DNA of 64,000 nt from Deltaproteobacteria bacterium (GTDB lineage Bacteria; Myxococcota_A; UBA9160; UBA4427). The stretch covers positions 1 to 64,000 of the forward strand of contig JAJDAN010000024.1 of NCBI GenBank assembly GCA_029261855.1, given 5' to 3'. Positions 1 through 64,000 of this stretch are shown here, piece by piece. The notes beneath the pieces are model-generated. The model searched no databases. It was not told the DNA's origin and saw only the letters and a program-made list of their open reading frames with translations. A program made the position numbers and the translations under genes. How positions within the stretch are numbered: position 1 is the first letter of the stretch; every line of letters starts with the position of its first letter.

Positions 1-97
1 CCCTTCCCGCCCCTCCGACCCCCCGCCTGCCCCACCACCCCCCCCCCCTGGGCCCCCCCCCCCCCCCCCCCACCCCGCCCCCTGGCAACAACCCCCG
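1..97. repeat. C-rich low-complexity stretch at window edge
   Basis: Almost uninterrupted cytosine runs, including one of about 20 C, with few other bases. There is no reading frame or hairpin. It could be a real homopolymer tract or an assembly or sequencing artefact at a contig end. Nothing coding is seen here. Confidence 0.7.
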
Positions 98-994
98 CTA
101 GCGCGAACCGGTCAGGCTCGTGTAGACGATGCGCGTGAAGACTTCGGGCGAGAGGAACCCTCCTCCCCACTTCGGGTCGAAGTCCCGTGTCGGCCGGGCT
201 GCTACGACGTCATCGACGCTGCGGCCCGCGTCGATCTGCTGCTGAATCGCCGACCGGATCGTCGCGAGCATGTCGCGGTAGGACCGTAGCTCGGCGGCAT
301 TCGACAACGGGCCGTGGCCCGGAATGATTCGCGTCTTCGCGTCCGTCAGCGCGAGCGCGCGATCCGCGGCGGCGATCATCCCGTCGATCGACCCGCCGCT
401 GGCGACGTCGATGTAGGGATACAACCCGTTGAAGTAGGTGTCTCCCAGGTGGATCACGTTCGCCCCGCGGAAGATGACGATCGCGTCGCCGTCGGTATGG
501 GCCGGGTCGACGTGGACCACGTCGATGACGTGACCGTTCAGATGGAAGCGGAGGCCGTCTTCGAAGGTCACGACCGGAAGGGCTGCCGGCGGGGACGCCT
601 TCGTGGTGGTCTGCCGCAACGGGTTCCACTGATCTTCACTCAGGCGCTTGTGCACGTTGGCGTGCGCGACGATCACCGCGCCAGCCTTCCCGAGATTCTC
701 GTTGCCGCCGGTGTGATCGCCGTGCCAATGGGTGTTGAGGACGAAGCGGATCTCGGCGCCGCCGAGGGCTGCCACGGCCGCGCGAATCTGCGGCGTCGCC
801 GGGGCGTACTGATCGTCGACCAGCAGGCTGCCGTCGGCGCCGTGGACCACGGCGATGTTGCCGCCGCGGCCGACCAGCATGGCCAGTCCCGGCGCCAGCA
901 CCTCGCTCTGCAGGCCCGGGTCGGCCTGGGCGTGGGCCGTCAGCGCCAGTGCGATCGTCGCGAAGAGCGAACCGAGGGTTCCGATGCAACGCAT
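98..994 (-). CDS. Secreted MBL-fold metallo-hydrolase
   Basis: A 298-residue metallo-beta-lactamase-fold protein. Residues 1-22 form a signal peptide ending in AHA, so the enzyme is probably periplasmic. The metal motif HWHGDHTGG lies near residue 88, followed by further ligand candidates in DPAHTDGD and PGHGPL. This order matches the superfamily: HxHxDH, then a downstream His, then Asp and His. The layout resembles periplasmic members of the SoxH and quinoprotein-relay type rather than a true beta-lactamase, but the substrate cannot be read from sequence. The gene stands alone, with its stop next to the C-rich window edge. Confidence 0.85.
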   Translation of the reverse strand: MRCIGTLGSLFATIALALTAHAQADPGLQSEVLAPGLAMLVGRGGNIAVVHGADGSLLVDDQYAPATPQIRAAVAALGGAEIRFVLNTHWHGDHTGGNENLGKAGAVIVAHANVHKRLSEDQWNPLRQTTTKASPPAALPVVTFEDGLRFHLNGHVIDVVHVDPAHTDGDAIVIFRGANVIHLGDTYFNGLYPYIDVASGGSIDGMIAAADRALALTDAKTRIIPGHGPLSNAAELRSYRDMLATIRSAIQQQIDAGRSVDDVVAARPTRDFDPKWGGGFLSPEVFTRIVYTSLTGSR

Positions 995-1105
995 GGGGTC
1001 TCAGCCTCCGTCGTACTGGGGTTCAGCGAATGGCGAGGGAGTATTGCTGCGAAGAATGCAGTGAAGAGTGCGGCGAACTACGACCGCCCCATATACTCGC
1101 GCATC

Positions 1106-1408
1106 ATGACAGAGCCGCCGCACGACTCGCGACCCCCGGGCGCGACCAAGCGCGACTACGACCGGACCCTCGGCGTCGTGGAGTGCTTCACGGTCATCAC
1201 CGAGCAGTGCCCCAGCGGAGCCGTGCGACGCGTCGCCGAGGCCGCGCTCGAAGCCGTGAAGGGCGGCGGACGAGGCGTCCTGCGCGAACAGGCCCACTAC
1301 GTGTTGATGGCCATCCGGGGCTGGCGGGGCGAGCGCTCCGCGCAGGTTCATCGGTCTCTGTCCGAGTTCATCGGCGCGACCAAGGACGATCCCGGCGAAA
1401 GCGGGTGA
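1106..1408 (+). CDS. Hypothetical small protein
   Basis: A 100-residue predicted soluble protein with no signal peptide or membrane segment. It is mostly helical, with two predicted amphipathic helices in the middle containing RRVAEAALEAV and LREQAHYVLMAI. No family is recognised. The ATG at 1106 is chosen because the frame upstream is antisense to the MBL hydrolase. It is divergent from that gene with about 110 bp between them, so the two may share a promoter region. Confidence 0.5.
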   Translation: MTEPPHDSRPPGATKRDYDRTLGVVECFTVITEQCPSGAVRRVAEAALEAVKGGGRGVLREQAHYVLMAIRGWRGERSAQVHRSLSEFIGATKDDPGESG

Positions 1409-1482
1409 AGAGGCGCGCTGCCCCTGTCGAGGGGCGCGCGCTGCTGCTAACCAACGGTTTCCCGCGGCTGTCATCATCCGCC

Positions 1483-1524
1483 GCCCCCTGTCCCCTTCCC
1501 CAAGCCCCCTGTCCCCTTCCCCAA
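1483..1524. repeat. Tandem duplication of a 21-bp C/T-rich unit
   Basis: Two exact head-to-tail copies of a 21-bp unit starting GCCCCCTGTCCCC, at 1483-1503 and 1504-1524. They end 33 bp before the methyltransferase start at 1558. The strand asymmetry (pyrimidine on plus) makes slippage likely. Confidence 0.8.
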
Positions 1525-1557
1525 GCCCACCCCAGCAAGCGCACGGAGACCGTACCG

Positions 1558-2739
1558 ATGCATCCGAAGGCGACCGTTCGCGTCGCGAACTCGATGGCCG
1601 CCCTCGACCGGGTGCTGACTTCGATCGAAAGTGGAAGGCGCACGGCGCCCGACTGGATCCACATCCAGGGCCGCTGTCGCCTGGACGGCCTGGTGGACGC
1701 CGAGCGCCAGGCGCTACTGCGGCGGCTGCATGCGTGCGTGCTGCGGGGCTTCAAGACGCCTGTCGAAGTCGGATCGACGGCCAGCGAGCGTCTCGCGCTG
1801 TGGCGAAGCATCGCCCGCAACGGCTTCCACGACTTCGGCACCCAGGGCTTCACCAAGTGCTACGGATCGCCCTTCATCGAGGACTACGACTACGTCGGCG
1901 CCTATCTCGAGAACGGGCTCGCCGGGATCGATCCGTATCGCATCTACTCGGCGATCCTGGGCTCACACGACTACACCATCGAGGATTTTCTCCAGACGCC
2001 AACCTGCGAGAAGATCGACACCGTGGTCGAGCCGATGGCCGGGACCGGCGAGTTCGGTCACTGCTCGCACTTCCGTCATCCCGAGCTTCGCTACATCCTC
2101 TTCGACCTCGACGAGACGGCTCGCGAAGCCGTGCTCGCCCGGCCCTGGCTCGAAGGCGCCGACCGGGAATACCGCATCGGGAACGTGCTCGATCCGCAGG
2201 TCTGGCGCGACGTACGTTCCGCGAGCCGCGGGAACTCGCTCGCCTACATCGGCAAGCAGAGCCACAACCTCTTCGACACGCGCCAGCTCTACGATCTGCT
2301 CGCCCTCGGCACCTCGCACGTCGACCACTTCATCCTCGAGACCCCGGAGCCCTCGCTGGTGCAGGACCTCGCACCCATCGACGACCTGACGCGACCGGAG
2401 ATGGCTGACGCGGGCTTCCATGCCGCCCTGATCGAGGACGAACGCAACGCACCGAACCCCTTCACCAACCAGCTCGGATTCCGGATGGAGGTGTGGGACG
2501 AAGACGAGACGCGGGTGCTCTTCGAATATCCGAAGTGGCGCGCCTGGCAGCCCCCCACCCTGGTCGCCCTGGCCGAGCTGCTGGACCTCGAGGTGCTGTA
2601 CCTCAACGACGCCGTCGGAGACTTCGTCCCCGTCGACGCCTGCGGGAGCACCCGTCAGCCCGGCGACCGTGTCGAGTCGATCGACCATTCCGAAGCCCAC
2701 GACGGCGTGGGCTTCATGCTCTTCCGCAGGCGATCCTGA
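1558..2739 (+). CDS. SAM-dependent methyltransferase-like protein
   Basis: A 393-residue cytoplasmic protein. A class I methyltransferase motif I is seen as VEPMAGTGEFG around residue 160. An acidic motif II follows on the next strand (YILFDLDE), and a motif IV-like region near GNVLD. The N-terminal 120 residues are helical and unassigned. The target is unknown. The start ATG at 1558 follows CGGAGACCGTACCG, giving a weak ribosome site. The gene ends where the MFS gene appears to begin, so the two are probably co-transcribed. Confidence 0.65.
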   Translation: MHPKATVRVANSMAALDRVLTSIESGRRTAPDWIHIQGRCRLDGLVDAERQALLRRLHACVLRGFKTPVEVGSTASERLALWRSIARNGFHDFGTQGFTKCYGSPFIEDYDYVGAYLENGLAGIDPYRIYSAILGSHDYTIEDFLQTPTCEKIDTVVEPMAGTGEFGHCSHFRHPELRYILFDLDETAREAVLARPWLEGADREYRIGNVLDPQVWRDVRSASRGNSLAYIGKQSHNLFDTRQLYDLLALGTSHVDHFILETPEPSLVQDLAPIDDLTRPEMADAGFHAALIEDERNAPNPFTNQLGFRMEVWDEDETRVLFEYPKWRAWQPPTLVALAELLDLEVLYLNDAVGDFVPVDACGSTRQPGDRVESIDHSEAHDGVGFMLFRRRS

Positions 2740-3824
2740 GCGTTCCGCCTCAGCGCGACCCCGACGCGCTCGGCGCCCCGTTCGCCTGGTTTCTGGGATC
2801 TTCCGCGTCGTGGTTCACGTCCTGGGGCATGCAGCAGGTGATGTTCGCGTGGCTCGTCGTCGACGTGCTGCACGAAGCCCCGGCACGGGTCGGCACGGCA
2901 CAGATGGTTGGCACGCTTCCGGCCGTGGTCTTCCTGCTGGCCGGTGGCGCCCTCGCAGACCGCTTCGAGCGCCGGAACACGATGGTCTTCACGCACCTGG
3001 CCGGGGGTGTCACGGCGCTCGCCCTGGTGGGGATGCTGCTCGCCGACCGCCTCGGCTTCGGGCTGGTGCTCGTTTACGCCTTCGCGTGGGGGACGCTCCA
3101 CGCCATCCACTTGCCTGCGCGGGACGCCATGCTCTTCGACGTCGGCAAGCGCGCCTTGTCTCGGGCCGTGCCCGGGACCACTCTCGTGCAGTTCGGCGGA
3201 CAAGCGGCGGGCAATCTCCTGGTCGGAGCGGCGACCTGGCTCGGCGCCCCGGTGGTGCTCGGCATGCAGAGCCTGCTCGTGCTGTCCGGCGCAGGTGTCG
3301 TCTCGAAGCTGCCACGCAGCCAGCTCACGACGGACGGCGTCCATCGACATCCGCTGCGCGAGGTCCGTGACGGAGTCCGCATCGTCTTCGCGTCCACGCG
3401 ACTGCGTTCCCTCACCCTACTGATCTCGCTCAACGGCATCTTCTTCATCGGGCCGTACTTCGTGCTGGTCCCGATCCTGCTTCGCGACGTCTACGGAGGC
3501 GGGGTCGGCGAGCTCTCGATCCTGATGATGATGTTCCCGCTCGGCACGATCACGGCGTCGACCGCGCTGTTGTGGCTGGGACGCGTACCGCACCGCGGGC
3601 GCGTGCACTTCGCCGGGCAGCTGCTCGGCAGCCTGTGCCTGCTCGGCATCTCGACGACGCCGTCGTTCCCGACGCTGCTCGGCCTGTCGTTCGTGTGGGG
3701 TCTCGGCGGCGGCGCCTTTCTCAACATGGGCCGCACCCTCTTCCTCGAGTCGGCACCGGAAAGCCACCGCGGACGAAAGAAGGCGTCGGCCAAAAGATGG
3801 ACCCCCGATCTCGATCCGACGTGA
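2736..3824 (+). pseudogene. MFS exporter, C-terminally truncated
   Basis: An MFS_3-type exporter (EntS-like family), 362 residues if it starts at the CTG at 2736 that overlaps the preceding TGA. No ATG, GTG or TTG lies between that stop and the first helix, so the start is uncertain. About ten membrane helices are visible, including the N-domain loop signature GGALADRFERRN. The C-domain stops right after the motif that normally follows helix 10 (ESAPESHRGR). The last 15 residues are basic and polar rather than helices 11-12. The stop lies inside an inverted repeat at 3800-3840. Family members usually have 400-430 residues, so this copy is probably truncated. Confidence 0.6.
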
Positions 3825-3840
3825 ACCGAGACCGGGGGTC
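3800..3840. terminator. 14-bp inverted repeat between convergent genes
   Basis: The arms GACCCCCGATCTCG (3800-3813) and CGAGACCGGGGGTC (3827-3840) pair with one mismatch around a 13-nt loop. The loop contains the MFS stop codon. The right arm continues into GGGGGTCACCCCC, a second palindrome. It could be a bidirectional terminator for the convergent genes, or the trace of a small palindromic element that truncated the exporter. There is no U-tract. Confidence 0.55.
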
Positions 3841-3859
3841 ACCCCCTTGGTGAAAGCAG

Positions 3860-4915
3860 CTATTCGTCTTCGCCGACGTCCGGGATGTCGTCGCAGAGCG
3901 GATGGAAGTTGCAGTCCACCAGCGGTACGAAGTCCCCCTCTTCCTGTCCGACCTCGAGGAAGAGCCCGACTCCCCGTGCGTAGTACTTGCGCTCTTCGAC
4001 GCCGGGTTCGAGGGGCGTGAAGTCGCGCGTGACGACGCAGTTCTCGTTTTCGCAGAAGTGTTCCGCGAGCTCCTCCGGCACGTTGAAGTCGAGCCCCTCG
4101 CCATTCCCGTAGGAGTAGGAGTTCGACAGCACCTGGGCCATGTCCTCGGCTTCGCCGAAGGCCCACTCCTGTCGATAGATGGAGCCCGGGGCCGGAACCG
4201 CCTGCATCAGGACGCCCTGCTTGGCATCGTCGCGACCCGCCTTCCAGGACCCGTCGATGTCGACGAGCTCAGGCACCTCGGGGTCGTCGCCTTCGAAGAG
4301 CTCGAAGTTCAGCGAGATCTCGCCGCAGTAGTGGACCGACCCGTCCAGGGCGACCGCGAGCCAGTCGTCCGTGGACTCCACCACGACACCTTCCTCTGAT
4401 GCCTCGTCGTGCGCGGTGATGCAGGTGACTCCCTCGATCAGCTTGGTGGCGGCCCGGATGTCGATCGCGATCGCCTCGTCCTCGGTCTCGTAGTGCCACG
4501 CGTAGCCGATGCCGACCGGGTAGTACGGGTTCGGATTCGTCAACGAACTGAAGTCGTCGTCGAAGGTCGCGGGATCGAAGGGCGGGTCATAGGCGCCCGG
4601 AAGGTCCCGGCAGATGTCGATGCGTGCGTCGTACACGTCGCGACACTCCTCCTTCGCCTCCCCGGTATCGAGTGCGTCTGCGAGACAGCCCGCGACCTCG
4701 TCGAGGTCGCTCTCGAACACGCAGTTGCCGACCGCTTCCCAGAACTCTTCCTGGATCTCCTCGCGACACGACCGATAGCCCGCGCTCGCGTTCTTCTTGC
4801 ACGGGCTCCCGCCCCAACCGAACGCCTCTGCGGACGACGGCCACAGCATGCCCGCTCCGGCGACCAGGCTCGCTCCGACGAACGGGACGAGCAGCTTCCT
4901 GATTCTCTTCTGCAT
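3860..4915 (-). CDS. Secreted Cys-rich hypothetical protein
   Basis: A 351-residue exported protein of unknown function. The start is set at the ATG at 4915, because the product then begins with a clean signal peptide (MQKRIRKLL, a hydrophobic core, cleavage after SAEA). A GAGAAGAG purine run lies upstream. The mature N-terminus has about seven Cys residues over 100 residues, which would suit disulphides. The C-terminal half is acidic and beta-rich, with a further CENENC pair. It lies downstream of the porin and phosphate-binding-like genes on the same strand, but after a 295-bp gap, so it may have its own promoter. Confidence 0.7.
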   Translation of the reverse strand: MQKRIRKLLVPFVGASLVAGAGMLWPSSAEAFGWGGSPCKKNASAGYRSCREEIQEEFWEAVGNCVFESDLDEVAGCLADALDTGEAKEECRDVYDARIDICRDLPGAYDPPFDPATFDDDFSSLTNPNPYYPVGIGYAWHYETEDEAIAIDIRAATKLIEGVTCITAHDEASEEGVVVESTDDWLAVALDGSVHYCGEISLNFELFEGDDPEVPELVDIDGSWKAGRDDAKQGVLMQAVPAPGSIYRQEWAFGEAEDMAQVLSNSYSYGNGEGLDFNVPEELAEHFCENENCVVTRDFTPLEPGVEERKYYARGVGLFLEVGQEEGDFVPLVDCNFHPLCDDIPDVGEDE

Positions 4916-5078
4916 CTCTTCTCGGACCTTCTGATCGCGATGCCTTCTCACGGCTTCCTCCTTCGCGCTTCTGACCAAGAGGGCACATCGGGTGCTCGCT
5001 TCACGGTGAGTGCAAGGGCGATGCCGAATGCGACACGGCACCGAAGACAGGCGTACACCCAACACCACCCGGCGTATC

Positions 5079-5115
5079 TGCCGAACCCGGCAGGGCCGTG
5101 CCGAACCCGGCAGGG
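5079..5115. repeat. Short direct repeat in a 295-bp intergenic gap
   Basis: The 17-mer TGCCGAACCCGGCAGGG occurs at 5079-5095 and again at 5099-5115. Each copy contains the near-palindrome GCCGAACCCGGC. It lies in the gap between the secreted protein start (4915) and the phosphate-binding-like gene stop (5211). A regulator site or a slippage duplication are both possible. Nothing else was seen in 4916-5210. Confidence 0.6.
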
Positions 5116-5210
5116 TCGGAGCGCCGCGGCAACGGGCGAGCGAGGGTCAGGGCGAGAAGGGCGGGCACGCCGCTTGCTTCGTGAGCAGTCCCGGGAGACG
5201 CCCTGTGACT

Positions 5211-5678
5211 TCAGTCGATGTAGAGAACCACGCGAACGGACGCGTCGATCACGCGCGCGTTGACGTAGCCGATCGCCCGACGGTCGCCCGCCACGAAGCG
5301 GCGGATGGCCTCGTCCGACGCGAGGGTCGGCGGTGGCAACACGCCGCGGAAGTACTCGCGGTTCCAGTAGACACTGAGACGCGAATCATCGAGCCGCAGC
5401 ACCCGGCGGTTGAAGGTTTCGCGCGCCTGGCTCCCCGCTTCGCGATTGATCGGCAGGATGGGGTCGCCTCCCGACCAGTAGCGACGGCGCTTCAGGTAGA
5501 TCTGCGCGACCGACTCGAGGTCGAGTGAGATGGATCGGTCGACGTGGACGATCACGGCCATGCGATCGGCCGACGCGGGCGCCGCGGCGCCGAGCGCGAG
5601 CACCAGCGCGGGCACCAGGGCGAGCCCCACCGTCACGGGCGAAAGATGCGGGATGCGGGCGATGGGTCGACCTTGCAT
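5211..5678 (-). CDS. PstS-like periplasmic phosphate-binding-domain protein
   Basis: A 155-residue exported protein. The signal peptide ends at APASA, leaving about 117 residues. The mature part looks like the short PBP-like fold found in truncated phosphate-binding proteins. Typical pieces are SISLDLESVAQIYLKRRRYW, a Pro-rich INREAGSQARETFNRRVL segment, and a closing GYVNARVID strand. Full PstS proteins are over twice as long, so this is the stand-alone single-domain form. Its ATG follows the porin stop after one base, so the genes are translationally coupled. Ligand identity (phosphate or another anion) is inference. Confidence 0.75.
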   Translation of the reverse strand: MQGRPIARIPHLSPVTVGLALVPALVLALGAAAPASADRMAVIVHVDRSISLDLESVAQIYLKRRRYWSGGDPILPINREAGSQARETFNRRVLRLDDSRLSVYWNREYFRGVLPPPTLASDEAIRRFVAGDRRAIGYVNARVIDASVRVVLYID

Positions 5679-5679
5679 C

Positions 5680-6891
5680 TCAGAAGATGAACGAGAACGA
5701 CATGCTGAGCCCGCGGCGGACCTCTTCGGTCTGCTTGTCCGTGACGCGGTAACTCGCCTTGAAGTGGAGGTAGGGCTTCGGGATCCACGCGATGCCGAAG
5801 TCGCCGATGTGGGCGTCGCCGTCCCGGCCCTCGAAGTCGAGCCGCTCGTAGCGGCCGACCAGGTTGAAGGTCGGCACGACTTCGAAGACGCCCTGCACGT
5901 AGACGTCCCACAGGTCCCGGTCTGGAATGGCTCCTTGCTGCAGGGTGAATTCGCTGGTCACCAAAAGGCGGTCGATGCTGAATTCCGCGTCGAGACCACC
6001 CAGATAGCTCCATTGCCCGCCGATCTCGGTGGCCAGGAAGGACGAGCCGATGGACCACTGCTCGAGGGACCTGCCGAACTGGACGCGCCCACCCACGCTG
6101 TGATCCGCGGGATCGGGGTCTTCGCTGGCGTCCAGGGGGTCCATGACCTGCCCATAGACCCAGTAGTCGAGGGTGCCGCCGAAGGGGTGGATCGTGCCCA
6201 GGGCGGCGGTTCCGGTCTGGTGCTCGTCGAAGGCCACCTCGAGAAACGCGGGCTCGATCGGTGTCCAGACGAACGGCTCCGCGGGAACCAGGTTCCAGCG
6301 TCCGACGGGGGTCTGGAACTTCCCGGTGCGAAGCGTGAGCGGGTCGCCGATGGTGAGATCGCCGTACAGGCGCTCGAACTTGGCGACGGGATTCGATTCG
6401 ACGGAGCTCTCGTTGGTCTTCCAGCGGAAGAAGTCACCGACCTCGAGTTCCATGAAGCCGCTGACGTACTGGTTCGGTTTCAGGAGGACGAGGAAGTTGA
6501 CGCCGTCGAGCTCGAGTTCGCCCGGCTCGCCGTCCTCGCGGTCGAATTCGACGGTGGTGAAGCCGCCGACGTGCAACCCGGTGTCACCCAGGGACAGGCC
6601 GCGACCGAGTTCGTACTCGATATCGCCGAGCGGGCTGTCGATGGAGAAGAGCGGCGCGCCGGAGTCGGAAAGCGGCGCGCCGGAGTCGGAGAGCGGCGCG
6701 CCGGAGTCGGAAAGCGGCGCGCCGGAGTCCGAAAGCGGCGCCTCGGAATCGAGAACGGGAATCTCCTCCGATTCGAGGAGAAGCTCGGACGGGGGCTCCT
6801 CGCAACGCGCGGGAGGCGCGGAGAGCACACCCGCATACAGCGCCAGGAGCACCGCGAATGCAGTGCTAGGCTTGGACGGAAACGCAGCCAT
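5680..6891 (-). CDS. Outer-membrane porin-like beta-barrel
   Basis: A 403-residue exported barrel protein. It has a signal peptide, a tandem-repeat spacer (residues about 45-82, unit SDSGAPL), then alternating amphipathic strands, ending in the classic aromatic C-terminus SMSFSFIF. The C-terminal Phe is the Bam recognition signal. No substrate loop is recognised. The ATG at 6891 is preferred over an upstream GTG because it starts the signal peptide directly. It is divergent from the histidine kinase gene, with 39 bp between starts, and sits first in an operon with the phosphate-binding-like protein. That suggests anion or small-solute uptake controlled by the neighbouring two-component system. 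Confidence 0.8.
   Translation of the reverse strand: MAAFPSKPSTAFAVLLALYAGVLSAPPARCEEPPSELLLESEEIPVLDSEAPLSDSGAPLSDSGAPLSDSGAPLSDSGAPLFSIDSPLGDIEYELGRGLSLGDTGLHVGGFTTVEFDREDGEPGELELDGVNFLVLLKPNQYVSGFMELEVGDFFRWKTNESSVESNPVAKFERLYGDLTIGDPLTLRTGKFQTPVGRWNLVPAEPFVWTPIEPAFLEVAFDEHQTGTAALGTIHPFGGTLDYWVYGQVMDPLDASEDPDPADHSVGGRVQFGRSLEQWSIGSSFLATEIGGQWSYLGGLDAEFSIDRLLVTSEFTLQQGAIPDRDLWDVYVQGVFEVVPTFNLVGRYERLDFEGRDGDAHIGDFGIAWIPKPYLHFKASYRVTDKQTEEVRRGLSMSFSFIF
6650..6754. repeat. In-frame 21-bp tandem repeat within the porin gene
   Basis: Four near-identical 21-bp units (phase AGCGGCGCGCCGGAGTCGGA) run from 6650 to 6733, followed by a degenerate fifth. Each encodes seven residues (SDSGAPL) on the minus strand, just after the signal peptide. 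Copies differ only at one or two third positions, which implies recent expansion. Length changes would stay in frame. Confidence 0.85.
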
Positions 6892-6930
6892 GACCGGCGA
6901 CACCACCACAATGTGGCAAGGGGGTACCGG

Positions 6931-8682
6931 TTGACCCTACCCCCGCTTTCGCTCCGCGGCAAATTGTTTGGGTTCGCGGCTCTGCTGATCCTCGTACCCG
7001 GGCTGCTGCTGAGCTTCCTGGCCGACCGCAGCGCCCGCGATTCGCTCCAGACGGTGATCGGACGCGCCCTCGCGCGAGAGGCGCTTCACACCGCCGATCG
7101 ACTGTCGGTCCTGCTGCGCGCCGAACACGAAACCCTCGCCAGCTTTTCGCGACAGGACCTGATGCGGGAGATCCGCGTCGCAGACATCGACAAGCGCATC
7201 GCCCAGGCGCTGCTGACCCTGCGCGACGGAAGCCCGGCCCGCGCCGACTACCTCGTCGTCGATGTCGCGGGCGCGGTGGTCGCCGCCAGCAGCGCGCACT
7301 GGTACACCGAAGTGGGACACGCCGATGCAGCTCGCGTTCACGGCGAAGACTCGCGCTACAACGGCCCACTGGTACTCGGCGCTCAGCGGGTCCTCGTGCT
7401 CTCCACCCCGGTCCCCGACCCCGATGGCGGCATGGCCGAGCTGGGGCAGCTGTACGGCCTGCTCGACTGGTCCTACGTCGAGGGCCTGCTCGATGCAGAA
7501 CGCAGCGATCTCGCGGCCCAGGAGATCGCAGCCACGGTGCTGCTGATGGATGCTCACGGTGAGACGATCGCCTCTGCGGGCGACGCGACCCGGGGAACGG
7601 AAGGCTTGATGACGGAGACCGGCTACGGGATCGATCGCGACGCCGGCCTGATCGCCGGAGCTGCGACGCTCGATGCCGACGTTCCCGCGTGGCGGCTGCT
7701 CGTCGTCGAGCCCCTCGAACACGCCCTTGCGCCGGCCCAGGCCCTCACGCGCCGGCTCGCCGTCACCACAGCGCTCGCCCTGGCGGGCGCGCTGGTTCTC
7801 GCGACCCTGTCCGCCCGGCGCGTAGTGCGCCCCCTCAGCGAGCTCACCGAGGCGATCCGCGCCATGGCGTCGGGACGTCTCGGCACCAACACCGTGCCCG
7901 TGCGTTCCGACGACGAGGTGGGAGTGCTCGCGAGATCCTTCAACCAGATGGCCGGCGATCTCGACGAAGCGCAGAAGCACCTGGTCGAGGCGGAGAAGTT
8001 CGCGTTCGTGGGCGAGCTGGCGTCGGGCGTCGCCCATGAAGTCCGCACCTCTCTCGGCGTGCTGCGCAGCGCGGCGCAGATGCTCGGGCGTTCGCTTTCG
8101 TCGCAGCCCGATCCCGAGATCCCGGAACTGGTGGGCATGATTCGCGACGAAGTCGGGCGCCTGGGCGGCGTCGTCGACGACCTGCTCACCCTCGACCGGC
8201 CGCGCGCCATCCACCTCGAACCGACGCCCCTCTCCCAGCCGATCCTGCGAGCGGCCGAGTTCGTCGAGCCCCAGGCCCGTGAGAAGCGCGTGGAGATCCG
8301 TGTGCAGCAGGCGGAACACGACGCGACGGTTTCCTGCGACCGGGAGGCCCTGCAGCATGTTTGCGTCAACCTGCTGGTGAACGCGGTCCGAGCCGTCTCG
8401 CCCGGAGGCAGCGTGAGCGTCGAGATCGACTCCCCCCGCGCCACGAACGTGCGTTTCCGTATCGAGGACGACGGTCCGGGCATCCCCGACGAGCTGCGCG
8501 AGCGGATCTTCGAGCCCTTCGTGACCGCGCGGGACGCCGGCGTCGGACTCGGTCTCACGTTCGTGAAGCGCGCCGTCCACGAGCACGGCGGAAACATCCG
8601 TGTCCACGCCAGCGATTCCGGCGGGGCCTGCTTCGAAATCGAGCTGCCGCTCGCTCGAACGAATCCGGAGGACGAGGCATGA
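6931..8682 (+). CDS. Sensor histidine kinase (NtrB/ZraS type)
   Basis: A 583-residue membrane kinase. The start is TTG at 6931, with AAGGGGG six bases upstream. Order: TM1 (residues 11-31), a periplasmic sensor domain (about 32-280), TM2, a HAMP linker (about 300-345), dimerisation with the phospho-acceptor His369 in GVAHEVRTSL, and an ATPase with N box NLLVNAVRAV, G1 DDGPGIPDE and G2 GVGLGLTF. The H-box reads HEVRTSL rather than the common HEIRNPL, and His and Glu are kept. It overlaps the next gene by ATGA, so it pairs with that sigma-54 regulator. The signal sensed is unknown. The divergent porin operon is the natural candidate target. Confidence 0.9.
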   Translation: MTLPPLSLRGKLFGFAALLILVPGLLLSFLADRSARDSLQTVIGRALAREALHTADRLSVLLRAEHETLASFSRQDLMREIRVADIDKRIAQALLTLRDGSPARADYLVVDVAGAVVAASSAHWYTEVGHADAARVHGEDSRYNGPLVLGAQRVLVLSTPVPDPDGGMAELGQLYGLLDWSYVEGLLDAERSDLAAQEIAATVLLMDAHGETIASAGDATRGTEGLMTETGYGIDRDAGLIAGAATLDADVPAWRLLVVEPLEHALAPAQALTRRLAVTTALALAGALVLATLSARRVVRPLSELTEAIRAMASGRLGTNTVPVRSDDEVGVLARSFNQMAGDLDEAQKHLVEAEKFAFVGELASGVAHEVRTSLGVLRSAAQMLGRSLSSQPDPEIPELVGMIRDEVGRLGGVVDDLLTLDRPRAIHLEPTPLSQPILRAAEFVEPQAREKRVEIRVQQAEHDATVSCDREALQHVCVNLLVNAVRAVSPGGSVSVEIDSPRATNVRFRIEDDGPGIPDELRERIFEPFVTARDAGVGLGLTFVKRAVHEHGGNIRVHASDSGGACFEIELPLARTNPEDEA

Positions 8683-10034
8683 GACCCGTCATCGTCGTCG
8701 ACGACGATCACCGCACGCGACGAATCCTTCAGATCCTGCTCGAACGCATGGATCTTCCATCTCTCGCCTTCGACAACGCGCCCGAAGCGCTGCAACAGCT
8801 CGGGCAGGAGTCCGCCGCCCTGGTCCTGACGGACCTGCGGATGCCGCACATGAACGGCATCGAGTTCCTGCGCGAGCTACGCAAGCTCGATCGCGAGATC
8901 CCCGTGATCGTGATGACCGCCTACGGCACCGTCGAGGCCGCCGTCGAGGCGATGAAGCTGGGGGCGGTCGACTTCCTCGCGAAGCCCTTCGACGTCGAGG
9001 CGCTGGAGACCCTGATCGCGCGTTCTCTCGACTATGCCCGGCACCGCAGCGAGAACCGCTTTCTGCGCGAGCAGGCCGACCGGGCGCCCCGCTTCGAGGA
9101 AATGGTCGGAAGCGCGCCCGCCATGCAGGAAGTCTTCTCGCTCGTCGACAAGGTCGCCCCGACCCGTTCGAGCGTGTTGATCACCGGCGAGACGGGAACC
9201 GGCAAAGAACTCATCGCCAACGCCATCCACCGGCGCAGCCCCCGGGCCGACAAGCTCTTCGTCGCCCTCAACTGTTCGGCGATCCCGGGAGAGCTGCTCG
9301 AGAGCGAGCTGTTCGGACACGTGCGTGGCGCATTCAGCGGTGCGCACGCGGACCGGGAAGGAAAGTTCCAGTCGGCGGACGGTGGCACCCTCTTCCTGGA
9401 CGAGATCGGGGACATGGAGGTACGGCTCCAGGCGAAGCTGCTGCGCGTCCTCCAGGAAGGCGTGATCGAGCCCATCGGCAGCAATCGCCGGGTGCCCGTC
9501 GACGTGCGCATCGTGTCCGCGACCAACCACGACCTCGCCGCCGCGATCAGCGAAGGTCGCTTCCGGGAAGATCTCTACTACCGGCTCAACGTCTTCTGCA
9601 TCGAGCTGCCGCCCCTGCGAGAGCGGCGGGCAGACATTCCCGGGCTGGCGCGCTTCTTCCTCGCGCAGTTCGGCCGCGAGCTCGGACGCGGGGCGCTGTC
9701 ACTCGACGAGGACGCCGCGGACGTGCTCGCGACGAACGACTGGCCGGGGAACGCGCGCGAGCTGCGCAACGTCATGGAACGCGCCGCCGTGCTCTGTGAC
9801 GGACCCGTGGTCGACGCGAAGCTCGCCCTTCGCTTGCTACCGCCGAGCAGCGACCCCGAGGTGGACGCGGGCGACGAGGGTCCCTTCGAGCTGCAGGCGG
9901 TGGTCGCCGAGGCCGAAAGGCGGGCCATCTTGCGCTCGCTCGCTCGCACCGACGACAACAAGGTCGCGGCAGCCGGCCTGCTGGGCATCGGCGAGCGGAC
10001 CTTGTGGACGAAGCTGAAGAAGTACGGGATCTGA
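8679..10034 (+). CDS. NtrC-family sigma-54 response regulator
   Basis: A 451-residue activator with the complete three-domain layout. The receiver (1-120) has phospho-acceptor Asp52 in LVLTDLRMPHMNG and a DDD acidic pocket. The AAA+ domain has Walker A GETGTGKE, sigma-54 loop GAFSGA (a Ser variant of GAFTGA) and Walker B LFLDEIGD. The Fis-type helix-turn-helix is at the end (NKVAAAGLLGIGERTLWTKL). It would drive sigma-54 promoters when phosphorylated by the overlapping kinase. No convincing -24/-12 element was found in front of the divergent porin, so its target is not proven here. Confidence 0.93.
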   Translation: MRPVIVVDDDHRTRRILQILLERMDLPSLAFDNAPEALQQLGQESAALVLTDLRMPHMNGIEFLRELRKLDREIPVIVMTAYGTVEAAVEAMKLGAVDFLAKPFDVEALETLIARSLDYARHRSENRFLREQADRAPRFEEMVGSAPAMQEVFSLVDKVAPTRSSVLITGETGTGKELIANAIHRRSPRADKLFVALNCSAIPGELLESELFGHVRGAFSGAHADREGKFQSADGGTLFLDEIGDMEVRLQAKLLRVLQEGVIEPIGSNRRVPVDVRIVSATNHDLAAAISEGRFREDLYYRLNVFCIELPPLRERRADIPGLARFFLAQFGRELGRGALSLDEDAADVLATNDWPGNARELRNVMERAAVLCDGPVVDAKLALRLLPPSSDPEVDAGDEGPFELQAVVAEAERRAILRSLARTDDNKVAAAGLLGIGERTLWTKLKKYGI

Positions 10035-10045
10035 CGATCCCGGGA

Positions 10046-10693
10046 TCACATCCCGGATAGGGCGCTGCCGTCGTCCGCCACGGCTCCGTCGAGATGGGTG
10101 GTGCAGGCGAAGAGGTCGAAGCGCCAGGGGTCGGGACCCGCGAGGATGGAGACGGCGGTGTTGCCGAACCGGATCGGCGGACCGTCGCGTCCGAAGCCCT
10201 CGACCGCCAGACTCGCCGGAAGCTCGACGAGTCTCGCGGTGATCGAGTGGCAGACGAGGCCGTGGGTGACGACCGCGAGGTGCCCCTCGGTTTCCGCGGC
10301 GAGCCGCCCCACCGTCTCCCAGGCCCGATCCACGCGGGCGTGGAAGCCCCGCCAGGTCTCGCCGTTCGGCGGCTCGTGGTCCGGCGCGAAGATGTCCACG
10401 CCACGCTCCATCAGCTCGCTGTAGGGCGTTCCGCAGTGGTCTCCGAAGAAGCGCTCGCGCAGGTCCGCGTCGAAATCGATGGTCACGCCGGTGACGCGCT
10501 CGAGGGGCTCGGCCGTCATGTGGGCCCGGGCCATGTCGCTGCAGACGATGCGTCGGATGCCTGCGTCGGCGAGACGCCGGGCGAGGCATTCCGCCTGGGC
10601 GATCCCGCGGTCCGACAGCGGTGTATCCGGATACTGAACGATACGCGCGCGGTTGCCGGCGGTCTCACCGTGGCGGATCAGGTAGATCGACAT
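10046..10693 (-). CDS. Histidine phosphatase (phosphoglycerate-mutase-like)
   Basis: A 215-residue cytoplasmic enzyme. The RHGET motif with the phospho-His sits at residues 7-11. A second catalytic Arg/Glu region is at DLRERFFGD, and the second His is in VVTHGLV. This is the standard core of the branch-1 histidine phosphatase family (cobC/gpmB-like). A substrate cannot be chosen from sequence, and no cobalamin genes are nearby. It converges on the response regulator with an 11-bp gap. Confidence 0.85.
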   Translation of the reverse strand: MSIYLIRHGETAGNRARIVQYPDTPLSDRGIAQAECLARRLADAGIRRIVCSDMARAHMTAEPLERVTGVTIDFDADLRERFFGDHCGTPYSELMERGVDIFAPDHEPPNGETWRGFHARVDRAWETVGRLAAETEGHLAVVTHGLVCHSITARLVELPASLAVEGFGRDGPPIRFGNTAVSILAGPDPWRFDLFACTTHLDGAVADDGSALSGM

Positions 10694-10702
10694 CCGAGGA
10701 GA

Positions 10703-11515
10703 CTAAGCGCTGGGGCCGTCTCCGGCGAGCCCAGCCAGAAGGATCTCGACGATCTTCGGTTCGAGCAGCAGCTGGATCGAGAACGGCGCGCGGATCTCGG
10801 GAATGTCCGACACCGGGAAGCCGAGCTCTCCGTGCAGCGACAAGACCATCGTGTCCGACGGCGCGTGGGTTCCCAGTAGCGCGGCCATCAGCGGCCGCTC
10901 GTCGAGGGTCGGCTCCGCGAGCGTCACGTCCTGCTGCAGGGTCGACGCGAGGGTCAGCATGACACCGGCGAGGATGCGGCTGCCCCAGTCGACGAAGCGG
11001 CCGAGCGGGTCCGCGTCGTCGTCACCCCGCTGCAGCCACAGCAAGGCGTCGCCCGGGTCCATCGCCAGCAGCGCGGTCCCCGTCAGTCGCCCTTCGAAGC
11101 GCTGCAGGACCCCGGCCACGAGGTCTCCGGAAAGACCGCGGGCTGCGAGATCGGGATCGAGGTCGGAAAGCGTACTGCTCGTCACCGCTTCGAGGTCGAT
11201 CACCGTCGACGACGCCGGCGTGTCGGCGAGTCGTTCGCGAGATCGTTCCAGTCCGGTGGCAAGGCAGTGGCGGATCAGCTCGTGCTGGCTGGTCGAGAGA
11301 CTCAGGTCTTTGGCTCCAGGAGCGAGGCGCGACCGAAATTCGATTCGGAGCGAACCGGGGGGAGGAAGCGCCGCAATTGCAGAGACGGGGGATGTATCGT
11401 CCGTCGACAGAAAAACCGAAGGGGAAATGCTACGAACAATCGGGAATTTCGGCACCCCCCCGCGCACACCGGCGCCAGGGGAGAAGCCCAGCGGAAGCCA
11501 ATGCGCAGATGACAC
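10703..11515 (-). CDS. CheC-like protein
   Basis: The region from about residue 75 to the end resembles the CheC/CheX phosphatase fold. It has GTALLAMDPGDALLWL, a helix with VDWGSRILAGVMLTL in place of the usual E-x-x-N helix, and a closing PFSIQLLLEPKIVEILL strand-helix. The catalytic E/N pairs are not clearly kept, so enzymatic activity is doubtful. The outermost start is GTG at 11515, overlapping the divergent gene by 7 bp. The first 70 residues look non-native, and a CTG at 11305 with GGAG upstream would give a better 200-residue product. No chemotaxis genes are nearby. Confidence 0.5.
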   Translation of the reverse strand: MSSAHWLPLGFSPGAGVRGGVPKFPIVRSISPSVFLSTDDTSPVSAIAALPPPGSLRIEFRSRLAPGAKDLSLSTSQHELIRHCLATGLERSRERLADTPASSTVIDLEAVTSSTLSDLDPDLAARGLSGDLVAGVLQRFEGRLTGTALLAMDPGDALLWLQRGDDDADPLGRFVDWGSRILAGVMLTLASTLQQDVTLAEPTLDERPLMAALLGTHAPSDTMVLSLHGELGFPVSDIPEIRAPFSIQLLLEPKIVEILLAGLAGDGPSA

Positions 11516-13710
11516 AGCGAAACAGCTCCTCCTTGCTCCTGTCCATCACGCTCCTGCTGCTTGCGGGGCCGGCGCACAGCGACCTGCTGTGGCGCATCTC
11601 GAGCCCGGCCCGACCGGAAGCGCGGGTCGACGTGCTGGCGACGGTGGCCTTCAGCCAGCAGGACCGCCTGGCGTTCCAGCCCGAGGTCCTGGCCGCCTTC
11701 CAGACGGGGGGGCGCCTCGTCCTGCCCAACGACGCTGCGCTGAGCCCCCAGAACGCGCTGATCGGCTGGAAGGCGCACCTCGCCGAGGGTGACAATCTGC
11801 GCAACTGGCTGCCCCCTGGCGTCATGGCCCGCTATGTCGAGGCCGTGGGGCTCGCCGGCTACCCGCCGACCTTTGCGGACGTCACGGCCCCCTGGTTCGC
11901 CGCGCGCATGGTCCGCCGCGCGGATCTCGAGCGCACGGGCTTCGCGCCCGAGCGGGAGTTCGAGGTCTACTTCGCGCATCTCGCCGAGGAGCGCGGCGTG
12001 CCCATCGAGGTCCTCCCGCTCGAGGAATCGGCCACGGGCTATGACCGGGCGGCGGCCATCCCGCGTCCGGTCCAGGTGAAGCTCATGGAGCAGGCGCTCG
12101 CGGAATCCCGCACAGCCGCTCAGGACCTGCCCGCCGCCCTCGCCGCGTGGAAGCGTGGAGATGCCCGCGCGCTGGCGGTGGCGTTCCCGGCGGTCGCTGC
12201 ACCGGAGGTGGCTCGAATCGCTGCCGCGGAGAACGAGCGACTCGCAGACGGCATCGCGCGACTGCTCGCCGAACCCGGCGCACACAGGGACCTGCTACTC
12301 GCCGACGCGCGCAGTCTGCTCGGAGACGACGGCCTGCTCGAGAAGCTCGCAGCGCGTGGCTTGCGCGTCGAAGCCATCGGCTCCGCGACGGCGGACGGGG
12401 CAGCAGCGGATCCCGCCCGCGCGGCGGCTCCCTACCCAGCCCCGCCGCTCGCGGCAGTCCCGAAGAGTCCGGGCACGGGTCGTGCGCTGCTCGTCGGCAT
12501 CGACGGAGCGACGATGCGCGTCATCGCGCCCATGTTGCAGGCGGGTCGGCTCCCGAACCTGGCCCGGCTGGCCCAGCAAGGCGCATCGGGTCCTCTCCGC
12601 TCCCACGCACCGCTCTATTCCCCGCGCATCTGGAATTCGATTGCGACCGGCAAGACCCCCGCTCATCACGGCATCGAGGGCTTCACCTTCAAGGACCCGT
12701 CCGGCGTCCAGCGCCTCTATCTGAGCATCCACCGCAAGGCTCACGCGCTCTGGAACATCGCCTCCGCCGCGAAGCTCAGCGTCGGGGTGGTCAACTGGTG
12801 GAACAGCTATCCCCCCGAGGTCGTGAACGGGGTCCTGGTTTCGGACCACGCCAAGCCGACCCGGCTCAAGGAGCTGCGCAAGCTGACCGGAGCCGAGGGG
12901 CTGACCGGAGCGTCGGGTGAAGCGGGCAACGAGGATGAAGAGGGAGCGACCGTCTACCCGCCTGCGTGGCAGGACCCGGTCGCGGACGTCTACGCCCGGC
13001 GCCTGCTGGTCCCCGGCACCGACGATCCCTTTCTGGGCAACGTCGGTCTGGCAGACTGGATGAAGAAGGAAGAACTGTCGAAGCGCTTCCGGGACGATGC
13101 CGCCGTGGCGCGCATCGCCCACAGCATCGAGTCGACCGAGGCGCCCGACCTGATGATGGTGTTCCTGCCGGGGATCGACCGGGTCAGCCACCGCTTGTGG
13201 GCCGCCATCGAGCCGCCGGAAGCGTATGACCCTGTCCCGGACATGAGCCCGCGTCAGCGCGAGGCCGCGCGCGACGCGCTCGAGGCGTACTACGCCTACA
13301 GCGACGCGCTGATCGGCGTGCTGATGGAAGGCTACGGGAAGAACGACCTCGTGATGGTCGTCTCCGACCACGGATTCGAGGCCGGTGAGCACCTCGGCGC
13401 TCTCACGGGCGTCCACGACAGCGAGGCCGCGGTCGACGGCATCGTGTTCGCGCGGGGCCCGGGCATCGCACCGGGAACTTCCACCCGAGGCACTTCGGTC
13501 AACGACGTCACGCCCACGATCCTCGCGTGGCTGGGGCTTCCGCTCGGGCAGGACATGCAGGGACGGGTCGCGGCCTTCCTCACGCCACGCCAACCGGTGA
13601 CGACGATCGCGACCCACGATGTGGGCGAGATCGAGCGCATCGGCGAGGCAGCGTCGGGCAGCGAAGGCGAGATCCTGGATCAGCTTCGCGCACTGGGATA
13701 CATCGAGTAA
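11509..13710 (+). CDS. TraB/GumN-like domain fused to alkaline-phosphatase-superfamily phosphodiesterase
   Basis: A 733-residue exported protein. The signal peptide (1-24) ends at GPAHS. Residues about 25-315 follow the TraB/GumN fold: an opening LLWRISSPA strand, then the typical late block ENERLADGIARLL followed by LEKLAARGLRVEAIG. The usual GxxH near the N-terminus reads ATVAF, and the late GxxH-like site reads ADARS, so both signature His are gone. Residues about 325-715 form a type I phosphodiesterase/nucleotide pyrophosphatase domain. It has metal site LLVGIDGA, a nucleophile region YSPRIWNSIATGKTP, and metal site VVSDHGFEAGEH. It probably hydrolyses phosphoesters in the periplasm. The TraB half may only bind. 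Confidence 0.8.
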   Translation: MTQRNSSSLLLSITLLLLAGPAHSDLLWRISSPARPEARVDVLATVAFSQQDRLAFQPEVLAAFQTGGRLVLPNDAALSPQNALIGWKAHLAEGDNLRNWLPPGVMARYVEAVGLAGYPPTFADVTAPWFAARMVRRADLERTGFAPEREFEVYFAHLAEERGVPIEVLPLEESATGYDRAAAIPRPVQVKLMEQALAESRTAAQDLPAALAAWKRGDARALAVAFPAVAAPEVARIAAAENERLADGIARLLAEPGAHRDLLLADARSLLGDDGLLEKLAARGLRVEAIGSATADGAAADPARAAAPYPAPPLAAVPKSPGTGRALLVGIDGATMRVIAPMLQAGRLPNLARLAQQGASGPLRSHAPLYSPRIWNSIATGKTPAHHGIEGFTFKDPSGVQRLYLSIHRKAHALWNIASAAKLSVGVVNWWNSYPPEVVNGVLVSDHAKPTRLKELRKLTGAEGLTGASGEAGNEDEEGATVYPPAWQDPVADVYARRLLVPGTDDPFLGNVGLADWMKKEELSKRFRDDAAVARIAHSIESTEAPDLMMVFLPGIDRVSHRLWAAIEPPEAYDPVPDMSPRQREAARDALEAYYAYSDALIGVLMEGYGKNDLVMVVSDHGFEAGEHLGALTGVHDSEAAVDGIVFARGPGIAPGTSTRGTSVNDVTPTILAWLGLPLGQDMQGRVAAFLTPRQPVTTIATHDVGEIERIGEAASGSEGEILDQLRALGYIE

Positions 13711-13733
13711 TCTAGTCAGCTCTTCAGGGGGGA

Positions 13734-14606
13734 ATGGCGGTGGCGCGCAATCACTCGCAGCAAGGCAAGAAGAACAAGAAGAAGGGCGGCAAGAAGCAAC
13801 GCGCCGTCGCGTCCAAGATCGCCAAGGGCGCGGACCGCCATCGCTTGTACGAGGAATCGGTCCAGGAAGTGGAGAGCGACGTCCAGATGATGGACCGCGT
13901 CTTCAAGAAGCAGTACGGCCGGCTCCCGAAGCGCATGCGCGAGGACTTCTGCGGCACCGCCGCGCTCTGCTGCGAATGGGTTCGCACCCGGCCGGGCAAC
14001 ACCGCCGTCGGTGTCGACATCGAGGCAGAGGTCCTCGACTACAGCCTCCAGCACCACTTCCCCAAACTCGACAGCGAGCAGCAGTCCCGCGTCGAGCTGC
14101 GCGAAGCCAACGTGCTCGAGGACGACACCACGGGCTTCGACGTCACCTGCGCGTTCAACTTTTCGTACTTCTGCTTCCAGACGCGCGAGCTCCTGACCGC
14201 CTACTTCCGCAAGGCCCGCGAGAGCCTCGCCGACGAAGGCCTGTTCATCGTCGACCTCTACGGAGGCGCCGACGCCCAGCGCACCATGACCGAAACACGC
14301 GAGCAGGAAGGCTTCGACTACGTCTGGGACCAGCACGTCTTCGACCCGGTCACCCACCACGTGATCAACTACATCCACTTCGAATTCCCGGACGGCAGCG
14401 AGATGCGCCGCGCCTTCACCTACGACTGGCGGCTGTGGTCCATCCCCGAGCTGCGAGACCTGATGAAGGACGCCGGCTTCTCGGAAACGGTCGTCTACTG
14501 GGAAGGCACCGACCGCAAGACCAACGAGCCCAACGGCGTCTACCGAAAAGTAGAATCCGCCCCCGACGACCCCGCCTGGGTCTCCTACATCGTCGCCCTT
14601 CCCTGA
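13734..14606 (+). CDS. Class I SAM-dependent methyltransferase
   Basis: A 290-residue cytoplasmic enzyme. A Lys-rich N-terminal tail (KKNKKKGGKK, residues 12-21) may contact nucleic acid or membranes. Motif I is REDFCGTAALCCEW (about 69-82), motif II VGVDIEAEVLDY, and the motif IV region CAFNFSYFCF. The substrate is unknown. The ATG at 13734 lies only one base after AGGGGGGA. A GTG six bases further in has better spacing, so the true start may be 13740. It lies 23 bp after the phosphodiesterase fusion and is probably in the same transcript. Confidence 0.75.
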   Translation: MAVARNHSQQGKKNKKKGGKKQRAVASKIAKGADRHRLYEESVQEVESDVQMMDRVFKKQYGRLPKRMREDFCGTAALCCEWVRTRPGNTAVGVDIEAEVLDYSLQHHFPKLDSEQQSRVELREANVLEDDTTGFDVTCAFNFSYFCFQTRELLTAYFRKARESLADEGLFIVDLYGGADAQRTMTETREQEGFDYVWDQHVFDPVTHHVINYIHFEFPDGSEMRRAFTYDWRLWSIPELRDLMKDAGFSETVVYWEGTDRKTNEPNGVYRKVESAPDDPAWVSYIVALP

Positions 14607-14640
14607 ACCCAAGCGAGCCCAAAAGACGACGGACTCACTA

Positions 14641-14753
14641 GGGGCTCCGCCGAGGGGGCGCCCCCGGCGACGACGTATTGCAAGTCGAAGACCCGGCAAG
14701 GGGAAAACAGCGCCGCCCAGGGAGGAGCGGGGGCGCCCCTCGACGGAGCCCCC
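14641..14753. repeat. 113-bp element bounded by 25-bp inverted repeats
   Basis: The left arm 14641-14665 begins GGGGCTCCGCCGAGG. The right arm 14729-14753 is its near-perfect reverse complement (ends CGACGGAGCCCCC). The arms differ at about two positions and are separated by 63 bp. It fills much of the 299-bp gap between the methyltransferase stop and the acyl-CoA dehydrogenase start. It could be a strong bipartite terminator, or a MITE- or REP-like mobile palindrome. No target-site duplication is obvious. Confidence 0.75.
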
Positions 14754-14905
14754 GGGCAACCCACCCGACGCCCCACGCCCTGCCCCAGACCCTCGCGAAC
14801 CGAGCCTCGCCCGATATTGACATCCATGTCAATCCGATGGACCGTTCCCTCCCCCCGCGGCGCCAGCTGCGCCCGGCCACCGACCCCCGAGACGGAGAAC
14901 CCCCA

Positions 14906-16018
14906 ATGAACTTCGACTTTTCCGAAGACCAGAAGCTGCTGCAGCAGACGGCGCGCAACTTCCTGGCGGAACACTCGCCGCTTTCCGTTTGCCGAGAAGT
15001 CCTGGAATCGGACCAGCCCTACAGCCAGGCGCTCTTCAAGGCTGCCGCCGAGATGGGATTCCAGGGCACGGTGATCCCGGAGGAGTACGGCGGCGCCGGC
15101 TTCGGTTATCTCGAGCTCGCGGTGGTCGCCGAAGAGCTCGGCCGCGCCCTCGCGCCGATCCCCTTCGCGTCGAGCACCTACCTCGCAACCGAAGCGATCC
15201 TGCTCGCGGGCAGTGACGAGCAGAAGAGCCAGTACCTGCCCGGGCTCGCGTCGGGCGAGGCCATCGGCACCTTCGCGCTCGTCGAGAAACCCGGCCAGAA
15301 CGGCACCGAGGGTGTCGAGACGAAGCTCTCCGGCGGCAAGCTTACCGGCACCAAGCTGCCGGTGCTCGACGGCGACGTCGCGGACTTCGCGGTCATCGCC
15401 GCCCAATCGGACAGCGGCCTCTCGCTCGCAATCGTCGACCTCGACCAGGCGGGCGTCACCCGCACGTCCGTAGGATCGTTCGACCCGTCCCGTTCGATGG
15501 CGCGCATCGAGTTCAAGGGCGCTGCTGCCAGCGTGCTCGGCAAAGAGGGAGACGGCGCCGCGCTGGCCGACCGCGTGCTCGACCGCGCTGCGGTCCTGGT
15601 GGCCTTCGAACAGCTCGGCGGCGCCGAGCGTGCCTTCGAGATCACGAAGGACTTCATGAACGGCCGCTATGCGTTCGGTCGCCCGATCTCCTCGTTCCAG
15701 GCACTGAAGCACCGGCTGGCGGACCTCTGGTGCGAGATCCAGCTCACCCGCTCGAACTGCTACTACGGCGCCTGGGCGCTCAGCAACGACACTCCGGAGC
15801 TGGGAATCGCCGCCTGCATTTCGCGGATCGCCGCCTGCAAGGCCTACGACCTCGCGGGCGTCGAGATGATCCAGCTGCACGGTGGCGTCGGATACACCTG
15901 GGAGTACGACTGCCACATGTTCTACCGCCGGGCGAAGCTGCTCTCGGTGATGCTGGGCAGCCCGGCGAGCTGGAAGGACAAGCTGGTCACGCGCCTGCGT
16001 GAGCAGAAGGCCGCCTGA
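14906..16018 (+). CDS. Acyl-CoA dehydrogenase, first subunit of a pair
   Basis: A 370-residue flavoenzyme of the acyl-CoA dehydrogenase family. The N-terminal helical domain contains the usual PEEYGGAG turn. A middle beta domain follows, then a C-terminal helical domain with the FAD contact GRYAFGRPISSFQALKH and the late QLHGGVGYTWEYD motif. GGAG lies nine bases before ATG 14906. A second, longer acyl-CoA dehydrogenase follows after 85 bp on the same strand. Adjacent unequal dehydrogenase genes of this kind encode heteromeric enzymes in steroid side-chain degradation, so a heteromer is a reasonable inference. The acyl substrate is unknown. Confidence 0.9.
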   Translation: MNFDFSEDQKLLQQTARNFLAEHSPLSVCREVLESDQPYSQALFKAAAEMGFQGTVIPEEYGGAGFGYLELAVVAEELGRALAPIPFASSTYLATEAILLAGSDEQKSQYLPGLASGEAIGTFALVEKPGQNGTEGVETKLSGGKLTGTKLPVLDGDVADFAVIAAQSDSGLSLAIVDLDQAGVTRTSVGSFDPSRSMARIEFKGAAASVLGKEGDGAALADRVLDRAAVLVAFEQLGGAERAFEITKDFMNGRYAFGRPISSFQALKHRLADLWCEIQLTRSNCYYGAWALSNDTPELGIAACISRIAACKAYDLAGVEMIQLHGGVGYTWEYDCHMFYRRAKLLSVMLGSPASWKDKLVTRLREQKAA

Positions 16019-16103
16019 CGGCCCGCCCCTTCCGTCTCCTCTCCTTCTACTCCGCACGAACCTTCGCACGAGCCTTCGCGCGACCCCGAAACTGGAGCGA
16101 ACC

Positions 16104-17348
16104 ATGGACTTCAAAGACACCCCCGAAGAAGCCGCCTTCCGCGCCGAAGCCCGCGCCTGGCTCGAAGCCAACGCCGAGCTCGCCGACCCGAACGATCCCG
16201 GTGACGACGTACTCGGAGAGCGCACCGACCCGGCGACCATTGCCGCCGCCAAGGCCTGGCAGAAGAAGAAGGCCGATGGCGGCTGGGCCTGTATCACCTG
16301 GCCCGAGGAGTACGGCGGGCGCGGTGCCACGTCCATCCAGAACGTGATCTGGGGCCAGGAAGAGTCGAAGTTCAAGACGCCCCCGAACATCTTCGGAATC
16401 GGCATCGGAATGTGCGGGCCCACGGTCCTGACCCACGGTGATGATCGACAGAAGAAGCAGTGGATCCCCAAGCTGCTGTCCGGCGAAGAGCTGTGGTGCC
16501 AGCTGTTCAGCGAGCCGAGCGCCGGTTCCGATCTCGCCGGTCTCCGCACCACCGCAGTGAAGGACGGCGACGACTGGGTGGTCAACGGCCAGAAGATCTG
16601 GACCACCGGCGCGCAGTTCTGCGACTGGGGCATCCTGGTCGTCCGGACCGACGCCACCGCCGCCAAGCACGCGGGGCTCTCGTACTTCGTCGTCGACATG
16701 CACTCACCCGGTGTCGAGGTGCGACCCATTACCCAGATCAACCACGGCCAGGGCTTCAACGAGGTGTTCTTCAGCGACGTTCGCATCCCCGACGCCAATC
16801 GCTTGTCCGAGGTCGGCAACGGCTGGGCGGTCGCGATCACCACGCTCATGAACGAGCGGGCTTCGATCGGCGGCGGCGGCACCGGTGACGTCATCGGCGA
16901 CCTCATCGAACTCGCCGAGAACGTCGACCACGGCGGACGCCCGGCCATCGAGGACGCCTCGGTCCGTGAGAGGATCGCCGACTTCTACACGCGCAGCCGC
17001 GGCGTGCAGTACACCGGCTATCGCACCCTGACGGCACTCTCCAAGGGGACGACCCCCGGACCGGAATCGAGTCTCGGCAAGCTGGTCGGCGCCGCGCTCG
17101 CACAGGAGATGGCCGCTTTTGGAATCGAGCTGGGCGGTGTCGCCGGAGCGACTCACGGCGACATCAGCACACCCGGCGCGTCGGCCTTCCACGACATGTA
17201 CCTCGCCATCCCCGGTCTGCGCATCGCCGGCGGAACCGACGAGGTGCTGCGCAACATCATCTCCGAGCGCGTCCTCGGCCTGCCGCCGGAATCCCGGGCG
17301 GACAAGGGCATCGCCTTCAAGGACATCCCGACGGGGCCCGCCAGCTAA
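16104..17348 (+). CDS. Acyl-CoA dehydrogenase, second subunit of a pair
   Basis: A 414-residue acyl-CoA dehydrogenase. It has WPEEYGGRGAT in the N-terminal domain and the FAD/substrate strand LFSEPSAGSDLAGL (about 135-148). WTTGAQF follows, and the C-terminal helical domain ends with IAGGTDEVLRNIISERVLG. The ribosome site GGAG lies seven bases before ATG 16104. The closing IAGGTDE motif is typical of FadE-type enzymes acting on bulky or steroid-like acyl-CoAs. The gene is followed by an intrinsic terminator, so the pair forms a two-gene transcription unit. Confidence 0.9.
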   Translation: MDFKDTPEEAAFRAEARAWLEANAELADPNDPGDDVLGERTDPATIAAAKAWQKKKADGGWACITWPEEYGGRGATSIQNVIWGQEESKFKTPPNIFGIGIGMCGPTVLTHGDDRQKKQWIPKLLSGEELWCQLFSEPSAGSDLAGLRTTAVKDGDDWVVNGQKIWTTGAQFCDWGILVVRTDATAAKHAGLSYFVVDMHSPGVEVRPITQINHGQGFNEVFFSDVRIPDANRLSEVGNGWAVAITTLMNERASIGGGGTGDVIGDLIELAENVDHGGRPAIEDASVRERIADFYTRSRGVQYTGYRTLTALSKGTTPGPESSLGKLVGAALAQEMAAFGIELGGVAGATHGDISTPGASAFHDMYLAIPGLRIAGGTDEVLRNIISERVLGLPPESRADKGIAFKDIPTGPAS

Positions 17349-17377
17349 CCAATGGCTCGGAATCGACGTGAGAAATG

Positions 17378-17411
17378 CGCCTCCCGGAGCGATCCGGGGG
17401 GCGTTCTTCTT
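17378..17411 (+). terminator. Rho-independent terminator after the acyl-CoA dehydrogenase pair
   Basis: The stem CGCCTCCCGGA / TCCGGGGGGCG has one G-T pair and a 4-nt loop. It is followed directly by TTCTTCTT. It sits 30 bp after the dehydrogenase stop and 120 bp before the kinase start. Confidence 0.85.
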
Positions 17412-17533
17412 GCGGGCCGGCGCTTCGAGTGAGACGCTACACCGCGACGCCGCGTCTGCCGATGATGTAGGGAGTTTGCCCTGCGCCGCGAAAGACGCGA
17501 CGATCTCGCAGGGCGGGGGGCGGCCAGCGATCC

Positions 17534-19297
17534 ATGGGCGAGGAAGAAGTCCGAATCGACGGCTACGAGATCGAGCGCGAGCTCGGCAAGGGTGGCATGG
17601 CCACCGTGTACCTCGCCGTGCAGGAGAGCTTCCGTCGCGAAGTCGCGCTGAAGATCATGGCGCCGAGCCTGGTGAAGGACAGCAGCTTCGCCGAGCGCTT
17701 CCTGCGTGAGGCGCGCATCGTCGCGAATCTCGCCCACCCGAACATCGTGTCCGTCTACGACGTGGGGGTGTCGGGCGACAACTATTTCCTCGCGATGGAG
17801 CTGCACACCGGCAGCGACCTGGCCAAGCGGATCGCGAGTGGCGTGCCCCACGCCGAGATCATCGACATCCTGCGACAGATCGCGAGCGCGCTGACCTACG
17901 CCCACGCCAACGGCTACGTCCACCGGGACATCAAGCCCGGGAACGTCCTCTTCAGCCACCACGGGCACGTGGTGCTCACGGACTTCGGGATCGCCAAGGC
18001 CGCCGATTCATCGACGGACCTCACCCGGGTGAAGCGGGTCGTCGGCGAGAGCGAAATGACCAAGGAGGGCTCGATCGTCGGCACACCCTCCTACATGAGC
18101 CCGGAGCAGGCACGCGGCCAGGCCGTCGACGGCCGCGCGGACATCTACAGCCTCGGCATCATGCTCTTCGAAATGCTGACGAAGCGGGTCCCGTATCACT
18201 CCACCGACCCCTTCGCCGTTGCCATCATGCACATCAACGAGCCCGTGCCGGAGCTGCCCCCCGAGCACGCGATCTTCTCGCCGGTGCTGCAGAAGCTGCT
18301 CGCCAAGGAGCCCGGGGATCGCTTCCAGACCGGCGCTGAGCTGATCAAGGAGCTGGACAAGCTCGCGAAGAAGGTGCGCACACCGAAGCCGACACCGGAA
18401 GAGCTTCGCACCATGGTGATCGCACCCGGCGAGGTCCCCGCCGCCGCCCGCAAGCCGGGTAGCAACCGGAACCTGCAGCTCGCCGGCGGCGCCGTGGGAC
18501 TGCTCGTCGCGGCTGGCATCGGCGCCTATCTCCTGATTCCGCCCGCCGCCGAGACCGATCTGCCGCCGGCCGAAGTCACGCTGACCGACGGCGAGGCAGG
18601 TGAGGCTTCGGACGCACGAGATCCGGCGGTGATCATCCCCGAGGCCGCAGGCGCCGACGACCGTCGGGTGGCCGCGCTGCTGATCGAGGCGGAGCGGGCC
18701 ATCGAAGCGAACCGTCTCAGCTCTCCTCCGGGCGACAATGCGCTCGAGAAGTACCGGGAGATCATCGAGCTGGACCCGGGCAATCGCGCGGCCCGCGAAG
18801 GTCAGGTCCGCGTCGCTGACCGCTATCTCGAGCTGGCCAAGGACGCAGTGCGCGAGCGACGCGTCCGCAGCGCACGTCGCTACGTCGACAAGGTGCAGCA
18901 GTTCGCGCCAGGGCACCCCGAGCTTGCGGCGGCCCAGCAGCTGGTCGCCACAGCGGAGAAGTCCGGGGCGAGCGCGCAGAAGAACGAGCTGCGCATCATG
19001 GGGCTGCTCGGCCAGGCGCGGATCGCCTTCAACGACGACAAGCTGACGACGCCCAAGGGTTCGAGCGCCTGGGACAAATACAAGGCCGTGCTCGCCCTCG
19101 ACCCGAATCACCAGCAGGCGCTCGAGGGCGTTCAGCGGATCGCGAGTCGCTACCTGCAGCTCGCGAAGAGCGAAGTCGCGAAGGGCGATCTCGCGGCCGC
19201 CGACGACTACCTGGCGAAGGCCGCGATGGTCTCACCGACGCATCCGGGCCTGTCCGCGGCGCGGGCGTCCGCCGCCCAGGCGCGCGCAGGCAGCTGA
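17534..19297 (+). CDS. PknB-type Ser/Thr protein kinase with duplicated sensor domain
   Basis: A 587-residue transmembrane kinase. The cytoplasmic kinase domain (about 8-270) has a Gly loop GKGGMATVYLA, Lys in ALKIM, the catalytic HRDIKPGNVLF, DFG and GTPSYMSPEQARG. One membrane helix lies near residues 311-332. The outer part holds two related repeats of about 95 residues (roughly 385-475 and 495-585). Each runs from KYREIIELDP / KYKAVLALDP to RYLELAK / RYLQLAK and ends PGHPEL / PTHPGL, like TPR-type binding modules. A CsgG-like lipoprotein gene converges on it 25 bp away. A PP2C phosphatase at 57019 could be a counter-enzyme, but it is not linked. Confidence 0.93.
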   Translation: MGEEEVRIDGYEIERELGKGGMATVYLAVQESFRREVALKIMAPSLVKDSSFAERFLREARIVANLAHPNIVSVYDVGVSGDNYFLAMELHTGSDLAKRIASGVPHAEIIDILRQIASALTYAHANGYVHRDIKPGNVLFSHHGHVVLTDFGIAKAADSSTDLTRVKRVVGESEMTKEGSIVGTPSYMSPEQARGQAVDGRADIYSLGIMLFEMLTKRVPYHSTDPFAVAIMHINEPVPELPPEHAIFSPVLQKLLAKEPGDRFQTGAELIKELDKLAKKVRTPKPTPEELRTMVIAPGEVPAAARKPGSNRNLQLAGGAVGLLVAAGIGAYLLIPPAAETDLPPAEVTLTDGEAGEASDARDPAVIIPEAAGADDRRVAALLIEAERAIEANRLSSPPGDNALEKYREIIELDPGNRAAREGQVRVADRYLELAKDAVRERRVRSARRYVDKVQQFAPGHPELAAAQQLVATAEKSGASAQKNELRIMGLLGQARIAFNDDKLTTPKGSSAWDKYKAVLALDPNHQQALEGVQRIASRYLQLAKSEVAKGDLAAADDYLAKAAMVSPTHPGLSAARASAAQARAGS

Positions 19298-19322
19298 CCC
19301 GGGGCCGGCAGACTGCAGGCCA

Positions 19323-21371
19323 CTAGTCCACCGGCGCGGCGGCGACCGCCGATTCGCGCAGGCTCTCGGACAACTTGCTGCTGTCCTTCTGCTTGCGGTC
19401 CGACAGAACCACCGCGTAGGCGTACTGCTCGGCGGCGCCGACGAAGTTGCCCTCGCGAACGCTGCGGTCCGCGTCCTTTTCGTACTGGAGTTCCGGGTCC
19501 ACCAGCACCGCGGCGAGCTTCTGTCCGACGGTCTGGGAGATCTCCTCGGCGAGCTTCTCGAGGATCTCGGAATCCGTGGGCAGATTCGCCACCTGGGCCT
19601 CCTGCTTGAAGTCCCCGATGTCGATGGCCGGCGAGTCGGTGCCCTCGAGCTCTTCCTTGACGCGCTGGGTGTCCGCGAAGATCACCTTGGCGTTGTCGGC
19701 GTCGATGACCCGGTAGGACACCGAGAAGACGCCCACCTTGCGGTGATAGATCTGGTCGATCTGGACGTCCTCGACCCGGTCGCGCTCGATGGTCGTCGTG
19801 GGCGGCGTCTCCATGCCGGCGCGATCTCGCTCCTTCTCGCTCATGGAGGTCCAACGGTCCCAGTCCGGGTTCGACACCCGTTCCTTGCCGGTCGTCACGC
19901 GCTTGCGCTGGCTGAGGTTGCGCTCGGTGGCGTCGATCTTCGCCTCGAGGATGTTGCCCTGGATGAGGTAGTCGACGGCCTGCAGCTGTGCCGCTTCCTT
20001 CGACAGACCTCGTTCCTGCTCGATCTCGGCCAGCTTCTCGCGCTCGATGATGCGGACGTCCTCGGAAAGGTGCTGGAACAGGTACTGCACGATCTCGGCG
20101 GTCACGGTGTCACCGAACTCCGAGCTACCGCGATGGTGATCCTCGAAGCGAGCGGCACTCACGCGCTTGACCGCCTTCTGAAGCACCTCTTCCCGGGTCT
20201 CGCGCAGATCGCGGCGCAGCTTCGGTGAGTCCGGCTGCAGCACCTCGATGACGTTCAGGTAGCCCCAGGCGAGTCCGTACATCTCCTTCTTGCGCGCCTT
20301 CTCGTAGCGGCGGTGCATTTCCTGGATGAGCGGCTTCTCCTGGGGGAGCTCGCCGGGCTGCGAGAGACCGAGCCGCTCGCGGATGTCGCGCGACTGCGTG
20401 AACCAGCGGAATGCGTTGCGCCACTGCTTCGACTGACTGGCGCTGCTCCCGAGCGTCACGAAGTGATCGGCCATCACGTCCGCCGATTCGGAGAGTCGCG
20501 GTCGCACCTTTTCGAAGTTCGGGGCCTCCGAAAGCGTGACGAGGGCCTGGTAGGCGTCGTCGGGACGATCGTTCGCGAGCGCGTCGTAGAAGCGCTGCTC
20601 GAAGAGCTTGGCGTCCACCTCGACGAGCTTCTCGTCCACCTGCTGATCCGCGGGGTTGACGGCGGCGATCGTGGCGAGCATTCGCTGGGCGTCGGAGAAA
20701 TCCTCGTTCTCGATGGCCGTGTTGGCCTTCTCGCGCAGGTCCTTCAGGATCGCGACCTTCTGCTCGGCGTACTCGACCTGCTCGTCGGTTCCCGCGCCAT
20801 TCAGCGCGCCCAGCTGGTCCATCAGGGCGAGCTTCTCGTCTACCTGCGAGTCGCTCAGCCCTGCCAGCTGGGCTTCGCCGGCGGCGATGGCTTCTTCGGT
20901 CTTCTTCTTTCCGTCGGTGATCTCCGTCGACACACGCTGGAAGGTCGCGGCGTCCCAGCGCTTGATGCTCTCCAGGCGCGAAGCCTGGGCGTCATAGACC
21001 TTGAGGGGCACCAGACCGTCGGGCAGCGCGCTGCTCTGCACGGCGGCTCGGACTTCCTTCGCGGACCCCTGGGCAAGCGTGCGGCCGGCTTCGGACAGGC
21101 GCAGCTGCATGGTCTGCCGCTGGGTCTCGCCGAGGGCGGGGTCCTTGAGATCCGCTTCGATCTGGTCGTAGAGCGCGGCGAGATTCCCAGACGTCGAAGC
21201 CTGCTGGATGTCCGCAGCCGTGTACTTGTCCGGCGGCGCCGCGCACGCGGCAACCAGTGCGATGCTCGCCAGAAGCACGAGCGGCAAGCCCGCGTTGTGT
21301 CGCAAGCTGCCGAGTGGATTTCGCAGCAGACTGCGTAGAGAGGTACGGGCGCGTTCAGGGGTGATCATCAT
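19323..21371 (-). CDS. CsgG-like outer-membrane lipoprotein with long helical domain
   Basis: A 682-residue lipoprotein. The lipobox VAAC places the lipidated Cys at about residue 43, after an unusually long basic N-terminus, so a later start is possible. Residues about 50-400 are charged alpha-helical repeats, likely TPR-like or coiled coil. From about 420 the CsgG-type domain appears (EIVQYLFQHLSEDVRIIERE and LSKEAAQLQAVDYLIQGNI). A variable region ERDRVEDVQIDQI follows, then VSYRVIDADNAKVIF. CsgG proteins form secretion pores or assembly scaffolds. The fused helical domain is unusual for the family. Start choice: two adjacent ATGs (21371, 21368) are possible. Confidence 0.75.
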   Translation of the reverse strand: MMITPERARTSLRSLLRNPLGSLRHNAGLPLVLLASIALVAACAAPPDKYTAADIQQASTSGNLAALYDQIEADLKDPALGETQRQTMQLRLSEAGRTLAQGSAKEVRAAVQSSALPDGLVPLKVYDAQASRLESIKRWDAATFQRVSTEITDGKKKTEEAIAAGEAQLAGLSDSQVDEKLALMDQLGALNGAGTDEQVEYAEQKVAILKDLREKANTAIENEDFSDAQRMLATIAAVNPADQQVDEKLVEVDAKLFEQRFYDALANDRPDDAYQALVTLSEAPNFEKVRPRLSESADVMADHFVTLGSSASQSKQWRNAFRWFTQSRDIRERLGLSQPGELPQEKPLIQEMHRRYEKARKKEMYGLAWGYLNVIEVLQPDSPKLRRDLRETREEVLQKAVKRVSAARFEDHHRGSSEFGDTVTAEIVQYLFQHLSEDVRIIEREKLAEIEQERGLSKEAAQLQAVDYLIQGNILEAKIDATERNLSQRKRVTTGKERVSNPDWDRWTSMSEKERDRAGMETPPTTTIERDRVEDVQIDQIYHRKVGVFSVSYRVIDADNAKVIFADTQRVKEELEGTDSPAIDIGDFKQEAQVANLPTDSEILEKLAEEISQTVGQKLAAVLVDPELQYEKDADRSVREGNFVGAAEQYAYAVVLSDRKQKDSSKLSESLRESAVAAAPVD

Positions 21372-21514
21372 CTGGTTCGGGGATCCTGGTCGTCTTCCGG
21401 TTGCGGGTTCGGCGACGGCATGTACGCGCCGCATGATAGCCAGTATCGGCCTGAGTACCGGGATCGGTTGACCGGGTTCCGCACTACAGGCTCGCATGGG
21501 GACTACACCTCACT

Positions 21515-21574
21515 CAGTCACTCTCTCAGTCACTCTCTCAGTCACTCTCCCAGTCACTCTCCCAGTCACTCTCC
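21515..21574. repeat. Five tandem copies of a 12-bp unit
   Basis: CAGTCACTCTCT is present twice and CAGTCACTCTCC three times, head to tail over exactly 60 bp. The array lies between the FAD dehydrogenase stop (21592) and the CsgG-like start (21371), about 145 bp upstream of that start. The unit length would place each copy just over one helical turn apart. Either slippage DNA or an array of binding sites. Not CRISPR: there are no spacers. Confidence 0.9.
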
Positions 21575-21591
21575 GCCGCGGGTTCTACGCG

Positions 21592-23226
21592 CTACGCCCC
21601 GGTCCCCAGGGTGAGCAGCGACTGTGCGGAACGCGCTCCGTCGATCGCGGCACTCATGATTCCGCCTGCATGTCCAGCTCCCTCGCCCACGGGATACAGG
21701 TTCAGGAAGCCGGTGGCGCGGCGTGTCGCTTCGTCGCGCGGCAGACGAACGGGTCCCGAGCTTCGGGACTCGACCCCCACCAGCAGTCCTTCCGGGCCGG
21801 CAAAGCCTGGAATGTTCCGCTCGAAGCGGAGCAGGGCGCGGCGCAACGCGTCGCGAACCGGTGTCGGGAGCAGTGCGTCGATTCGCCCCGGCGCGGCGCC
21901 GAGCTTGTAGCTCGTGGCGAAGTCACCCGTGGACTCGCGTCCCGCCAGGAAGTCGGGAACGCGCTGTGCCGGAGCGTGATAGTCACCGCCTCCCGCCTCG
22001 AAGAAGGAGGATTCCATCGCTTCCTGGAATTCGACGCCCGCAAACGGCTCCGGGCCGAAGTCGGACGGACCGAGAGTCACCACCAACGCGGCGTTGGCCC
22101 ATGGCGACGAGTGTCGGGAATTGCTCATGCCGTTGGTGCACAGAAAGCCCGGGGCGCTCACGCTCGCCACGATCTGCCCGCCCGGGCACATGCAGAACGA
22201 GTGCGCTGCGGGCAGGCCCTGCCCCGCCTTGCAGACGAGCCCGTAGTACGCGGGACCGAGCTGCTGGGCCTCCGGGCTCGACCCGTGGCGCGCGCGGGTG
22301 ACGAGGTCCTGCGGGTGCTCGACGCGCACGCCGAACTGGAAGGGCTTGCCGGCGACGGCGAGCCCCTGTTCGGCGAGGGCGCGGAGGGTGTCGCGTGCGC
22401 TGTGGCCCGGCGCGAAGATCACCGCATCGGCGGCAATCTCGCCGCGCGACGTCGCGAGCGCCCGGATCTGCTTCGGGTCTCCGCCACAGGCGAACCCCTC
22501 GACCCGCGTGTTCCAGTGGAAGCGCACACCGGACCGATCGAGCTCGCCTCGCAGATGCGGCAGGATGCGATGCAGGCGGTCCGTACCGATGTGTGCGCGG
22601 GCATCGACCGCAATGTCGTCGGGCGCTCCGGCGGCGATCAGCTCGGCGATCAGAGGCGCCTCGAGGGGATGATCGATGCGTGTGTAGAGCTTGCCGTCCG
22701 AATAGGTGCCCGCCCCACCCTCTCCGTAGAGCAGGTTGTTTTCCGGGTCCGGCGTCCGGCTGCGCAAGAAACCCGCGAGTGCACGTCCCCGTTCGGGGAG
22801 CGCCGCGCCCCGGTCGATCAGGTCGACGGCGACCCCGTTGCGCGCGAGCACGAGGGCGGCGAACAGGCCCGCCGGCCCCGCCCCGACCACGGCGACGCGC
22901 GCCCGGGACAGGGAGGCGTGGCGCTCTTCGACGAGGAGACTTCCCGGCGCCGCCAGCTGCGCAACACGACCCTGCTTGACGGCGCTCTGGAAGGCCGCGC
23001 CCTCGCCGCCGGGCTGTAGGACCACGTCCGCCTGCAGCGCGAATCGCAGGGACCGCTTGCCTCCGCGTCGCCGGGCGTCGAGGGAGCGGCGCGCGATGCG
23101 AAAGCTCTGCACCTCGGCCTCGGACAGGCCGACGGCCGCGAGCGCACGCGCCCGCACGGCGGCCTCGGGCTCGTCGATCGCCGCCGAAAGATCGCGAATG
23201 CGCCAGGTCTTCGACGGCTCTTCCAC
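21592..23226 (-). CDS. FAD-dependent dehydrogenase (COG2509 type)
   Basis: A 544-residue flavoprotein of the uncharacterised FAD-dependent dehydrogenase family. The first 100 residues form the family's own N-terminal domain, with the pattern RIARRSLDARRR. The Rossmann FAD-binding site follows as VAVVGAGPAGLFAAL (about 110-124) and the GEGGAGTYSDGKLYTR motif. Near the C-terminus, PVGEGAGHAGGIMSAAIDG closes the FAD site. The redox substrate of this family is not established. It lies divergent from glpD with a 124-bp gap, so a shared regulatory region is possible. Confidence 0.85.
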   Translation of the reverse strand: MEEPSKTWRIRDLSAAIDEPEAAVRARALAAVGLSEAEVQSFRIARRSLDARRRGGKRSLRFALQADVVLQPGGEGAAFQSAVKQGRVAQLAAPGSLLVEERHASLSRARVAVVGAGPAGLFAALVLARNGVAVDLIDRGAALPERGRALAGFLRSRTPDPENNLLYGEGGAGTYSDGKLYTRIDHPLEAPLIAELIAAGAPDDIAVDARAHIGTDRLHRILPHLRGELDRSGVRFHWNTRVEGFACGGDPKQIRALATSRGEIAADAVIFAPGHSARDTLRALAEQGLAVAGKPFQFGVRVEHPQDLVTRARHGSSPEAQQLGPAYYGLVCKAGQGLPAAHSFCMCPGGQIVASVSAPGFLCTNGMSNSRHSSPWANAALVVTLGPSDFGPEPFAGVEFQEAMESSFFEAGGGDYHAPAQRVPDFLAGRESTGDFATSYKLGAAPGRIDALLPTPVRDALRRALLRFERNIPGFAGPEGLLVGVESRSSGPVRLPRDEATRRATGFLNLYPVGEGAGHAGGIMSAAIDGARSAQSLLTLGTGA

Positions 23227-23350
23227 GCCCTGCTTCCTCCAGTCCGGCAGGCATCATACGGGAGAGCCACCTCGGTACAGCAGTGCCGCGGCGCAGCCGA
23301 TGCGCAAGACTCCCGGCCGCGCCGCCACGAGGAGGCCGAGGGCCACACCC

Positions 23351-25111
23351 ATGGATGCCACACGCTCTTCCGCCCAGCTGGGCCCCGCACACCGCGCCGC
23401 ATCCCTCGATCGGATGCGGAGCGAGACCTTCGACGTGGCCATCGTCGGCGGCGGCGTCGTCGGCTGCGGTGCCGCGCTCGACGCGGCCACGCGCGGACTA
23501 TCGGTGGCGCTGATCGACCAGCGGGACTGGGCGGCCGGCACCTCGAGCCGGTCGAGCAAGCTCATCCACGGGGGACTCCGCTACCTCGAGCAGGGCGAGA
23601 TCGGTCTCGTCCGCGAGGCGCGACACGAGCAGGGCCTGATGGTCAGTCGTCTGTGCCCACACCTGGTGCGACCCGTTTCCTTCCTGTTGCCTCTCGACCC
23701 GCGTCCGACCCGCCGGCTCTGGCAGCGCCCCTACTACGGAGCCGGCATCTTCCTGTACGAGTGGCTGTCGGGTGCGCGCGTGCTGCCGTCGCACCGCCAC
23801 CATTCGCGTCGCAGCGCCCTCGCGCGTTTCCCGGGCCTGTCTCCCGACGCGCTCGCCGGCGCCATCGAGTACTACGACGCGCTCGTGGACGACGCCCGCC
23901 ACACCATGACCCTGGCCCGCACGGCCGCGGCGCACGGCGCGGCCCTCGCGACGAGCGTGCGCGCCGAGGGCTTCATCGACACTGGCAGCGCCGTCTCGGG
24001 CATTCGCGCGCGTTGCCTCGAGAGCGGTGCTTGCTTCGAGATCACGGCCCGAAGGCTCGTGAACGCCACCGGCGTCTGGACCGACGAGGTGCAGGACATG
24101 GCCGGCCGGGGCCAGATCCACGTGCGCGCCTCGAAGGGCATCCATCTCGTCGTGCCGCGGGATCGCATCCCCGGCGAAGCCGGCCTGATCCTGCGCACCG
24201 CCTCGAGCGTGCTGTTCGTGATCCCGTGGAAGCAGCACTGGATCATAGGGACCACCGACAGCGACTGGAACCTGGACCTGTCGCACCCCGCGGCCAGCGC
24301 GCGCGACGTCGGCTACCTGCTCGAAACCGTCAACGAGGTACTCGCGCAACCGCTCACCAAGGCCGACATCGAGGGGGTCTACGCCGGGCTGCGCCCGCTG
24401 CTCTCGGGCGAGGACGACGCCACCAGCCAGCTCTCGCGGGAGCACGCGGTTTCCGAGTCGGTGTCCGGGCTCATCACCGTCGCCGGCGGCAAGTACACCA
24501 CCTACCGGGTCATGGCCCGGGACACCATCGATCTGGTGGCGCGGGAGCTACCCCAGAAGGTTCCCGCTTCCTGCACCCACGAGACGCCGCTGGTCGGCGC
24601 CGAAGGCTACGAGGCCGCCTGCAACCGTCGGGATTCGCTGGCACAAGAGAGCGGGCTGCATCCCAGTCAGATCGATCATCTGCTGTCCCGCTACGGGTCG
24701 CGCATCGCCGATCTGCTCGCGCTCGTGGCAGAGCGGCCCGAGCTGGGTCAGCCGCTCACGGGCGCGACCGCCTACCTGGCCGTCGAGATCGTGTACGCGG
24801 CGTCCCACGAGGCTGCGCTGCACCTCGAAGACGTCTTGACTCGACGCACCCGCATTTCCGTGGAGACCTTCGACCGAGGCCTGGCCGCCGCACCGACCGC
24901 GGCGCGACTGATGGGCGAAGTGCTGGGATGGGACGAAGCCGCTCTCGGCCGCGAAGTGCAGAGCTACGCGCTGCGCGTGGCGGCAGAGCGCGAATCCCAG
25001 GAACAGCTGGACGACCTCAGCGCGGACGCCACCCGGCTGGGCGCACCCGACGTCCGGATGGGCGATCTGCGCCGGGCGAAGGTCGTGAAGCTGTCCGCTC
25101 GCCGCCGCTAG
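23351..25111 (+). CDS. glpD: Aerobic glycerol-3-phosphate dehydrogenase
   Basis: A 586-residue membrane-associated flavoenzyme that oxidises sn-glycerol-3-phosphate to dihydroxyacetone phosphate and passes electrons to quinone. FAD site: DVAIVGGGVVGCG and AALDAATRGLSV. Family marker: SSRSSKLIHGGLRYLE. The second site is FVIPWKQHWIIGTTD. The late TVAGGKYTTYRVMA is also characteristic, and the C-terminal helical cap runs from about 420. Length fits the family (500-580). ATG 23351 is chosen; a second in-frame ATG at 23414 lies closer to the FAD fold. It ends tail to tail with the ATPase gene, overlapping 4 bp at the stops. Confidence 0.93.
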   Translation: MDATRSSAQLGPAHRAASLDRMRSETFDVAIVGGGVVGCGAALDAATRGLSVALIDQRDWAAGTSSRSSKLIHGGLRYLEQGEIGLVREARHEQGLMVSRLCPHLVRPVSFLLPLDPRPTRRLWQRPYYGAGIFLYEWLSGARVLPSHRHHSRRSALARFPGLSPDALAGAIEYYDALVDDARHTMTLARTAAAHGAALATSVRAEGFIDTGSAVSGIRARCLESGACFEITARRLVNATGVWTDEVQDMAGRGQIHVRASKGIHLVVPRDRIPGEAGLILRTASSVLFVIPWKQHWIIGTTDSDWNLDLSHPAASARDVGYLLETVNEVLAQPLTKADIEGVYAGLRPLLSGEDDATSQLSREHAVSESVSGLITVAGGKYTTYRVMARDTIDLVARELPQKVPASCTHETPLVGAEGYEAACNRRDSLAQESGLHPSQIDHLLSRYGSRIADLLALVAERPELGQPLTGATAYLAVEIVYAASHEAALHLEDVLTRRTRISVETFDRGLAAAPTAARLMGEVLGWDEAALGREVQSYALRVAAERESQEQLDDLSADATRLGAPDVRMGDLRRAKVVKLSARRR

Positions 25112-25890
25112 CGGCCGACCGATCCCATCGTCTGGTCGACCAGATGGGCGTCGATGCGCCGCGCCCGCCGTCGCATGCCTTCTTCGAGCACCACGTCGCA
25201 GACTTGATTGATCCGACGCGGGACGCCCTCGCTGTGTCGGTGGACCACGAGGGCGGCGGACTCGGTGAACAGATCCCCGGGCCGGCGGCCGGCGGTTTCG
25301 ATTCGCTTGCGGATGTAACCGTGGATCTCGGTGGGCGAGATGCGGTCGAGTTCGTGGATCAGGGCGCGGCGTTCGTCGAGCCAGTTCCACAGCGGCTCCT
25401 CACCCGGTCGCGGGTCTCGGGCGAAGAGCACCACCTGCACCAGCCGCTCGCGGGCGGGCCCGCGCATGTCCAACAGCTCGTCGAGGTGCTTCAGGAAGCC
25501 GAAGTCCGCGCGCTCGGCGGCGTCCACCACGATCACGACGCGGTCACCCTGGGACCGCGCACCGACGAGCGACGCCGGCGTGAGAGCCTGGTCGAGATTC
25601 AGCTGGTCCGCGAGGATTACGCGCTGTGCGGCCCAGGAACGTCGCGGCTCGACGAGCCTTGCGACCCGGCAGAAGGCAGCCAGCCGACCCGGCAGGACCC
25701 GCGCCAGGCTCGACCGCCCGACCCCATCGGCGCCGCTCACGCACAGGATCGTGTGGTCGGCGTCGACGTGCTCACTGACCCACGCCAGACCCGCGCGAAG
25801 ACCGCGCGTCGCGAGCACGGGCCCGCGGCCCGGCCGCGCGTCGAAGGGCGCTTTTCGAAACGCGTAGAAATCCAGATAGCTCGGCATCAT
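25108..25890 (-). CDS. ExeA/GspA-like AAA ATPase with altered Walker A
   Basis: A 260-residue protein with the opening typical of ExeA-type secretion ATPases (YLDFYAFRKAPFDARP). The nucleotide motif reads SGADGVGRSS, so the Walker A Lys is Arg. The Walker B region reads VVIVVDAAE instead of a DE pair. The later ISPTEIHGYIRKRIETAG and HRHSEGVPRRINQVCDVVL match the family's sensor helices. Two adjacent ATGs (25890, 25887) follow GGAG. With both ATPase motifs changed, hydrolysis may be weak or absent. ExeA partners (GspB, peptidoglycan binding) are not next to it. An AT-rich island lies about 90 bp upstream. Confidence 0.75.
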   Translation of the reverse strand: MMPSYLDFYAFRKAPFDARPGRGPVLATRGLRAGLAWVSEHVDADHTILCVSGADGVGRSSLARVLPGRLAAFCRVARLVEPRRSWAAQRVILADQLNLDQALTPASLVGARSQGDRVVIVVDAAERADFGFLKHLDELLDMRGPARERLVQVVLFARDPRPGEEPLWNWLDERRALIHELDRISPTEIHGYIRKRIETAGRRPGDLFTESAALVVHRHSEGVPRRINQVCDVVLEEGMRRRARRIDAHLVDQTMGSVGR

Positions 25891-25970
25891 CCACTCCAGC
25901 GGCTTCCAGCAGCCCGAAGCCCCTTCCCAGGCAACCCCTGTTCTGTGCAAGCCCCGGACCAGCGGCATAC

Positions 25971-26013
25971 GATCTCTTAACTGACTGATATTACTAAATA
26001 AATTAAAACATAT
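25971..26013. promoter_or_regulatory. AT-rich island between ExeA-like and amtB genes
   Basis: About 43 bp with only a few G or C (TTACTAAATAAATTAAAAC) in otherwise GC-rich DNA. It lies 80-120 bp upstream of the ExeA-like start and about 100 bp before the NtrC-like dyad of amtB. It may be a bent-DNA or UP-element region serving one or both genes. No clean -35/-10 pair was identified. Confidence 0.45.
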
Positions 26014-26115
26014 GTCCGGGAGTGCCGCGCGCAGGGAGCACCCTTCCGCCGGCATCCCGAGGAAGCGGACTGCCCACCGCGCACTCTTTTGCGGGGCGCC
26101 CGCCCAGCAGGCACC

Positions 26116-26132
26116 TGACCATTCCCTGGTCA
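26116..26132. promoter_or_regulatory. NtrC-like enhancer dyad upstream of amtB
   Basis: A perfect 6-5-6 dyad, TGACCA-TTCCC-TGGTCA. The core ACCA-N5-TGGT matches the NtrC consensus core (GCACCA-N5-TGGTGC). It is centred about 110 bp upstream of the -24/-12 promoter at 26222, the usual spacing for a sigma-54 enhancer. A looser extension of the arms (GCAGGC / GCCTGC) continues on both sides. Confidence 0.65.
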
Positions 26133-26221
26133 GCGCCTGCCCTCCCATTGGGCAACAGCCCGCACACACGCCGTTCTGTCTGCCTCTCGGCCGCGCCAGT
26201 GGCCTCCCGGCCGGGCGAGAC

Positions 26222-26238
26222 GTGGCACAGCTCTTGCT
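26222..26238 (+). promoter_or_regulatory. Sigma-54 (-24/-12) promoter of amtB-glnK
   Basis: GTGGCACAGCTCTTGCT. The invariant GG (26224-26225) and GC (26236-26237) are separated by exactly 10 bases, and TGGCAC and TTGC are exact consensus. The predicted transcript start is near 26249, about 69 bp before the amtB ATG. Together with the upstream dyad this indicates nitrogen-limitation control by NtrC. Confidence 0.88.
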
Positions 26239-26317
26239 CCTGTCGCGAGGCATCCGGAGAGCCGGACCACTCGCCCCAAACCCGGTCCCACCGCCATCCG
26301 GAAGGAGGATCCGATCG

Positions 26318-27616
26318 ATGCGCAACGCAACCCGCAAGGCCCTGAGCTGGGGGATCGCCGGCATCGTCCCGCTGCTCGCCCCCACCCAGGCCTTCGCCGA
26401 GGACACACTCGATTCCGGTGACACGGCCTGGATCCTGACGAGCAGCCTGCTCGTCCTGATGATGACCCTGCCGGGGCTCGCGCTCTTCTACGGCGGCCTC
26501 GTGCGCACGAAGAACCTGCTGTCCGTGCTGATGCAGTGCCTCATCTCGGCCGGCGCCATCGGCGTACTGTGGGTGGCGGTGGGCTACAGCCTGGCGTTCG
26601 GAGGCGAGGGCAACCGCTTCTTCGGCGACTTCTCGATGGCCATGCTCTCGGGCATCACCCCGGATTCACTGTTCGGGACCATCCCCACCTACGTGTTCGT
26701 CATGTTCCAGGGGATGTTCGCGATCATCACGCCGGCCCTGATGCTGGGCGCGTTCGCCGAACGCATGAAGTTCAGCGCCTACCTCAGCTTCATCGTGCTG
26801 TGGGTGCTGATCGTGTACTGCCCGCTCGCGCACATGGTGTGGGGCGGCGGTTGGATCGCACAGCTCGGTGCACTCGACTTCGCGGGCGGCCTGGTCGTGC
26901 ACATGTCGAGCGGCTTCTCGGCGTTGGCCGCGGCCATCTACGTCGGCAAGCGCAAGGGCTACGGCAAGGAGCCGATGGCGCCCAACAGCCTGCCGCTGAC
27001 CGTCATCGGCACCTCGCTGCTGTGGGTCGGCTGGTTCGGCTTCAACGCCGGCAGCGCGTTGGCCGCGGACGGGTCCGCGGGGCTCGCGTTCCTCACCACC
27101 CAGACCGCCACGGCAACCTGCCTGCTGACCTGGGTGGTGATCGAATGGCTGCACCGCGGCAAGCCCACCGTGCTGGGCGCCGCGACCGGCGCCGTCGCCG
27201 GCCTGGTGGCCATCACGCCGGCGTGCGTTTCCGTGAGCCCGGCGGGCGCCATGGCGGTTGGCGCGGGCGCTGCGCTGATCTGCTACGCGGCGGTCACCCT
27301 GCTGAAGCCGGCGCTCGGCTATGACGATTCCCTGGACGTCTTCGGCGTGCACGGCGTCGGCGGCGCCTGGGGCGCCCTGGCGACGGGACTCTTCATTGCC
27401 GATTTCGCCCTCGACGCGGAGGTCGGCCGCGGCGGGCAGATCATGAAGCAGCTCGAGAGCATCGGGTTCACGGCGGTCTACGCGGTGGTCATGAGTCTGG
27501 CGATCCTGTTCGTCCTGAAGCTGGTCCTCGGTGGGCTGCGGGTCGACGAAGAGGCCGAGCACGAAGGCCTCGACCTCGCCGAGCACTCGGAGACCGCCTA
27601 CGGACCGGCCAACTGA
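26318..27616 (+). CDS. amtB: Ammonium transporter
   Basis: A 432-residue inner-membrane ammonium channel. The signal-like N-terminus (cleaved after AFA) is followed by eleven helices. Family markers: FYGGLVRTKN, the twin His pair in GGLVVHMSSG and in FGVHGVGGAWGA, and AERMKFSAY. ATG 26318 is preceded by AAGGAGG at good spacing. Its soluble C-terminal tail would bind GlnK, encoded 110 bp downstream. A sigma-54 promoter and NtrC-like dyad lie in front, so it should be induced under nitrogen limitation. The amtB-glnK order is the classical operon. Confidence 0.96.
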   Translation: MRNATRKALSWGIAGIVPLLAPTQAFAEDTLDSGDTAWILTSSLLVLMMTLPGLALFYGGLVRTKNLLSVLMQCLISAGAIGVLWVAVGYSLAFGGEGNRFFGDFSMAMLSGITPDSLFGTIPTYVFVMFQGMFAIITPALMLGAFAERMKFSAYLSFIVLWVLIVYCPLAHMVWGGGWIAQLGALDFAGGLVVHMSSGFSALAAAIYVGKRKGYGKEPMAPNSLPLTVIGTSLLWVGWFGFNAGSALAADGSAGLAFLTTQTATATCLLTWVVIEWLHRGKPTVLGAATGAVAGLVAITPACVSVSPAGAMAVGAGAALICYAAVTLLKPALGYDDSLDVFGVHGVGGAWGALATGLFIADFALDAEVGRGGQIMKQLESIGFTAVYAVVMSLAILFVLKLVLGGLRVDEEAEHEGLDLAEHSETAYGPAN

Positions 27617-27627
27617 CGGGTCGTTGA

Positions 27628-28065
<438 letters not shown>

Positions 28066-28099
28066 TCCGCCCTCTAATCCGTACTCCAGGCGCAGGCCG

Positions 28100-29734
28100 T
28101 CATCCGAAGAGCGGGTGCAGAGTCCGCTTCACGATCTTGTTCATGGCGTTGCGGGGCATCTCGTCGACGAAGCGGATCGCGTCGGGCGTCTTGTAGCGAG
28201 CCAGCTCGCTGCGGACGTGTGCGACGAGAGCCGCTTCGTCCGCGACCGCGCCCGGCTCGAGCTGCACCACGGCGACCACGCGCTCGCCCAGGCGCGGGTC
28301 GGGTAAACCGAAGACCGCAGCAGCCGCCACCGAGGGGTGCTCTCCCAGCACGCGCTCGACCTCGGCGGGATAGACGTTGGCGCCGCCGCGCAGGATCAGC
28401 TCGTTGCGCCGCCCGCGGATGTAGAGGGTGCCGTCGGGCTCGAGGAAGCCCACATCCCCGGTGTGGTAGACGCCGGCGCGCAGGGCGTCCGCCGTCGCAT
28501 CCGGTCGGTTCCAGTAGCCGAGCATCGGCGTGTAGACCCCCGCCCAGTCTCCGGTGCGCGACGGACCGACGCAGATCTCGCCCATCTCACCGGCGGGCAG
28601 CGGACGATCGTCCTCGTCCCGGATCTGGATCTCGATCTGCGGCAGCGCCTTGCCGCACAGCCCGGGCTGCGCAGACGGTGTGCCGTCCGCGCTGGTCACC
28701 GCGGTGGGCGCCTCGGTCATCCCGTAGCCGATCCCGACCTCTCGCCCGAAGCGCTCGCGGTACAGGTCGCGAAATTCCTCCGGGCAGTCGGCGCCCCCCA
28801 CCATCGGCCGCTGCAGCGAAGCCAGGTCTTCCTTCGCCACGTCGGGATGGGTCATGAGATCGTGGATGATGGTCGGCACCGCCGCGAAGTGGCCGACCTT
28901 TTCGTCCCGCACCCAGGCCGCGAGTCCGGGGGCGTCGATGCGATCGATGGCGACGCAGGTGCTGCCCACCTGGAATGCCGTCAGCGGTCCGAGCACGATG
29001 AGGTTGAGGATCGTGAGGGGAAGCACCACGCCCTGACGCAGATCCGGCGTGTAGGTTCCCGTCGCGGCCGACACCGCGCCGGGCAGCAGGACGTTGTGAT
29101 GACTGTGCACGGCGCCCTTCGGATGACCCGTGGTACCGCTCGTGTACGCGATGGCCGCCGGCGAGAAGGGATCGACGCGGGACGCCTGGGCGGGACGGTC
29201 CGGGTCGCCGGTCGCGCGGCGCAGGCCCGCCCAGTCGTCTCCGGACGTTTTGGGGGCTTGGGAGGCTTCGGAGCGCGCGGCCGCATCCACCGTGACCACG
29301 TGCTCGAGTGCCGGGATGTCGCCGCGCAGCGGTGCGATCTCGGAGGCGGCGTCCGGTGCCGCCAGGTAGACCCGCGCTCCGCTGTCGTTCAGCAGGTAGG
29401 CCTTCTCGGGCCCCGCCAGCGGTCGGTTGACGCCAACCCACACGGCCCCCAGCCGCAGGGTCCCGAGAAAGGCGATGACGATGTCCACGTCGTTGGGCAG
29501 GCAGGCCGCGACCCGGTCCCCTGCGCCCACGCCGAGCCCGGCCAACGCCGCCGCCGCGCGATTCGCTTCGGCATCGAGCGCTGCGTAGCTGTAGCGACCG
29601 TGGCGTCCGACCAGCGCTTCCCGGTCCGGGTCCTCGTCGAGCACCCAGTCGAACACGTCGCACACGGACTGGGTCCGGCCGCTCGGGAACTTCGGCCGCG
29701 ACGGAGGCGCCAGCAACCCGTGCTCGGCGAGCAT
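28100..29734 (-). CDS. AMP-forming acyl-CoA synthetase
   Basis: A 544-residue adenylate-forming ligase. The P-loop-like A3 motif is YTSGTTGHPKG (about 193-203). A5 is YGMTEAP, A7 YHTGDVG, and A8 IRGRRNELILRGGANVYP. The A10 Lys is in MPRNAMNKIVKR. This is the full N- and C-domain layout of fatty or aromatic acyl-CoA ligases. It is third in the minus-strand operon after the luciferase-like oxidoreductase (4-bp gap) and the phosphotriesterase-family gene. It would activate a carboxylic acid made upstream in that pathway. Confidence 0.92.
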   Translation of the reverse strand: MLAEHGLLAPPSRPKFPSGRTQSVCDVFDWVLDEDPDREALVGRHGRYSYAALDAEANRAAAALAGLGVGAGDRVAACLPNDVDIVIAFLGTLRLGAVWVGVNRPLAGPEKAYLLNDSGARVYLAAPDAASEIAPLRGDIPALEHVVTVDAAARSEASQAPKTSGDDWAGLRRATGDPDRPAQASRVDPFSPAAIAYTSGTTGHPKGAVHSHHNVLLPGAVSAATGTYTPDLRQGVVLPLTILNLIVLGPLTAFQVGSTCVAIDRIDAPGLAAWVRDEKVGHFAAVPTIIHDLMTHPDVAKEDLASLQRPMVGGADCPEEFRDLYRERFGREVGIGYGMTEAPTAVTSADGTPSAQPGLCGKALPQIEIQIRDEDDRPLPAGEMGEICVGPSRTGDWAGVYTPMLGYWNRPDATADALRAGVYHTGDVGFLEPDGTLYIRGRRNELILRGGANVYPAEVERVLGEHPSVAAAAVFGLPDPRLGERVVAVVQLEPGAVADEAALVAHVRSELARYKTPDAIRFVDEMPRNAMNKIVKRTLHPLFG

Positions 29735-29738
29735 GGCT

Positions 29739-30608
29739 TCAGGACATCGTCGCGATCACGTTGTTCGCGAAGCCTTCGAGGTAGCCGCGCTTCTGGTCCG
29801 GGGTGCTCGTCGGACCGAGCGCGTAGGTGAACGGATAGCTGACCGTCGCCGTGGCCCCGGCGTCCTCGAGACGCTTGTAGACGTCCGGATCCGGCGGCGT
29901 GACCAGGGGCACGACGGCTTCGAAGGGCTGGTTCTGTCGGCCGGCGTCCTTCCGGTACTGCTGGATCTTGGCGAGCATCTCGAGCGCTTCCTCGGGCGTC
30001 TGCCCGGACCCGAGCCAGCCATCGCCCAGACGTCCCGCGCGACGCAGGGCCGCATCACTCACGCCGCCCACCCAGATCGGCACCGGCTTCGTGGGAGCCG
30101 GTGACATCTGCAGGGCTGGGAAGTCGTAGCCCTCGCCGCTGTGCGCGACCATGCCGCCGGCCCACAGCTTGCGACAGACCTCCATCCCTTCGTCCAGGCG
30201 CTTGCCCCGGCGCGCGAACTCGGCGCCCATGATGTCGAATTCCTCGCGCATCCAGCCCGCGCCGACTCCGAGAGCGATGCGATTGTTCGACAGCACCGCC
30301 AGGGTGCCCGTCGCCTTGGCGACCTCGATGGGATCGTGCAGGGGCAGGATGTAGATCAGCGTCGAGAAGCGCAGGGTCTTCGTGACCGCCGCCATGGTGG
30401 CGATCGTCACCCACGGCTGCGGCCACGGCGTCTCCGCCGTGAAGCCCGGGTCGCCCGTCTCGTTGTAGGGGTAGTTCTTCTCGAACTTCTCGAGGAAGAA
30501 GAGATGGTCGGAAACGAACGCACCGTCGAACCCGACCTCCTCGCAGATGGGTGCAACCGCGGTCAGCTGCTCGGGCTCGGTGAACGCCAGGGACTGCCAG
30601 AACTTCAT
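29739..30608 (-). CDS. LLM-class F420-dependent oxidoreductase
   Basis: A 289-residue luciferase-like TIM barrel. It has the typical N-terminal strand (ICEEVGFDGAFVSDHLFF), the ALGVGAGWMREEFD cofactor region (about 115-128), and PVPIWVGGVSDAALRRAGR. Members of this length and pattern (TIGR03619 group) are usually F420-dependent, which would imply F420 synthesis in the host. It is the middle gene of the operon, 59 bp after the phosphotriesterase family gene. Confidence 0.88.
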   Translation of the reverse strand: MKFWQSLAFTEPEQLTAVAPICEEVGFDGAFVSDHLFFLEKFEKNYPYNETGDPGFTAETPWPQPWVTIATMAAVTKTLRFSTLIYILPLHDPIEVAKATGTLAVLSNNRIALGVGAGWMREEFDIMGAEFARRGKRLDEGMEVCRKLWAGGMVAHSGEGYDFPALQMSPAPTKPVPIWVGGVSDAALRRAGRLGDGWLGSGQTPEEALEMLAKIQQYRKDAGRQNQPFEAVVPLVTPPDPDVYKRLEDAGATATVSYPFTYALGPTSTPDQKRGYLEGFANNVIATMS

Positions 30609-30667
30609 TCGGGAGAGCTCTCCGGTTCAGACGGGCTGCGAATCGTAGCCCTGGGAACGTGGGGGCG

Positions 30668-31624
30668 TCAGTACGACCCCTGCTTCTCGAAGATCCGTCG
30701 CGGATTGTCGACGCTGAGCGCGCGGATCTGCTCTTCGGTCACGCCGTTCTTGCGGAGCGCCGGGATCACGTCGCAGGGCACGTGGCGGAAGTTCCAGTTC
30801 GGCGCCATGACGGCCGCGAGATCCGGACCGAAGTCCGGGAAGAAGTCGATGTGGCAGCAGGCGTCGTGGCTGAGGACCATCTGGTCCGCCCAGCCGTTGC
30901 GACACAGCTCGGCAATGACCCCCACGCGTTTCTCCGTGGGAAGGACCATGTCGAGCCCAAAGCGGTCCATGCCGATATAGCTGCCGCGCTCGAGGATCTT
31001 CGTCAGGTACGCGATGTCCTCGGAGTCGCCGCAGTGACCGATCACGACGCGGGACAGATCGACGCCCTCTTCTTCGAAGACGTCCTGTTGCCCCAGGCCC
31101 GATTCACAGGCCACGTCGGTGTGGGTCGAGATCGGAAGCCCCGTCGCGCGCTGCAGCTGTGCGGACGCGCGCAGCAGCTTGGCGTTGAACTCGGTCACCC
31201 CCGCCTGATGGGTCGCGCACTTGATCAGGCCGGCCTTGATGGACGTTCCCTGGATCCCGTCGGTGACGTCGCGGATCAGCCACTCGACCAGCTTTTCGGC
31301 GGGCCAGGCTTCGATCCACGGCTCTTCGTGGTAGTAGAAGCCCGTCGAAGCGATCACGTTCATCTCCGCGCGCGCCGCGGTTTCGTGGATGACGTGGATG
31401 TCCCGGCCGATGTTGATGGGGGTGAGATCGCAGACGGTCTTGACGCCTGCTTCCTTCGCCTTCACGAGCTCGTCGCTCGCGAACGCGATGACCTTCTCGG
31501 TATCCACCCAGTCGCCGAAGGCCTGCCGCATGGACCAGTTCGCGATCATGATGTGCTCGTGCATCAGTGTGAACCCGAGGTCTTCGGATTCGATGGGTCC
31601 GAGAACCCCTTGGACGGTGGCCAT
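30668..31624 (-). CDS. Phosphotriesterase-family metal-dependent hydrolase
   Basis: A 318-residue amidohydrolase-superfamily TIM barrel. Metal ligands: HEH near residue 22, the bridging Lys in IKAGLIK, a His pair in STHTD and IGHCGD, and the final Asp in LSHDACCHID. This is the PTE binuclear zinc pattern. Members include lactonases, and the true substrate here may be a lactone or ester. It is first in the operon, with a ribosome site CAGGAGGAG before ATG. It faces an XRE-cupin regulator across 232 bp. Confidence 0.88.
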   Translation of the reverse strand: MATVQGVLGPIESEDLGFTLMHEHIMIANWSMRQAFGDWVDTEKVIAFASDELVKAKEAGVKTVCDLTPINIGRDIHVIHETAARAEMNVIASTGFYYHEEPWIEAWPAEKLVEWLIRDVTDGIQGTSIKAGLIKCATHQAGVTEFNAKLLRASAQLQRATGLPISTHTDVACESGLGQQDVFEEEGVDLSRVVIGHCGDSEDIAYLTKILERGSYIGMDRFGLDMVLPTEKRVGVIAELCRNGWADQMVLSHDACCHIDFFPDFGPDLAAVMAPNWNFRHVPCDVIPALRKNGVTEEQIRALSVDNPRRIFEKQGSY

Positions 31625-31856
31625 GACCGGCTCCTCCTGTGGTCAGCGATGGACGGGCCATGATCGGGCATCCCCGATTCGGGCTCCAGAACCGGCAATT
31701 CATCGGAAGAACTGGCGCTTTCTGCCCTACATCCCAGGGGGAGACGAGATAGGGAGGTTTACCGTAGGGATTCGACGCCGAGGCCTGTAACGCACTGGTG
31801 ACTTCGGGCCACTCATCTGCAGGCCGCCATTGGAAGCGAGCAGGAGCAGAGAAGTC

Positions 31857-32522
31857 ATGGAGCACGCCGTCGACGAGCAGATCGCCCGCATCAGCCGGAG
31901 GTTGCGACGCTGGCGCGAGGAAGATGCGCTCACGCTCCAGGAGCTGGCCGGCCGCGGCGGGCTCGCAACCAGCACCGTCCAGAAGGTCGAGACCGGGCAG
32001 ATGATGCCGAGTCTCGCCGTCCTGTTGAAGCTGGCCCGCGGGTTGGGCCGACCGCTCACCGAGCTGCTCGAGGACGACGGCGGCGAGATCGACGTCTTCC
32101 ATTCCAAGGCCTGCGAACGCGAGTCCGTCGGTCGCGGTGGCAGCGTCTTCGTCGAGCGCCTCAGTGGCAACCTCCAGCGTTCGAGCCTCGAGACCTGGCA
32201 GGTCACCCTCGACCCGGGCGCGTCGAGCGGCAGCGATCCGATCCAGTACGAGGGCGAGGAGCTGGTGGTCTGCGAAGAGGGATTCGTGACCTTCCGGATC
32301 GGCGAGCAGGAATACGTGCTCCAGGCCGGAGACAGCCTGCACTTCAAGGCCAGCATCGCGCATTCCTGGTACAACGACGGCACCGAGCCCGCGCGCTTCA
32401 CGATCACGGGGACCCTGCCCCTGTTGTTCCGCGGGCTGATGCAGAGTCGCGTGCCGGTGGTTCACGTGCGCGAGCACATCGAAGAGCACGGAATCGCGAC
32501 GCAGGAGCCGGCGCTGGGCTAG
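31857..32522 (+). CDS. XRE-family regulator with cupin sensor domain
   Basis: A 221-residue regulator. The N-terminal helix-turn-helix runs over about residues 10-70 (LQELAGRGGLATSTVQKVETG). The C-terminal cupin runs from about 105 to 200, with GEELVVCEEGFVTFRIG and DSLHFKASIAHSWYNDG. This layout is used for small-ligand-responsive repressors such as PuuR. ATG 31857 with AGGAG ten bases upstream is preferred over an upstream TTG. It is divergent from the phosphotriesterase operon and is the likely local regulator of it. Confidence 0.88.
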   Translation: MEHAVDEQIARISRRLRRWREEDALTLQELAGRGGLATSTVQKVETGQMMPSLAVLLKLARGLGRPLTELLEDDGGEIDVFHSKACERESVGRGGSVFVERLSGNLQRSSLETWQVTLDPGASSGSDPIQYEGEELVVCEEGFVTFRIGEQEYVLQAGDSLHFKASIAHSWYNDGTEPARFTITGTLPLLFRGLMQSRVPVVHVREHIEEHGIATQEPALG

Positions 32523-32572
32523 CCTCGCGGACGCCCTGCGTCTGCGCGCAGGGCTGGTCTGGAGGAAGCGCC

Positions 32573-32857
32573 TTGCCGCTGTACACGTACCGGGGAAGCG
32601 ACGGCCCGCGAGGCCTCGAGCTTCGCAAGACCGTCCGCGAGCGACACCTGGCCCACCTTCGCGGCCTGTCCGAAGCGGGACGCGTGCGCTTCGGGGGTCC
32701 GCTGATCGACGCCGAGGGCAATCCCTGCGGCAGCCTGGTCATCCTGGAAGCCGACGACCTCGCCGGCGCGAAGCGCATCGCCGAGAGCGACCCCTACCTC
32801 GTCGAGGGCGTGTTCGAGAAGGTCGAGGTGCTCGAGACCAAGGGCGTGCTTCCCTGA
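32573..32857 (+). CDS. YciI-like protein
   Basis: A 94-residue protein with the ferredoxin-like alpha-beta fold of the YciI family. The conserved His is in RERHLAHL, followed by GGPLIDAEGNPCGSLVILE and ESDPYLVEGVFE. The start is TTG at 32573, supported by GGAGGAAG four bases upstream. Family members are small enzymes or scaffolds of unsettled function. It follows the XRE-cupin gene by 50 bp on the same strand. 32858-33049 downstream holds no further gene. Confidence 0.8.
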   Translation: MPLYTYRGSDGPRGLELRKTVRERHLAHLRGLSEAGRVRFGGPLIDAEGNPCGSLVILEADDLAGAKRIAESDPYLVEGVFEKVEVLETKGVLP

Positions 32858-33049
32858 CGAGCGTGCTGCGCGTGGACCGGATCCAGCTGGTCGGGCATCC
32901 CGACCGCGTGGAGCCGGCCTGACCGATCGAACAGGGTGATTTTCCACCCGCTGCTCCGGCTCGCAGCTCGCCGCTTCAAGTTCTCCCGCCAGAGGCCGAA
33001 ATCTCCTGTGTGTGCCGGCGCGACTCGTCGGCAGACGTCGGGAGGCTGT

Positions 33050-34384
33050 GTGCGGATCTGGATCGATGCCACGCGCCATGATGACACCATCGAGATCTTC
33101 GGGATGACGATTCTCGAGCGGCTTCTTCGAACGCTGATCCAGTCGCAAAAGCAGGTTCGCAGGCTCCGAAAGCTAGAGTCCGAGCTGAAAGGACTCACCG
33201 AAGCCACCTCGTGGGTCCGCGACTTCATCGAACAACGGCTGGTCCCGACGGAGGTGCGGATCGAGCTGGCGCCGGACGGCATGATCCCCGACGGCATCCC
33301 GCGCGATCTTCTCACGCGACTGCCGATCGTGTTCGCCCAGGGCCAGGCCACCGTTCGTGACCGACTCGCCGAGACCCTGCGAGATGCAGACGGTGAATCC
33401 GTATTGGCGTTGTCCACCGACACGGTGGTGGACGTGCGCGTCCTCGACCACGTCATGCGGTCGAGCCCGGCCCTCGCCTTCCTCAGCGGAACTGGAAGCG
33501 AACGCGGCGCCGTGGTCCGAATCGACTGCCCGCTGCCTCCCGAACGGCGCGAAGAGACGGACGACCTGCTCGGAATCGCACAGACCTGCCTGACCGCCGG
33601 AATCGTCAAGGAGCTGAACGGCGACGACTTCAACGGGTACGTCCCCAAGCTGAGGCGCAGCGAGGCGCCGTGGCTGTTCAGGGTGCGCGACCACCAGGCA
33701 GCGGCGAAGGTCGCGCACTTCCTCTTCTGGTCGAACTACAAGGGCGCCACCGACTTTCTCACGCGCTACGTGTTCCCGCCGCTGGTCTGGCGCGCCGTCG
33801 GACCCCTCGCCGAACGACGAATCCCACCGAACCGTGTAACCGCCGTTGGCATCGTCTGCTGCTTCGCGGCCGTGCCCTTCTTCGCTGCCGGCTGGTGGCT
33901 GCCGGGCCTGCTGCTCGCGTATGCAATGGCCGTCCTCGATTCCGTCGACGGAAAGCTCGCCCGGGTCACCTTCGCGTCGTCGAAGCTCGGCGACGTTCTG
34001 GACCACGGCACCGACTACGTCCACCCGCCCTTCTGGTACTGGGCGTGGGCTTGGGGACTCTCGGGCGGAGATCCGCTGTCGACCGTCTTCCAGGCTTCGC
34101 TCTGGATGGCGGGGCTCTACGTCCTGGACCGTGGACTCGAGCAGCTCTTCAAGTGGCGCAGTGGGGGTCAGTCGGTGCAGGACTACACCGCACTGGATGT
34201 GAAGCTGCGGACCTTCGTGTCCCGGCGCAACGTCAATCTCGCGCTCTTCACCGTTGCCCTGCCCTTCGGTCTCGGTCTCGAGGCGTTCTACACCGTCGTG
34301 GGTCTTCAGCTCGCTACCGCCGCCTACCACCTGGCGCGCGTCGTGCAGTTCTGGGACCTCCGTGAGCAAGCGAGGACCGCATGA
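33050..34384 (+). CDS. CDP-alcohol phosphotransferase with degenerate N-terminal cytidylyltransferase-like domain
   Basis: A 444-residue protein. The C-terminal half (from about 225) is a six-helix CDP-alcohol phosphatidyltransferase with the full motif DSVDGKLARVTF...GDVLDHGTD (pattern D-x2-DG-x2-AR-x8-G-x3-D-x3-D). The N-terminal 220 residues lack the GxGxR nucleotide loop but keep a late nucleotidyltransferase-like strand (VLALSTDTVVDVRVLDHVM). The order and length match bifunctional inositol-phosphate cytidylyltransferase/DIPP synthases with a dead first half. An active cytidylyltransferase gene overlaps its end by 4 bp. The GTG start at 33050 has GGGAGG upstream. Likely role: transfer of a phospho-alcohol to a lipid or glycan. 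Confidence 0.78.
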   Translation: MRIWIDATRHDDTIEIFGMTILERLLRTLIQSQKQVRRLRKLESELKGLTEATSWVRDFIEQRLVPTEVRIELAPDGMIPDGIPRDLLTRLPIVFAQGQATVRDRLAETLRDADGESVLALSTDTVVDVRVLDHVMRSSPALAFLSGTGSERGAVVRIDCPLPPERREETDDLLGIAQTCLTAGIVKELNGDDFNGYVPKLRRSEAPWLFRVRDHQAAAKVAHFLFWSNYKGATDFLTRYVFPPLVWRAVGPLAERRIPPNRVTAVGIVCCFAAVPFFAAGWWLPGLLLAYAMAVLDSVDGKLARVTFASSKLGDVLDHGTDYVHPPFWYWAWAWGLSGGDPLSTVFQASLWMAGLYVLDRGLEQLFKWRSGGQSVQDYTALDVKLRTFVSRRNVNLALFTVALPFGLGLEAFYTVVGLQLATAAYHLARVVQFWDLREQARTA

Positions 34385-35157
34385 AGGCGATCATTCTCAG
34401 CGCGGGTCAGGGGAAGCGACTCCGGCCCTATACCGACCACGTGCCGAAGTGCCTGCTTTGCATTCGCGACAACCAGCCTGTTCTCGAGACACAGCTACGG
34501 GCACTCGCTGAGTGCGGCGTGGAGGAAGCCGTCGTCTTCGTCGGATTCGGCGCCGACCAGGTCGAGGATTTCGTCGCGCGCTCGGCTCCCAGCGGAATCC
34601 GTGTCCAGACCGTCTTCAATCCCTTCTACGCGGTGGCGGACAACCTGGCCACCTGCTGGCTCGCTCGCGACTACATGCGAGACGACTTCCTCATGCTGAA
34701 TGGTGACACTCTGTTCGAGCCTGCTGTGGTCAGGCGCTTGCTCTCGGCTCCCTCCGCTCCGCTGACGCTCGCCGTCAACCAGAAGCCCAGCTACGACGAC
34801 GACGACATGAAGGTCTCTCTGGGCTCGGGCGGACGCCTGGTGGGCGTCGGCAAGACCCTCGATCCACGCATCGTCGATGCAGAATCGATCGGCCTCATGC
34901 TCTTCCGACGCGAGGGCGCCAGCCACTTCTGTCAGGTGATCGACCGTGCGGTCCGCCGCGAAGGCGCGACCCGCCTCTGGTACCTCTCGGTCGTCGACGA
35001 GATGGCGCAGGAGTCTCCGATCTCCACCGTGGCAATCAATGGACTCTGGTGGGGAGAGCTGGACTCGCCCGAAGACCTCGCCAGTCTGCGAGCCGACCTC
35101 GGCAACGAGCCGAAGGAAGAGGCCCGCGTCGACCGCGCCTTGTTCGCGCAGGGCTAG
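34381..35157 (+). CDS. NTP transferase, choline/inositol-phosphate cytidylyltransferase-like
   Basis: A 258-residue GT-A nucleotidyltransferase. The nucleotide loop is [12 protein letters not shown] with Lys in VPKCLL. The [16 protein letters not shown] motif is characteristic of LicC-type choline-phosphate and archaeal inositol-phosphate cytidylyltransferases. The metal site is MLNGDTLF. It overlaps the upstream phosphotransferase gene through ATGA, so the two products probably act in sequence: this one makes the CDP-alcohol and the other uses it. The alcohol is not determined. Confidence 0.85.
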
Positions 35158-35165
35158 TCGGGACA

Positions 35166-36173
35166 GTGGTCGACGCGCACGTAGACCCGATCGATGCCGT
35201 ATACACATGGGTCGACGGCTCCGACCCGAAGTGGCGCGAGCAGAAGCATGCCCGCCTCTCGGGGCTTCGTGAGCGCGGTGGCCGGACCGATCCGGCCACC
35301 ACTTCCGACGTCCGCTTCCGCGAGCGGGATGAGCTTCGCTATTCGCTTCGCTCCCTCGAACGCTTCGCACCGTTCATCCGCAAGGTGCATCTGGTGAGCG
35401 CCGGACAGATTCCCGCATGGCTCGATCTGCCTCATCCAAGGCTGCAGGTGGTGTTCCACGACGCGATCTTCCCCGACCCCTCGCATCTGCCGACCTTCAG
35501 CTCTCGGGCGATCGAAAGCCATCTTCACCGGATCCCGGGCCTCTCCGAGCGCTTCATCTACCTCAACGACGATATCATGCTCAACACGCCCGTGACCGAG
35601 TCGCACTTCTTCGATCGGGAGGGCCGTTGCGTCGTCTACCTGGACGAGCGCAAGGTCGTCTGGGACCCGGACGCTCCCCACTACGAGCGCTGCGTCAGCG
35701 CTGGCGCCCGCAACAGCAGTCGGCTGATCGAAGAGATCGGCGGTCCCCGAATCGAGTGTCGCGTCGACCACACGCCCTATGCCCTGCGCCGATCCCTGCT
35801 CGCCGAGATCTGGGAGCGCTTCCCGAAGCAGCTCGAGGCCGTTTCCTCCCACGCCTTCCGGAGCGCCCGCACCCTGAGCCCTACCTCCAGCCTGGCGCAG
35901 TACTACGCCCTCTACACCGACCGCGCCGTCGCCGTGCATGAGCCGCACCTCGCGTACTTCAAGGTCAGGAAGAAGCCTTGGACGCCCTACTGGCTCGGCG
36001 CCCGACTCCTGATGCACTACATCACACGCCGCCACACGCTGCCCTTCCTATCGATCAACGATTCGGGTGAGCTGGACGACAGCTGGTTGACCGCCCAGTG
36101 CATCCGACTCTTCCTCGAGAGGACCCAGCCCCGAGCCAGCAGCTTCGAGAAGCGCGAGGCTTCCGCCCGATGA
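35166..36173 (+). CDS. Stealth-family sugar phosphotransferase
   Basis: A 335-residue Stealth protein, related to GlcNAc-1-phosphotransferase. CR1 is [15 protein letters not shown] at the N-terminus. CR2 runs through [17 protein letters not shown] and [18 protein letters not shown]3 is [19 protein letters not shown] and SSHAFRS. The family links sugars through phosphodiesters in capsules. The GTG at 35166 is used as start because it leads straight into CR1. It lies 8 bp after the cytidylyltransferase stop and overlaps the sulfotransferase by ATGA, so the block is one operon. Confidence 0.88.
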
Positions 36174-36889
36174 TCTCAGAACACCGGGACTACTACCTCC
36201 GGAAGCTCGTGACCTGTTACCCGCAGGTCAAGGGGTTGATCCCGGCGAAGCGGCGCGACTACGCGGACTACTCCGTACGATCGAGGGAGCGGATCTCGCA
36301 CCGATATCGCTGCATCTTCATCCACATCCCCAAGTGCGCCGGTTCGAGCGTGAAGAAGTTCCTCTACGGATCGCACACCGGTGGGGATCATGCGACGGCA
36401 ATGGAGCTGCGGCATCTGTTCCCGAACGAGTACGAGACGTATTTCAAGTTCGCCGTGGTCCGGAACCCGTGGGATCGCGTCGTCTCCGTCTACTCCTATC
36501 TCCTCGCCGGCGGCAACGGATCCTTTCGCGATCAGAAGGTCAAGGAGCAGCTGATAAGGCTGGGCGGCTTCGGGCCGTTCTGTCGCCACCTCGAGAGGGC
36601 TCTCTCCCGGCGGTTTCCGAAGCCCTTCCCCCGGCACCTTTGGCCGCAGGCATGGTTCCTGAGGGAAGCCGCGGGGCGACCGGTGTGCGTCGACTACCTG
36701 GTCCGATTCGAGGACATGGACCCGGGCCTGAGGGCCGTCGGCTCGCACATCCAGGCCGACATCCGGATACCGAGGATGCGCGAGACACCCCACTCACACT
36801 ACTCCGAGTACTACGACGACGAGTCACGCCGGCTCGTCGAGAGCGCCTATCGGGAAGACGTCGAGCTATTCGGCTATCGCTTCGATTAG
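36170..36889 (+). CDS. Sulfotransferase-family protein
   Basis: A 239-residue PAPS-dependent sulfotransferase of the Sulfotransfer_2 type. The 5'-phosphosulfate loop is [12 protein letters not shown] (about residues 51-62). The 3'-phosphate region is [14 protein letters not shown], where Arg, Asn-Pro and the later Ser fit the family. It overlaps the Stealth gene by ATGA and is 22 bp before the glycosyltransferase. It would put sulfate on the glycan made by its neighbours. Confidence 0.85.
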
Positions 36890-36911
36890 CCGGGACGGGA
36901 CGGGGAAAGAA

Positions 36912-38102
36912 GTGGCCAGAGTCGCCCTCTTCGCGCGGAAATTCAGCCAGTACTCGCAGACCTTCGTCTACGACGAAGTGCGCCACCACGCACGCTACGA
37001 CGTCGACGTGTTCTGCCTGCGCCGAGCCAACAGCGACCGGATCAAGTGGGATCCCGTCCACGTCGACTCGAGCCTCCTCTTTCGTGCGACCGCCTGGAGC
37101 CGGCGCTGGGATTCCCTCTTCCGATCACGCGACTATTCGCTGGTGCACGCGCACTTCGGGACCGGGGCCATCTATATGGCTCGCTACGCGGCTCGCTTCG
37201 ACCTGCCTCTGCTGGTGACCTTTCACGGCTGCGACGTCCCGCTGCTCTCGATCTACGACCGACGGATCCGCAGCCACCGACGCTATGCGCGCCACGCCCC
37301 GCGGATGCTCGATCAGATGGCACTGGGGATCTGCGCGTCAGGCGAGCTGAAGGAGATGCTCATCGAGTTCGGTGTCCCGGAGGACAAGCTCGTGGTGAAC
37401 CGGCTCGGAATCGATCTCGAGGCCTTTCCGCCCGGCGCCATCCGGAGAGACCCTCCGCAGGTGGCGATGATCGGCCGCTTCGTGCCCAAGAAGGGCTTCG
37501 AATACGGGCTTCGAGCCTTCGCCCAGGCGGTGGCCGTGCGGCCGATGCGGCTCGTGATCGCCGGGGCGGGAGACCTCGAGGGTCGCATCCGCGGGATGAT
37601 CTCGTCCCTGGGGATCGCGGAGCACGTGCACATGCCCGGGGTGCTCAGCCATGCCGAGGTCACAAAGCTGCTTCAGGAGAGTGACGTGCTGCTGTGCCCG
37701 AGCGTGGTCGCCGCCGACGGCAATCGCGAATCCGGGCTCATCGTCGCCAAGGAGGCGTCGGCCTGCGAAACCGTTCCGCTGGGAACCTGGCACGGCGGAC
37801 TTCCGGAAATCGTCGACGACGGGGTGACGGGGTTCCTGGTTCCGGAGCGGAACATCGGGGCGCTCGGCAAGCGGCTCCTCGAGCTCACGGCGAACCGCGA
37901 GCGGTGCCGCGAGATGGGGCGCGCCGCCCGTCGCAAGATGGAGCGCGAGTACGACCTGCGCGAGAGCGTGGCGGCCCTGGAGCTCCTATACGACCAGCAG
38001 ATCGCTCGCCATGCGGAGAGTCGACGAATGAACCCGGCCTCGCAGCTCGACAGCCGGGCCGGCCTCTCGACCCCCGTGCGGGCGAACTCGCCTTCCAACT
38101 AG
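36912..38102 (+). CDS. GT4-family glycosyltransferase
   Basis: A 396-residue GT-B glycosyltransferase. The N-terminal acceptor domain contains VHAHFGTGA and LLVTFHGCDVP. The donor domain has MIGRFVPKKGFEYGLRAF (about 180-197) and the EX7E motif in NRESGLIVAKEASA. Start GTG 36912 follows GGGGAAAGAA. It ends the phosphoglycan operon, before a convergent OsmC gene. Confidence 0.9.
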   Translation: MARVALFARKFSQYSQTFVYDEVRHHARYDVDVFCLRRANSDRIKWDPVHVDSSLLFRATAWSRRWDSLFRSRDYSLVHAHFGTGAIYMARYAARFDLPLLVTFHGCDVPLLSIYDRRIRSHRRYARHAPRMLDQMALGICASGELKEMLIEFGVPEDKLVVNRLGIDLEAFPPGAIRRDPPQVAMIGRFVPKKGFEYGLRAFAQAVAVRPMRLVIAGAGDLEGRIRGMISSLGIAEHVHMPGVLSHAEVTKLLQESDVLLCPSVVAADGNRESGLIVAKEASACETVPLGTWHGGLPEIVDDGVTGFLVPERNIGALGKRLLELTANRERCREMGRAARRKMEREYDLRESVAALELLYDQQIARHAESRRMNPASQLDSRAGLSTPVRANSPSN

Positions 38103-38131
38103 GACGCCTGCTGCGCGGCGCCCGGGTAAGA

Positions 38132-38545
38132 TCAGGCGCTTCTCCACGCGAACGCGATCTCTGTCTCGAGGTCGGGGTGGATACTGCGCATGACGGGACA
38201 GCCCTCGGCTGCCTCCTCGAGCCGCCGCCGCGCTGCGGGTTCGAAGCCACCCGGCAGATCGAAGTGCAGAACCAACCGGCCAACTCGACGCACCGGGTCG
38301 GCGACCATATGCTTCTCGACCCTCGCGTGGGCTCCGGTGAGGTCCCAACCCTCGCGCTGTGCCACGATGCCCATGGTCGTGAGCGCACAGGAGCCGAGCG
38401 CCGTAGCCAGCAGGTCCGTCGGGGAGAAGGACTCACCGCGGCCCTGATTGTCGACGGGGGCATCGGTCGCAAGCTCTGCCTGGGAGGGCGCATGTCGACA
38501 ACGGGTGCGCAGCTCGCCCTCGTAGTCCACGTCGATCTCGACCAT
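38132..38545 (-). CDS. OsmC-family protein
   Basis: A 137-residue OsmC/Ohr-fold protein. ATG 38545 is chosen because AAGGAGG sits seven bases upstream. The central helix has SFSPTDLLATALGSCALTTM, with the active-site Cys near residue 54. A second Cys lies in EGCPVMRSI, as in peroxidatic OsmC proteins. It likely reduces organic hydroperoxides. A 59-bp gap separates it from the divergent zinc-ribbon-like gene. Confidence 0.88.
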   Translation of the reverse strand: MVEIDVDYEGELRTRCRHAPSQAELATDAPVDNQGRGESFSPTDLLATALGSCALTTMGIVAQREGWDLTGAHARVEKHMVADPVRRVGRLVLHFDLPGGFEPAARRRLEEAAEGCPVMRSIHPDLETEIAFAWRSA

Positions 38546-38604
38546 CGTCGTTCCTCCTTTTTCGGGCCGGCCCGGTCCGCATCTTCTCGGGCCCCGAGCA
38601 TACG

Positions 38605-39177
38605 ATGAGCGAGATCGTCTGCCGCGTGTGCGCCGGGCCTTTCGACGGCGCCGTGCAGGCCTGGTGCCCCACCTGCCTGGCGACGCGCTGGTTCGAGACC
38701 CGCAATCTGATCCGGGCCAAGCACGACCCGGCGGTAGCACCCAATACCCTCGACACGTATCGGTCGATCATCACGCCCCGGCTCAAGGCCGACCTGCGCG
38801 AGACCCTGGAGGACGCCGCCGCCCGGGGAAGCTGGTTCTGGGACCGGGACTACGGGATGTGGGTGCACGTGACCGAACGACCGCTGGGGCGCGCCCCCGG
38901 CGTGGGCATCCCGGCTGGACGCGAGGATCCGGACCACGCCCTCGACTGCCTCTTCATCGCCGAGGCCGACTCGACGGAGGAGGCCCACGTCTTCGCGGCA
39001 GACTCCCAGCGTCACGCCGCTCAGATCCGGGCGGGGGTCTTCGAGCCCCTGGGGGCCTGCGGCCAGGCGGGCTGCGAGAACTTGCGGCGGCCCGGCGCCA
39101 CCCACTGCGCCTCACACGCCCGGGAGGCGGATCTCGGACCGGAAGGAGCGACGGAACCGGCTGTGCGCGGGCGGTGA
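38605..39177 (+). CDS. Hypothetical protein with Cys-rich ends
   Basis: A 190-residue soluble protein. The N-terminus has CRVC and CPTC (residues 6-9 and 21-24), a zinc-ribbon-like CxxC pair. A second cluster near the end (CGQAGC, then HCASH) could bind another metal. The middle is alpha-beta and contains WFWDRDYGMWVHV. No family is recognised. It is followed by a bidirectional terminator-like hairpin at 39300. Confidence 0.6.
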   Translation: MSEIVCRVCAGPFDGAVQAWCPTCLATRWFETRNLIRAKHDPAVAPNTLDTYRSIITPRLKADLRETLEDAAARGSWFWDRDYGMWVHVTERPLGRAPGVGIPAGREDPDHALDCLFIAEADSTEEAHVFAADSQRHAAQIRAGVFEPLGACGQAGCENLRRPGATHCASHAREADLGPEGATEPAVRGR

Positions 39178-39299
39178 CTCTAGAACCACTCCTTTGGCTA
39201 TCTCGTGGCGGGCTTCATCCACCCGCCGGAGCCGAAAAGGCGGCGAAGGCTGCATCACCTCCGCCGTCCCGGCTCCACGCGAACGAGGGCGCATGGAAC

Positions 39300-39326
39300 G
39301 GCCCGGTGGCGATTCGTCACCGGGCC
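39300..39326. terminator. Bidirectional hairpin terminator
   Basis: GGCCCGGTG, 9-nt loop, CACCGGGCC: a perfect 9-bp stem. It is followed by a weakly T-rich ACTCTTCGTT and placed between two convergent genes. The rest of 39178-39348 holds nothing recognisable. Confidence 0.7.
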
Positions 39327-39348
39327 ACTCTTCGTTCTGGGGCCCGGG

Positions 39349-39966
39349 TCAGTAGCGGTACTGCAGCCCGGCGGCGAAGGTCGCGAACTGCAGCTCGGAG
39401 ATGGGGCTCGCGGGGAACAGGTACGCGACCTCGAGGTCGAGCACCAGGCGATCGGTGAGGTAGAAGTCGACGCCGCCGCCCAGGCGCGCCACGAAACCCG
39501 AGTCTTCGCCCTGCTTCTCGTTGAACACGATGCCGCCGATGCCGGCCAGCCCGTAGGGCTGGATGCGGCCGAGCAACGGGTAGAGCTTCGCGTTGGCGGT
39601 CAGCGTCCAGCCGTCGAAACTGTCGTTCTGGCCCGCCAGGGCCCCGGCGCGGTCGCGGACTTCGAAGCCCCAGTAGTACTGGAACAGGACTTCGCCGGCG
39701 ACGTAGGGATTCACCCGGTAGCCGGCCCTCAGCTCGACGCCACCGCCGTCGTCGGCGGTGATGTCGGACTCGTTGCCGGGAACGTCGATCGCCGGGTCCT
39801 TGTCGAAGTTCTCGAGCGCGAACTGGGCACCCAGCCCGATGTAGAAGCCCTCGCGAGCGTACGGGTAGTAGCTGTCGTCCCACTCCGGCTGCTGCGGCTT
39901 CTGCTGGGCCGCAGCCGGCAGCGCAAGAATGGCGCCCAATACGAGCGCGGCGATCCGACCTGTCAT
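39349..39966 (-). CDS. Small outer-membrane beta-barrel protein
   Basis: A 205-residue OmpA/OmpW-like eight-stranded barrel. The signal peptide ends at AAAQ. Strands alternate in Gly and aromatic residues (GFYIGLGAQFALENF, GYRVNPYVAGEVLFQYYWG), and the protein ends in LQYRY with a terminal aromatic. The start at ATG 39966 gives the signal peptide directly. No specific function can be assigned. It is common as a stand-alone surface protein. Confidence 0.8.
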   Translation of the reverse strand: MTGRIAALVLGAILALPAAAQQKPQQPEWDDSYYPYAREGFYIGLGAQFALENFDKDPAIDVPGNESDITADDGGGVELRAGYRVNPYVAGEVLFQYYWGFEVRDRAGALAGQNDSFDGWTLTANAKLYPLLGRIQPYGLAGIGGIVFNEKQGEDSGFVARLGGGVDFYLTDRLVLDLEVAYLFPASPISELQFATFAAGLQYRY

Positions 39967-40041
39967 CGCTCGAGAACCCCCCGGCCTGGGGTTTACCACA
40001 GGCGTGTCACCCGGCACCGCAGAGGCGGGTCGAAACGCGGC

Positions 40042-42258
40042 TCAGCGCAGGCTGGGGACGTCGACACGCGCACCGCTGCGGACGTCCCGTTCCAGCACCG
40101 GGACGGGCACGACGCGCCCGCCGGCGGAGACCGCATAGCTCGGGTCCGCCTGCACGCCGGGCGGCGCACCGCGGTTCGCGTACGGCACCCGAATCTCGTA
40201 GCGACCGTCCGGACCCGCGGTCGCGCGGCTCTCGAAGCGGCCACGGCGCCCGCGATTGCTCGTGTACCCGAGCCGGGCGACGACGACGGCGCCCGGCGCG
40301 GCCTCGCCGACCAGGCGCGCGCCCGCGACGTGCTCGAAGACGCGGAATTCCGAACGACCGATGCCGGCCCAGATCGTGTCCAGGGGTGATTCGTACACCA
40401 ACCGGTGACGCGCGAGGCCCGGACTGTCGTCCTGGCTCAGCCGCTTGCGCATGGCCTGCCCGCGGAGGTGATCCGGAGGGACGTCTCCGAGGCTGCGGAC
40501 CAGCACGTAGCGAGCGCGCAGATCGTCGAGGATCTGCGACGCGTCGGCTTCGCGGCTGGCGAAGTAGGCGTTCGACCGTCTCAGGTTGTCGCCGCCCACG
40601 TCGTCTCCGAAGTTGCCCACGACCGTCGGACGGCGAGCGGCGTACTTGAGCAGGTGACCGTAGCCCCAGGGCGCCATCACCCCGTACGCGGGCTGGCTCG
40701 TTGGGTCGAGGGGGCCGCTGGTCGGTGGCGTGTTCTCGTTCAGCCAGAGAGCCGTGTCGAGCAGGACGCGCCGCGAGATCTCGGGCTTGGGGACGACCAT
40801 CGTCTCACCGCGCAGCCAGTGGACGAAGTTCTTCGCGGGCACGGCGTAGGCGGCCAGGGTCGGGGCGTACAAGCCGAGCGCCAGCACGATCACCCCGGCC
40901 TGGACGGTCCGCAGCGTCGCCGGGGAAGCGCCCACCCACCAGGCTGGAATGCGACGCACCGACGTGACCACCGCCCACGCCATGACCAGGGCGAAGACTG
41001 GCGACAGCGAATTGAAGAAGCGCCGCTGCAGCAGCGTCGCCATGCCCAGGGTGAGCGTCCATGCGACCAGCAAGCGGATCGCGGGCGCGTGCTCGAAGTC
41101 GCGCGAACGCCATGCCAGTGCAGCCAGCGCGACGGGGAGCAGATAGAGCAGCCGCGACAGGCGCAGCTCGGCGTTGTGTGGATCGATACCGGTCTCGGAA
41201 GCGAAAAGCGGTTTGGATTCGCGGACGAGACCCTGGAACACCTCGTCCCGGGTGAACCAGCGCCAGGCCTCTTCGACGCCGTTCGTCAGCTCCGGGATCG
41301 CCACGAGGCTGGCGCCGACGAGGGCCAGACCCGTCGCGAGCGCGACCGTCGCGCGGCGCCCGGGCGTCTCACCGAACCAACCACCGCGTGAGGCGAGCAT
41401 GCAGATCGCCGCCAACGCGATCAACACAGCGAACATCCAGGGCTGGAAGCGCGACAACACGGTGGGACTGAAGGCGCGCGCGCCGTCCCAGCCCGCGAAC
41501 CAACCCAGCGGCGCGACGACCAGCAGCGCGACGCCGGCGGACAGGGCGAGCATGCGCGCTCCCGACCGCGAAGCGGCGGCGCCGGGCCTCGCGAGCCAGG
41601 CAACCCCGACCCCCAGGACCACGACGCCCACGTGCAGCACCGTACCGGGCCAGATCGACAGACAAACGCCGCAAAGCAGACCGGTTGCGACGGCAGAGCC
41701 GCGCGCGTCCCCGCCGTCCGTCAAGCGGTCGACGAAATTCGCCGCCCAGGCGAGCAGCGACGTCGCCGCGAGCGCGACCGCCACGTGGTGATCGACGAAG
41801 CCGATCTGCGAGTACCAGAAATGCGCCGACAGGAAGCAGAGGCCGGTGGCCGCGACGACGGCGATCGTCCGGTCGAAGAGACGAAGCCCCAGCCGGTAGA
41901 CGACGACGACACACAGGGCACCGAGGATCGGCGGCAGGATCGCGGCCGCGCGCTCCGCTGCGAGCCAGCCCCCGACCGCGCCGAACGGCCACACGAACCA
42001 GGCCACCCCGGCGTCGAAGAGCGGGGGCCAGATCGGCATGCCACCGTGCGGAAAATTCAGGTACGGGTCGAAGGCCGGTGGCCAGCCCGCCGAAGTCGGG
42101 AGGGAGGCGAGCGCGATCTGCACGCGACGCATGTGGTACCACGCGTCCATCCCGAAGTAGACGACACGTCCCGGTTCGATCACCGTTGGCCACGGAAGCA
42201 GGCGAACCGCGAGGGCGAGCGCAAAGAGTCCAAGGGGTGTGAGAACGCGCGCCGCCAC
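40042..42258 (-). CDS. STT3/PglB-like oligosaccharyltransferase
   Basis: A 738-residue membrane protein with about thirteen helices and a C-terminal periplasmic domain. The first metal/acceptor motif is in FGMDAWYHMRR (about residue 30) and the second is GFVDHHV. In the periplasmic part the WWDYG acceptor motif is represented by APWGYGHLL, so its Asp is Gly. The family moves glycans from lipid carriers to proteins. The changed motif suggests another acceptor or altered sequon preference. Start GTG 42258 avoids antisense overlap with the divergent glycosyltransferase. Its extra C-terminal 110 residues look like a beta-sandwich. Confidence 0.8.
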   Translation of the reverse strand: MAARVLTPLGLFALALAVRLLPWPTVIEPGRVVYFGMDAWYHMRRVQIALASLPTSAGWPPAFDPYLNFPHGGMPIWPPLFDAGVAWFVWPFGAVGGWLAAERAAAILPPILGALCVVVVYRLGLRLFDRTIAVVAATGLCFLSAHFWYSQIGFVDHHVAVALAATSLLAWAANFVDRLTDGGDARGSAVATGLLCGVCLSIWPGTVLHVGVVVLGVGVAWLARPGAAASRSGARMLALSAGVALLVVAPLGWFAGWDGARAFSPTVLSRFQPWMFAVLIALAAICMLASRGGWFGETPGRRATVALATGLALVGASLVAIPELTNGVEEAWRWFTRDEVFQGLVRESKPLFASETGIDPHNAELRLSRLLYLLPVALAALAWRSRDFEHAPAIRLLVAWTLTLGMATLLQRRFFNSLSPVFALVMAWAVVTSVRRIPAWWVGASPATLRTVQAGVIVLALGLYAPTLAAYAVPAKNFVHWLRGETMVVPKPEISRRVLLDTALWLNENTPPTSGPLDPTSQPAYGVMAPWGYGHLLKYAARRPTVVGNFGDDVGGDNLRRSNAYFASREADASQILDDLRARYVLVRSLGDVPPDHLRGQAMRKRLSQDDSPGLARHRLVYESPLDTIWAGIGRSEFRVFEHVAGARLVGEAAPGAVVVARLGYTSNRGRRGRFESRATAGPDGRYEIRVPYANRGAPPGVQADPSYAVSAGGRVVPVPVLERDVRSGARVDVPSLR

Positions 42259-42313
42259 GCGCGGAGGATACTCTTCACTCGCTCTTTCGCGTATGGTTCG
42301 CGCTGGCTCCAGT

Positions 42314-43711
42314 ATGAACGCTCGCCTCGCGCATTCCTCCGGCTGGCTGCTCGCCGGCTTCCTGTTGCTCGCCGCGGGCCTGCGCATCCCCGGGCTCTTC
42401 ACGGACTTCTGGCTCGACGAGATCTGGACCCTGAAGATCGTCCTCGGGATGGATTCCGCCTGGGACGTCTTCACGACGGTCCGGCATTCGAACAACCACC
42501 ACCTGAATACCCTGTGGATCTACGCCCTCGGCCCGCTCGAAAGCTGGGTGCCCTACCGGCTGCCCGCGTTGCTGGCCGGGACGCTCAGCGTCGGCCTCGC
42601 CTGGCGGATCGGAGCCCGGGGCGGCCGCCTCGAGGCCTGCGTCGCGGCGGGCCTGTGCGCCACCTCGTACCTGCTGGTCCACTACTCGTCCGAAGCGCGC
42701 GGCTACGCGCTCGTGATCTTCTTCGCCCTGGCTTCCGTCGTCGTGCTGGAAGACTATCTGCGAACCCGCGGACGAACCCAGGCGGCGCTGTTCTGGCTGT
42801 GCGCGAGCGCGGGGTTCCTGTCCCACCTCATGTACATCCACGTCTTCGTAGCGGCCGGCGCATGGATGGCGGTCGCGCTGGCGCGCCCCGACTTCCGATT
42901 CCGGGCGTGGGCCGGGGACGGGTTGCGGCTCTTTGCGCTGCCGACCGCCTTGCTGATGTGCTTCTACTGGTTCGACATCCGGCTCACGAAGATCGGAGAC
43001 GGCCCGGAGCTCGACACCCTCGAGGTATTCGTTCGGGCCCTGTCCTATGCCCTCGGCGGCCCGCCGGCCGGGTGGCTCGCCGCCGCCGCCGCCGTCGCGA
43101 CGGTCCTGCTGTTCTCCGCGTCGGTCTTGTGGTGGCAGCTACAGCGGCGCGACGTCTGGATCTTCCTCGTCGTCGTGATCTTCGTGTCCCCGGCGGTCTC
43201 GTTCTGGCTGATGCGGCCCGAGGTCTTCTTCGTCCGCTACTTCCTCCTGAGCACCGTGTTCGGTCTGATCGCCCTGGCAGCTCCCCTCGCCCGCGCGCTC
43301 GCACGCGGAGGGCCCGTGCGCGGGATCGCGGTCGTGTTGCTGGCGGCCGTGACGATCGGCAACGGCATCCGCATCGCGAGCTTCTACGAGTACGGCCGGG
43401 GCGACTACCTCTCGACCCTGCGGTTGATCTCCGAGTCCGCGACCCTGCGGCTCCCGACCGCGGGCGGCGATCACCGCTTCCGAACCCACAACGTGATCCG
43501 CTTCTACAACCGCTACCTGCCGGAGGACCGGCGCATCGTCTATCGGGAACAGAGCGAGCACCCGGACTGGCTGCTGCTCCACCGGATCGGTCCGCTCGGA
43601 CGCTACGCGCCCGAGCTACACCGGGACGAGGTCAGCTACGAATTGGTGAAAGTGGCGCCCTATTCAGACTTGTCGGGCTGGCACTGGCTCGTCTACCGAC
43701 GCGAGCGCTGA
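42314..43711 (+). CDS. PMT_2/ArnT-like membrane glycosyltransferase
   Basis: A 465-residue polytopic protein of the lipid-phosphate-sugar-dependent glycosyltransferase family (GT39/GT83-like). The N-terminal periplasmic loop has the catalytic acidic site FWLDEIWT. The next loop is HSNNHHLNTL, and later VHYSSEARGY. About eleven helices and a C-terminal periplasmic tail follow. ATG 42314 (or 42293) starts it. It is divergent from the STT3-like gene with a 55-bp gap, so the two may cooperate in surface glycosylation. Confidence 0.8.
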   Translation: MNARLAHSSGWLLAGFLLLAAGLRIPGLFTDFWLDEIWTLKIVLGMDSAWDVFTTVRHSNNHHLNTLWIYALGPLESWVPYRLPALLAGTLSVGLAWRIGARGGRLEACVAAGLCATSYLLVHYSSEARGYALVIFFALASVVVLEDYLRTRGRTQAALFWLCASAGFLSHLMYIHVFVAAGAWMAVALARPDFRFRAWAGDGLRLFALPTALLMCFYWFDIRLTKIGDGPELDTLEVFVRALSYALGGPPAGWLAAAAAVATVLLFSASVLWWQLQRRDVWIFLVVVIFVSPAVSFWLMRPEVFFVRYFLLSTVFGLIALAAPLARALARGGPVRGIAVVLLAAVTIGNGIRIASFYEYGRGDYLSTLRLISESATLRLPTAGGDHRFRTHNVIRFYNRYLPEDRRIVYREQSEHPDWLLLHRIGPLGRYAPELHRDEVSYELVKVAPYSDLSGWHWLVYRRER

Positions 43712-43738
43712 GCGCGCTTCCAACTTCGAACGACGAAC

Positions 43739-44815
43739 TCAGGCCTCGTCGAAGTCGGCGACTCCGGTGTCTGAGTCTTCCATGGACTCGAGCACCGCGA
43801 GGTCGTCCCAGACGGGGATGCCCGCTTCCTTGTAGAGCACGCGGGTGCGGTCGGTGACGGCTCCCACCCGCACGAGGGCAGGCATCATCAGGTCCTTGAA
43901 CGAATGCAGTCGGTCCGGCGGAGCCGCCTGGCGGATGCCCGCGGCGCCGGCCTCCACCAGGGACTTGATGAAGTCCTGGGGATCGATGCCCACCGCGTCC
44001 AGCACCCGAATGAAGCCCGGGTCGGGCTTGCGAGGGCCGTCGCCTTCGGGTCCGCCCATCGACTCGGCCATCATCTTGATGACCTCGAAGGCGAACTGGG
44101 CGATGTCCTCCCGGTCGTCCGCGTGCATGGACGCGATCGCCTCTCCCACGTAGACGTTGCCGAAGGCTACGTGGCGCGACTCGTCTCGCAGCACGTTGTC
44201 GGTCAGATCGCGAAGCAGGCCGCAGGTCGTGTCCTTGCGCATGTTGTGGAACGCGGCGAGCGCCAGGCCCTCCACCACCATGTTCATGCCGATCGCGATC
44301 TTCACCCAGTGGTCGGCCTGCAGGGTCGCGTCGATGGTCTCCTTCAACCACGGCGAGATCGGGTAGACCTTCGCGAGCTTCTTGATGTAGCGGTCGTAGA
44401 CCTCGACGTGTCGCGCCTCGTCCATGGTCTGGGTCGCGGCGTAGAGCTTGCCCTCGTAGTCCGGGACCGCGTGGGTCAGAGCTGCCGCCGTCATCAGCGC
44501 ACCCTGCTCGCCGTGCAGGAACTGGGACAGCAGGTGCGCGGTCGACTCGGCGGTAAACTGCTCTTTCTGCGAGGGCGACAGCTTGGCGAGCACGGGGATC
44601 TTGTCGAACTCGAGGCGCTGCCCACCCACGAGGGGCTTCGACGGATCGATCTCGCGGCTCCAATCGATGTCGACGTCCGAGTCCCACATCATCCGCTTGG
44701 ACTTCGTGTAGAGGTTCTTGAGCTTGTCCATGTGGATCTCGTAATCGAACTGCCAGCACACCTCCATCGGCGTCTTGAGGATGTCGGTGGTTTCCCAGTT
44801 GGTGCTTCCGGCCAT
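43739..44815 (-). CDS. Ferritin-like diiron protein
   Basis: A 358-residue helical-bundle protein of the ferritin-like/R2-like superfamily. Diiron ligands are placed by FLHGEQGAL, DEARHVEVYDRY, VEGLALAAFHN and RDESRHVAFGN: two E and two ExxH helices in the right order. Related proteins include N-oxygenases (AurF type) and mycobacterial R2-like proteins, so an oxidative reaction is likely. The substrate is unknown. Two direct repeats with CCCTAGGG lie 35-63 bp before its start. Confidence 0.85.
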   Translation of the reverse strand: MAGSTNWETTDILKTPMEVCWQFDYEIHMDKLKNLYTKSKRMMWDSDVDIDWSREIDPSKPLVGGQRLEFDKIPVLAKLSPSQKEQFTAESTAHLLSQFLHGEQGALMTAAALTHAVPDYEGKLYAATQTMDEARHVEVYDRYIKKLAKVYPISPWLKETIDATLQADHWVKIAIGMNMVVEGLALAAFHNMRKDTTCGLLRDLTDNVLRDESRHVAFGNVYVGEAIASMHADDREDIAQFAFEVIKMMAESMGGPEGDGPRKPDPGFIRVLDAVGIDPQDFIKSLVEAGAAGIRQAAPPDRLHSFKDLMMPALVRVGAVTDRTRVLYKEAGIPVWDDLAVLESMEDSDTGVADFDEA

Positions 44816-44849
44816 GGACGGCTCCTGGAGTGCTTCGATTGGTGAACTA

Positions 44850-44878
44850 AAACCCTAGGGACCGAAACCCTAGGGACC
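44850..44878. promoter_or_regulatory. Paired 14-bp direct repeat with CCTAGG palindromes
   Basis: AAACCCTAGGGACC occurs at 44850-44863 and at 44865-44878, a 15-bp period. Each contains the 8-bp palindrome CCCTAGGG. It lies just upstream of the diiron gene and downstream of the lipoprotein gene on the same strand, so it is a candidate operator for the diiron gene. The binding protein is unknown. Confidence 0.6.
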
Positions 44879-44908
44879 ACGGCCGACTCGGGCCAGCCCC
44901 TGCGACGC

Positions 44909-45607
44909 TCATCGGCCGAGCGGGACTTCCTCCGCAACCCGCTGCGCCCCGAACTGGGCGAGCTCGGCGGCGGTCAGGAAGCGCGAGCCCCTGCCCGGGA
45001 GCCGCGCGCTATCGAAGACGTCCGAGGTGAGCGGAGCCTGGGTGTGGGCAAAGCGGCCGATCCACAGCTTGGTTCCCGAAGGCGCCGCATACAGGGCGAC
45101 CTCGAACTCGACACTCGCCGGGAACTCGGACCCGACGGCAGAGCCCACCCGCTCGCGGTAGCGACGGACCACTCCGAGCAGCACGGCATCGGCGCCGAAC
45201 TCGCTGGCGGCCAGCATCGCCGCCAGCTCAGGAGACTGTCCCGGGGTCAGCTGACCCTGAGCCTGGAACGCGGTCTTCACGTCGTTCTCGGGAATCACGG
45301 GGACGTAGGTTGCGAGGGCCTCGCTGACGAAGCGCGTCACGAGAGCCGCGGCCTCGGCGGGGCTCGTCCGCAGCCCTTCTTCCTCGACGACGACGTCGCC
45401 GCCCTTGTCGCCGACTCCCTCTCCGGCGACCGCCCCCGTCGAGCGCGCGAGGCGGTCCGCGGCCGTGAAGGGGACGACGGCGATCCGATCGATCCGCTCG
45501 ACCCGTTCGAACTGCCGCTTCTCGACGAAATCCGGAAACCAGGTCGAACAGCCCGGGACGAGCAAGGCGCTCGCGGTCAGCACGAGGAGGGCCCGGGTGG
45601 AGGTCAT
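44909..45607 (-). CDS. DUF799/GNA1162-like lipoprotein
   Basis: A 232-residue lipoprotein. The lipobox is LVPGC at about residue 20. The mature protein has an opening RIAVVPF strand typical of CsgG-related and DUF799 lipoproteins. It continues with helices, and a late EFGADAVLLGVVRRYRERVG block that matches that fold. Probably an outer-membrane subunit or assembly factor. It is divergent from another lipoprotein gene with a 62-bp gap. Confidence 0.7.
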   Translation of the reverse strand: MTSTRALLVLTASALLVPGCSTWFPDFVEKRQFERVERIDRIAVVPFTAADRLARSTGAVAGEGVGDKGGDVVVEEEGLRTSPAEAAALVTRFVSEALATYVPVIPENDVKTAFQAQGQLTPGQSPELAAMLAASEFGADAVLLGVVRRYRERVGSAVGSEFPASVEFEVALYAAPSGTKLWIGRFAHTQAPLTSDVFDSARLPGRGSRFLTAAELAQFGAQRVAEEVPLGR

Positions 45608-45669
45608 GTCCCCAGGCTAGCCGATCCGCCCGGCTCAACTCGCGAGCCGGAACGGCCGATCCAGACGCC

Positions 45670-46293
45670 GTGTCCCTCCGCCGTCTCACTCTCGGATCTC
45701 GTCGCGCCGCAGGCTTCGCTTGCGGCTGCCTGGGCCTGGCTCTCGCCCTGGGATGTAGCGATGGCGGAAGCGAGCAGGCCAAGGGCGAAGCGCGGCCGAC
45801 CAGCGGGCAGATCGTGCGCGCCGTCATGACGAGCCTGCTGACGAACTCGGTCGAGGCCCGTGAGCAGGACGCCGCGGTGCCGGAGGCCGTGCCGAGCGAG
45901 CCAGTCGCGCAGCAAGGTGCCGAGTTCGCCGACCTGGAGGCCGAAGCGCCGCAGACCTGCGAGATCCCGTACAACGGACCGGTGACCATCGTCCGCGCGC
46001 CGACGGCAACCGCGTTCACGCGAGCCGTCGGCGACCCTCGGCGTGCTCGGATGGTCTACGAAACGGACGACACCGCAATCTGGGAGGACGGCCGGGTGGT
46101 CACGATGGATGTCGAGAATCTCGGCACCCATCTCAACGCCGTCGGCTGGGCGTCGAACCCGATGCAGATCCTGGGCGCTGGTGCGCGTCCGGGCGGGTCC
46201 GGACAGAATGTCGGCTGGGACTCGGCGACGTCTTCGTTCCAGAACAGCAAGTCGACCCAGAAGCGCAAGAAGAAGCGCCGCCGCCGCGGCTGA
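45670..46293 (+). CDS. Lipoprotein with polybasic C-terminus
   Basis: A 207-residue lipoprotein starting at GTG 45670. The lipobox is ALGC (about residue 29). The middle is Ala/Glu-rich, with a short beta-like region VTIVRAPTATAFTR. The last 13 residues are QKRKKKRRRRG, a strongly basic tail after a Ser/Asn-rich linker. Function is unknown. Such tails may bind LPS, DNA or anionic glycans. Confidence 0.6.
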   Translation: MSLRRLTLGSRRAAGFACGCLGLALALGCSDGGSEQAKGEARPTSGQIVRAVMTSLLTNSVEAREQDAAVPEAVPSEPVAQQGAEFADLEAEAPQTCEIPYNGPVTIVRAPTATAFTRAVGDPRRARMVYETDDTAIWEDGRVVTMDVENLGTHLNAVGWASNPMQILGAGARPGGSGQNVGWDSATSSFQNSKSTQKRKKKRRRRG

Positions 46294-46372
46294 CGACGCT
46301 GATCCCGGCGGTCCGTGCGACCGCCTGCAGCCCCGGGGTGCCCGTGCGATACTCGCGCGAGGAGGTCCCCCC

Positions 46373-46750
46373 ATGATCGGCACCGCCCTCGACCACGTCT
46401 CGTTCTGCGTCTCCGATCTGGACGCGGCCCTGCACTTCTACCAGGAGATCCTCGGCTGCAAACCGGTCGAGCGACCCGACTTCGGATTCGCCGGCGCCTG
46501 GCTGCAGGCATCGAACATCCAGATCCACCTCATCGTGCCGCCCGAAGGCATCCAGGGCCTCGGCAGCAATCCCGACCGCAACATTCCCCTCGCCAACCAC
46601 ACGGCCTTCGCCGTCGCCGACTACGAGAAAACTCGCGATCACCTGAAGGAGCATGGACTCGACGTGCTCGAGACCAGCCCGGAACAGGGGCAGATGTGGG
46701 TGCGCGATCCGGCGGGCAACATCCTCGAGTTCATCGCCGCCACGCGTTAG
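46373..46750 (+). CDS. VOC-family metalloprotein
   Basis: A 125-residue vicinal-oxygen-chelate protein (glyoxalase/dioxygenase fold). Metal ligand positions are seen as LDHVSFCV (His), IQIHLIV (His), NHTAFAV, and Glu in ILEFIA. AGGAGG is seven bases before ATG 46373. The reaction is unknown. It precedes DNA polymerase II by 10 bp, possibly in one transcript. Confidence 0.82.
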   Translation: MIGTALDHVSFCVSDLDAALHFYQEILGCKPVERPDFGFAGAWLQASNIQIHLIVPPEGIQGLGSNPDRNIPLANHTAFAVADYEKTRDHLKEHGLDVLETSPEQGQMWVRDPAGNILEFIAATR

Positions 46751-46760
46751 GCGGGACGCC

Positions 46761-49166
46761 GTGCCGGAGGGCGGAGCTTCCTATCGAGGGTTGATTTGGC
46801 AAGGGCTGATCCTGCAGCCCAGCTACCGGGTCCGCAACGGGCGCCCCGTGGTGCAGCTGTACGGGCGTCTCCAGAACGGGGAACCGTTCCTGGTGGAAGA
46901 CGACCGCGAGCGCCCCTACTTCTTCGTGCGCGCCTCGGAAGCACACCGCGCCACTGGCGAACGCGACGTCGAGGTACGCGCGAGCGACCTTCGCAATCTC
47001 GACGGCGAAGCCGTGTCCCAGGTGGTGGTGACGATCCCGGGCAAGGTCCCGGCCCTGCGCGACCGGCTCGACGCCCAGGGGGCGGGGTCCTGCGAGGCGG
47101 ACGTCCGCTTTTCGTATCGCTACCTGATCGACCGCGAGATTCGCGCTTCGGTCGCGATCGAAGGGGAGCCCCGCAAACGCGACGGACTGCTCTACTTCCG
47201 CAACCCGACGCTGTCTCCCGGCAGCGCACCCCCACCCGCGCTCGTCACCCTGTCGATCGACCTCGAGACCACGATGGACGCGAACACGATCCTGTCCGCC
47301 GCAATCGTGTGCACGGGGCCCGGGGACGAACGGGTGGAAGAGGTCCACGTCGTCCACGAAGACCGCATCGACGACCCCCACGCACGCATCCATTCGAACG
47401 AACGACACCTGCTGGTCGCGGTGGCGGCTCGCATCCGCGAACTCGACCCGGACCTGATCGTCGGCTGGAACGTGGTGGACTTCGACCTGCAGGTCTTCAC
47501 CCGCCGCTGCGAGCACCTCGGGCTGCCGCCGCGCGAGGGGCGTCTCGGACGCACGGACGGCGCGGTCGGCTTCCAGCAGGACCGGGGCTTCACACGCCAG
47601 AGCCGCGCGGAGATCCCCGGGCGCATGGTGGTGGACGGCATCGCGCTCGTGCGCGACGCCATGCGACTGCCCGACTACCGCCTCGAGACCGTCGCCCAGG
47701 CCGTGCTCGGGCGCGGCAAGAAGATCGACCACGAAGCACCGAACGCCGGCGAGGAGATCCAGCGTCTCTACCGCGAGGACCCGGAAGCCCTCGTCGCGTA
47801 CAACCTCGAAGACGCGCGACTGGTGATCGAGATCCTCGAGCACGAGGGTCTGCTCGCGCTCACCCTCGAACGCAGCCTGCTCTCGGGGATGCAGCTCGAC
47901 CGGGTCGGCGCGAGCATCGCTTCTTTCGACCTGCTCTACCTGCCCGAGCTGCGGAAGCGCGGCGTGGTGGCGCCCAGTGTCGACGCGTCGCGCAAGACGG
48001 CGCCGATCCAGGGCGGCGCGCTGCTCGACGCAGTGCCCGGGGTCACGCCCAACGTGGCGGTCTTCGACTTCAAGAGCCTCTACCCGAGTCTCGTCCGAAC
48101 CTTCAACCTCGACCCCCTGGCGCTCGCCCAGGGCGCCACCGCCGAACCGGAAGACTGCATCGTCGCACCCAACGGCGCGCGCTTCTCGCGCGAGCCGGCA
48201 ATCCTCCCCGCCATCATCGAACGCTTCATGCAACGGCGCGAAGACGCCCGCGGCCGCGGGGCACGGCACGCCGATCAGGCGATCAAGATCATGATGAACG
48301 CGATGTTCGGCGTATTCGCCGCTTCGTCCTGCCGCTTCTTCGATCCACGCGTCGCGAACGCGATCACCGGCTTCGGTCAGCAGACCCTGGGCTGGACCCG
48401 GGACGCCTTCCAGGCCGAAGGCATGCGCGTGGTGTACGGCGACACGGACTCGGTCTTCGTGCAGCTCGACACGGACGCCGACGGTCCCGGCCGCCGGGAA
48501 GCGAAGCGCGCACATGCCGTCGCACTGCGCGAACGCGTGGAAGCGCGGATCGGCGAGCGCATCCGAAGCGAGTACGGCGTCGAGCCGCGGCTGACCCTCG
48601 AGCTCGAGAAGGTCTACGACCGCCTCTTCCTGCCTCACGTGCGAGGCGGCCGCGGCGTCAGCAAGAAGCGCTACGCAGGTTGGGAGGACGGTCGCCTCGA
48701 GATCGTCGGGCTCGAAGCCGTGCGCCGAGACTGGCCGGCGGTCGCAGGGCGCCTGCAAGAAGGCATGCTCGAGCGGCTCTTCAGCGACGACAGCTACGCG
48801 AGCGTGATGCCCTTCGTCAAGCAGGTCACCGACGACGTGACCGAAGGCAAGCTCGACAACGAGCTCGTGTACGTCAAGCGGATCCGCAAGCGCAACCTCG
48901 ACAGCTACACGGCGTCGACGCCGCCCCACGTCCAGGCTGCGCGCAAGCTCGAACAGGCGGGCGTCCAGGTCGGTCCCATCGTGCGGTACGTGATCGCGAG
49001 AACCGGGCCCGAGCCCGTCTTCCCCGGAGGCCCGCTGCCCCGGGACGTCGACCGACGTCACTACGTCGAACGCGTGCTCCGGCCCGTCGCGGACGCGATC
49101 CTCGTGGAGATCGGCCACAGCTTCGACGAAGCCATGGGGCAACCTCAACAGCTCGATCTGCTCTAG
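46761..49166 (+). CDS. polB: DNA polymerase II (family B)
   Basis: An 801-residue family B polymerase, close to the 783-residue E. coli enzyme. The 3'-5' exonuclease runs in the first half: Exo I SIDLETT, Exo II VGWNVVDFDLQ, Exo III YNLEDARLV. Polymerase motif A is DFKSLYPSLVR, motif B KIMMNAMFGVFA, and motif C YGDTDSVFV. Pol II acts in replication restart and damage bypass. The start is GTG at 46761. A TTG near 46793 is an alternative. Confidence 0.93.
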   Translation: MPEGGASYRGLIWQGLILQPSYRVRNGRPVVQLYGRLQNGEPFLVEDDRERPYFFVRASEAHRATGERDVEVRASDLRNLDGEAVSQVVVTIPGKVPALRDRLDAQGAGSCEADVRFSYRYLIDREIRASVAIEGEPRKRDGLLYFRNPTLSPGSAPPPALVTLSIDLETTMDANTILSAAIVCTGPGDERVEEVHVVHEDRIDDPHARIHSNERHLLVAVAARIRELDPDLIVGWNVVDFDLQVFTRRCEHLGLPPREGRLGRTDGAVGFQQDRGFTRQSRAEIPGRMVVDGIALVRDAMRLPDYRLETVAQAVLGRGKKIDHEAPNAGEEIQRLYREDPEALVAYNLEDARLVIEILEHEGLLALTLERSLLSGMQLDRVGASIASFDLLYLPELRKRGVVAPSVDASRKTAPIQGGALLDAVPGVTPNVAVFDFKSLYPSLVRTFNLDPLALAQGATAEPEDCIVAPNGARFSREPAILPAIIERFMQRREDARGRGARHADQAIKIMMNAMFGVFAASSCRFFDPRVANAITGFGQQTLGWTRDAFQAEGMRVVYGDTDSVFVQLDTDADGPGRREAKRAHAVALRERVEARIGERIRSEYGVEPRLTLELEKVYDRLFLPHVRGGRGVSKKRYAGWEDGRLEIVGLEAVRRDWPAVAGRLQEGMLERLFSDDSYASVMPFVKQVTDDVTEGKLDNELVYVKRIRKRNLDSYTASTPPHVQAARKLEQAGVQVGPIVRYVIARTGPEPVFPGGPLPRDVDRRHYVERVLRPVADAILVEIGHSFDEAMGQPQQLDLL

Positions 49167-49582
49167 CGACCCGAGTGCGTGCTCAGCTCGTCCCTGTTCC
49201 AGAACGCGCGTTCGTCATGCCGAAGCTTCGCGCGTCGAACTTCATTTCGATTGACACTGCGGAACGTCGGCCAGTAACCTTTGCAAGAGGCGGGTCAACC
49301 GTTCGGCCCGCGACGATGGGCGCGATGAGCGCCATCGGCGCAAGCCTGATTCAGGCGAACCGCGTCCGGGATCGGGGGAGGCGACCGAAAAGAGAGAGGA
49401 AGAGAAAGAAGAAAGTGAGTCGCGCAGGGCGCAGGAAGCCCTGCCCTCCGGCGAACGACGGGTCACAGCCTGTCGAGGCGCCGCGTCCATCAGGCCGGGA
49501 AACCCGGCAAGGGAACGGTCGAACGCCCGGGATCGAAGATCTCGGGCGTTCGCTGCTCTGGAGCAGCATTCTCTGCGCCGCC
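49167..49582. other. 416-bp gap with no clear gene
   Basis: Between the polymerase stop and the rhomboid start. The rhomboid frame stays open back through this gap, with a possible ATG at 49316. The encoded extension is a basic run (RERKRKKKVSRAGRR) and lacks protein-like composition. The region also holds a purine-rich stretch near 49375-49415 and the inverted repeat at 49520. I see no RNA gene. Confidence 0.5.
49520..49552. terminator. 15-bp inverted repeat, probable transcript end
   Basis: CGAACGCCCGGGATC, a 3-nt loop GAA, then GATCTCGGGCGTTCG: 14 of 15 pairs. It sits 30 bp before the rhomboid ATG and has no U-tract. It could end the polymerase transcript, or be an operator or 5' UTR structure for the rhomboid gene. 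Confidence 0.6.
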
Positions 49583-50518
49583 ATGACGGGACCCGAAGAC
49601 GAAGCAGAGAACACCCCCGGAGATCCCACCCGGGATGCCGCTCCCGACGAGAGCGGTGTCGTGCGGTCCACCACCGACCGCCGCAGCGTGGACGAGTGGC
49701 TGCTCGTCCTGACCGCAGAAAGCTTTCGCGCCTCGGTGCATCACACGGGTCAGCACTTCATCGTGCACGTTCCCGCAACCGAGCGCGAAGCCGCGAGACG
49801 GGTGCTCGACCAGTATGAGACCGAGAACGCCCGGCCCCCGCGGCCGCGCAGCCTGCCGGCCGAACGGATCGGCGAGATCGAGCGCTTCGCCGGCGGCCTG
49901 TTCGCCCTCGCGATCGTCGCGTTCTTTGCCTGGACCGGGCCGCGGGACCCGGCGGTCACCTGGTTCGCAAACGGTGGTGCCGACGCCAGCGCGATCCTCG
50001 ACGGCGAGCTGTGGCGCACCATCACGGCCCTGTGCCTGCATGCGGACTGGGCGCACGTGCTGTCGAACGCGCTCTTCGGTGCGCTGTTCGTGGCGGCGTC
50101 CGCCGGGGGCTACGGCCCCGGTGTGGCACTGCTGCTGATGGTCGTGGCCGGAGCCGCGGGCAATCTCGAGAACGCCCTGTTCCAGGGGCCGGGCCACGCG
50201 TCGGTCGGGGCATCGACCGCGGTCTTCGCGGCGGTCGGACTGCTCGGCGGGCGCGGCGTGGCCCAGCGGCTGCGACGCGGTGACATCGGGATGCGCCTCT
50301 GGGTTCCGATTGCCGCGGGACTCGCCATCATCGCCATGCTCGGAACTGGCGAGCGATCGGACGTCTGGGCGCATCTGTTTGGCTTCCTGACAGGAGGCTT
50401 CCTGGGGATTCCGGCCACCCTGGCCTGGCCGCGGACGGCCGGCCCCGCCGTGCAGGTGGTCGCCGCTGCCACGGCGGTGGCCATCCTCGCCGAAGCCTGG
50501 CGCCTCGCCCTCGTCTGA
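49583..50518 (+). CDS. Rhomboid-family intramembrane protease
   Basis: A 311-residue rhomboid with a cytoplasmic N-terminal extension of about 110 residues. The Hx3N-type motif is HADWAHVLSNALFGALF, the catalytic Ser is in GHASVGASTAVFAA (family GxSx), and the His is in VWAHLFGFLTGGF. These complete the Ser-His dyad. Six helices are expected. The ATG at 49583 is chosen because sequence upstream of it looks non-coding. The substrate is unknown. Confidence 0.85.
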   Translation: MTGPEDEAENTPGDPTRDAAPDESGVVRSTTDRRSVDEWLLVLTAESFRASVHHTGQHFIVHVPATEREAARRVLDQYETENARPPRPRSLPAERIGEIERFAGGLFALAIVAFFAWTGPRDPAVTWFANGGADASAILDGELWRTITALCLHADWAHVLSNALFGALFVAASAGGYGPGVALLLMVVAGAAGNLENALFQGPGHASVGASTAVFAAVGLLGGRGVAQRLRRGDIGMRLWVPIAAGLAIIAMLGTGERSDVWAHLFGFLTGGFLGIPATLAWPRTAGPAVQVVAAATAVAILAEAWRLALV

Positions 50519-50602
50519 ACGCGTTAGAATCCGCTGCTTCGACAAGGCCCCCGTTCGACCCCACCCACGCGAGCACTCGCGGAAGAGAGGACGCTGCTGC
50601 TG

Positions 50603-53209
50603 ATGGCGGAGCGCCACAGGACATCCCGGCCCCAGCGTCTCCCGGTCATTCGAAGCATCCCCTGGCTGGCTGCCCTCGCGGTCGTCGCGGCCCTGGCACA
50701 GGCGCCGCCGGCCTCCGCTCAGGACGAGGACGTCATCGGGTCGGTCAGCATCCAGACCACTCTCGGCACGTTCTTCGTCGAGCTCGAGGAAGACAACCCC
50801 ACGGTCCGGCCCTTCGCCCGGGCCTTCGCGAGCCTCGTCAAGGACCGCACCTTCTTCCACTTGAGCGACAAGACGATCGGTTGCGACGCCGACGACCCGA
50901 ACTGCTTCCTGTGTACCTGCGACTTCGCTGGCGCCACGATGAACGCCTGCAGCGAGGACGTCGGCGTCTGCGACGACGCACAGAACCCCCTCCCCTGCAC
51001 CAACACCACGCCCGAATTCCGGGCGATCGACCAGCTCGTCACCTCGCGGGTGGTCCACGCCGGCGTCCTCGAGATCGACGGTGGCAACAATCTGATCGAG
51101 GCCAACAACGTCCTTGGCCCGCCCCTGGACACGGGAGCCGCGGGGGTGTTCGAGAACAACCTGCTCACCGTGGCCTTCGTTCGAGACGCCCCCGCTGCCC
51201 CCGGTGAAATCGGAGAGATCACCCCGGAGTGGATCATCAACCTCGTCGACAACTCGGACCTCGTGCGCGAGGACGGGTTCACCTTCGACGACGCGGACGA
51301 CGACGGGAACAACGCCTACTTCGTGATCGGCCAGGTGGGCACGGGCGGCGACATCGTGGCCCAGCTCGCGGGGCTGGCGACCACCGACGCCCGCTGCAAC
51401 GACAGCCTGCTCGGCCCGCCGTCCACGAGCTCGGCGGTGCTCGCCGAACTCGCGCAGCTGCCCGTCGTCGACTTCACGATGGAAGACCCGAACGGCGAGC
51501 CCATCCTGGTCGAGCTCTGCAACTCTGGCTTCTCCCCCCCGGACTACCCGGCCTGCCTGAATCCGCTGTGCGTCGAGCTGTCCGCCGACGAGCTCAGCTG
51601 CCTGGACCCCCTCTGCTACGCGGTCGAAGAACTCGAGACGCCCGTGAACGGAAGCACCCACGAATGCACCTTCCCGGTGCAACCGAACTTCCCGCTCATC
51701 ACCATCGCCCAGCCCTCCGGCGTCACCCTGGTGGCGAACGGCCTGGCCCCGCCCGAGCCCGCCAACTTCCTCGACTTCCCCAACAACCCGGCGATCACCA
51801 TCGACATCCGCAACGTCAACTGCTTCGTCGACATCAACGACCCGCCCGGCAACTGCGCCAACCCGGGTGTGTCGACCTTCTTCGAGGTCGCGAGCGGCGG
51901 CTCGGCTGGGCTGCTGCGGACCTCGGACACGTCACAAACGACGGTGACCGGCGGCAGCGTCGACGAGATCGAGCTGTACGACCAGGGCCGCGCGGTCCTG
52001 CAGGGCGGCAGCGTGGGTACGCTGACCTCCACCGATACGTCGGACCTCGCCATGCAGGCTGGCGGCAGCCTCACCAGCTGGGTCGCCCAGAACGATTCCA
52101 CCGGGCTCGTCACCGGCGGCGACCCGGTGACCCTCGACGCCCAGGAGCAGTCCTTCGTCCGCATCGTGGGTAACGGCTTCGAGGTCGACGCGAATCCGGT
52201 CGCCTTGGGACCGGTCGCGAGCGTCACCGGCATCCTGACGGGAACGCTGGCCTCGGGCGAGACCCTCGACCTTGACTTCGACCAGGTGGCTGCGGACCAG
52301 AATCTCTACCTGCTCGCTACCGACGCCATGCAGACCCCGGTGGACCTGGTACTCGTCGGGTCCGGGGGCAATCCCGCCGATCCGCTGACGGGGTTCGGAT
52401 CGGTTTCCACCGGCTTCCGGATCGCACAGACCGAAGTCACGAACGCCGAGTACGCCGACTTCCTCGACGCGGTTGCCAAGAGCGACCCCCACGACCTGTA
52501 CGATACGCGCATGGAGACGGACAGCCGGGGAGGCATCGCCCGCAGCGGCGGCCAGGGCAACTATTCCTACGACCCGATCTCGGGCCTCGCCGACCAGCCC
52601 GTCGTGTTCGTCTCGCGCGACGACGCCATGCGCTACGCGAACTGGCTGCACAACCGCATGCCCACGATCGGGGGCGACGCCGCCACCGAGGACGGCGCCT
52701 ACCTCTTCGACGCTGGCGTCCTCCAGGGCGGACGCCAGCCCAGGGCCCGCTACTTCGTGCCGACCCGGGACGAGTGGTACAAGGCCGCCTACTACGACGA
52801 CGGCACGGCGACCTGGTTCGACTTCCCGACTTCGTCGGACACCCTGCCCACCACCCAGGTCCCGACCCGGGACATCGGCAACGGCGTCAACGCCCAGGGC
52901 GCGCTCGCCGCGGCGGCACCGCTGACGGACGCCGGCGCCTACGCGTTCTCTCCGAGCCCGTTCGGGACCCTCGATCAGGGGGGCAACGTCGTCGAATGGC
53001 TCGAGGACACCCTCGGTCTGCGCGGCGGGCACTGGAATCTTCCCGGCGCCCGGACCCAGAGCGACGCTGCGCCCGTGACCGTCGCCAACGCCGATGCGCA
53101 GGAGAACTTCCTGGGCTTCCGGGTCCCGGAGCCGCGCAGCGGGTTGTTGGCCCTGGCCGCGCTGTCCGTCATCGCCGCGCTGCGTCGGCGCGTCCGGTCG
53201 CGCTGCTGA
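50603..53209 (+). CDS. PEP-CTERM protein fusing cyclophilin-like and SUMF1/FGE-like domains
   Basis: An 868-residue exported protein. The signal peptide ends at ASAQ. Residues about 45-300 follow a cyclophilin-like PPIase fold (SIQTTLGTFFVELEED, then NNLLTVAFVRD and AYFVIGQV) with inserted Cys-rich loops. The middle (about 430-590) is beta-rich and acidic, with repeats like TGGSVDEI / QGGSVGTL. Residues about 598-850 are a formylglycine-generating-enzyme/SUMF1-like domain (IAQTEVTNAEYADFLDAV, YFVPTRDEWYKAAYY, TLDQGGNVVEWLED). The C-terminus RVPEPRSGLLALAAL plus a basic end is a PEP-CTERM sorting signal for exosortase. The PPIase active site looks degraded. Confidence 0.85.
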   Translation: MAERHRTSRPQRLPVIRSIPWLAALAVVAALAQAPPASAQDEDVIGSVSIQTTLGTFFVELEEDNPTVRPFARAFASLVKDRTFFHLSDKTIGCDADDPNCFLCTCDFAGATMNACSEDVGVCDDAQNPLPCTNTTPEFRAIDQLVTSRVVHAGVLEIDGGNNLIEANNVLGPPLDTGAAGVFENNLLTVAFVRDAPAAPGEIGEITPEWIINLVDNSDLVREDGFTFDDADDDGNNAYFVIGQVGTGGDIVAQLAGLATTDARCNDSLLGPPSTSSAVLAELAQLPVVDFTMEDPNGEPILVELCNSGFSPPDYPACLNPLCVELSADELSCLDPLCYAVEELETPVNGSTHECTFPVQPNFPLITIAQPSGVTLVANGLAPPEPANFLDFPNNPAITIDIRNVNCFVDINDPPGNCANPGVSTFFEVASGGSAGLLRTSDTSQTTVTGGSVDEIELYDQGRAVLQGGSVGTLTSTDTSDLAMQAGGSLTSWVAQNDSTGLVTGGDPVTLDAQEQSFVRIVGNGFEVDANPVALGPVASVTGILTGTLASGETLDLDFDQVAADQNLYLLATDAMQTPVDLVLVGSGGNPADPLTGFGSVSTGFRIAQTEVTNAEYADFLDAVAKSDPHDLYDTRMETDSRGGIARSGGQGNYSYDPISGLADQPVVFVSRDDAMRYANWLHNRMPTIGGDAATEDGAYLFDAGVLQGGRQPRARYFVPTRDEWYKAAYYDDGTATWFDFPTSSDTLPTTQVPTRDIGNGVNAQGALAAAAPLTDAGAYAFSPSPFGTLDQGGNVVEWLEDTLGLRGGHWNLPGARTQSDAAPVTVANADAQENFLGFRVPEPRSGLLALAALSVIAALRRRVRSRC

Positions 53210-53332
53210 CCGACGCGCTTGCCGCGTCGCGCACGCAACGGACCGTTTGACGTTTCCGGGGGACGCGGCTAGAACGTGTTCCACTCGCGCCGCCAGCGCC
53301 TCGCTTGAACCCGGTTCACCCGAGAGACGTCC

Positions 53333-54508
53333 ATGTACATCGACTACTCCCCCGAGCAGAAGGCCCTCTCCGCAGAGCTGCGCAGCTACTTCGCGCAGCT
53401 CATGACGCCCGAAGAAAAGGCGAGCATGCGCGGCGCCGAGGGGGGTGAGACCTATCGCCGGATCGTTCGGCAGATGGGCAAGGACGGCTGGCTCGGCGTC
53501 GGCTTCCCGAAGGAGTTCGGCGGCCAGGGACGAACCACCCTCGAGCAGTTCATCTTCATCGACGAGCTGCGAAGGGCCGGGGCGCCGCTGCCCTTCGTGA
53601 CCCTCAGCACCGTCGGGCCCGCGCTGATGGAGCTCGGGTCCCCCGAGCAGAAGGCCGAGTTCATCCCGAAGATCCTCGCGGGCGAGGTCCACTTCGCCAT
53701 CGGCTACACCGAGCCCGAGGCCGGGACCGACCTGGCTTCCCTGTCGACGTCGGCGGTCAAGGACGGCAACGAGTACATCATCAACGGGACCAAGATCTTC
53801 ACCAGCGGTGCGCACGACGCCGACTACATCTGGCTTGCGGCCCGAACCAGCTCGGAAGGCAAGAAGCACCACGGCATCACGATCTTCATCCTCGACACGA
53901 AGGACCCCGGCTTCAGCACGTCGCTGATCCACACGATCGGCGAGGTCTCGACCTGCATGACCTACTACGAAAACTGCAGGGTCCCCGAGAGCAACGTCGT
54001 CGGCGGGGTGAACGGCGGCTGGCGACTCATCACCAGCCAGCTCAACCACGAACGCGTGGGCCTGGCGGCCTTCGGCGGACTCGCCCTCAAGCACTACGAC
54101 GACGTCGTGGACTGGGCGCGGGAAACCCTCGCCGAAGACGGCCAACCCGTCGCGAGTCGACCCTGGGCACAGATCGCTCTCGGCGAAGCCCGTGCAAGAC
54201 TCGACGCCATGCGCCTGATGAACTGGCGCATGGCCTGGCAGCTCGAGCAGGGCGCCATGAACCCCGCCCAGGCCTCGGCGGTGAAGGTGTACGGCACCGA
54301 GACCGTGATCGAGGTGTACCGCCTGTTGCTGAACGTCGTGGGGACCGCCGGCGCAGCGCACCGCGGTTCGGCGGGCGCCGTCCTCGAGGGAGACCTCGAG
54401 CACAACTACCGCGTCGCGACGATCAACACCTACGGCGGCGGCGTCAACGAGATCCAGCGCGAGATCGTATCGATGGCCGGTCTGGCCATGCCGCGCGTTC
54501 CGCGCTGA
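53333..54508 (+). CDS. Acyl-CoA dehydrogenase, first subunit of second pair
   Basis: A 391-residue acyl-CoA dehydrogenase. N-terminal domain with GFPKEFGGQGRTTLEQF. The substrate/FAD strand is YTEPEAGTDLASL, with TKIFTSGAHDADY after it. Late NTYGGGVNEIQREIVS resembles FadE26/ChsE-type subunits of steroid side-chain dehydrogenases. The next gene, 13 bp on, is a shorter dehydrogenase. Together they would form a heteromeric enzyme. Confidence 0.9.
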   Translation: MYIDYSPEQKALSAELRSYFAQLMTPEEKASMRGAEGGETYRRIVRQMGKDGWLGVGFPKEFGGQGRTTLEQFIFIDELRRAGAPLPFVTLSTVGPALMELGSPEQKAEFIPKILAGEVHFAIGYTEPEAGTDLASLSTSAVKDGNEYIINGTKIFTSGAHDADYIWLAARTSSEGKKHHGITIFILDTKDPGFSTSLIHTIGEVSTCMTYYENCRVPESNVVGGVNGGWRLITSQLNHERVGLAAFGGLALKHYDDVVDWARETLAEDGQPVASRPWAQIALGEARARLDAMRLMNWRMAWQLEQGAMNPAQASAVKVYGTETVIEVYRLLLNVVGTAGAAHRGSAGAVLEGDLEHNYRVATINTYGGGVNEIQREIVSMAGLAMPRVPR

Positions 54509-54521
54509 GGAAGCCAAAGCC

Positions 54522-55646
54522 ATGAACTTCTCCTTCAACGAAGAGCAGGAAGCGATTCGCGAGCTCGCGCAGCAGATCTTCGCGGACCATTCCGACCACG
54601 AACGCCTGCGCCAGGTCGAGAACAGCGCGGACGGCATCGACCGGGACCTGTGGGATGCCCTCGGCAAGTCGAACCTGCTGGGCCTGGCACTGCCCGAGGC
54701 CCACGGCGGCTCGGGCATGGGGATGACCGAGCTCGCGATCCTGCTCGAGGAGCAGGGGCGCAGCGTCTGTCAGGTCCCCATCCTGGCGAGCGCGGTGCTG
54801 GGGGGCGTCGCCGTCGCCGCCTTCGGAAGCGACGCGCAGCAGACCCGTTGGCTGCCCGGTGTCGCCAGCGGGGACGCGATCCTGAGCGCCGCATTCGCGG
54901 AGTACGCCAGCTTCGATCCAGCCCGACCGCGCACCACGGCGCGCCAGGACGGCGACGCCTGGCTGCTCGAGGGAGAGAAGATCTGCGTCCCGGTGGCGCA
55001 CCTGGCCGAATGCATCCTGGTGCCGGCGGCGACCGCAGACGGCAGCGTTGGCGTCTTCCTCGTCAACCCCACGGCAGCGGGGGTCCACGTCGAGCGCCAG
55101 CAGATGACCAACCGCGAGCCCCAGTCCCGGCTCGTGCTTTCGAAGGTGCGCGTTCCCGCGGACGACGTCCTCGGCGAGAGCATCGCCGCCGGCACAGAGA
55201 TCGTCCGTTTCGTCGAGGCCCGAGCCATGGTGGGTGTGGCCGCGACCCTGCTCGGAGTCGCCAGCGAGGCCCTGCGCCGCACGGCCGAATACACGGGCAC
55301 CCGGCGCCAGTTCGAGAAGCCCATCGGTTCGTTCCAGGGCGTCTCCCTGCGCGCCGCCGACGGCTACATCGACATCGAGTGCATGCGATCGACCCTGTGG
55401 CAGGCCCAGTGGAAGCTCGACGCCGGGTTACCTGCCGACATCGACATCGCGATCGCCAAGTGGTGGAGCAGCCTCGGGGGACACCGCGTGGTCCACACCG
55501 CACAGCATCTGCACGGCGGCACCGGCGCCGACACCGACTACCCGATCCACCGCTTCCTGTTGTGGTTCAAGCAGCTCGACCTCACCCTGGGCGGAGCGGC
55601 ACCCCAGCTGGCGAAGATCGGAAGGCTGGTCGCCGAGGGGGCCTGA
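54522..55646 (+). CDS. Acyl-CoA dehydrogenase, second subunit of second pair
   Basis: A 374-residue acyl-CoA dehydrogenase. N-terminal ALPEAHGGSGMGMTELAILLEE, then a divergent middle domain. C-terminal FAD region: TGTRRQFEKPIGSFQGVSLRAAD and HLHGGTGADTDYPIHRF. The HGGxG pattern with a following acidic pair is found in FadE27/ChsE2-type partners. It follows the first subunit by 13 bp and precedes the E2 gene by 59 bp. Confidence 0.9.
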   Translation: MNFSFNEEQEAIRELAQQIFADHSDHERLRQVENSADGIDRDLWDALGKSNLLGLALPEAHGGSGMGMTELAILLEEQGRSVCQVPILASAVLGGVAVAAFGSDAQQTRWLPGVASGDAILSAAFAEYASFDPARPRTTARQDGDAWLLEGEKICVPVAHLAECILVPAATADGSVGVFLVNPTAAGVHVERQQMTNREPQSRLVLSKVRVPADDVLGESIAAGTEIVRFVEARAMVGVAATLLGVASEALRRTAEYTGTRRQFEKPIGSFQGVSLRAADGYIDIECMRSTLWQAQWKLDAGLPADIDIAIAKWWSSLGGHRVVHTAQHLHGGTGADTDYPIHRFLLWFKQLDLTLGGAAPQLAKIGRLVAEGA

Positions 55647-55705
55647 CGGCCGGCGGATCCGGCGCAGGGTCGACCAACCCGAGTCCCCTGTGCGATGCTG
55701 CGGCC

Positions 55706-56989
55706 GTGCCGGTCGAAGTCCGCATGCCCGAGCTCGCCTCCGACATGACGGAGGCCGATCTCCTCTCATGGCTCGTGAAGCCAGGGGACAGCGTTCGCGC
55801 GGGCGACCTGATCGCCGAGATCGAGACCGACAAGTCGACGGTCGAGTTCGAATCGCCGGTGTCGGGAACCCTGCTCGAGATCCTCGTGCCCGGGGGCACC
55901 GACGGCGTCGCCGTCGGCACCGTGCTCGCGCTGTTCGAAGGGGACGCAGACGCCGCGTCCCCCGCTCCACCCGAGGAGCCGCAAGGCGCTGCACCCGAGC
56001 CTGAATCGAAGCCCGCTCCGGAACCCGCAGCGCGCGCCGCGGCTCAGCCCGAGCCCGCGCCGGTAGCGGCGCCGACGGCGAAGAGCGCTTCGGGCGCCTC
56101 CGCGACGGCTCTCGCCCGCCGGGTCGCCGGCCAGACGGGCGTCGACCTGGACGCGGTCGCCGGTACCGGGCCCGGCGGACGCATCACCAAGTCCGACGTG
56201 CAGGCCGCCAAGCCCGCCAGGCCTGCGCAGCCCGAGAAGCCCGCGCAGCCCCAGGCGACGGGCGCCTCGGCCGACAAGGCCGAGACGCCGCCTTCATCCT
56301 TCCAGAGCGACACGCCCTTCCGGATCGAGCCTCTCTCCCGCATGCGCCGAACCATCGCGACGCGCCTGCAGCAGTCGAAGCAGACGATCCCCCACTTCTA
56401 TCTGCACGTGGACTGTGCGATCGACCGCCTGCTCGACCTTCGCAAGAAGCTCAATGCGGAAGGGCGTCGCATTTCGGTGAACGACTTCATCGTGCGCGCG
56501 TCCGCGCTCGCGCTCATCGAGGTGCCGGGCGCCAACGTCTCCTACAGCGACGAAGGCCTGGTCTACTACGAGCGCGCCGACGTAGCCGTCGCAGTCGCCA
56601 CCGACGGAGGTCTGGTGACGCCGCTCGTGCGCGAGGCAGACCGCAAGGAGCTCGAGCAGCTGTCGGACGAGATCCGCGACCTCGCGACTCGCGCCCGAGA
56701 AGGAAAACTCACGCCGCGGGAGTACCAGGGCGGCAGCTTCACCGTTTCCAACCTGGGCATGTTCGGGGTCGACAGCGTCTACCCCATCGTGAATCCGCCC
56801 CAGAGCTGCATCCTCGGGGTTGGCGCCGGGACCGAGCAGCCCGTGGTGCGCGACGGGAAGGTCGCGGTCGGACACCAGATGACCCTGACCTTGTCGGCGG
56901 ACCACCGAGCGGTCGACGGCGCCGTCGGCGCGCAGCTGCTCGCCGCCATCAAGCGACGGGTCGAGGACCCCCTCGAGATGCTGCTGTAG
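55706..56989 (+). CDS. Dihydrolipoamide acyltransferase (E2)
   Basis: A 427-residue E2 of a 2-oxoacid dehydrogenase complex. The lipoyl domain (1-78) has the Lys site ETDKSTVEFESP. An Ala/Pro/Glu linker follows, then an E1/E3-binding domain (ALARRVAGQTGVDLDAVAGTGPGGRI). A second linker leads to the catalytic domain, ending with the active-site HRAVDGAVGA (HxxxDG). Start GTG 55706 leads straight into VEVRMPELASDM. No E1 or E3 gene is adjacent. The lone E2 next to a dehydrogenase pair suggests a link to branched or side-chain degradation, but this is inference. Confidence 0.9.
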   Translation: MPVEVRMPELASDMTEADLLSWLVKPGDSVRAGDLIAEIETDKSTVEFESPVSGTLLEILVPGGTDGVAVGTVLALFEGDADAASPAPPEEPQGAAPEPESKPAPEPAARAAAQPEPAPVAAPTAKSASGASATALARRVAGQTGVDLDAVAGTGPGGRITKSDVQAAKPARPAQPEKPAQPQATGASADKAETPPSSFQSDTPFRIEPLSRMRRTIATRLQQSKQTIPHFYLHVDCAIDRLLDLRKKLNAEGRRISVNDFIVRASALALIEVPGANVSYSDEGLVYYERADVAVAVATDGGLVTPLVREADRKELEQLSDEIRDLATRAREGKLTPREYQGGSFTVSNLGMFGVDSVYPIVNPPQSCILGVGAGTEQPVVRDGKVAVGHQMTLTLSADHRAVDGAVGAQLLAAIKRRVEDPLEMLL

Positions 56990-57018
56990 GACCCGGTCGG
57001 TCCGGGCCCCGCGCCGGT

Positions 57019-57759
57019 TCAGGCCTGCAGGGTGTGGCCGAAGCGGGTGCCGTAGGGCTGTCCCGAAAGCTCGAGCCAGCCGGGCTCACGGTCTCCTCGC
57101 ACCCGCACGACCACGGCCGTGGCGTCCTGACCCGGTCGAACGCGCTGGGCCGCGCTGACGATCCGACTCGCGAGGACACGCGGGCTGAGGTCCCCGGCGA
57201 CGCGAACGATCCCGTCGTCCTGGACGACGTCTTCCGCGCCGTCGGTGCAGAGCACGATGGTGTCGCCCGGCTCGAGTTCGACGGTGAAGACGTCCTCCGA
57301 GTCGGCGTCCGTCTCGTCGCTGACTTTGGTGAGCTCGTGGTCGACCGTCAACTGGTGCGCGCGATCGTTGCGGATCAGATAGGCGCGGCTGTCGCCGCGG
57401 TGACCGATCACGCCGGTCCGTGCGTGAGCGAGCAACACGGTCAGCGTGGTCGCCAGACCTGCGAGCTGGGGGTCCGTTTGCTGGGCCTCGTCCAGGGCCG
57501 CCATCGCATAGCCCATGGCCCGTTCGACGACGGCTCGCGCGACGCCGCGGCCACGCAGATCGAGGGCACCGTCGACGTGCTCGACGAAATCTTCGAGGGC
57601 TTGCGCGGCTACGCGCGAAGCGACTTCTCCGGCCGGCGTACCGCTCGCGCCATCGCAGACCAGATACAGACCGAGACCGTCTTCGACGACGAAGGCGTCC
57701 TCGTTGTGGAAGCCCTCTCCCCCCGCGCGAGATGCACCCGAACCTTCGGTCGTACCCAT
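57019..57759 (-). CDS. PP2C-family Ser/Thr phosphatase
   Basis: A 246-residue PP2C phosphatase. Metal-site motifs in order: FHNEDAFVVED, VCDGASGTPAGE, GHRGDSRAYLI and CTDGAEDVV. It would reverse PknB-type phosphorylation. ATG 57759 has GGGGG seven bases upstream. The ApbE gene ends 29 bp upstream on the same strand, so read-through from that operon is possible. Confidence 0.85.
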   Translation of the reverse strand: MGTTEGSGASRAGGEGFHNEDAFVVEDGLGLYLVCDGASGTPAGEVASRVAAQALEDFVEHVDGALDLRGRGVARAVVERAMGYAMAALDEAQQTDPQLAGLATTLTVLLAHARTGVIGHRGDSRAYLIRNDRAHQLTVDHELTKVSDETDADSEDVFTVELEPGDTIVLCTDGAEDVVQDDGIVRVAGDLSPRVLASRIVSAAQRVRPGQDATAVVVRVRGDREPGWLELSGQPYGTRFGHTLQA

Positions 57760-57787
57760 TCGAAGCCCCCTTCCTCGGGGGGAGACT

Positions 57788-58825
57788 CTAGTCCAAGTCG
57801 AGCTGCGGCGACCCAGCCGGCGGTGCTCCCGCCCTCGATGCACGGAAGCCGGTGGCCGCCTGCCAGCCCGAAGTCTGCCACTCGTTGCCGTCCTCTTCGC
57901 GCACCCATGCTTCGGCGCGCTGTTCCTCGAGGACTGCGCGGCCCGCGGCTTCGTCGAGAACCAGCAGCGCGGTGCTCAGTACCTCGGCCTCCGTGGCCCG
58001 ACGGCCGACGACCACCGCGATGCGTCGCGATTGCAGGGCCTGGCCGCTGCGCGGGTCCACGACGTGGCCGTAGGCGACGCCCTCGATCACACTCGACTGG
58101 GCGAGGCTCGACGACAACGACAGTGCCTGGTCGCGAAGCTCGACCAGACCGACGGGCGTGCCGTCGTCCGACTCGATCAGCAAGCGCCAGGTCTGGCCCC
58201 CCGCCCAGACACTGCTGCGACCGAAGCTGAGCAGACAACGCGCCAGTCCCTCCTCTGCGAGCCGGGCGCGGACCCGATCCAGGGCGAACCCCTTGGCGAT
58301 TCCGCCCAGGTCGACGGACATGCCCGGCAGCGCGAGAGACGCTCTTCCCTGTTCGAGGCCGATCGGTCGACCGACTCGCGTCAAGACTTGGGCCAGCTCG
58401 TCGCGGGACGGCGCGCGGTCGCGGCCGGCCGCCTCGGTCCACAGCGCCACGACGGGGCCAACCGTCACGTCGAAGGCGCCCCGCGTGGCCCGGCGGGCGG
58501 ACTCGGCCTGCAACAACATCTCGTAGAGCGCCGGGTCCACCGCCGCCGGGCCCTGCCCCGCGGCGTCGTTCAGGCGGCTCACACCGCTCTCGGGATCGAA
58601 GCGACTGGCCACACGCGAGAGCGCCGCCACCTCTCGGAACAGCTGGTCGAGAGCCTCGCGAGCGGGGGCTTCGCCGCCTGGAGACACGCGCAGCGACACA
58701 TCCAGCACCGTCCCCATGACGAGACGACCGTCCTCGACGGCGACCCACTGGGGCGCTGGCTGCGCGCACGCAGTGCTCGCGACCGCGGCGAGCGCGAAGA
58801 GGAGGACCCGCCCGCCACTCGACAC
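57788..58825 (-). CDS. apbE: ApbE, FAD:protein FMN transferase
   Basis: A 345-residue lipoprotein. It transfers FMN from FAD onto a Thr of FMN-binding-domain proteins outside the cytoplasm. The GTG at 58825 is chosen since it begins the signal peptide (lipobox VASTAC) and avoids overlap with the previous gene; an ATG at 58885 would overlap it by 50 bp. Family motifs are present: RGAFDVTVGPVVALW, VDLGGIAKGFALDRV, YGHVVDPRSGQ, and STALLVLDEA near the end. It is the last gene of the flavin operon and should flavinylate the FMN-binding protein encoded two genes upstream. Confidence 0.9.
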   Translation of the reverse strand: MSSGGRVLLFALAAVASTACAQPAPQWVAVEDGRLVMGTVLDVSLRVSPGGEAPAREALDQLFREVAALSRVASRFDPESGVSRLNDAAGQGPAAVDPALYEMLLQAESARRATRGAFDVTVGPVVALWTEAAGRDRAPSRDELAQVLTRVGRPIGLEQGRASLALPGMSVDLGGIAKGFALDRVRARLAEEGLARCLLSFGRSSVWAGGQTWRLLIESDDGTPVGLVELRDQALSLSSSLAQSSVIEGVAYGHVVDPRSGQALQSRRIAVVVGRRATEAEVLSTALLVLDEAAGRAVLEEQRAEAWVREEDGNEWQTSGWQAATGFRASRAGAPPAGSPQLDLD

Positions 58826-58835
58826 ACGCGCGACG

Positions 58836-59399
58836 CTAGACCGGCTCGGTGGGTGTCCCGGAGGACGGCAGGTCGAGATCGTCATCGTCCTCGAGTTCCC
58901 AGTCTTCCCCGTCGAGGTTCTCCTGGCTCCCCGCGAACACCGACCACACGGAGATGACGATCAGGGTCGCCAGGCTCGCTTGCAGCAACAGGAAGCCGGC
59001 GATCTTGACGATGGCAAACGACTCTCCGCCGTAGCGAACCATCCAGCTCGCGCCTTCGTCGAGCAGACCCGCAAAGAAGGGAACCGAGATCAGCCAGGCC
59101 TTGAGCTTGCCCGAAAGGGGCACGAAGAGCATCAGGTGCGTCATCACCAGCAGCAACATGCCGAAGGCGAAAAGATGGAAGTGCGACACTTCCAGCAGGC
59201 CCTGGTAGGTGCGAGGCGACGTGTACTGCTCGGCGTCGCCGAGGTAGTAGGCGACCACCGACGACGGCGCGAGGCTCATCTTGTTGAAGTAGAGGGCTGC
59301 GTTGGTGACCCACAGCATCCCCACATAGATGGCGTACAGAAGTACGATGACCTGCAGCAGGCGATTGCGCGACCATTCTCCAGTAACCACGAAGCGCAA
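58836..59399 (-). CDS. Four-helix membrane protein with His-rich second helix
   Basis: A 187-residue inner-membrane protein: four helices (about 14-38, 73-95, 100-121, 128-155), then an acidic tail. The second helix carries His73, His75 and His88 in SHFHLFAFGMLLLVMTHL, a spacing that could ligate haem or a metal. The third helix has LLDEGASW, with charged residues in the membrane. The start is TTG at 59399. Its neighbours are an FMN-binding protein and ApbE, so it likely hands electrons across the membrane. No named family is recognised with confidence. Confidence 0.7.
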   Translation of the reverse strand: MRFVVTGEWSRNRLLQVIVLLYAIYVGMLWVTNAALYFNKMSLAPSSVVAYYLGDAEQYTSPRTYQGLLEVSHFHLFAFGMLLLVMTHLMLFVPLSGKLKAWLISVPFFAGLLDEGASWMVRYGGESFAIVKIAGFLLLQASLATLIVISVWSVFAGSQENLDGEDWELEDDDDLDLPSSGTPTEPV

Positions 59400-59403
59400 C
59401 GGG

Positions 59404-60054
59404 TCAGGGCTCCTCTCTCGCTTCTTCTCTCACTTCTTCTCTCACTTCTTCCACTTCCGTCTTCTCGTTCGCTCCGCCGTCCAGTTCCGGCGCGATCAGG
59501 ACCGCATGGTAGGCCAGCGCGCGTCTGACGCTGGCGGCTGCGACCCGGGTCGACAAGGTCGCGTTGACGACGCCATGGATGTCGCCCCCCACGCGCAGCT
59601 TGTCGTCTCCATCTGTGCCCTCGAACTGCGCGTACCACTTCTCGGCAGGCAGGTAATCGAGGGGTTCGTGGAAGGCGAGAATGCGGACCGAACGGACCGT
59701 CCCGTCGGGCAACCACACGACGAGCAGAGCCGAGGGATGCGTCCGGACCGTGTGGACGTCGATGTGTGCGTACCCCAGGACCTCGTCGCCCTTCCAGGCG
59801 GTGAAGATCGTGATGAGCTTCGTGTGGACGGCAGCACGCGCGGCGGACTCGATCGCGGTGACCTGGTCCTGGGACAGGATGATGGTGTCCTTCTCGATGC
59901 GGTCCGCATCGGGGAACGCCTGTTCCAGAGCCTCCTGGCGAGCCTGGAAGACCTTGGCTTCTGCGGTCGTCGCAGCGAACGAGAACGCGGCGAGAACCCC
60001 GATCAGGGCCCTCGCCGCGCGGTGACGGGCGCTGCGCGGCGTTCTGCCGCGCAC
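59404..60054 (-). CDS. Secreted FMN-binding-domain protein
   Basis: A 216-residue exported protein. The start GTG at 60054 yields a signal peptide ending in TAEA; a GTG at 60096 would overlap the porin. The FMN_bind domain (about 75-190) opens with VHTKLITIFTAWKGDEVLGYAHIDVH. It closes with the flavinylation region GVVNATLSTRVAAASVRRAL, where the Thr in NAT is the expected FMN attachment site. The C-terminal tail is Glu/Val/Arg repeats (EEVREEVREE). It sits 4 bp before the His-rich membrane protein. Confidence 0.85.
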   Translation of the reverse strand: MRGRTPRSARHRAARALIGVLAAFSFAATTAEAKVFQARQEALEQAFPDADRIEKDTIILSQDQVTAIESAARAAVHTKLITIFTAWKGDEVLGYAHIDVHTVRTHPSALLVVWLPDGTVRSVRILAFHEPLDYLPAEKWYAQFEGTDGDDKLRVGGDIHGVVNATLSTRVAAASVRRALAYHAVLIAPELDGGANEKTEVEEVREEVREEAREEP

Positions 60055-60058
60055 GCTC

Positions 60059-61465
60059 CTAGAAGACGAAGCCGATGCTCGCCTGCACCTGATCACTGAG
60101 GGATCCCCTCTTCGCCTGGAAGTCCCGGTAGTCGAGCTTCACGACGACCTGCGGAATCGGCTTGTAGCTCACGCCGTAGACGTACAGGTCGTAGTCGAGA
60201 CTCAGGTCCTTCCGGAAGCCTCCGGCGACGTCGTACTGGGTGTCGAGGTACTCGTAGCGAAAGAAGGGCTCCAGCGACATGTTCGTCTCGAAGAAGAGCG
60301 GCATCACGTCGTAGGCGATCTCCGCGTAGCCACCGATCATCTGCTGCGCGACCGAGCTGGTCGTCCCGAGATCCAGTGCACGGGACAGGCTGCCCGCATC
60401 GTCCACGAAGGCGTGGGCGAACAGCCCGCGCAGACTCAAGCCGTGCGCCTTGTACTGCGCGTGGAACTCGTAGATGTGAACGAAGGCGTCGGGGATCTGA
60501 CGGGTTTCGGTGGTCGGCTGAATCACCACGTCGCCGGGCGGCGTCGTGCAATTGGCGATGCAGACCGAGTTCGTCTGGTTCTGGCCGGACTTGCCGGCAT
60601 AGACCGAGCCGCCGATCAGGAAGCCCGGCAAGGCGTCGCCGGCCTCGTAGTCGACGCGTCCGACGAAGGCCCAGTCGTCGGCGAGCGCTTCGCTGCCGTT
60701 CTGACGGCCTCCGCGCAGGCCGTTGTCCCGGAAGCCCTTGGCGTCGAAGCCATTCACGCCGTACATGCGGTAGTGGACGTCGCCGCCGCCACCGAGGTCG
60801 AAGGTGCCGAAGATGCCGCCGCCGTTCTCGCGCCAGGTCGTCGGCAGGATGCGCCGCTCGACCTCGGGCCGTTCCGCACCGAAGTAGAACGGGGGCTCGT
60901 GCACTTCGTTGAGGAAGCCCATGGGAATCAGCACCAGTCCGGCCCGGATGTTGAAGTATTCCTCGACGAGGAAATCGACGGTCAGGAACTCGATGGAAGC
61001 CGAACCGCTCTTGCTGGTGCTGCCGTGCTCGAATTCCACCTCGGAATTCATGACCAGCCAGTCGTTGAACTTGTATCCGGTGTAGAGGACGAAGCGCAGG
61101 GCATCGAAGACGTCCTGTCGGCCATTCGAGTTCTTCGTCTGGTGCTGGAAGCGAACGTCGCCGTAGCCACCGATGGACAGTCCCCGGTCTCGTCGGTAGA
61201 CCTTCGAGGCGGCAGGACCGAGACCGGAGAAGCCGTCGGTCTCCGTCAGATCGTCCGGTACGGCCTCGTCGCTCTTCAGATCCGCGATCTCTTCGGCGAG
61301 CACCCGGAGCTTCTCTTCGAGCTCCTGGAGTGTCGTCTCGCTGCTCTCGTCGTTCGCGGGGGTGGCTTCGGCTACCGCCCCACCCGCGAAGGCGACGGCG
61401 AACAGCGATCCCAGAAGGACGATCTGCCACGTGCTCGTTCGGGGGGGTGATGTCGTGCTCTGCAT
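60059..61465 (-). CDS. Outer-membrane porin-like barrel of the flavin operon
   Basis: A 468-residue exported barrel. The signal peptide ends at AVAEA. A short coiled coil follows (TTLQELEEKLRVLAEEIADL, about residues 47-66), then a barrel of about 16 strands, ending QASIGFVF with terminal Phe. Coiled coil plus barrel is typical of trimeric phosphate- or carboxylate-type porins (OprP-like). ATG 61465 with GAGG upstream is preferred to ATG 61498. It is first in the operon, behind the Fur-like promoter. Confidence 0.82.
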   Translation of the reverse strand: MQSTTSPPRTSTWQIVLLGSLFAVAFAGGAVAEATPANDESSETTLQELEEKLRVLAEEIADLKSDEAVPDDLTETDGFSGLGPAASKVYRRDRGLSIGGYGDVRFQHQTKNSNGRQDVFDALRFVLYTGYKFNDWLVMNSEVEFEHGSTSKSGSASIEFLTVDFLVEEYFNIRAGLVLIPMGFLNEVHEPPFYFGAERPEVERRILPTTWRENGGGIFGTFDLGGGGDVHYRMYGVNGFDAKGFRDNGLRGGRQNGSEALADDWAFVGRVDYEAGDALPGFLIGGSVYAGKSGQNQTNSVCIANCTTPPGDVVIQPTTETRQIPDAFVHIYEFHAQYKAHGLSLRGLFAHAFVDDAGSLSRALDLGTTSSVAQQMIGGYAEIAYDVMPLFFETNMSLEPFFRYEYLDTQYDVAGGFRKDLSLDYDLYVYGVSYKPIPQVVVKLDYRDFQAKRGSLSDQVQASIGFVF

Positions 61466-61504
61466 GATCTCGGCCTCGTCCTCTGCTGGGTGCGTCATCA
61501 ACTG

Positions 61505-61583
61505 ACTAATTGAAAAGGATTTTCAATTTCAATGGAGATCAGGTTGTACCGAAATCGGATTTCATTTTCAATAACTGAATTCA
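61505..61583 (-). promoter_or_regulatory. Sigma-70-like promoter with Fur-like dyad
   Basis: On the minus strand: -35 TTGAAA (61566-61571), 17-bp spacer, -10 TACAAC (61543-61548), predicted start near 61536. Overlapping the start region is the exact dyad TTGAAAA-GGA-TTTTCAA (61510-61526), preceded by another TTGAAA. A second TTGAAAATGAAAT lies over the -35. The whole 79 bp is AT-rich in GC-rich DNA. The TTGAAAAT/ATTTTCAA style matches Fur boxes in several groups, so iron control is inferred. Confidence 0.65.
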
Positions 61584-62390
<807 letters not shown>

Positions 62391-62526
62391 TCCCCGTGCC
62401 GCCGAGTTCCAGTGGGAACGGAAGCCTGCCAGCGCAAGCGGAAGGCCGCGAACGGCAGGACACGGCTCAACGTGGAATCGGGGGCTTCCGATGTAAGGAG
62501 ACGCCCTCGATCGGGAGCCTCGTCAC

Positions 62527-63837
62527 ATGGAAATCATTCAGGCCGTCGCGGCCTTCTTCGTGGTATTTGCCGTCGCCGGTGCGATCGTCCAGGTGCTCTT
62601 CGCCTATTCGCTCCAGGTCATCTCGGAAAAGAACGAGCTACCCGAGTTCGCCTCGTTCATCTCATGGCTTCCGCTGCTGCAGCTGTATCCGTACATCAAG
62701 GTAGGCGGCGGGAACTTCAAACTGTTCCTGCTCGTCGGCATCGGCGGGACCATCGGCGTGGGAATCCTCGCCGGCTTGAGCGCCGCGATGGGCGAAGCCG
62801 GCGGCATCATCGGCGGACTCGCGATCGGCGGCTTTGCGCTGGGCGCGATCGTCTACTTCGTGCGCATCGCGATGGCGACTGCGGAACGACGCGGGCTGTC
62901 CAAGTGGATCGGGTTGCTGAGCTTCGTTCCCATCGCAAACTTCTTCGTCTATCCGTACATCGCCTTCCACGACGGTTTCCGGCCGCCCAACAAGGTCGGC
63001 GCCCTGCTCGGGCTGCTGCTGGCCTTCGGTCCCCTGCCCGGCCAGATCGCCATGGTCGACCAGATGGCGTCGCAGGCCCAGGAGGTCGCGCAAGCGGACA
63101 TGGGCGACGGCATGACCCTCGAGCAGGCCATGGGCGGGCTCGGTGCGGCCATGGAGATCGGCACCCAGCTGGCAATGCTCGACGGCATGGACCCGTCGGA
63201 CCCGGACCAGGCCCGCATGATGCGCGACTCGGTGATCGAGCTTCGCTCGAAGCTCGATCAGCACCGGGCTTCGCTCGGCGAGGAAGCGGCGGCCGACATG
63301 GAGGAGCTGCTGGCCCAGCAGGAGCAACGGCTGGGGATGGGATCCGCGCAGGCCCAGATCGACGCCGGGGACATGAACGCAAGCCCCGACGCAGATCCCA
63401 GCTACGCCGACAGTCCGCAGCAGGCCTACGAGCCTCCGACGCTCTCGATTCGTCCGCCGATCACCGACGGCATCGCCCGCAACGGCGACGACGGTTTCGC
63501 CGTCCCCGCCGATCCGCCCTGCCCTTCGGGCACCCAGCCCCGCGGCGCGGTCCCGCCGGAGGGCACGCGAACCTGGTGCGAGAAGATCGGTCAGGACGCC
63601 GGCATCAAGCACGGCTGGATGACCGAGTACCACGCGAACGGCCAGCCCCTGTCTTCGGGCGAGTACCGGGACGGACTCCGCGTAGGCGTGTGGTCGCGCT
63701 TCTACGACGATGGCCAGAAGCGCGTACAGGCCCAGTTCGAAGACGGGCTACAGCACGGCGTGCTGCTTTCGTGGAACCCGGACGGCTCACTCGCGTACGA
63801 GAAGCAGTTCTCCCAGGGAGCGCCGGCTTCGCGCTGA
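62527..63837 (+). CDS. Membrane protein with C-terminal MORN/YwqK-like repeats
   Basis: A 436-residue protein. Residues about 1-170 hold four or five helices in the DUF5684 style (LPEFASFISWLPLLQLYPYIK). Residues about 180-290 are charged helices, likely a cytoplasmic coiled coil, rich in Met and Gln. From about 340, MORN/YwqK-type repeats appear (WMTEYHANGQPLSSGEYRDG, VWSRFYDDGQKRVQAQFEDG). MORN repeats bind lipids or proteins. Function is unknown. Confidence 0.7.
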   Translation: MEIIQAVAAFFVVFAVAGAIVQVLFAYSLQVISEKNELPEFASFISWLPLLQLYPYIKVGGGNFKLFLLVGIGGTIGVGILAGLSAAMGEAGGIIGGLAIGGFALGAIVYFVRIAMATAERRGLSKWIGLLSFVPIANFFVYPYIAFHDGFRPPNKVGALLGLLLAFGPLPGQIAMVDQMASQAQEVAQADMGDGMTLEQAMGGLGAAMEIGTQLAMLDGMDPSDPDQARMMRDSVIELRSKLDQHRASLGEEAAADMEELLAQQEQRLGMGSAQAQIDAGDMNASPDADPSYADSPQQAYEPPTLSIRPPITDGIARNGDDGFAVPADPPCPSGTQPRGAVPPEGTRTWCEKIGQDAGIKHGWMTEYHANGQPLSSGEYRDGLRVGVWSRFYDDGQKRVQAQFEDGLQHGVLLSWNPDGSLAYEKQFSQGAPASR

Positions 63838-63859
63838 CCGCCCTCCGCGCCCTCCGGCG

Positions 63860-64000
63860 CTAGCGACCCGGCAAGACCTCGATCGCGCCGGGTGCACCCG
63901 CGACGACTTCGCCGATGACCGCTCGCGCGGGCGTGCCGTTCGCCGCGAGTTCCGCGATCAGCTGCTCCTCGTTTTCGGGCGACACGGTCAGGAGCAGTCC
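63860..64000 (-). CDS. Partial SelD-like (AIR synthase family) C-terminus
   Basis: The last 46 codons of a minus-strand gene continue beyond the window. The sequence GLLLTVSPENEEQL, then PARAVIGEVVAGAPG resembles the C-terminus of selenide water dikinase (SelD). Other AIR-synthase-superfamily members (HypE, ThiL, PurM) share the fold, so the identity is provisional. The stop is TAG at 63860-63862. Confidence 0.55.
   Translation of the reverse strand, partial: GLLLTVSPENEEQLIAELAANGTPARAVIGEVVAGAPGAIEVLPGR

Follow-up and report, generated by a model that had tools for sequence, protein, structure and literature searches.

Within the window, that is, the whole stretch of 64,000 nucleotides that was analysed, the minus strand carries four genes head to tail, namely those of a porin, an FMN-binding protein, a four-helix inner-membrane protein referred to here as TM4, and the flavin transferase ApbE, in that order. 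The order and the short spacing claimed in the original prediction (gaps of 4–10 bp) were both recovered, the intergenic distances calculated from the likely starts being 4 bp between the porin and FMN-binding protein genes, 4 bp between the latter and the TM4 gene, and 10 bp between those of TM4 and ApbE. The porin gene spans positions 60059–61465 (the open reading frame opens at 61501) and encodes a signal peptide, recognised by eye, and an N-terminal coiled coil. The gene of the exported FMN-binding protein, with an RnfG/NqrC-type FMN_bind domain, is found at 59404–60054 (extendable to 60096), that of TM4, a 187-residue protein with an acidic C-terminal tail, at 58836–59399, and that of ApbE at 57788–58825 (the longest open reading frame opens at 58885). 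The start codon of TM4 is TTG, in the same place as the start of every homologue. Upstream of the cassette no sigma-70-type promoter could be recognised, and no iron transporter is encoded within the cassette itself. The literature search returned no description of such a four-gene set, in keeping with the suggestion that it may be an undescribed one.

Homologous loci were gathered starting from TM4 rather than from the FMN-binding protein. A TM4 homologue is present in 70 of 98 related genomes and, among 80 TM4 loci, an FMN-binding protein gene is found in 78 and a porin homologue in 67. The fixed order porin-FMN-TM4-ApbE recurs in several phyla, and the cassette is not confined to a single lineage. 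Remote TM4 homologues, with approximately 30% identity, also have FMN_bind, ApbE or porin genes as neighbours, and the FMN-binding protein and TM4 genes are adjacent in all 20 methanotroph-order loci that were fetched. A plasmid collection searched with two TM4 proteins gave no matches. The conserved neighbourhood expected from the original prediction was thus found, and its view of a conserved unit with a Fur operator, an ApbE/substrate pair and a membrane protein of an unnamed family stands in these parts; ApbE as an obligatory component has to be given up, given that in 11 loci the sole ApbE is a convergent one and that none is found nearby in the methanotroph-order loci fetched.

Relatives of the porin match BBP2 or Porin_O_P, and its AlphaFold model is a barrel (pLDDT 84) that Foldseek places close to OmpC/OmpF-type porins (E approx. 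1e-12); a search of PDB sequences with the porin profile yielded nothing. The first gene product is thus modelled as a general or substrate-specific porin, namely, a single-chain transmembrane beta barrel with a signal peptide, in agreement with the outer-membrane barrel initially proposed. Its co-conservation and its position as the first gene of the operon would also suit a porin–flavoprotein conduit leading electrons across the outer membrane to an extracellular acceptor (a metal oxide or another metal), as a flavin analogue of porin–cytochrome complexes. Open reading frames with CxxCH near some distant TM4 relatives (5254–6636 in locus L193 and 2603–4075 in locus L233) have a length and sequence suggesting a barrel, but they are without a Pfam match and the barrel reading is unconfirmed. 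The barrel modelled here is of the ordinary porin type and not a large conduit barrel, and the FMN-binding protein has a single FMN domain instead of a multi-flavin wire, so that such a conduit is decidedly unlikely.

The FMN-binding protein of the window taken alone matches PF04205 weakly (E 0.12), but the domain is matched by 27 of 30 family members (best value, 2.4e-8), and RnfG, as present in solved Rnf complexes, is matched by the family profile at 4.7e-9 with its flavinylation Thr in register. T180 and L181 are invariant in the family. The Thr codon (59557–59559, residue 180 of the longest open reading frame) belongs to the motif HGVVNAT (59557–59577), which lacks the Asp, Ser and Gly of the canonical ApbE motif, D-x-x-[ST]-G-A-[ST], and does not conform to it; the FMN_bind domain and the flavin-accepting Thr that characterize a flavinylated carrier are both found. 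With such a degenerate motif, attachment of the flavin to Thr180 is not certain. The domain, the flavinylation Thr and the surrounding TL[ST] are shared with RnfG, NqrC and NosR, from which the cassette protein differs in being free-standing, outside any Rnf, Nqr or Nos complex, and in having His or another residue in place of the motif Asp when the cassette carries its own ApbE.

The ApbE domain is clearly recognised (PF02424 at 9.9e-54), with the catalytic His of the [YF]xHxxDP motif found as YGHVVDP, so that the enzyme and a protein of the FMN_bind family, its presumed substrate, do lie in one cluster, as had been read from the DNA. The cassette ApbEs form a lineage of their own, apart from the ApbEs of nqr loci, in which the Mg-ligand Asp is Glu (AD changed to AE) and GG[DE] has become G[QGR]SS. 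The flavinylation-motif Asp is present in none of 67 loci with a cassette ApbE, as opposed to 32 of 37 elsewhere, a difference that is overwhelming in number but misleading, the sequences being related. Supported branches give only three independent contrasts; in these the motif either agreed or did not differ and was never opposite, and three contrasts cannot reach significance. The cassette ApbE and its substrate motif may have moved away from the general ApbE system in step.

For TM4, AlphaFold predicts four helices (pLDDT 87), with H73, H75 and H88 in helix 2, where the signature E70-x2-H73-x-H75-x12-H88-L89 is encoded at positions 59136–59192; the three His residues in one helix seen in the original prediction are thus confirmed by the model, and the five residues named are invariant in 57 homologues (47 close and 10 remote). 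A di-iron site formed by E70-x2-H73 and E115 was considered and discarded, because the remote homologues do not retain E115. The protein had been said to belong to no family that could be named, and this holds: no Pfam family rises above noise in any of 47 TM4 members, no NCBIfam family is matched, a search of PDB sequences with the TM4 profile returned nothing, and the PDB fold search brought up a designed protein and MAPEG enzymes, none of them significant (best E, 0.8).

The membrane components known from flavinylation-associated transmembrane electron-transfer systems are NapH-, MsrQ-, PepSY-, DsbD- and NQR/RNF-like (PMC8238504), to which DUF4405/FezC has been added, a small cytochrome whose haem sites have been proposed to form via homodimerisation (PMC11334425). 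None of the corresponding families is matched at E<=0.1 by the 47 TM4 members (NapH PF12801, MsrQ PF01794, PepSY PF03929, DsbD PF02683, NqrB/RnfD PF03116, DUF4405 PF14358), and comparison of the TM4 profile with DUF4405-matching proteins gave a 0.2% probability, with a DUF4405 alignment that is small and mixed, two of its rows being cytochrome-b-like. Like those systems, the cassette groups apbE with the genes of a membrane protein and of an exported FMN_bind protein that is flavinylated (PMC8238504, PMC11334425); it differs in a four-helix membrane protein outside all of their families, with the invariant His residues in one helix, and in the porin companion. The separation of H75 and H88, 13 residues apart on one helix, makes a TM4 homodimer with two b haems plausible, and haem or another cofactor may be bound at the His residues.

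In distant TM4 relatives, the periplasmic loop that joins helices 1 and 2 contains CxxCH, the motif of c-type haem. These relatives keep HxH, which is the only element common to both groups, as they lack E70 and H88. The c-haem motif suggests an electron-transfer module that works with either flavin or haem c, and these relatives, with the haem motif instead of an FMN partner, can also be taken to indicate that the flavin carrier is an iron-sparing substitute for a periplasmic cytochrome at low iron, much as flavodoxin replaces ferredoxin. Fur control would then follow from the swap itself, the acceptor would be respiratory and no iron uptake would be involved. Exchange of flavin and cytochrome is documented in other flavinylation systems (PMC8238504). 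A purely internal replacement of carriers, however, has no need of the porin that is conserved with TM4, and TM4 is also found beside an iron permease (see below), which makes this substitution unlikely.

The palindrome TTGAAAATCCTTTTCAA upstream of the porin gene (61510–61526), the core of a larger GAAATTGAAAATCCTTTTCAATT dyad, agrees at 15 of the 16 defined positions with the published delta-proteobacterial Fur box consensus, WTGAAAATNATTTTCAW (PMC545781); the E. coli Fur consensus, which had been tried first, led to the same outcome. Matches at 13 or more of the 16 positions precede the porin in 43 of 54 homologous loci, against 0 of 54 inside the porin and 3 of 1080 shuffles, in support of the Fur-like dyad noted at the outset. 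Three palindromes with two or fewer mismatches are found in the 6.96 Mb of the genome of the window, the cassette site being the strongest, and further sites of the motif lie near a TonB receptor/FecCD system and near a ferritin-family gene. A fur gene is directly upstream of the cassette in 13 loci. In the methanotroph order the box is weaker (at least 13 of 19 positions in 9 of 16 loci versus 2 in-gene controls). From this conserved Fur box in its promoter region, the cassette is a predicted member of the Fur regulon. A Fur-controlled hypothetical porin, psp, weakly similar to phosphate-selective porins, is described in Geobacter metallireducens and Desulfuromonas, also behind WTGAAAATNATTTTCAW boxes (PMC545781). 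The likeness lies in this description, and the account of psp given there does not connect it with FMN_bind, ApbE or a membrane protein.

Two methanotroph MAGs have TM4 directly after an FTR1 iron permease that carries a fused Rieske domain; a multicopper-oxidase fragment lies upstream. The arrangement points to iron handling and is what the family has in common with FTR1-type uptake (FtrABCD, yeast Fet3/Ftr1), from which the cassette of the window differs in that its genome is without FTR1. To our knowledge, TM4 resembles no component of FtrABCD. The Fur boxes, the adjacent fur genes, the other motif sites in the genome and the FTR1–TM4 adjacency give the cassette a predicted link to iron from four sides. 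Organisms of the methanotroph order have a high copper need, and TM4 is widespread in the order to which the Methylobacter record belongs, 109 of 151 genomes having matches to the family. This could be in line with a reductase for copper or another metal under secondary Fur control, but Fur-type boxes and fur genes accompany the cassette in most Myxococcota and Binatota loci, leaving this reading a very small chance.

Taken together, these data moderately favour an operon that is repressed by Fur and encodes a flavin-based reductase outside the cytosol, in all probability one serving Fe(III) reduction for uptake; regulation and gene context are what suggest a ferric reductase, and several known flavinylation-associated systems are linked to iron (PMC8238504, PMC11334425). 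When iron is scarce, Fur would leave its box and the four genes would be expressed, the porin admitting small iron complexes to the periplasm and the cassette's own ApbE loading the flavin. TM4, with H73 and H75 on the periplasmic side and H88 on the cytoplasmic side, would draw electrons from the membrane pool, probably from quinol, and hand them outwards to the exported FMN-binding protein, whose flavin, held covalently at Thr180, would reduce Fe(III). The resulting Fe(II) would be imported by a carrier encoded elsewhere, for which FeoB is present in the genome of the window. More tentatively, and with somewhat less than even confidence, TM4 may represent a new and widespread class of membrane electron-transfer proteins (E-x2-H-x-H-x12-H) connecting the quinone pool with a covalent-flavin carrier or a c-type haem domain, the cassette being an iron-repressed ferric reductase with a porin and a dedicated ApbE–substrate pair that has its own recognition code.

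According to a published survey, approximately half of the genomes with flavinylation machinery are without a characterised system (PMC11334425). The cassette would add a further membrane component to flavinylation systems, after the five classes and DUF4405, and, through Fur and FTR1, would give this component an iron-limited context; it would also place it among methanotrophs and among uncultured Myxococcota and Binatota, about whose iron physiology little is known. Finally, the paired change of the ApbE active site and of the substrate motif would provide a naturally evolved path to another flavin-tagging code, one that may be free of cross-reaction with the standard code.

The cassette reads head to tail, as originally predicted, and lies on the minus strand: an outer-membrane porin (61465..60059), an FMN-binding protein (60054..59404, after a gap of 4 bp), the 187-residue four-helix inner-membrane protein TM4 (59399..58836, again after 4 bp) and ApbE (58825..57788, after 10 bp). 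The longest open reading frames of these genes run into each other, and the starts adopted are later codons, yielding these gaps and normal-looking signal peptides; that of TM4 is a TTG, at the position where all homologues begin. The next ORF upstream, also on the minus strand, encodes a sigma-54-activator-like ATPase (62390..61584) recognised by its AAA+ domain alone; a homologue of it also precedes the porin in one other locus (L065). A PP2C phosphatase gene found downstream is not a recurrent neighbour in homologous loci.

The identity of ApbE is secure (PF02424, 9.9e-54). The FMN-binding protein alone gives a weak match to PF04205 (E 0.12); the FMN_bind domain is matched by 27 of 30 of its relatives, and a profile of the family aligns with RnfG from solved Rnf complexes (4.7e-9), including the Thr that accepts the flavin. 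The porin itself has no Pfam match; its relatives match BBP2 or Porin_O_P. AlphaFold models it (pLDDT 84) as a barrel whose closest structural matches are OmpC/OmpF-type porins, and a helix at its N-terminus is likely to make a coiled coil.

The gene set is widely conserved. TM4 is present in 70 of 98 related genomes, and a profile scan with one genome per species yielded 80 TM4 loci, under record names (some probably imprecise for metagenome-assembled genomes, MAGs) that include Myxococcota, Deltaproteobacteria, Binatota/Binatia, Entotheonella, Methylomirabilota, Wallbacteria, Riflebacteria and methanotrophs. The FMN gene accompanies TM4 in 78 of the 80, the porin in 67 and a same-strand ApbE just downstream in about 60, gene order being unchanged. 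These counts apply to the companions of TM4, through which the loci were collected, and say nothing of how frequent the other genes are in its absence. In 11 loci the sole ApbE is convergent and, in those inspected, closes an nqr operon. Remote TM4 homologues (approx. 30% identity) of other Myxococcota also adjoin FMN_bind, ApbE or porin genes. Within the order to which the Methylobacter record belongs, TM4-family matches occur in 109 of 151 genomes; all 20 cassette loci examined there have the FMN gene next to TM4 and 17 have the porin close by, with ApbE found near none of them.

The proposed link to iron is strengthened by the operator in the AT-rich gap between the ATPase ORF and the porin. 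The dyad TTGAAAATCCTTTTCAA (61510-61526) agrees with WTGAAAATNATTTTCAW, the published FUR box of metal-reducing delta-proteobacteria (PMC545781), at 15 of its 16 defined positions. Of the 54 homologous loci whose upstream DNA was long enough, 43 reach 13/16 or better in the 700 bp before the porin, versus 0/54 in same-length stretches within the porin and 3/1080 dinucleotide-preserving shuffles; the E. coli Fur consensus gave a similar result (41/54, 0/54 and 19/540, respectively). In 13 loci a fur gene lies directly upstream of the cassette, with PF01475 in both of the two examined. Only three such Fur-box palindromes with at most two mismatches occur in the window's genome, 61510-61526 being the best. 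The same genome encodes two Fur-family proteins and FeoB, FTR1 not being found, and sites of a related pattern precede a TonB receptor beside a FecCD-type ABC system and lie approx. 450 bp from a ferritin-family gene. A further Fur-type box stands 50 bp before a small ORF (L145:5084-5497, on genome piece C42), possibly a new member of the iron regulon. Several homologous loci carry, just upstream of the porin, a small Cys-rich, zinc-ribbon-like ORF with the pattern CxCxCGSLxARxxxxGVExKCRRCKR (L049:3778-4008, L054:3718-3945, L056:3747-4070, L063:3709-3996); the Fur box itself apparently serves as its opening codons in L049 and L063, and the L063 ORF has no Pfam match.

In two methanotroph MAGs, TM4 follows by 13 bp a gene (L106:4947-6510, L107:1631-3194) encoding an FTR1 permease (5.1e-33) fused to a C-terminal Rieske domain (1.1e-10), an adjacency that is, by gene context, a second, independent iron link. 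L106 also has, upstream of this gene, a truncated gene for a multicopper oxidase (Cu-oxidase_3, 2.4e-10); translation of the stretch between the two genes shows, by eye, a ferritin-family-like end.

The Asp of the ApbE motif D-x-x-[ST]-G-A-[ST] (PMC12052999) is missing in all 67 scored loci with a cassette ApbE, where mostly HGxxG[AS]T is found (HGVVNAT in the window); it is kept in 32 of 37 loci with a convergent ApbE only or none nearby. Cassette ApbEs form a lineage separate from the nqr ApbEs, with G[QGR]SS for GG[DE] and AE for AD of the metal-ligand region, and one locus (L078) holds an ApbE of each lineage, its substrate carrying the H motif. Enzyme and substrate look to have co-diverged, a strong lead and not proof, since the supported branches of the TM4 tree afford only three independent contrasts, of which on average two agree, one shows no difference and none is opposite. 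The altered motif alone is no sign of a dead substrate, because flavinylation survives single changes at the motif Asp, Gly or Ala, at about half for Gly and Ala (PMC12052999). The window's genome has four ApbEs: that of the nqr operon, that of the cassette, a lone one and one which, after a thioredoxin-like gene, adjoins a DUF3570-like protein (by eye) containing SGAT (L268:2933-5215, on genome piece C34), to all appearances a separate flavinylation system.

TM4 was described as belonging to no nameable family, and this still holds: no Pfam family rises above noise among 47 members, NCBIfam gives no match and the PDB holds no relative by sequence or by fold. The AlphaFold model (pLDDT 87) has four long helices, and G54, E70, H73, H75, H88 and L89 do not vary among the homologues compared, 47 close and 10 remote. 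The positive N-terminus and helix 2-3 loop suggest that both termini are cytoplasmic; helix 2 would then carry H73 and H75 in its periplasmic half and H88 at the end facing the cytoplasm. H88 follows H75 by 13 residues, similar to the distance between haem ligands in cytochrome b helices. The haem sites of the small cytochrome FezC have been proposed to arise by homodimerization (PMC11334425). In the methanotroph order, distant relatives reach a greater length (mostly 243-290 residues) and retain HxH, with positions 70 and 88 replaced, mostly by basic residues, and with one CxxCH between helices 1 and 2 (L225:4576-5307, L224:4639-5784, L238:4404-5135 and similar others); two examined match neither Pfam nor NCBIfam. 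The same membrane module thus occurs with either a flavin partner or a built-in c-type haem motif, and chiefly for this reason TM4 is probably an electron-transfer protein; we infer quinol as its donor and haem as its cofactor. Neighbouring genes differ among the CxxCH-bearing loci. Near TM4-like genes, two ORFs of 460-490 residues with CxxCH (L193:5254-6636, L233:2603-4075) match neither Pfam nor NCBIfam, and their sequences suggest an N-terminal haem motif followed by a putative outer-membrane barrel.

Excerpts of two surveys of flavinylation clusters (PMC8238504, PMC11334425) list NapH-, MsrQ-, PepSY-, DsbD- and NQR/RNF-like membrane components and, later, DUF4405, with no TM4-like protein described there; the word porin is absent from both surveys, and a full-text literature search for the gene combination returned nothing relevant, in line with an undescribed set. 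PMC545781 describes psp, a Fur-controlled hypothetical porin of Geobacter metallireducens and Desulfuromonas weakly similar to Porin_O_P, which may be a relative. The original prediction is therefore supported in part: regulation and conservation are now firmer than sequence alone allowed, and the biochemistry is what we infer. With true members of the known ApbE and FMN_bind families, the cassette may work like flavinylation-based extracytosolic reductases, and what is new is TM4, a membrane component outside the classes listed in the excerpted surveys.
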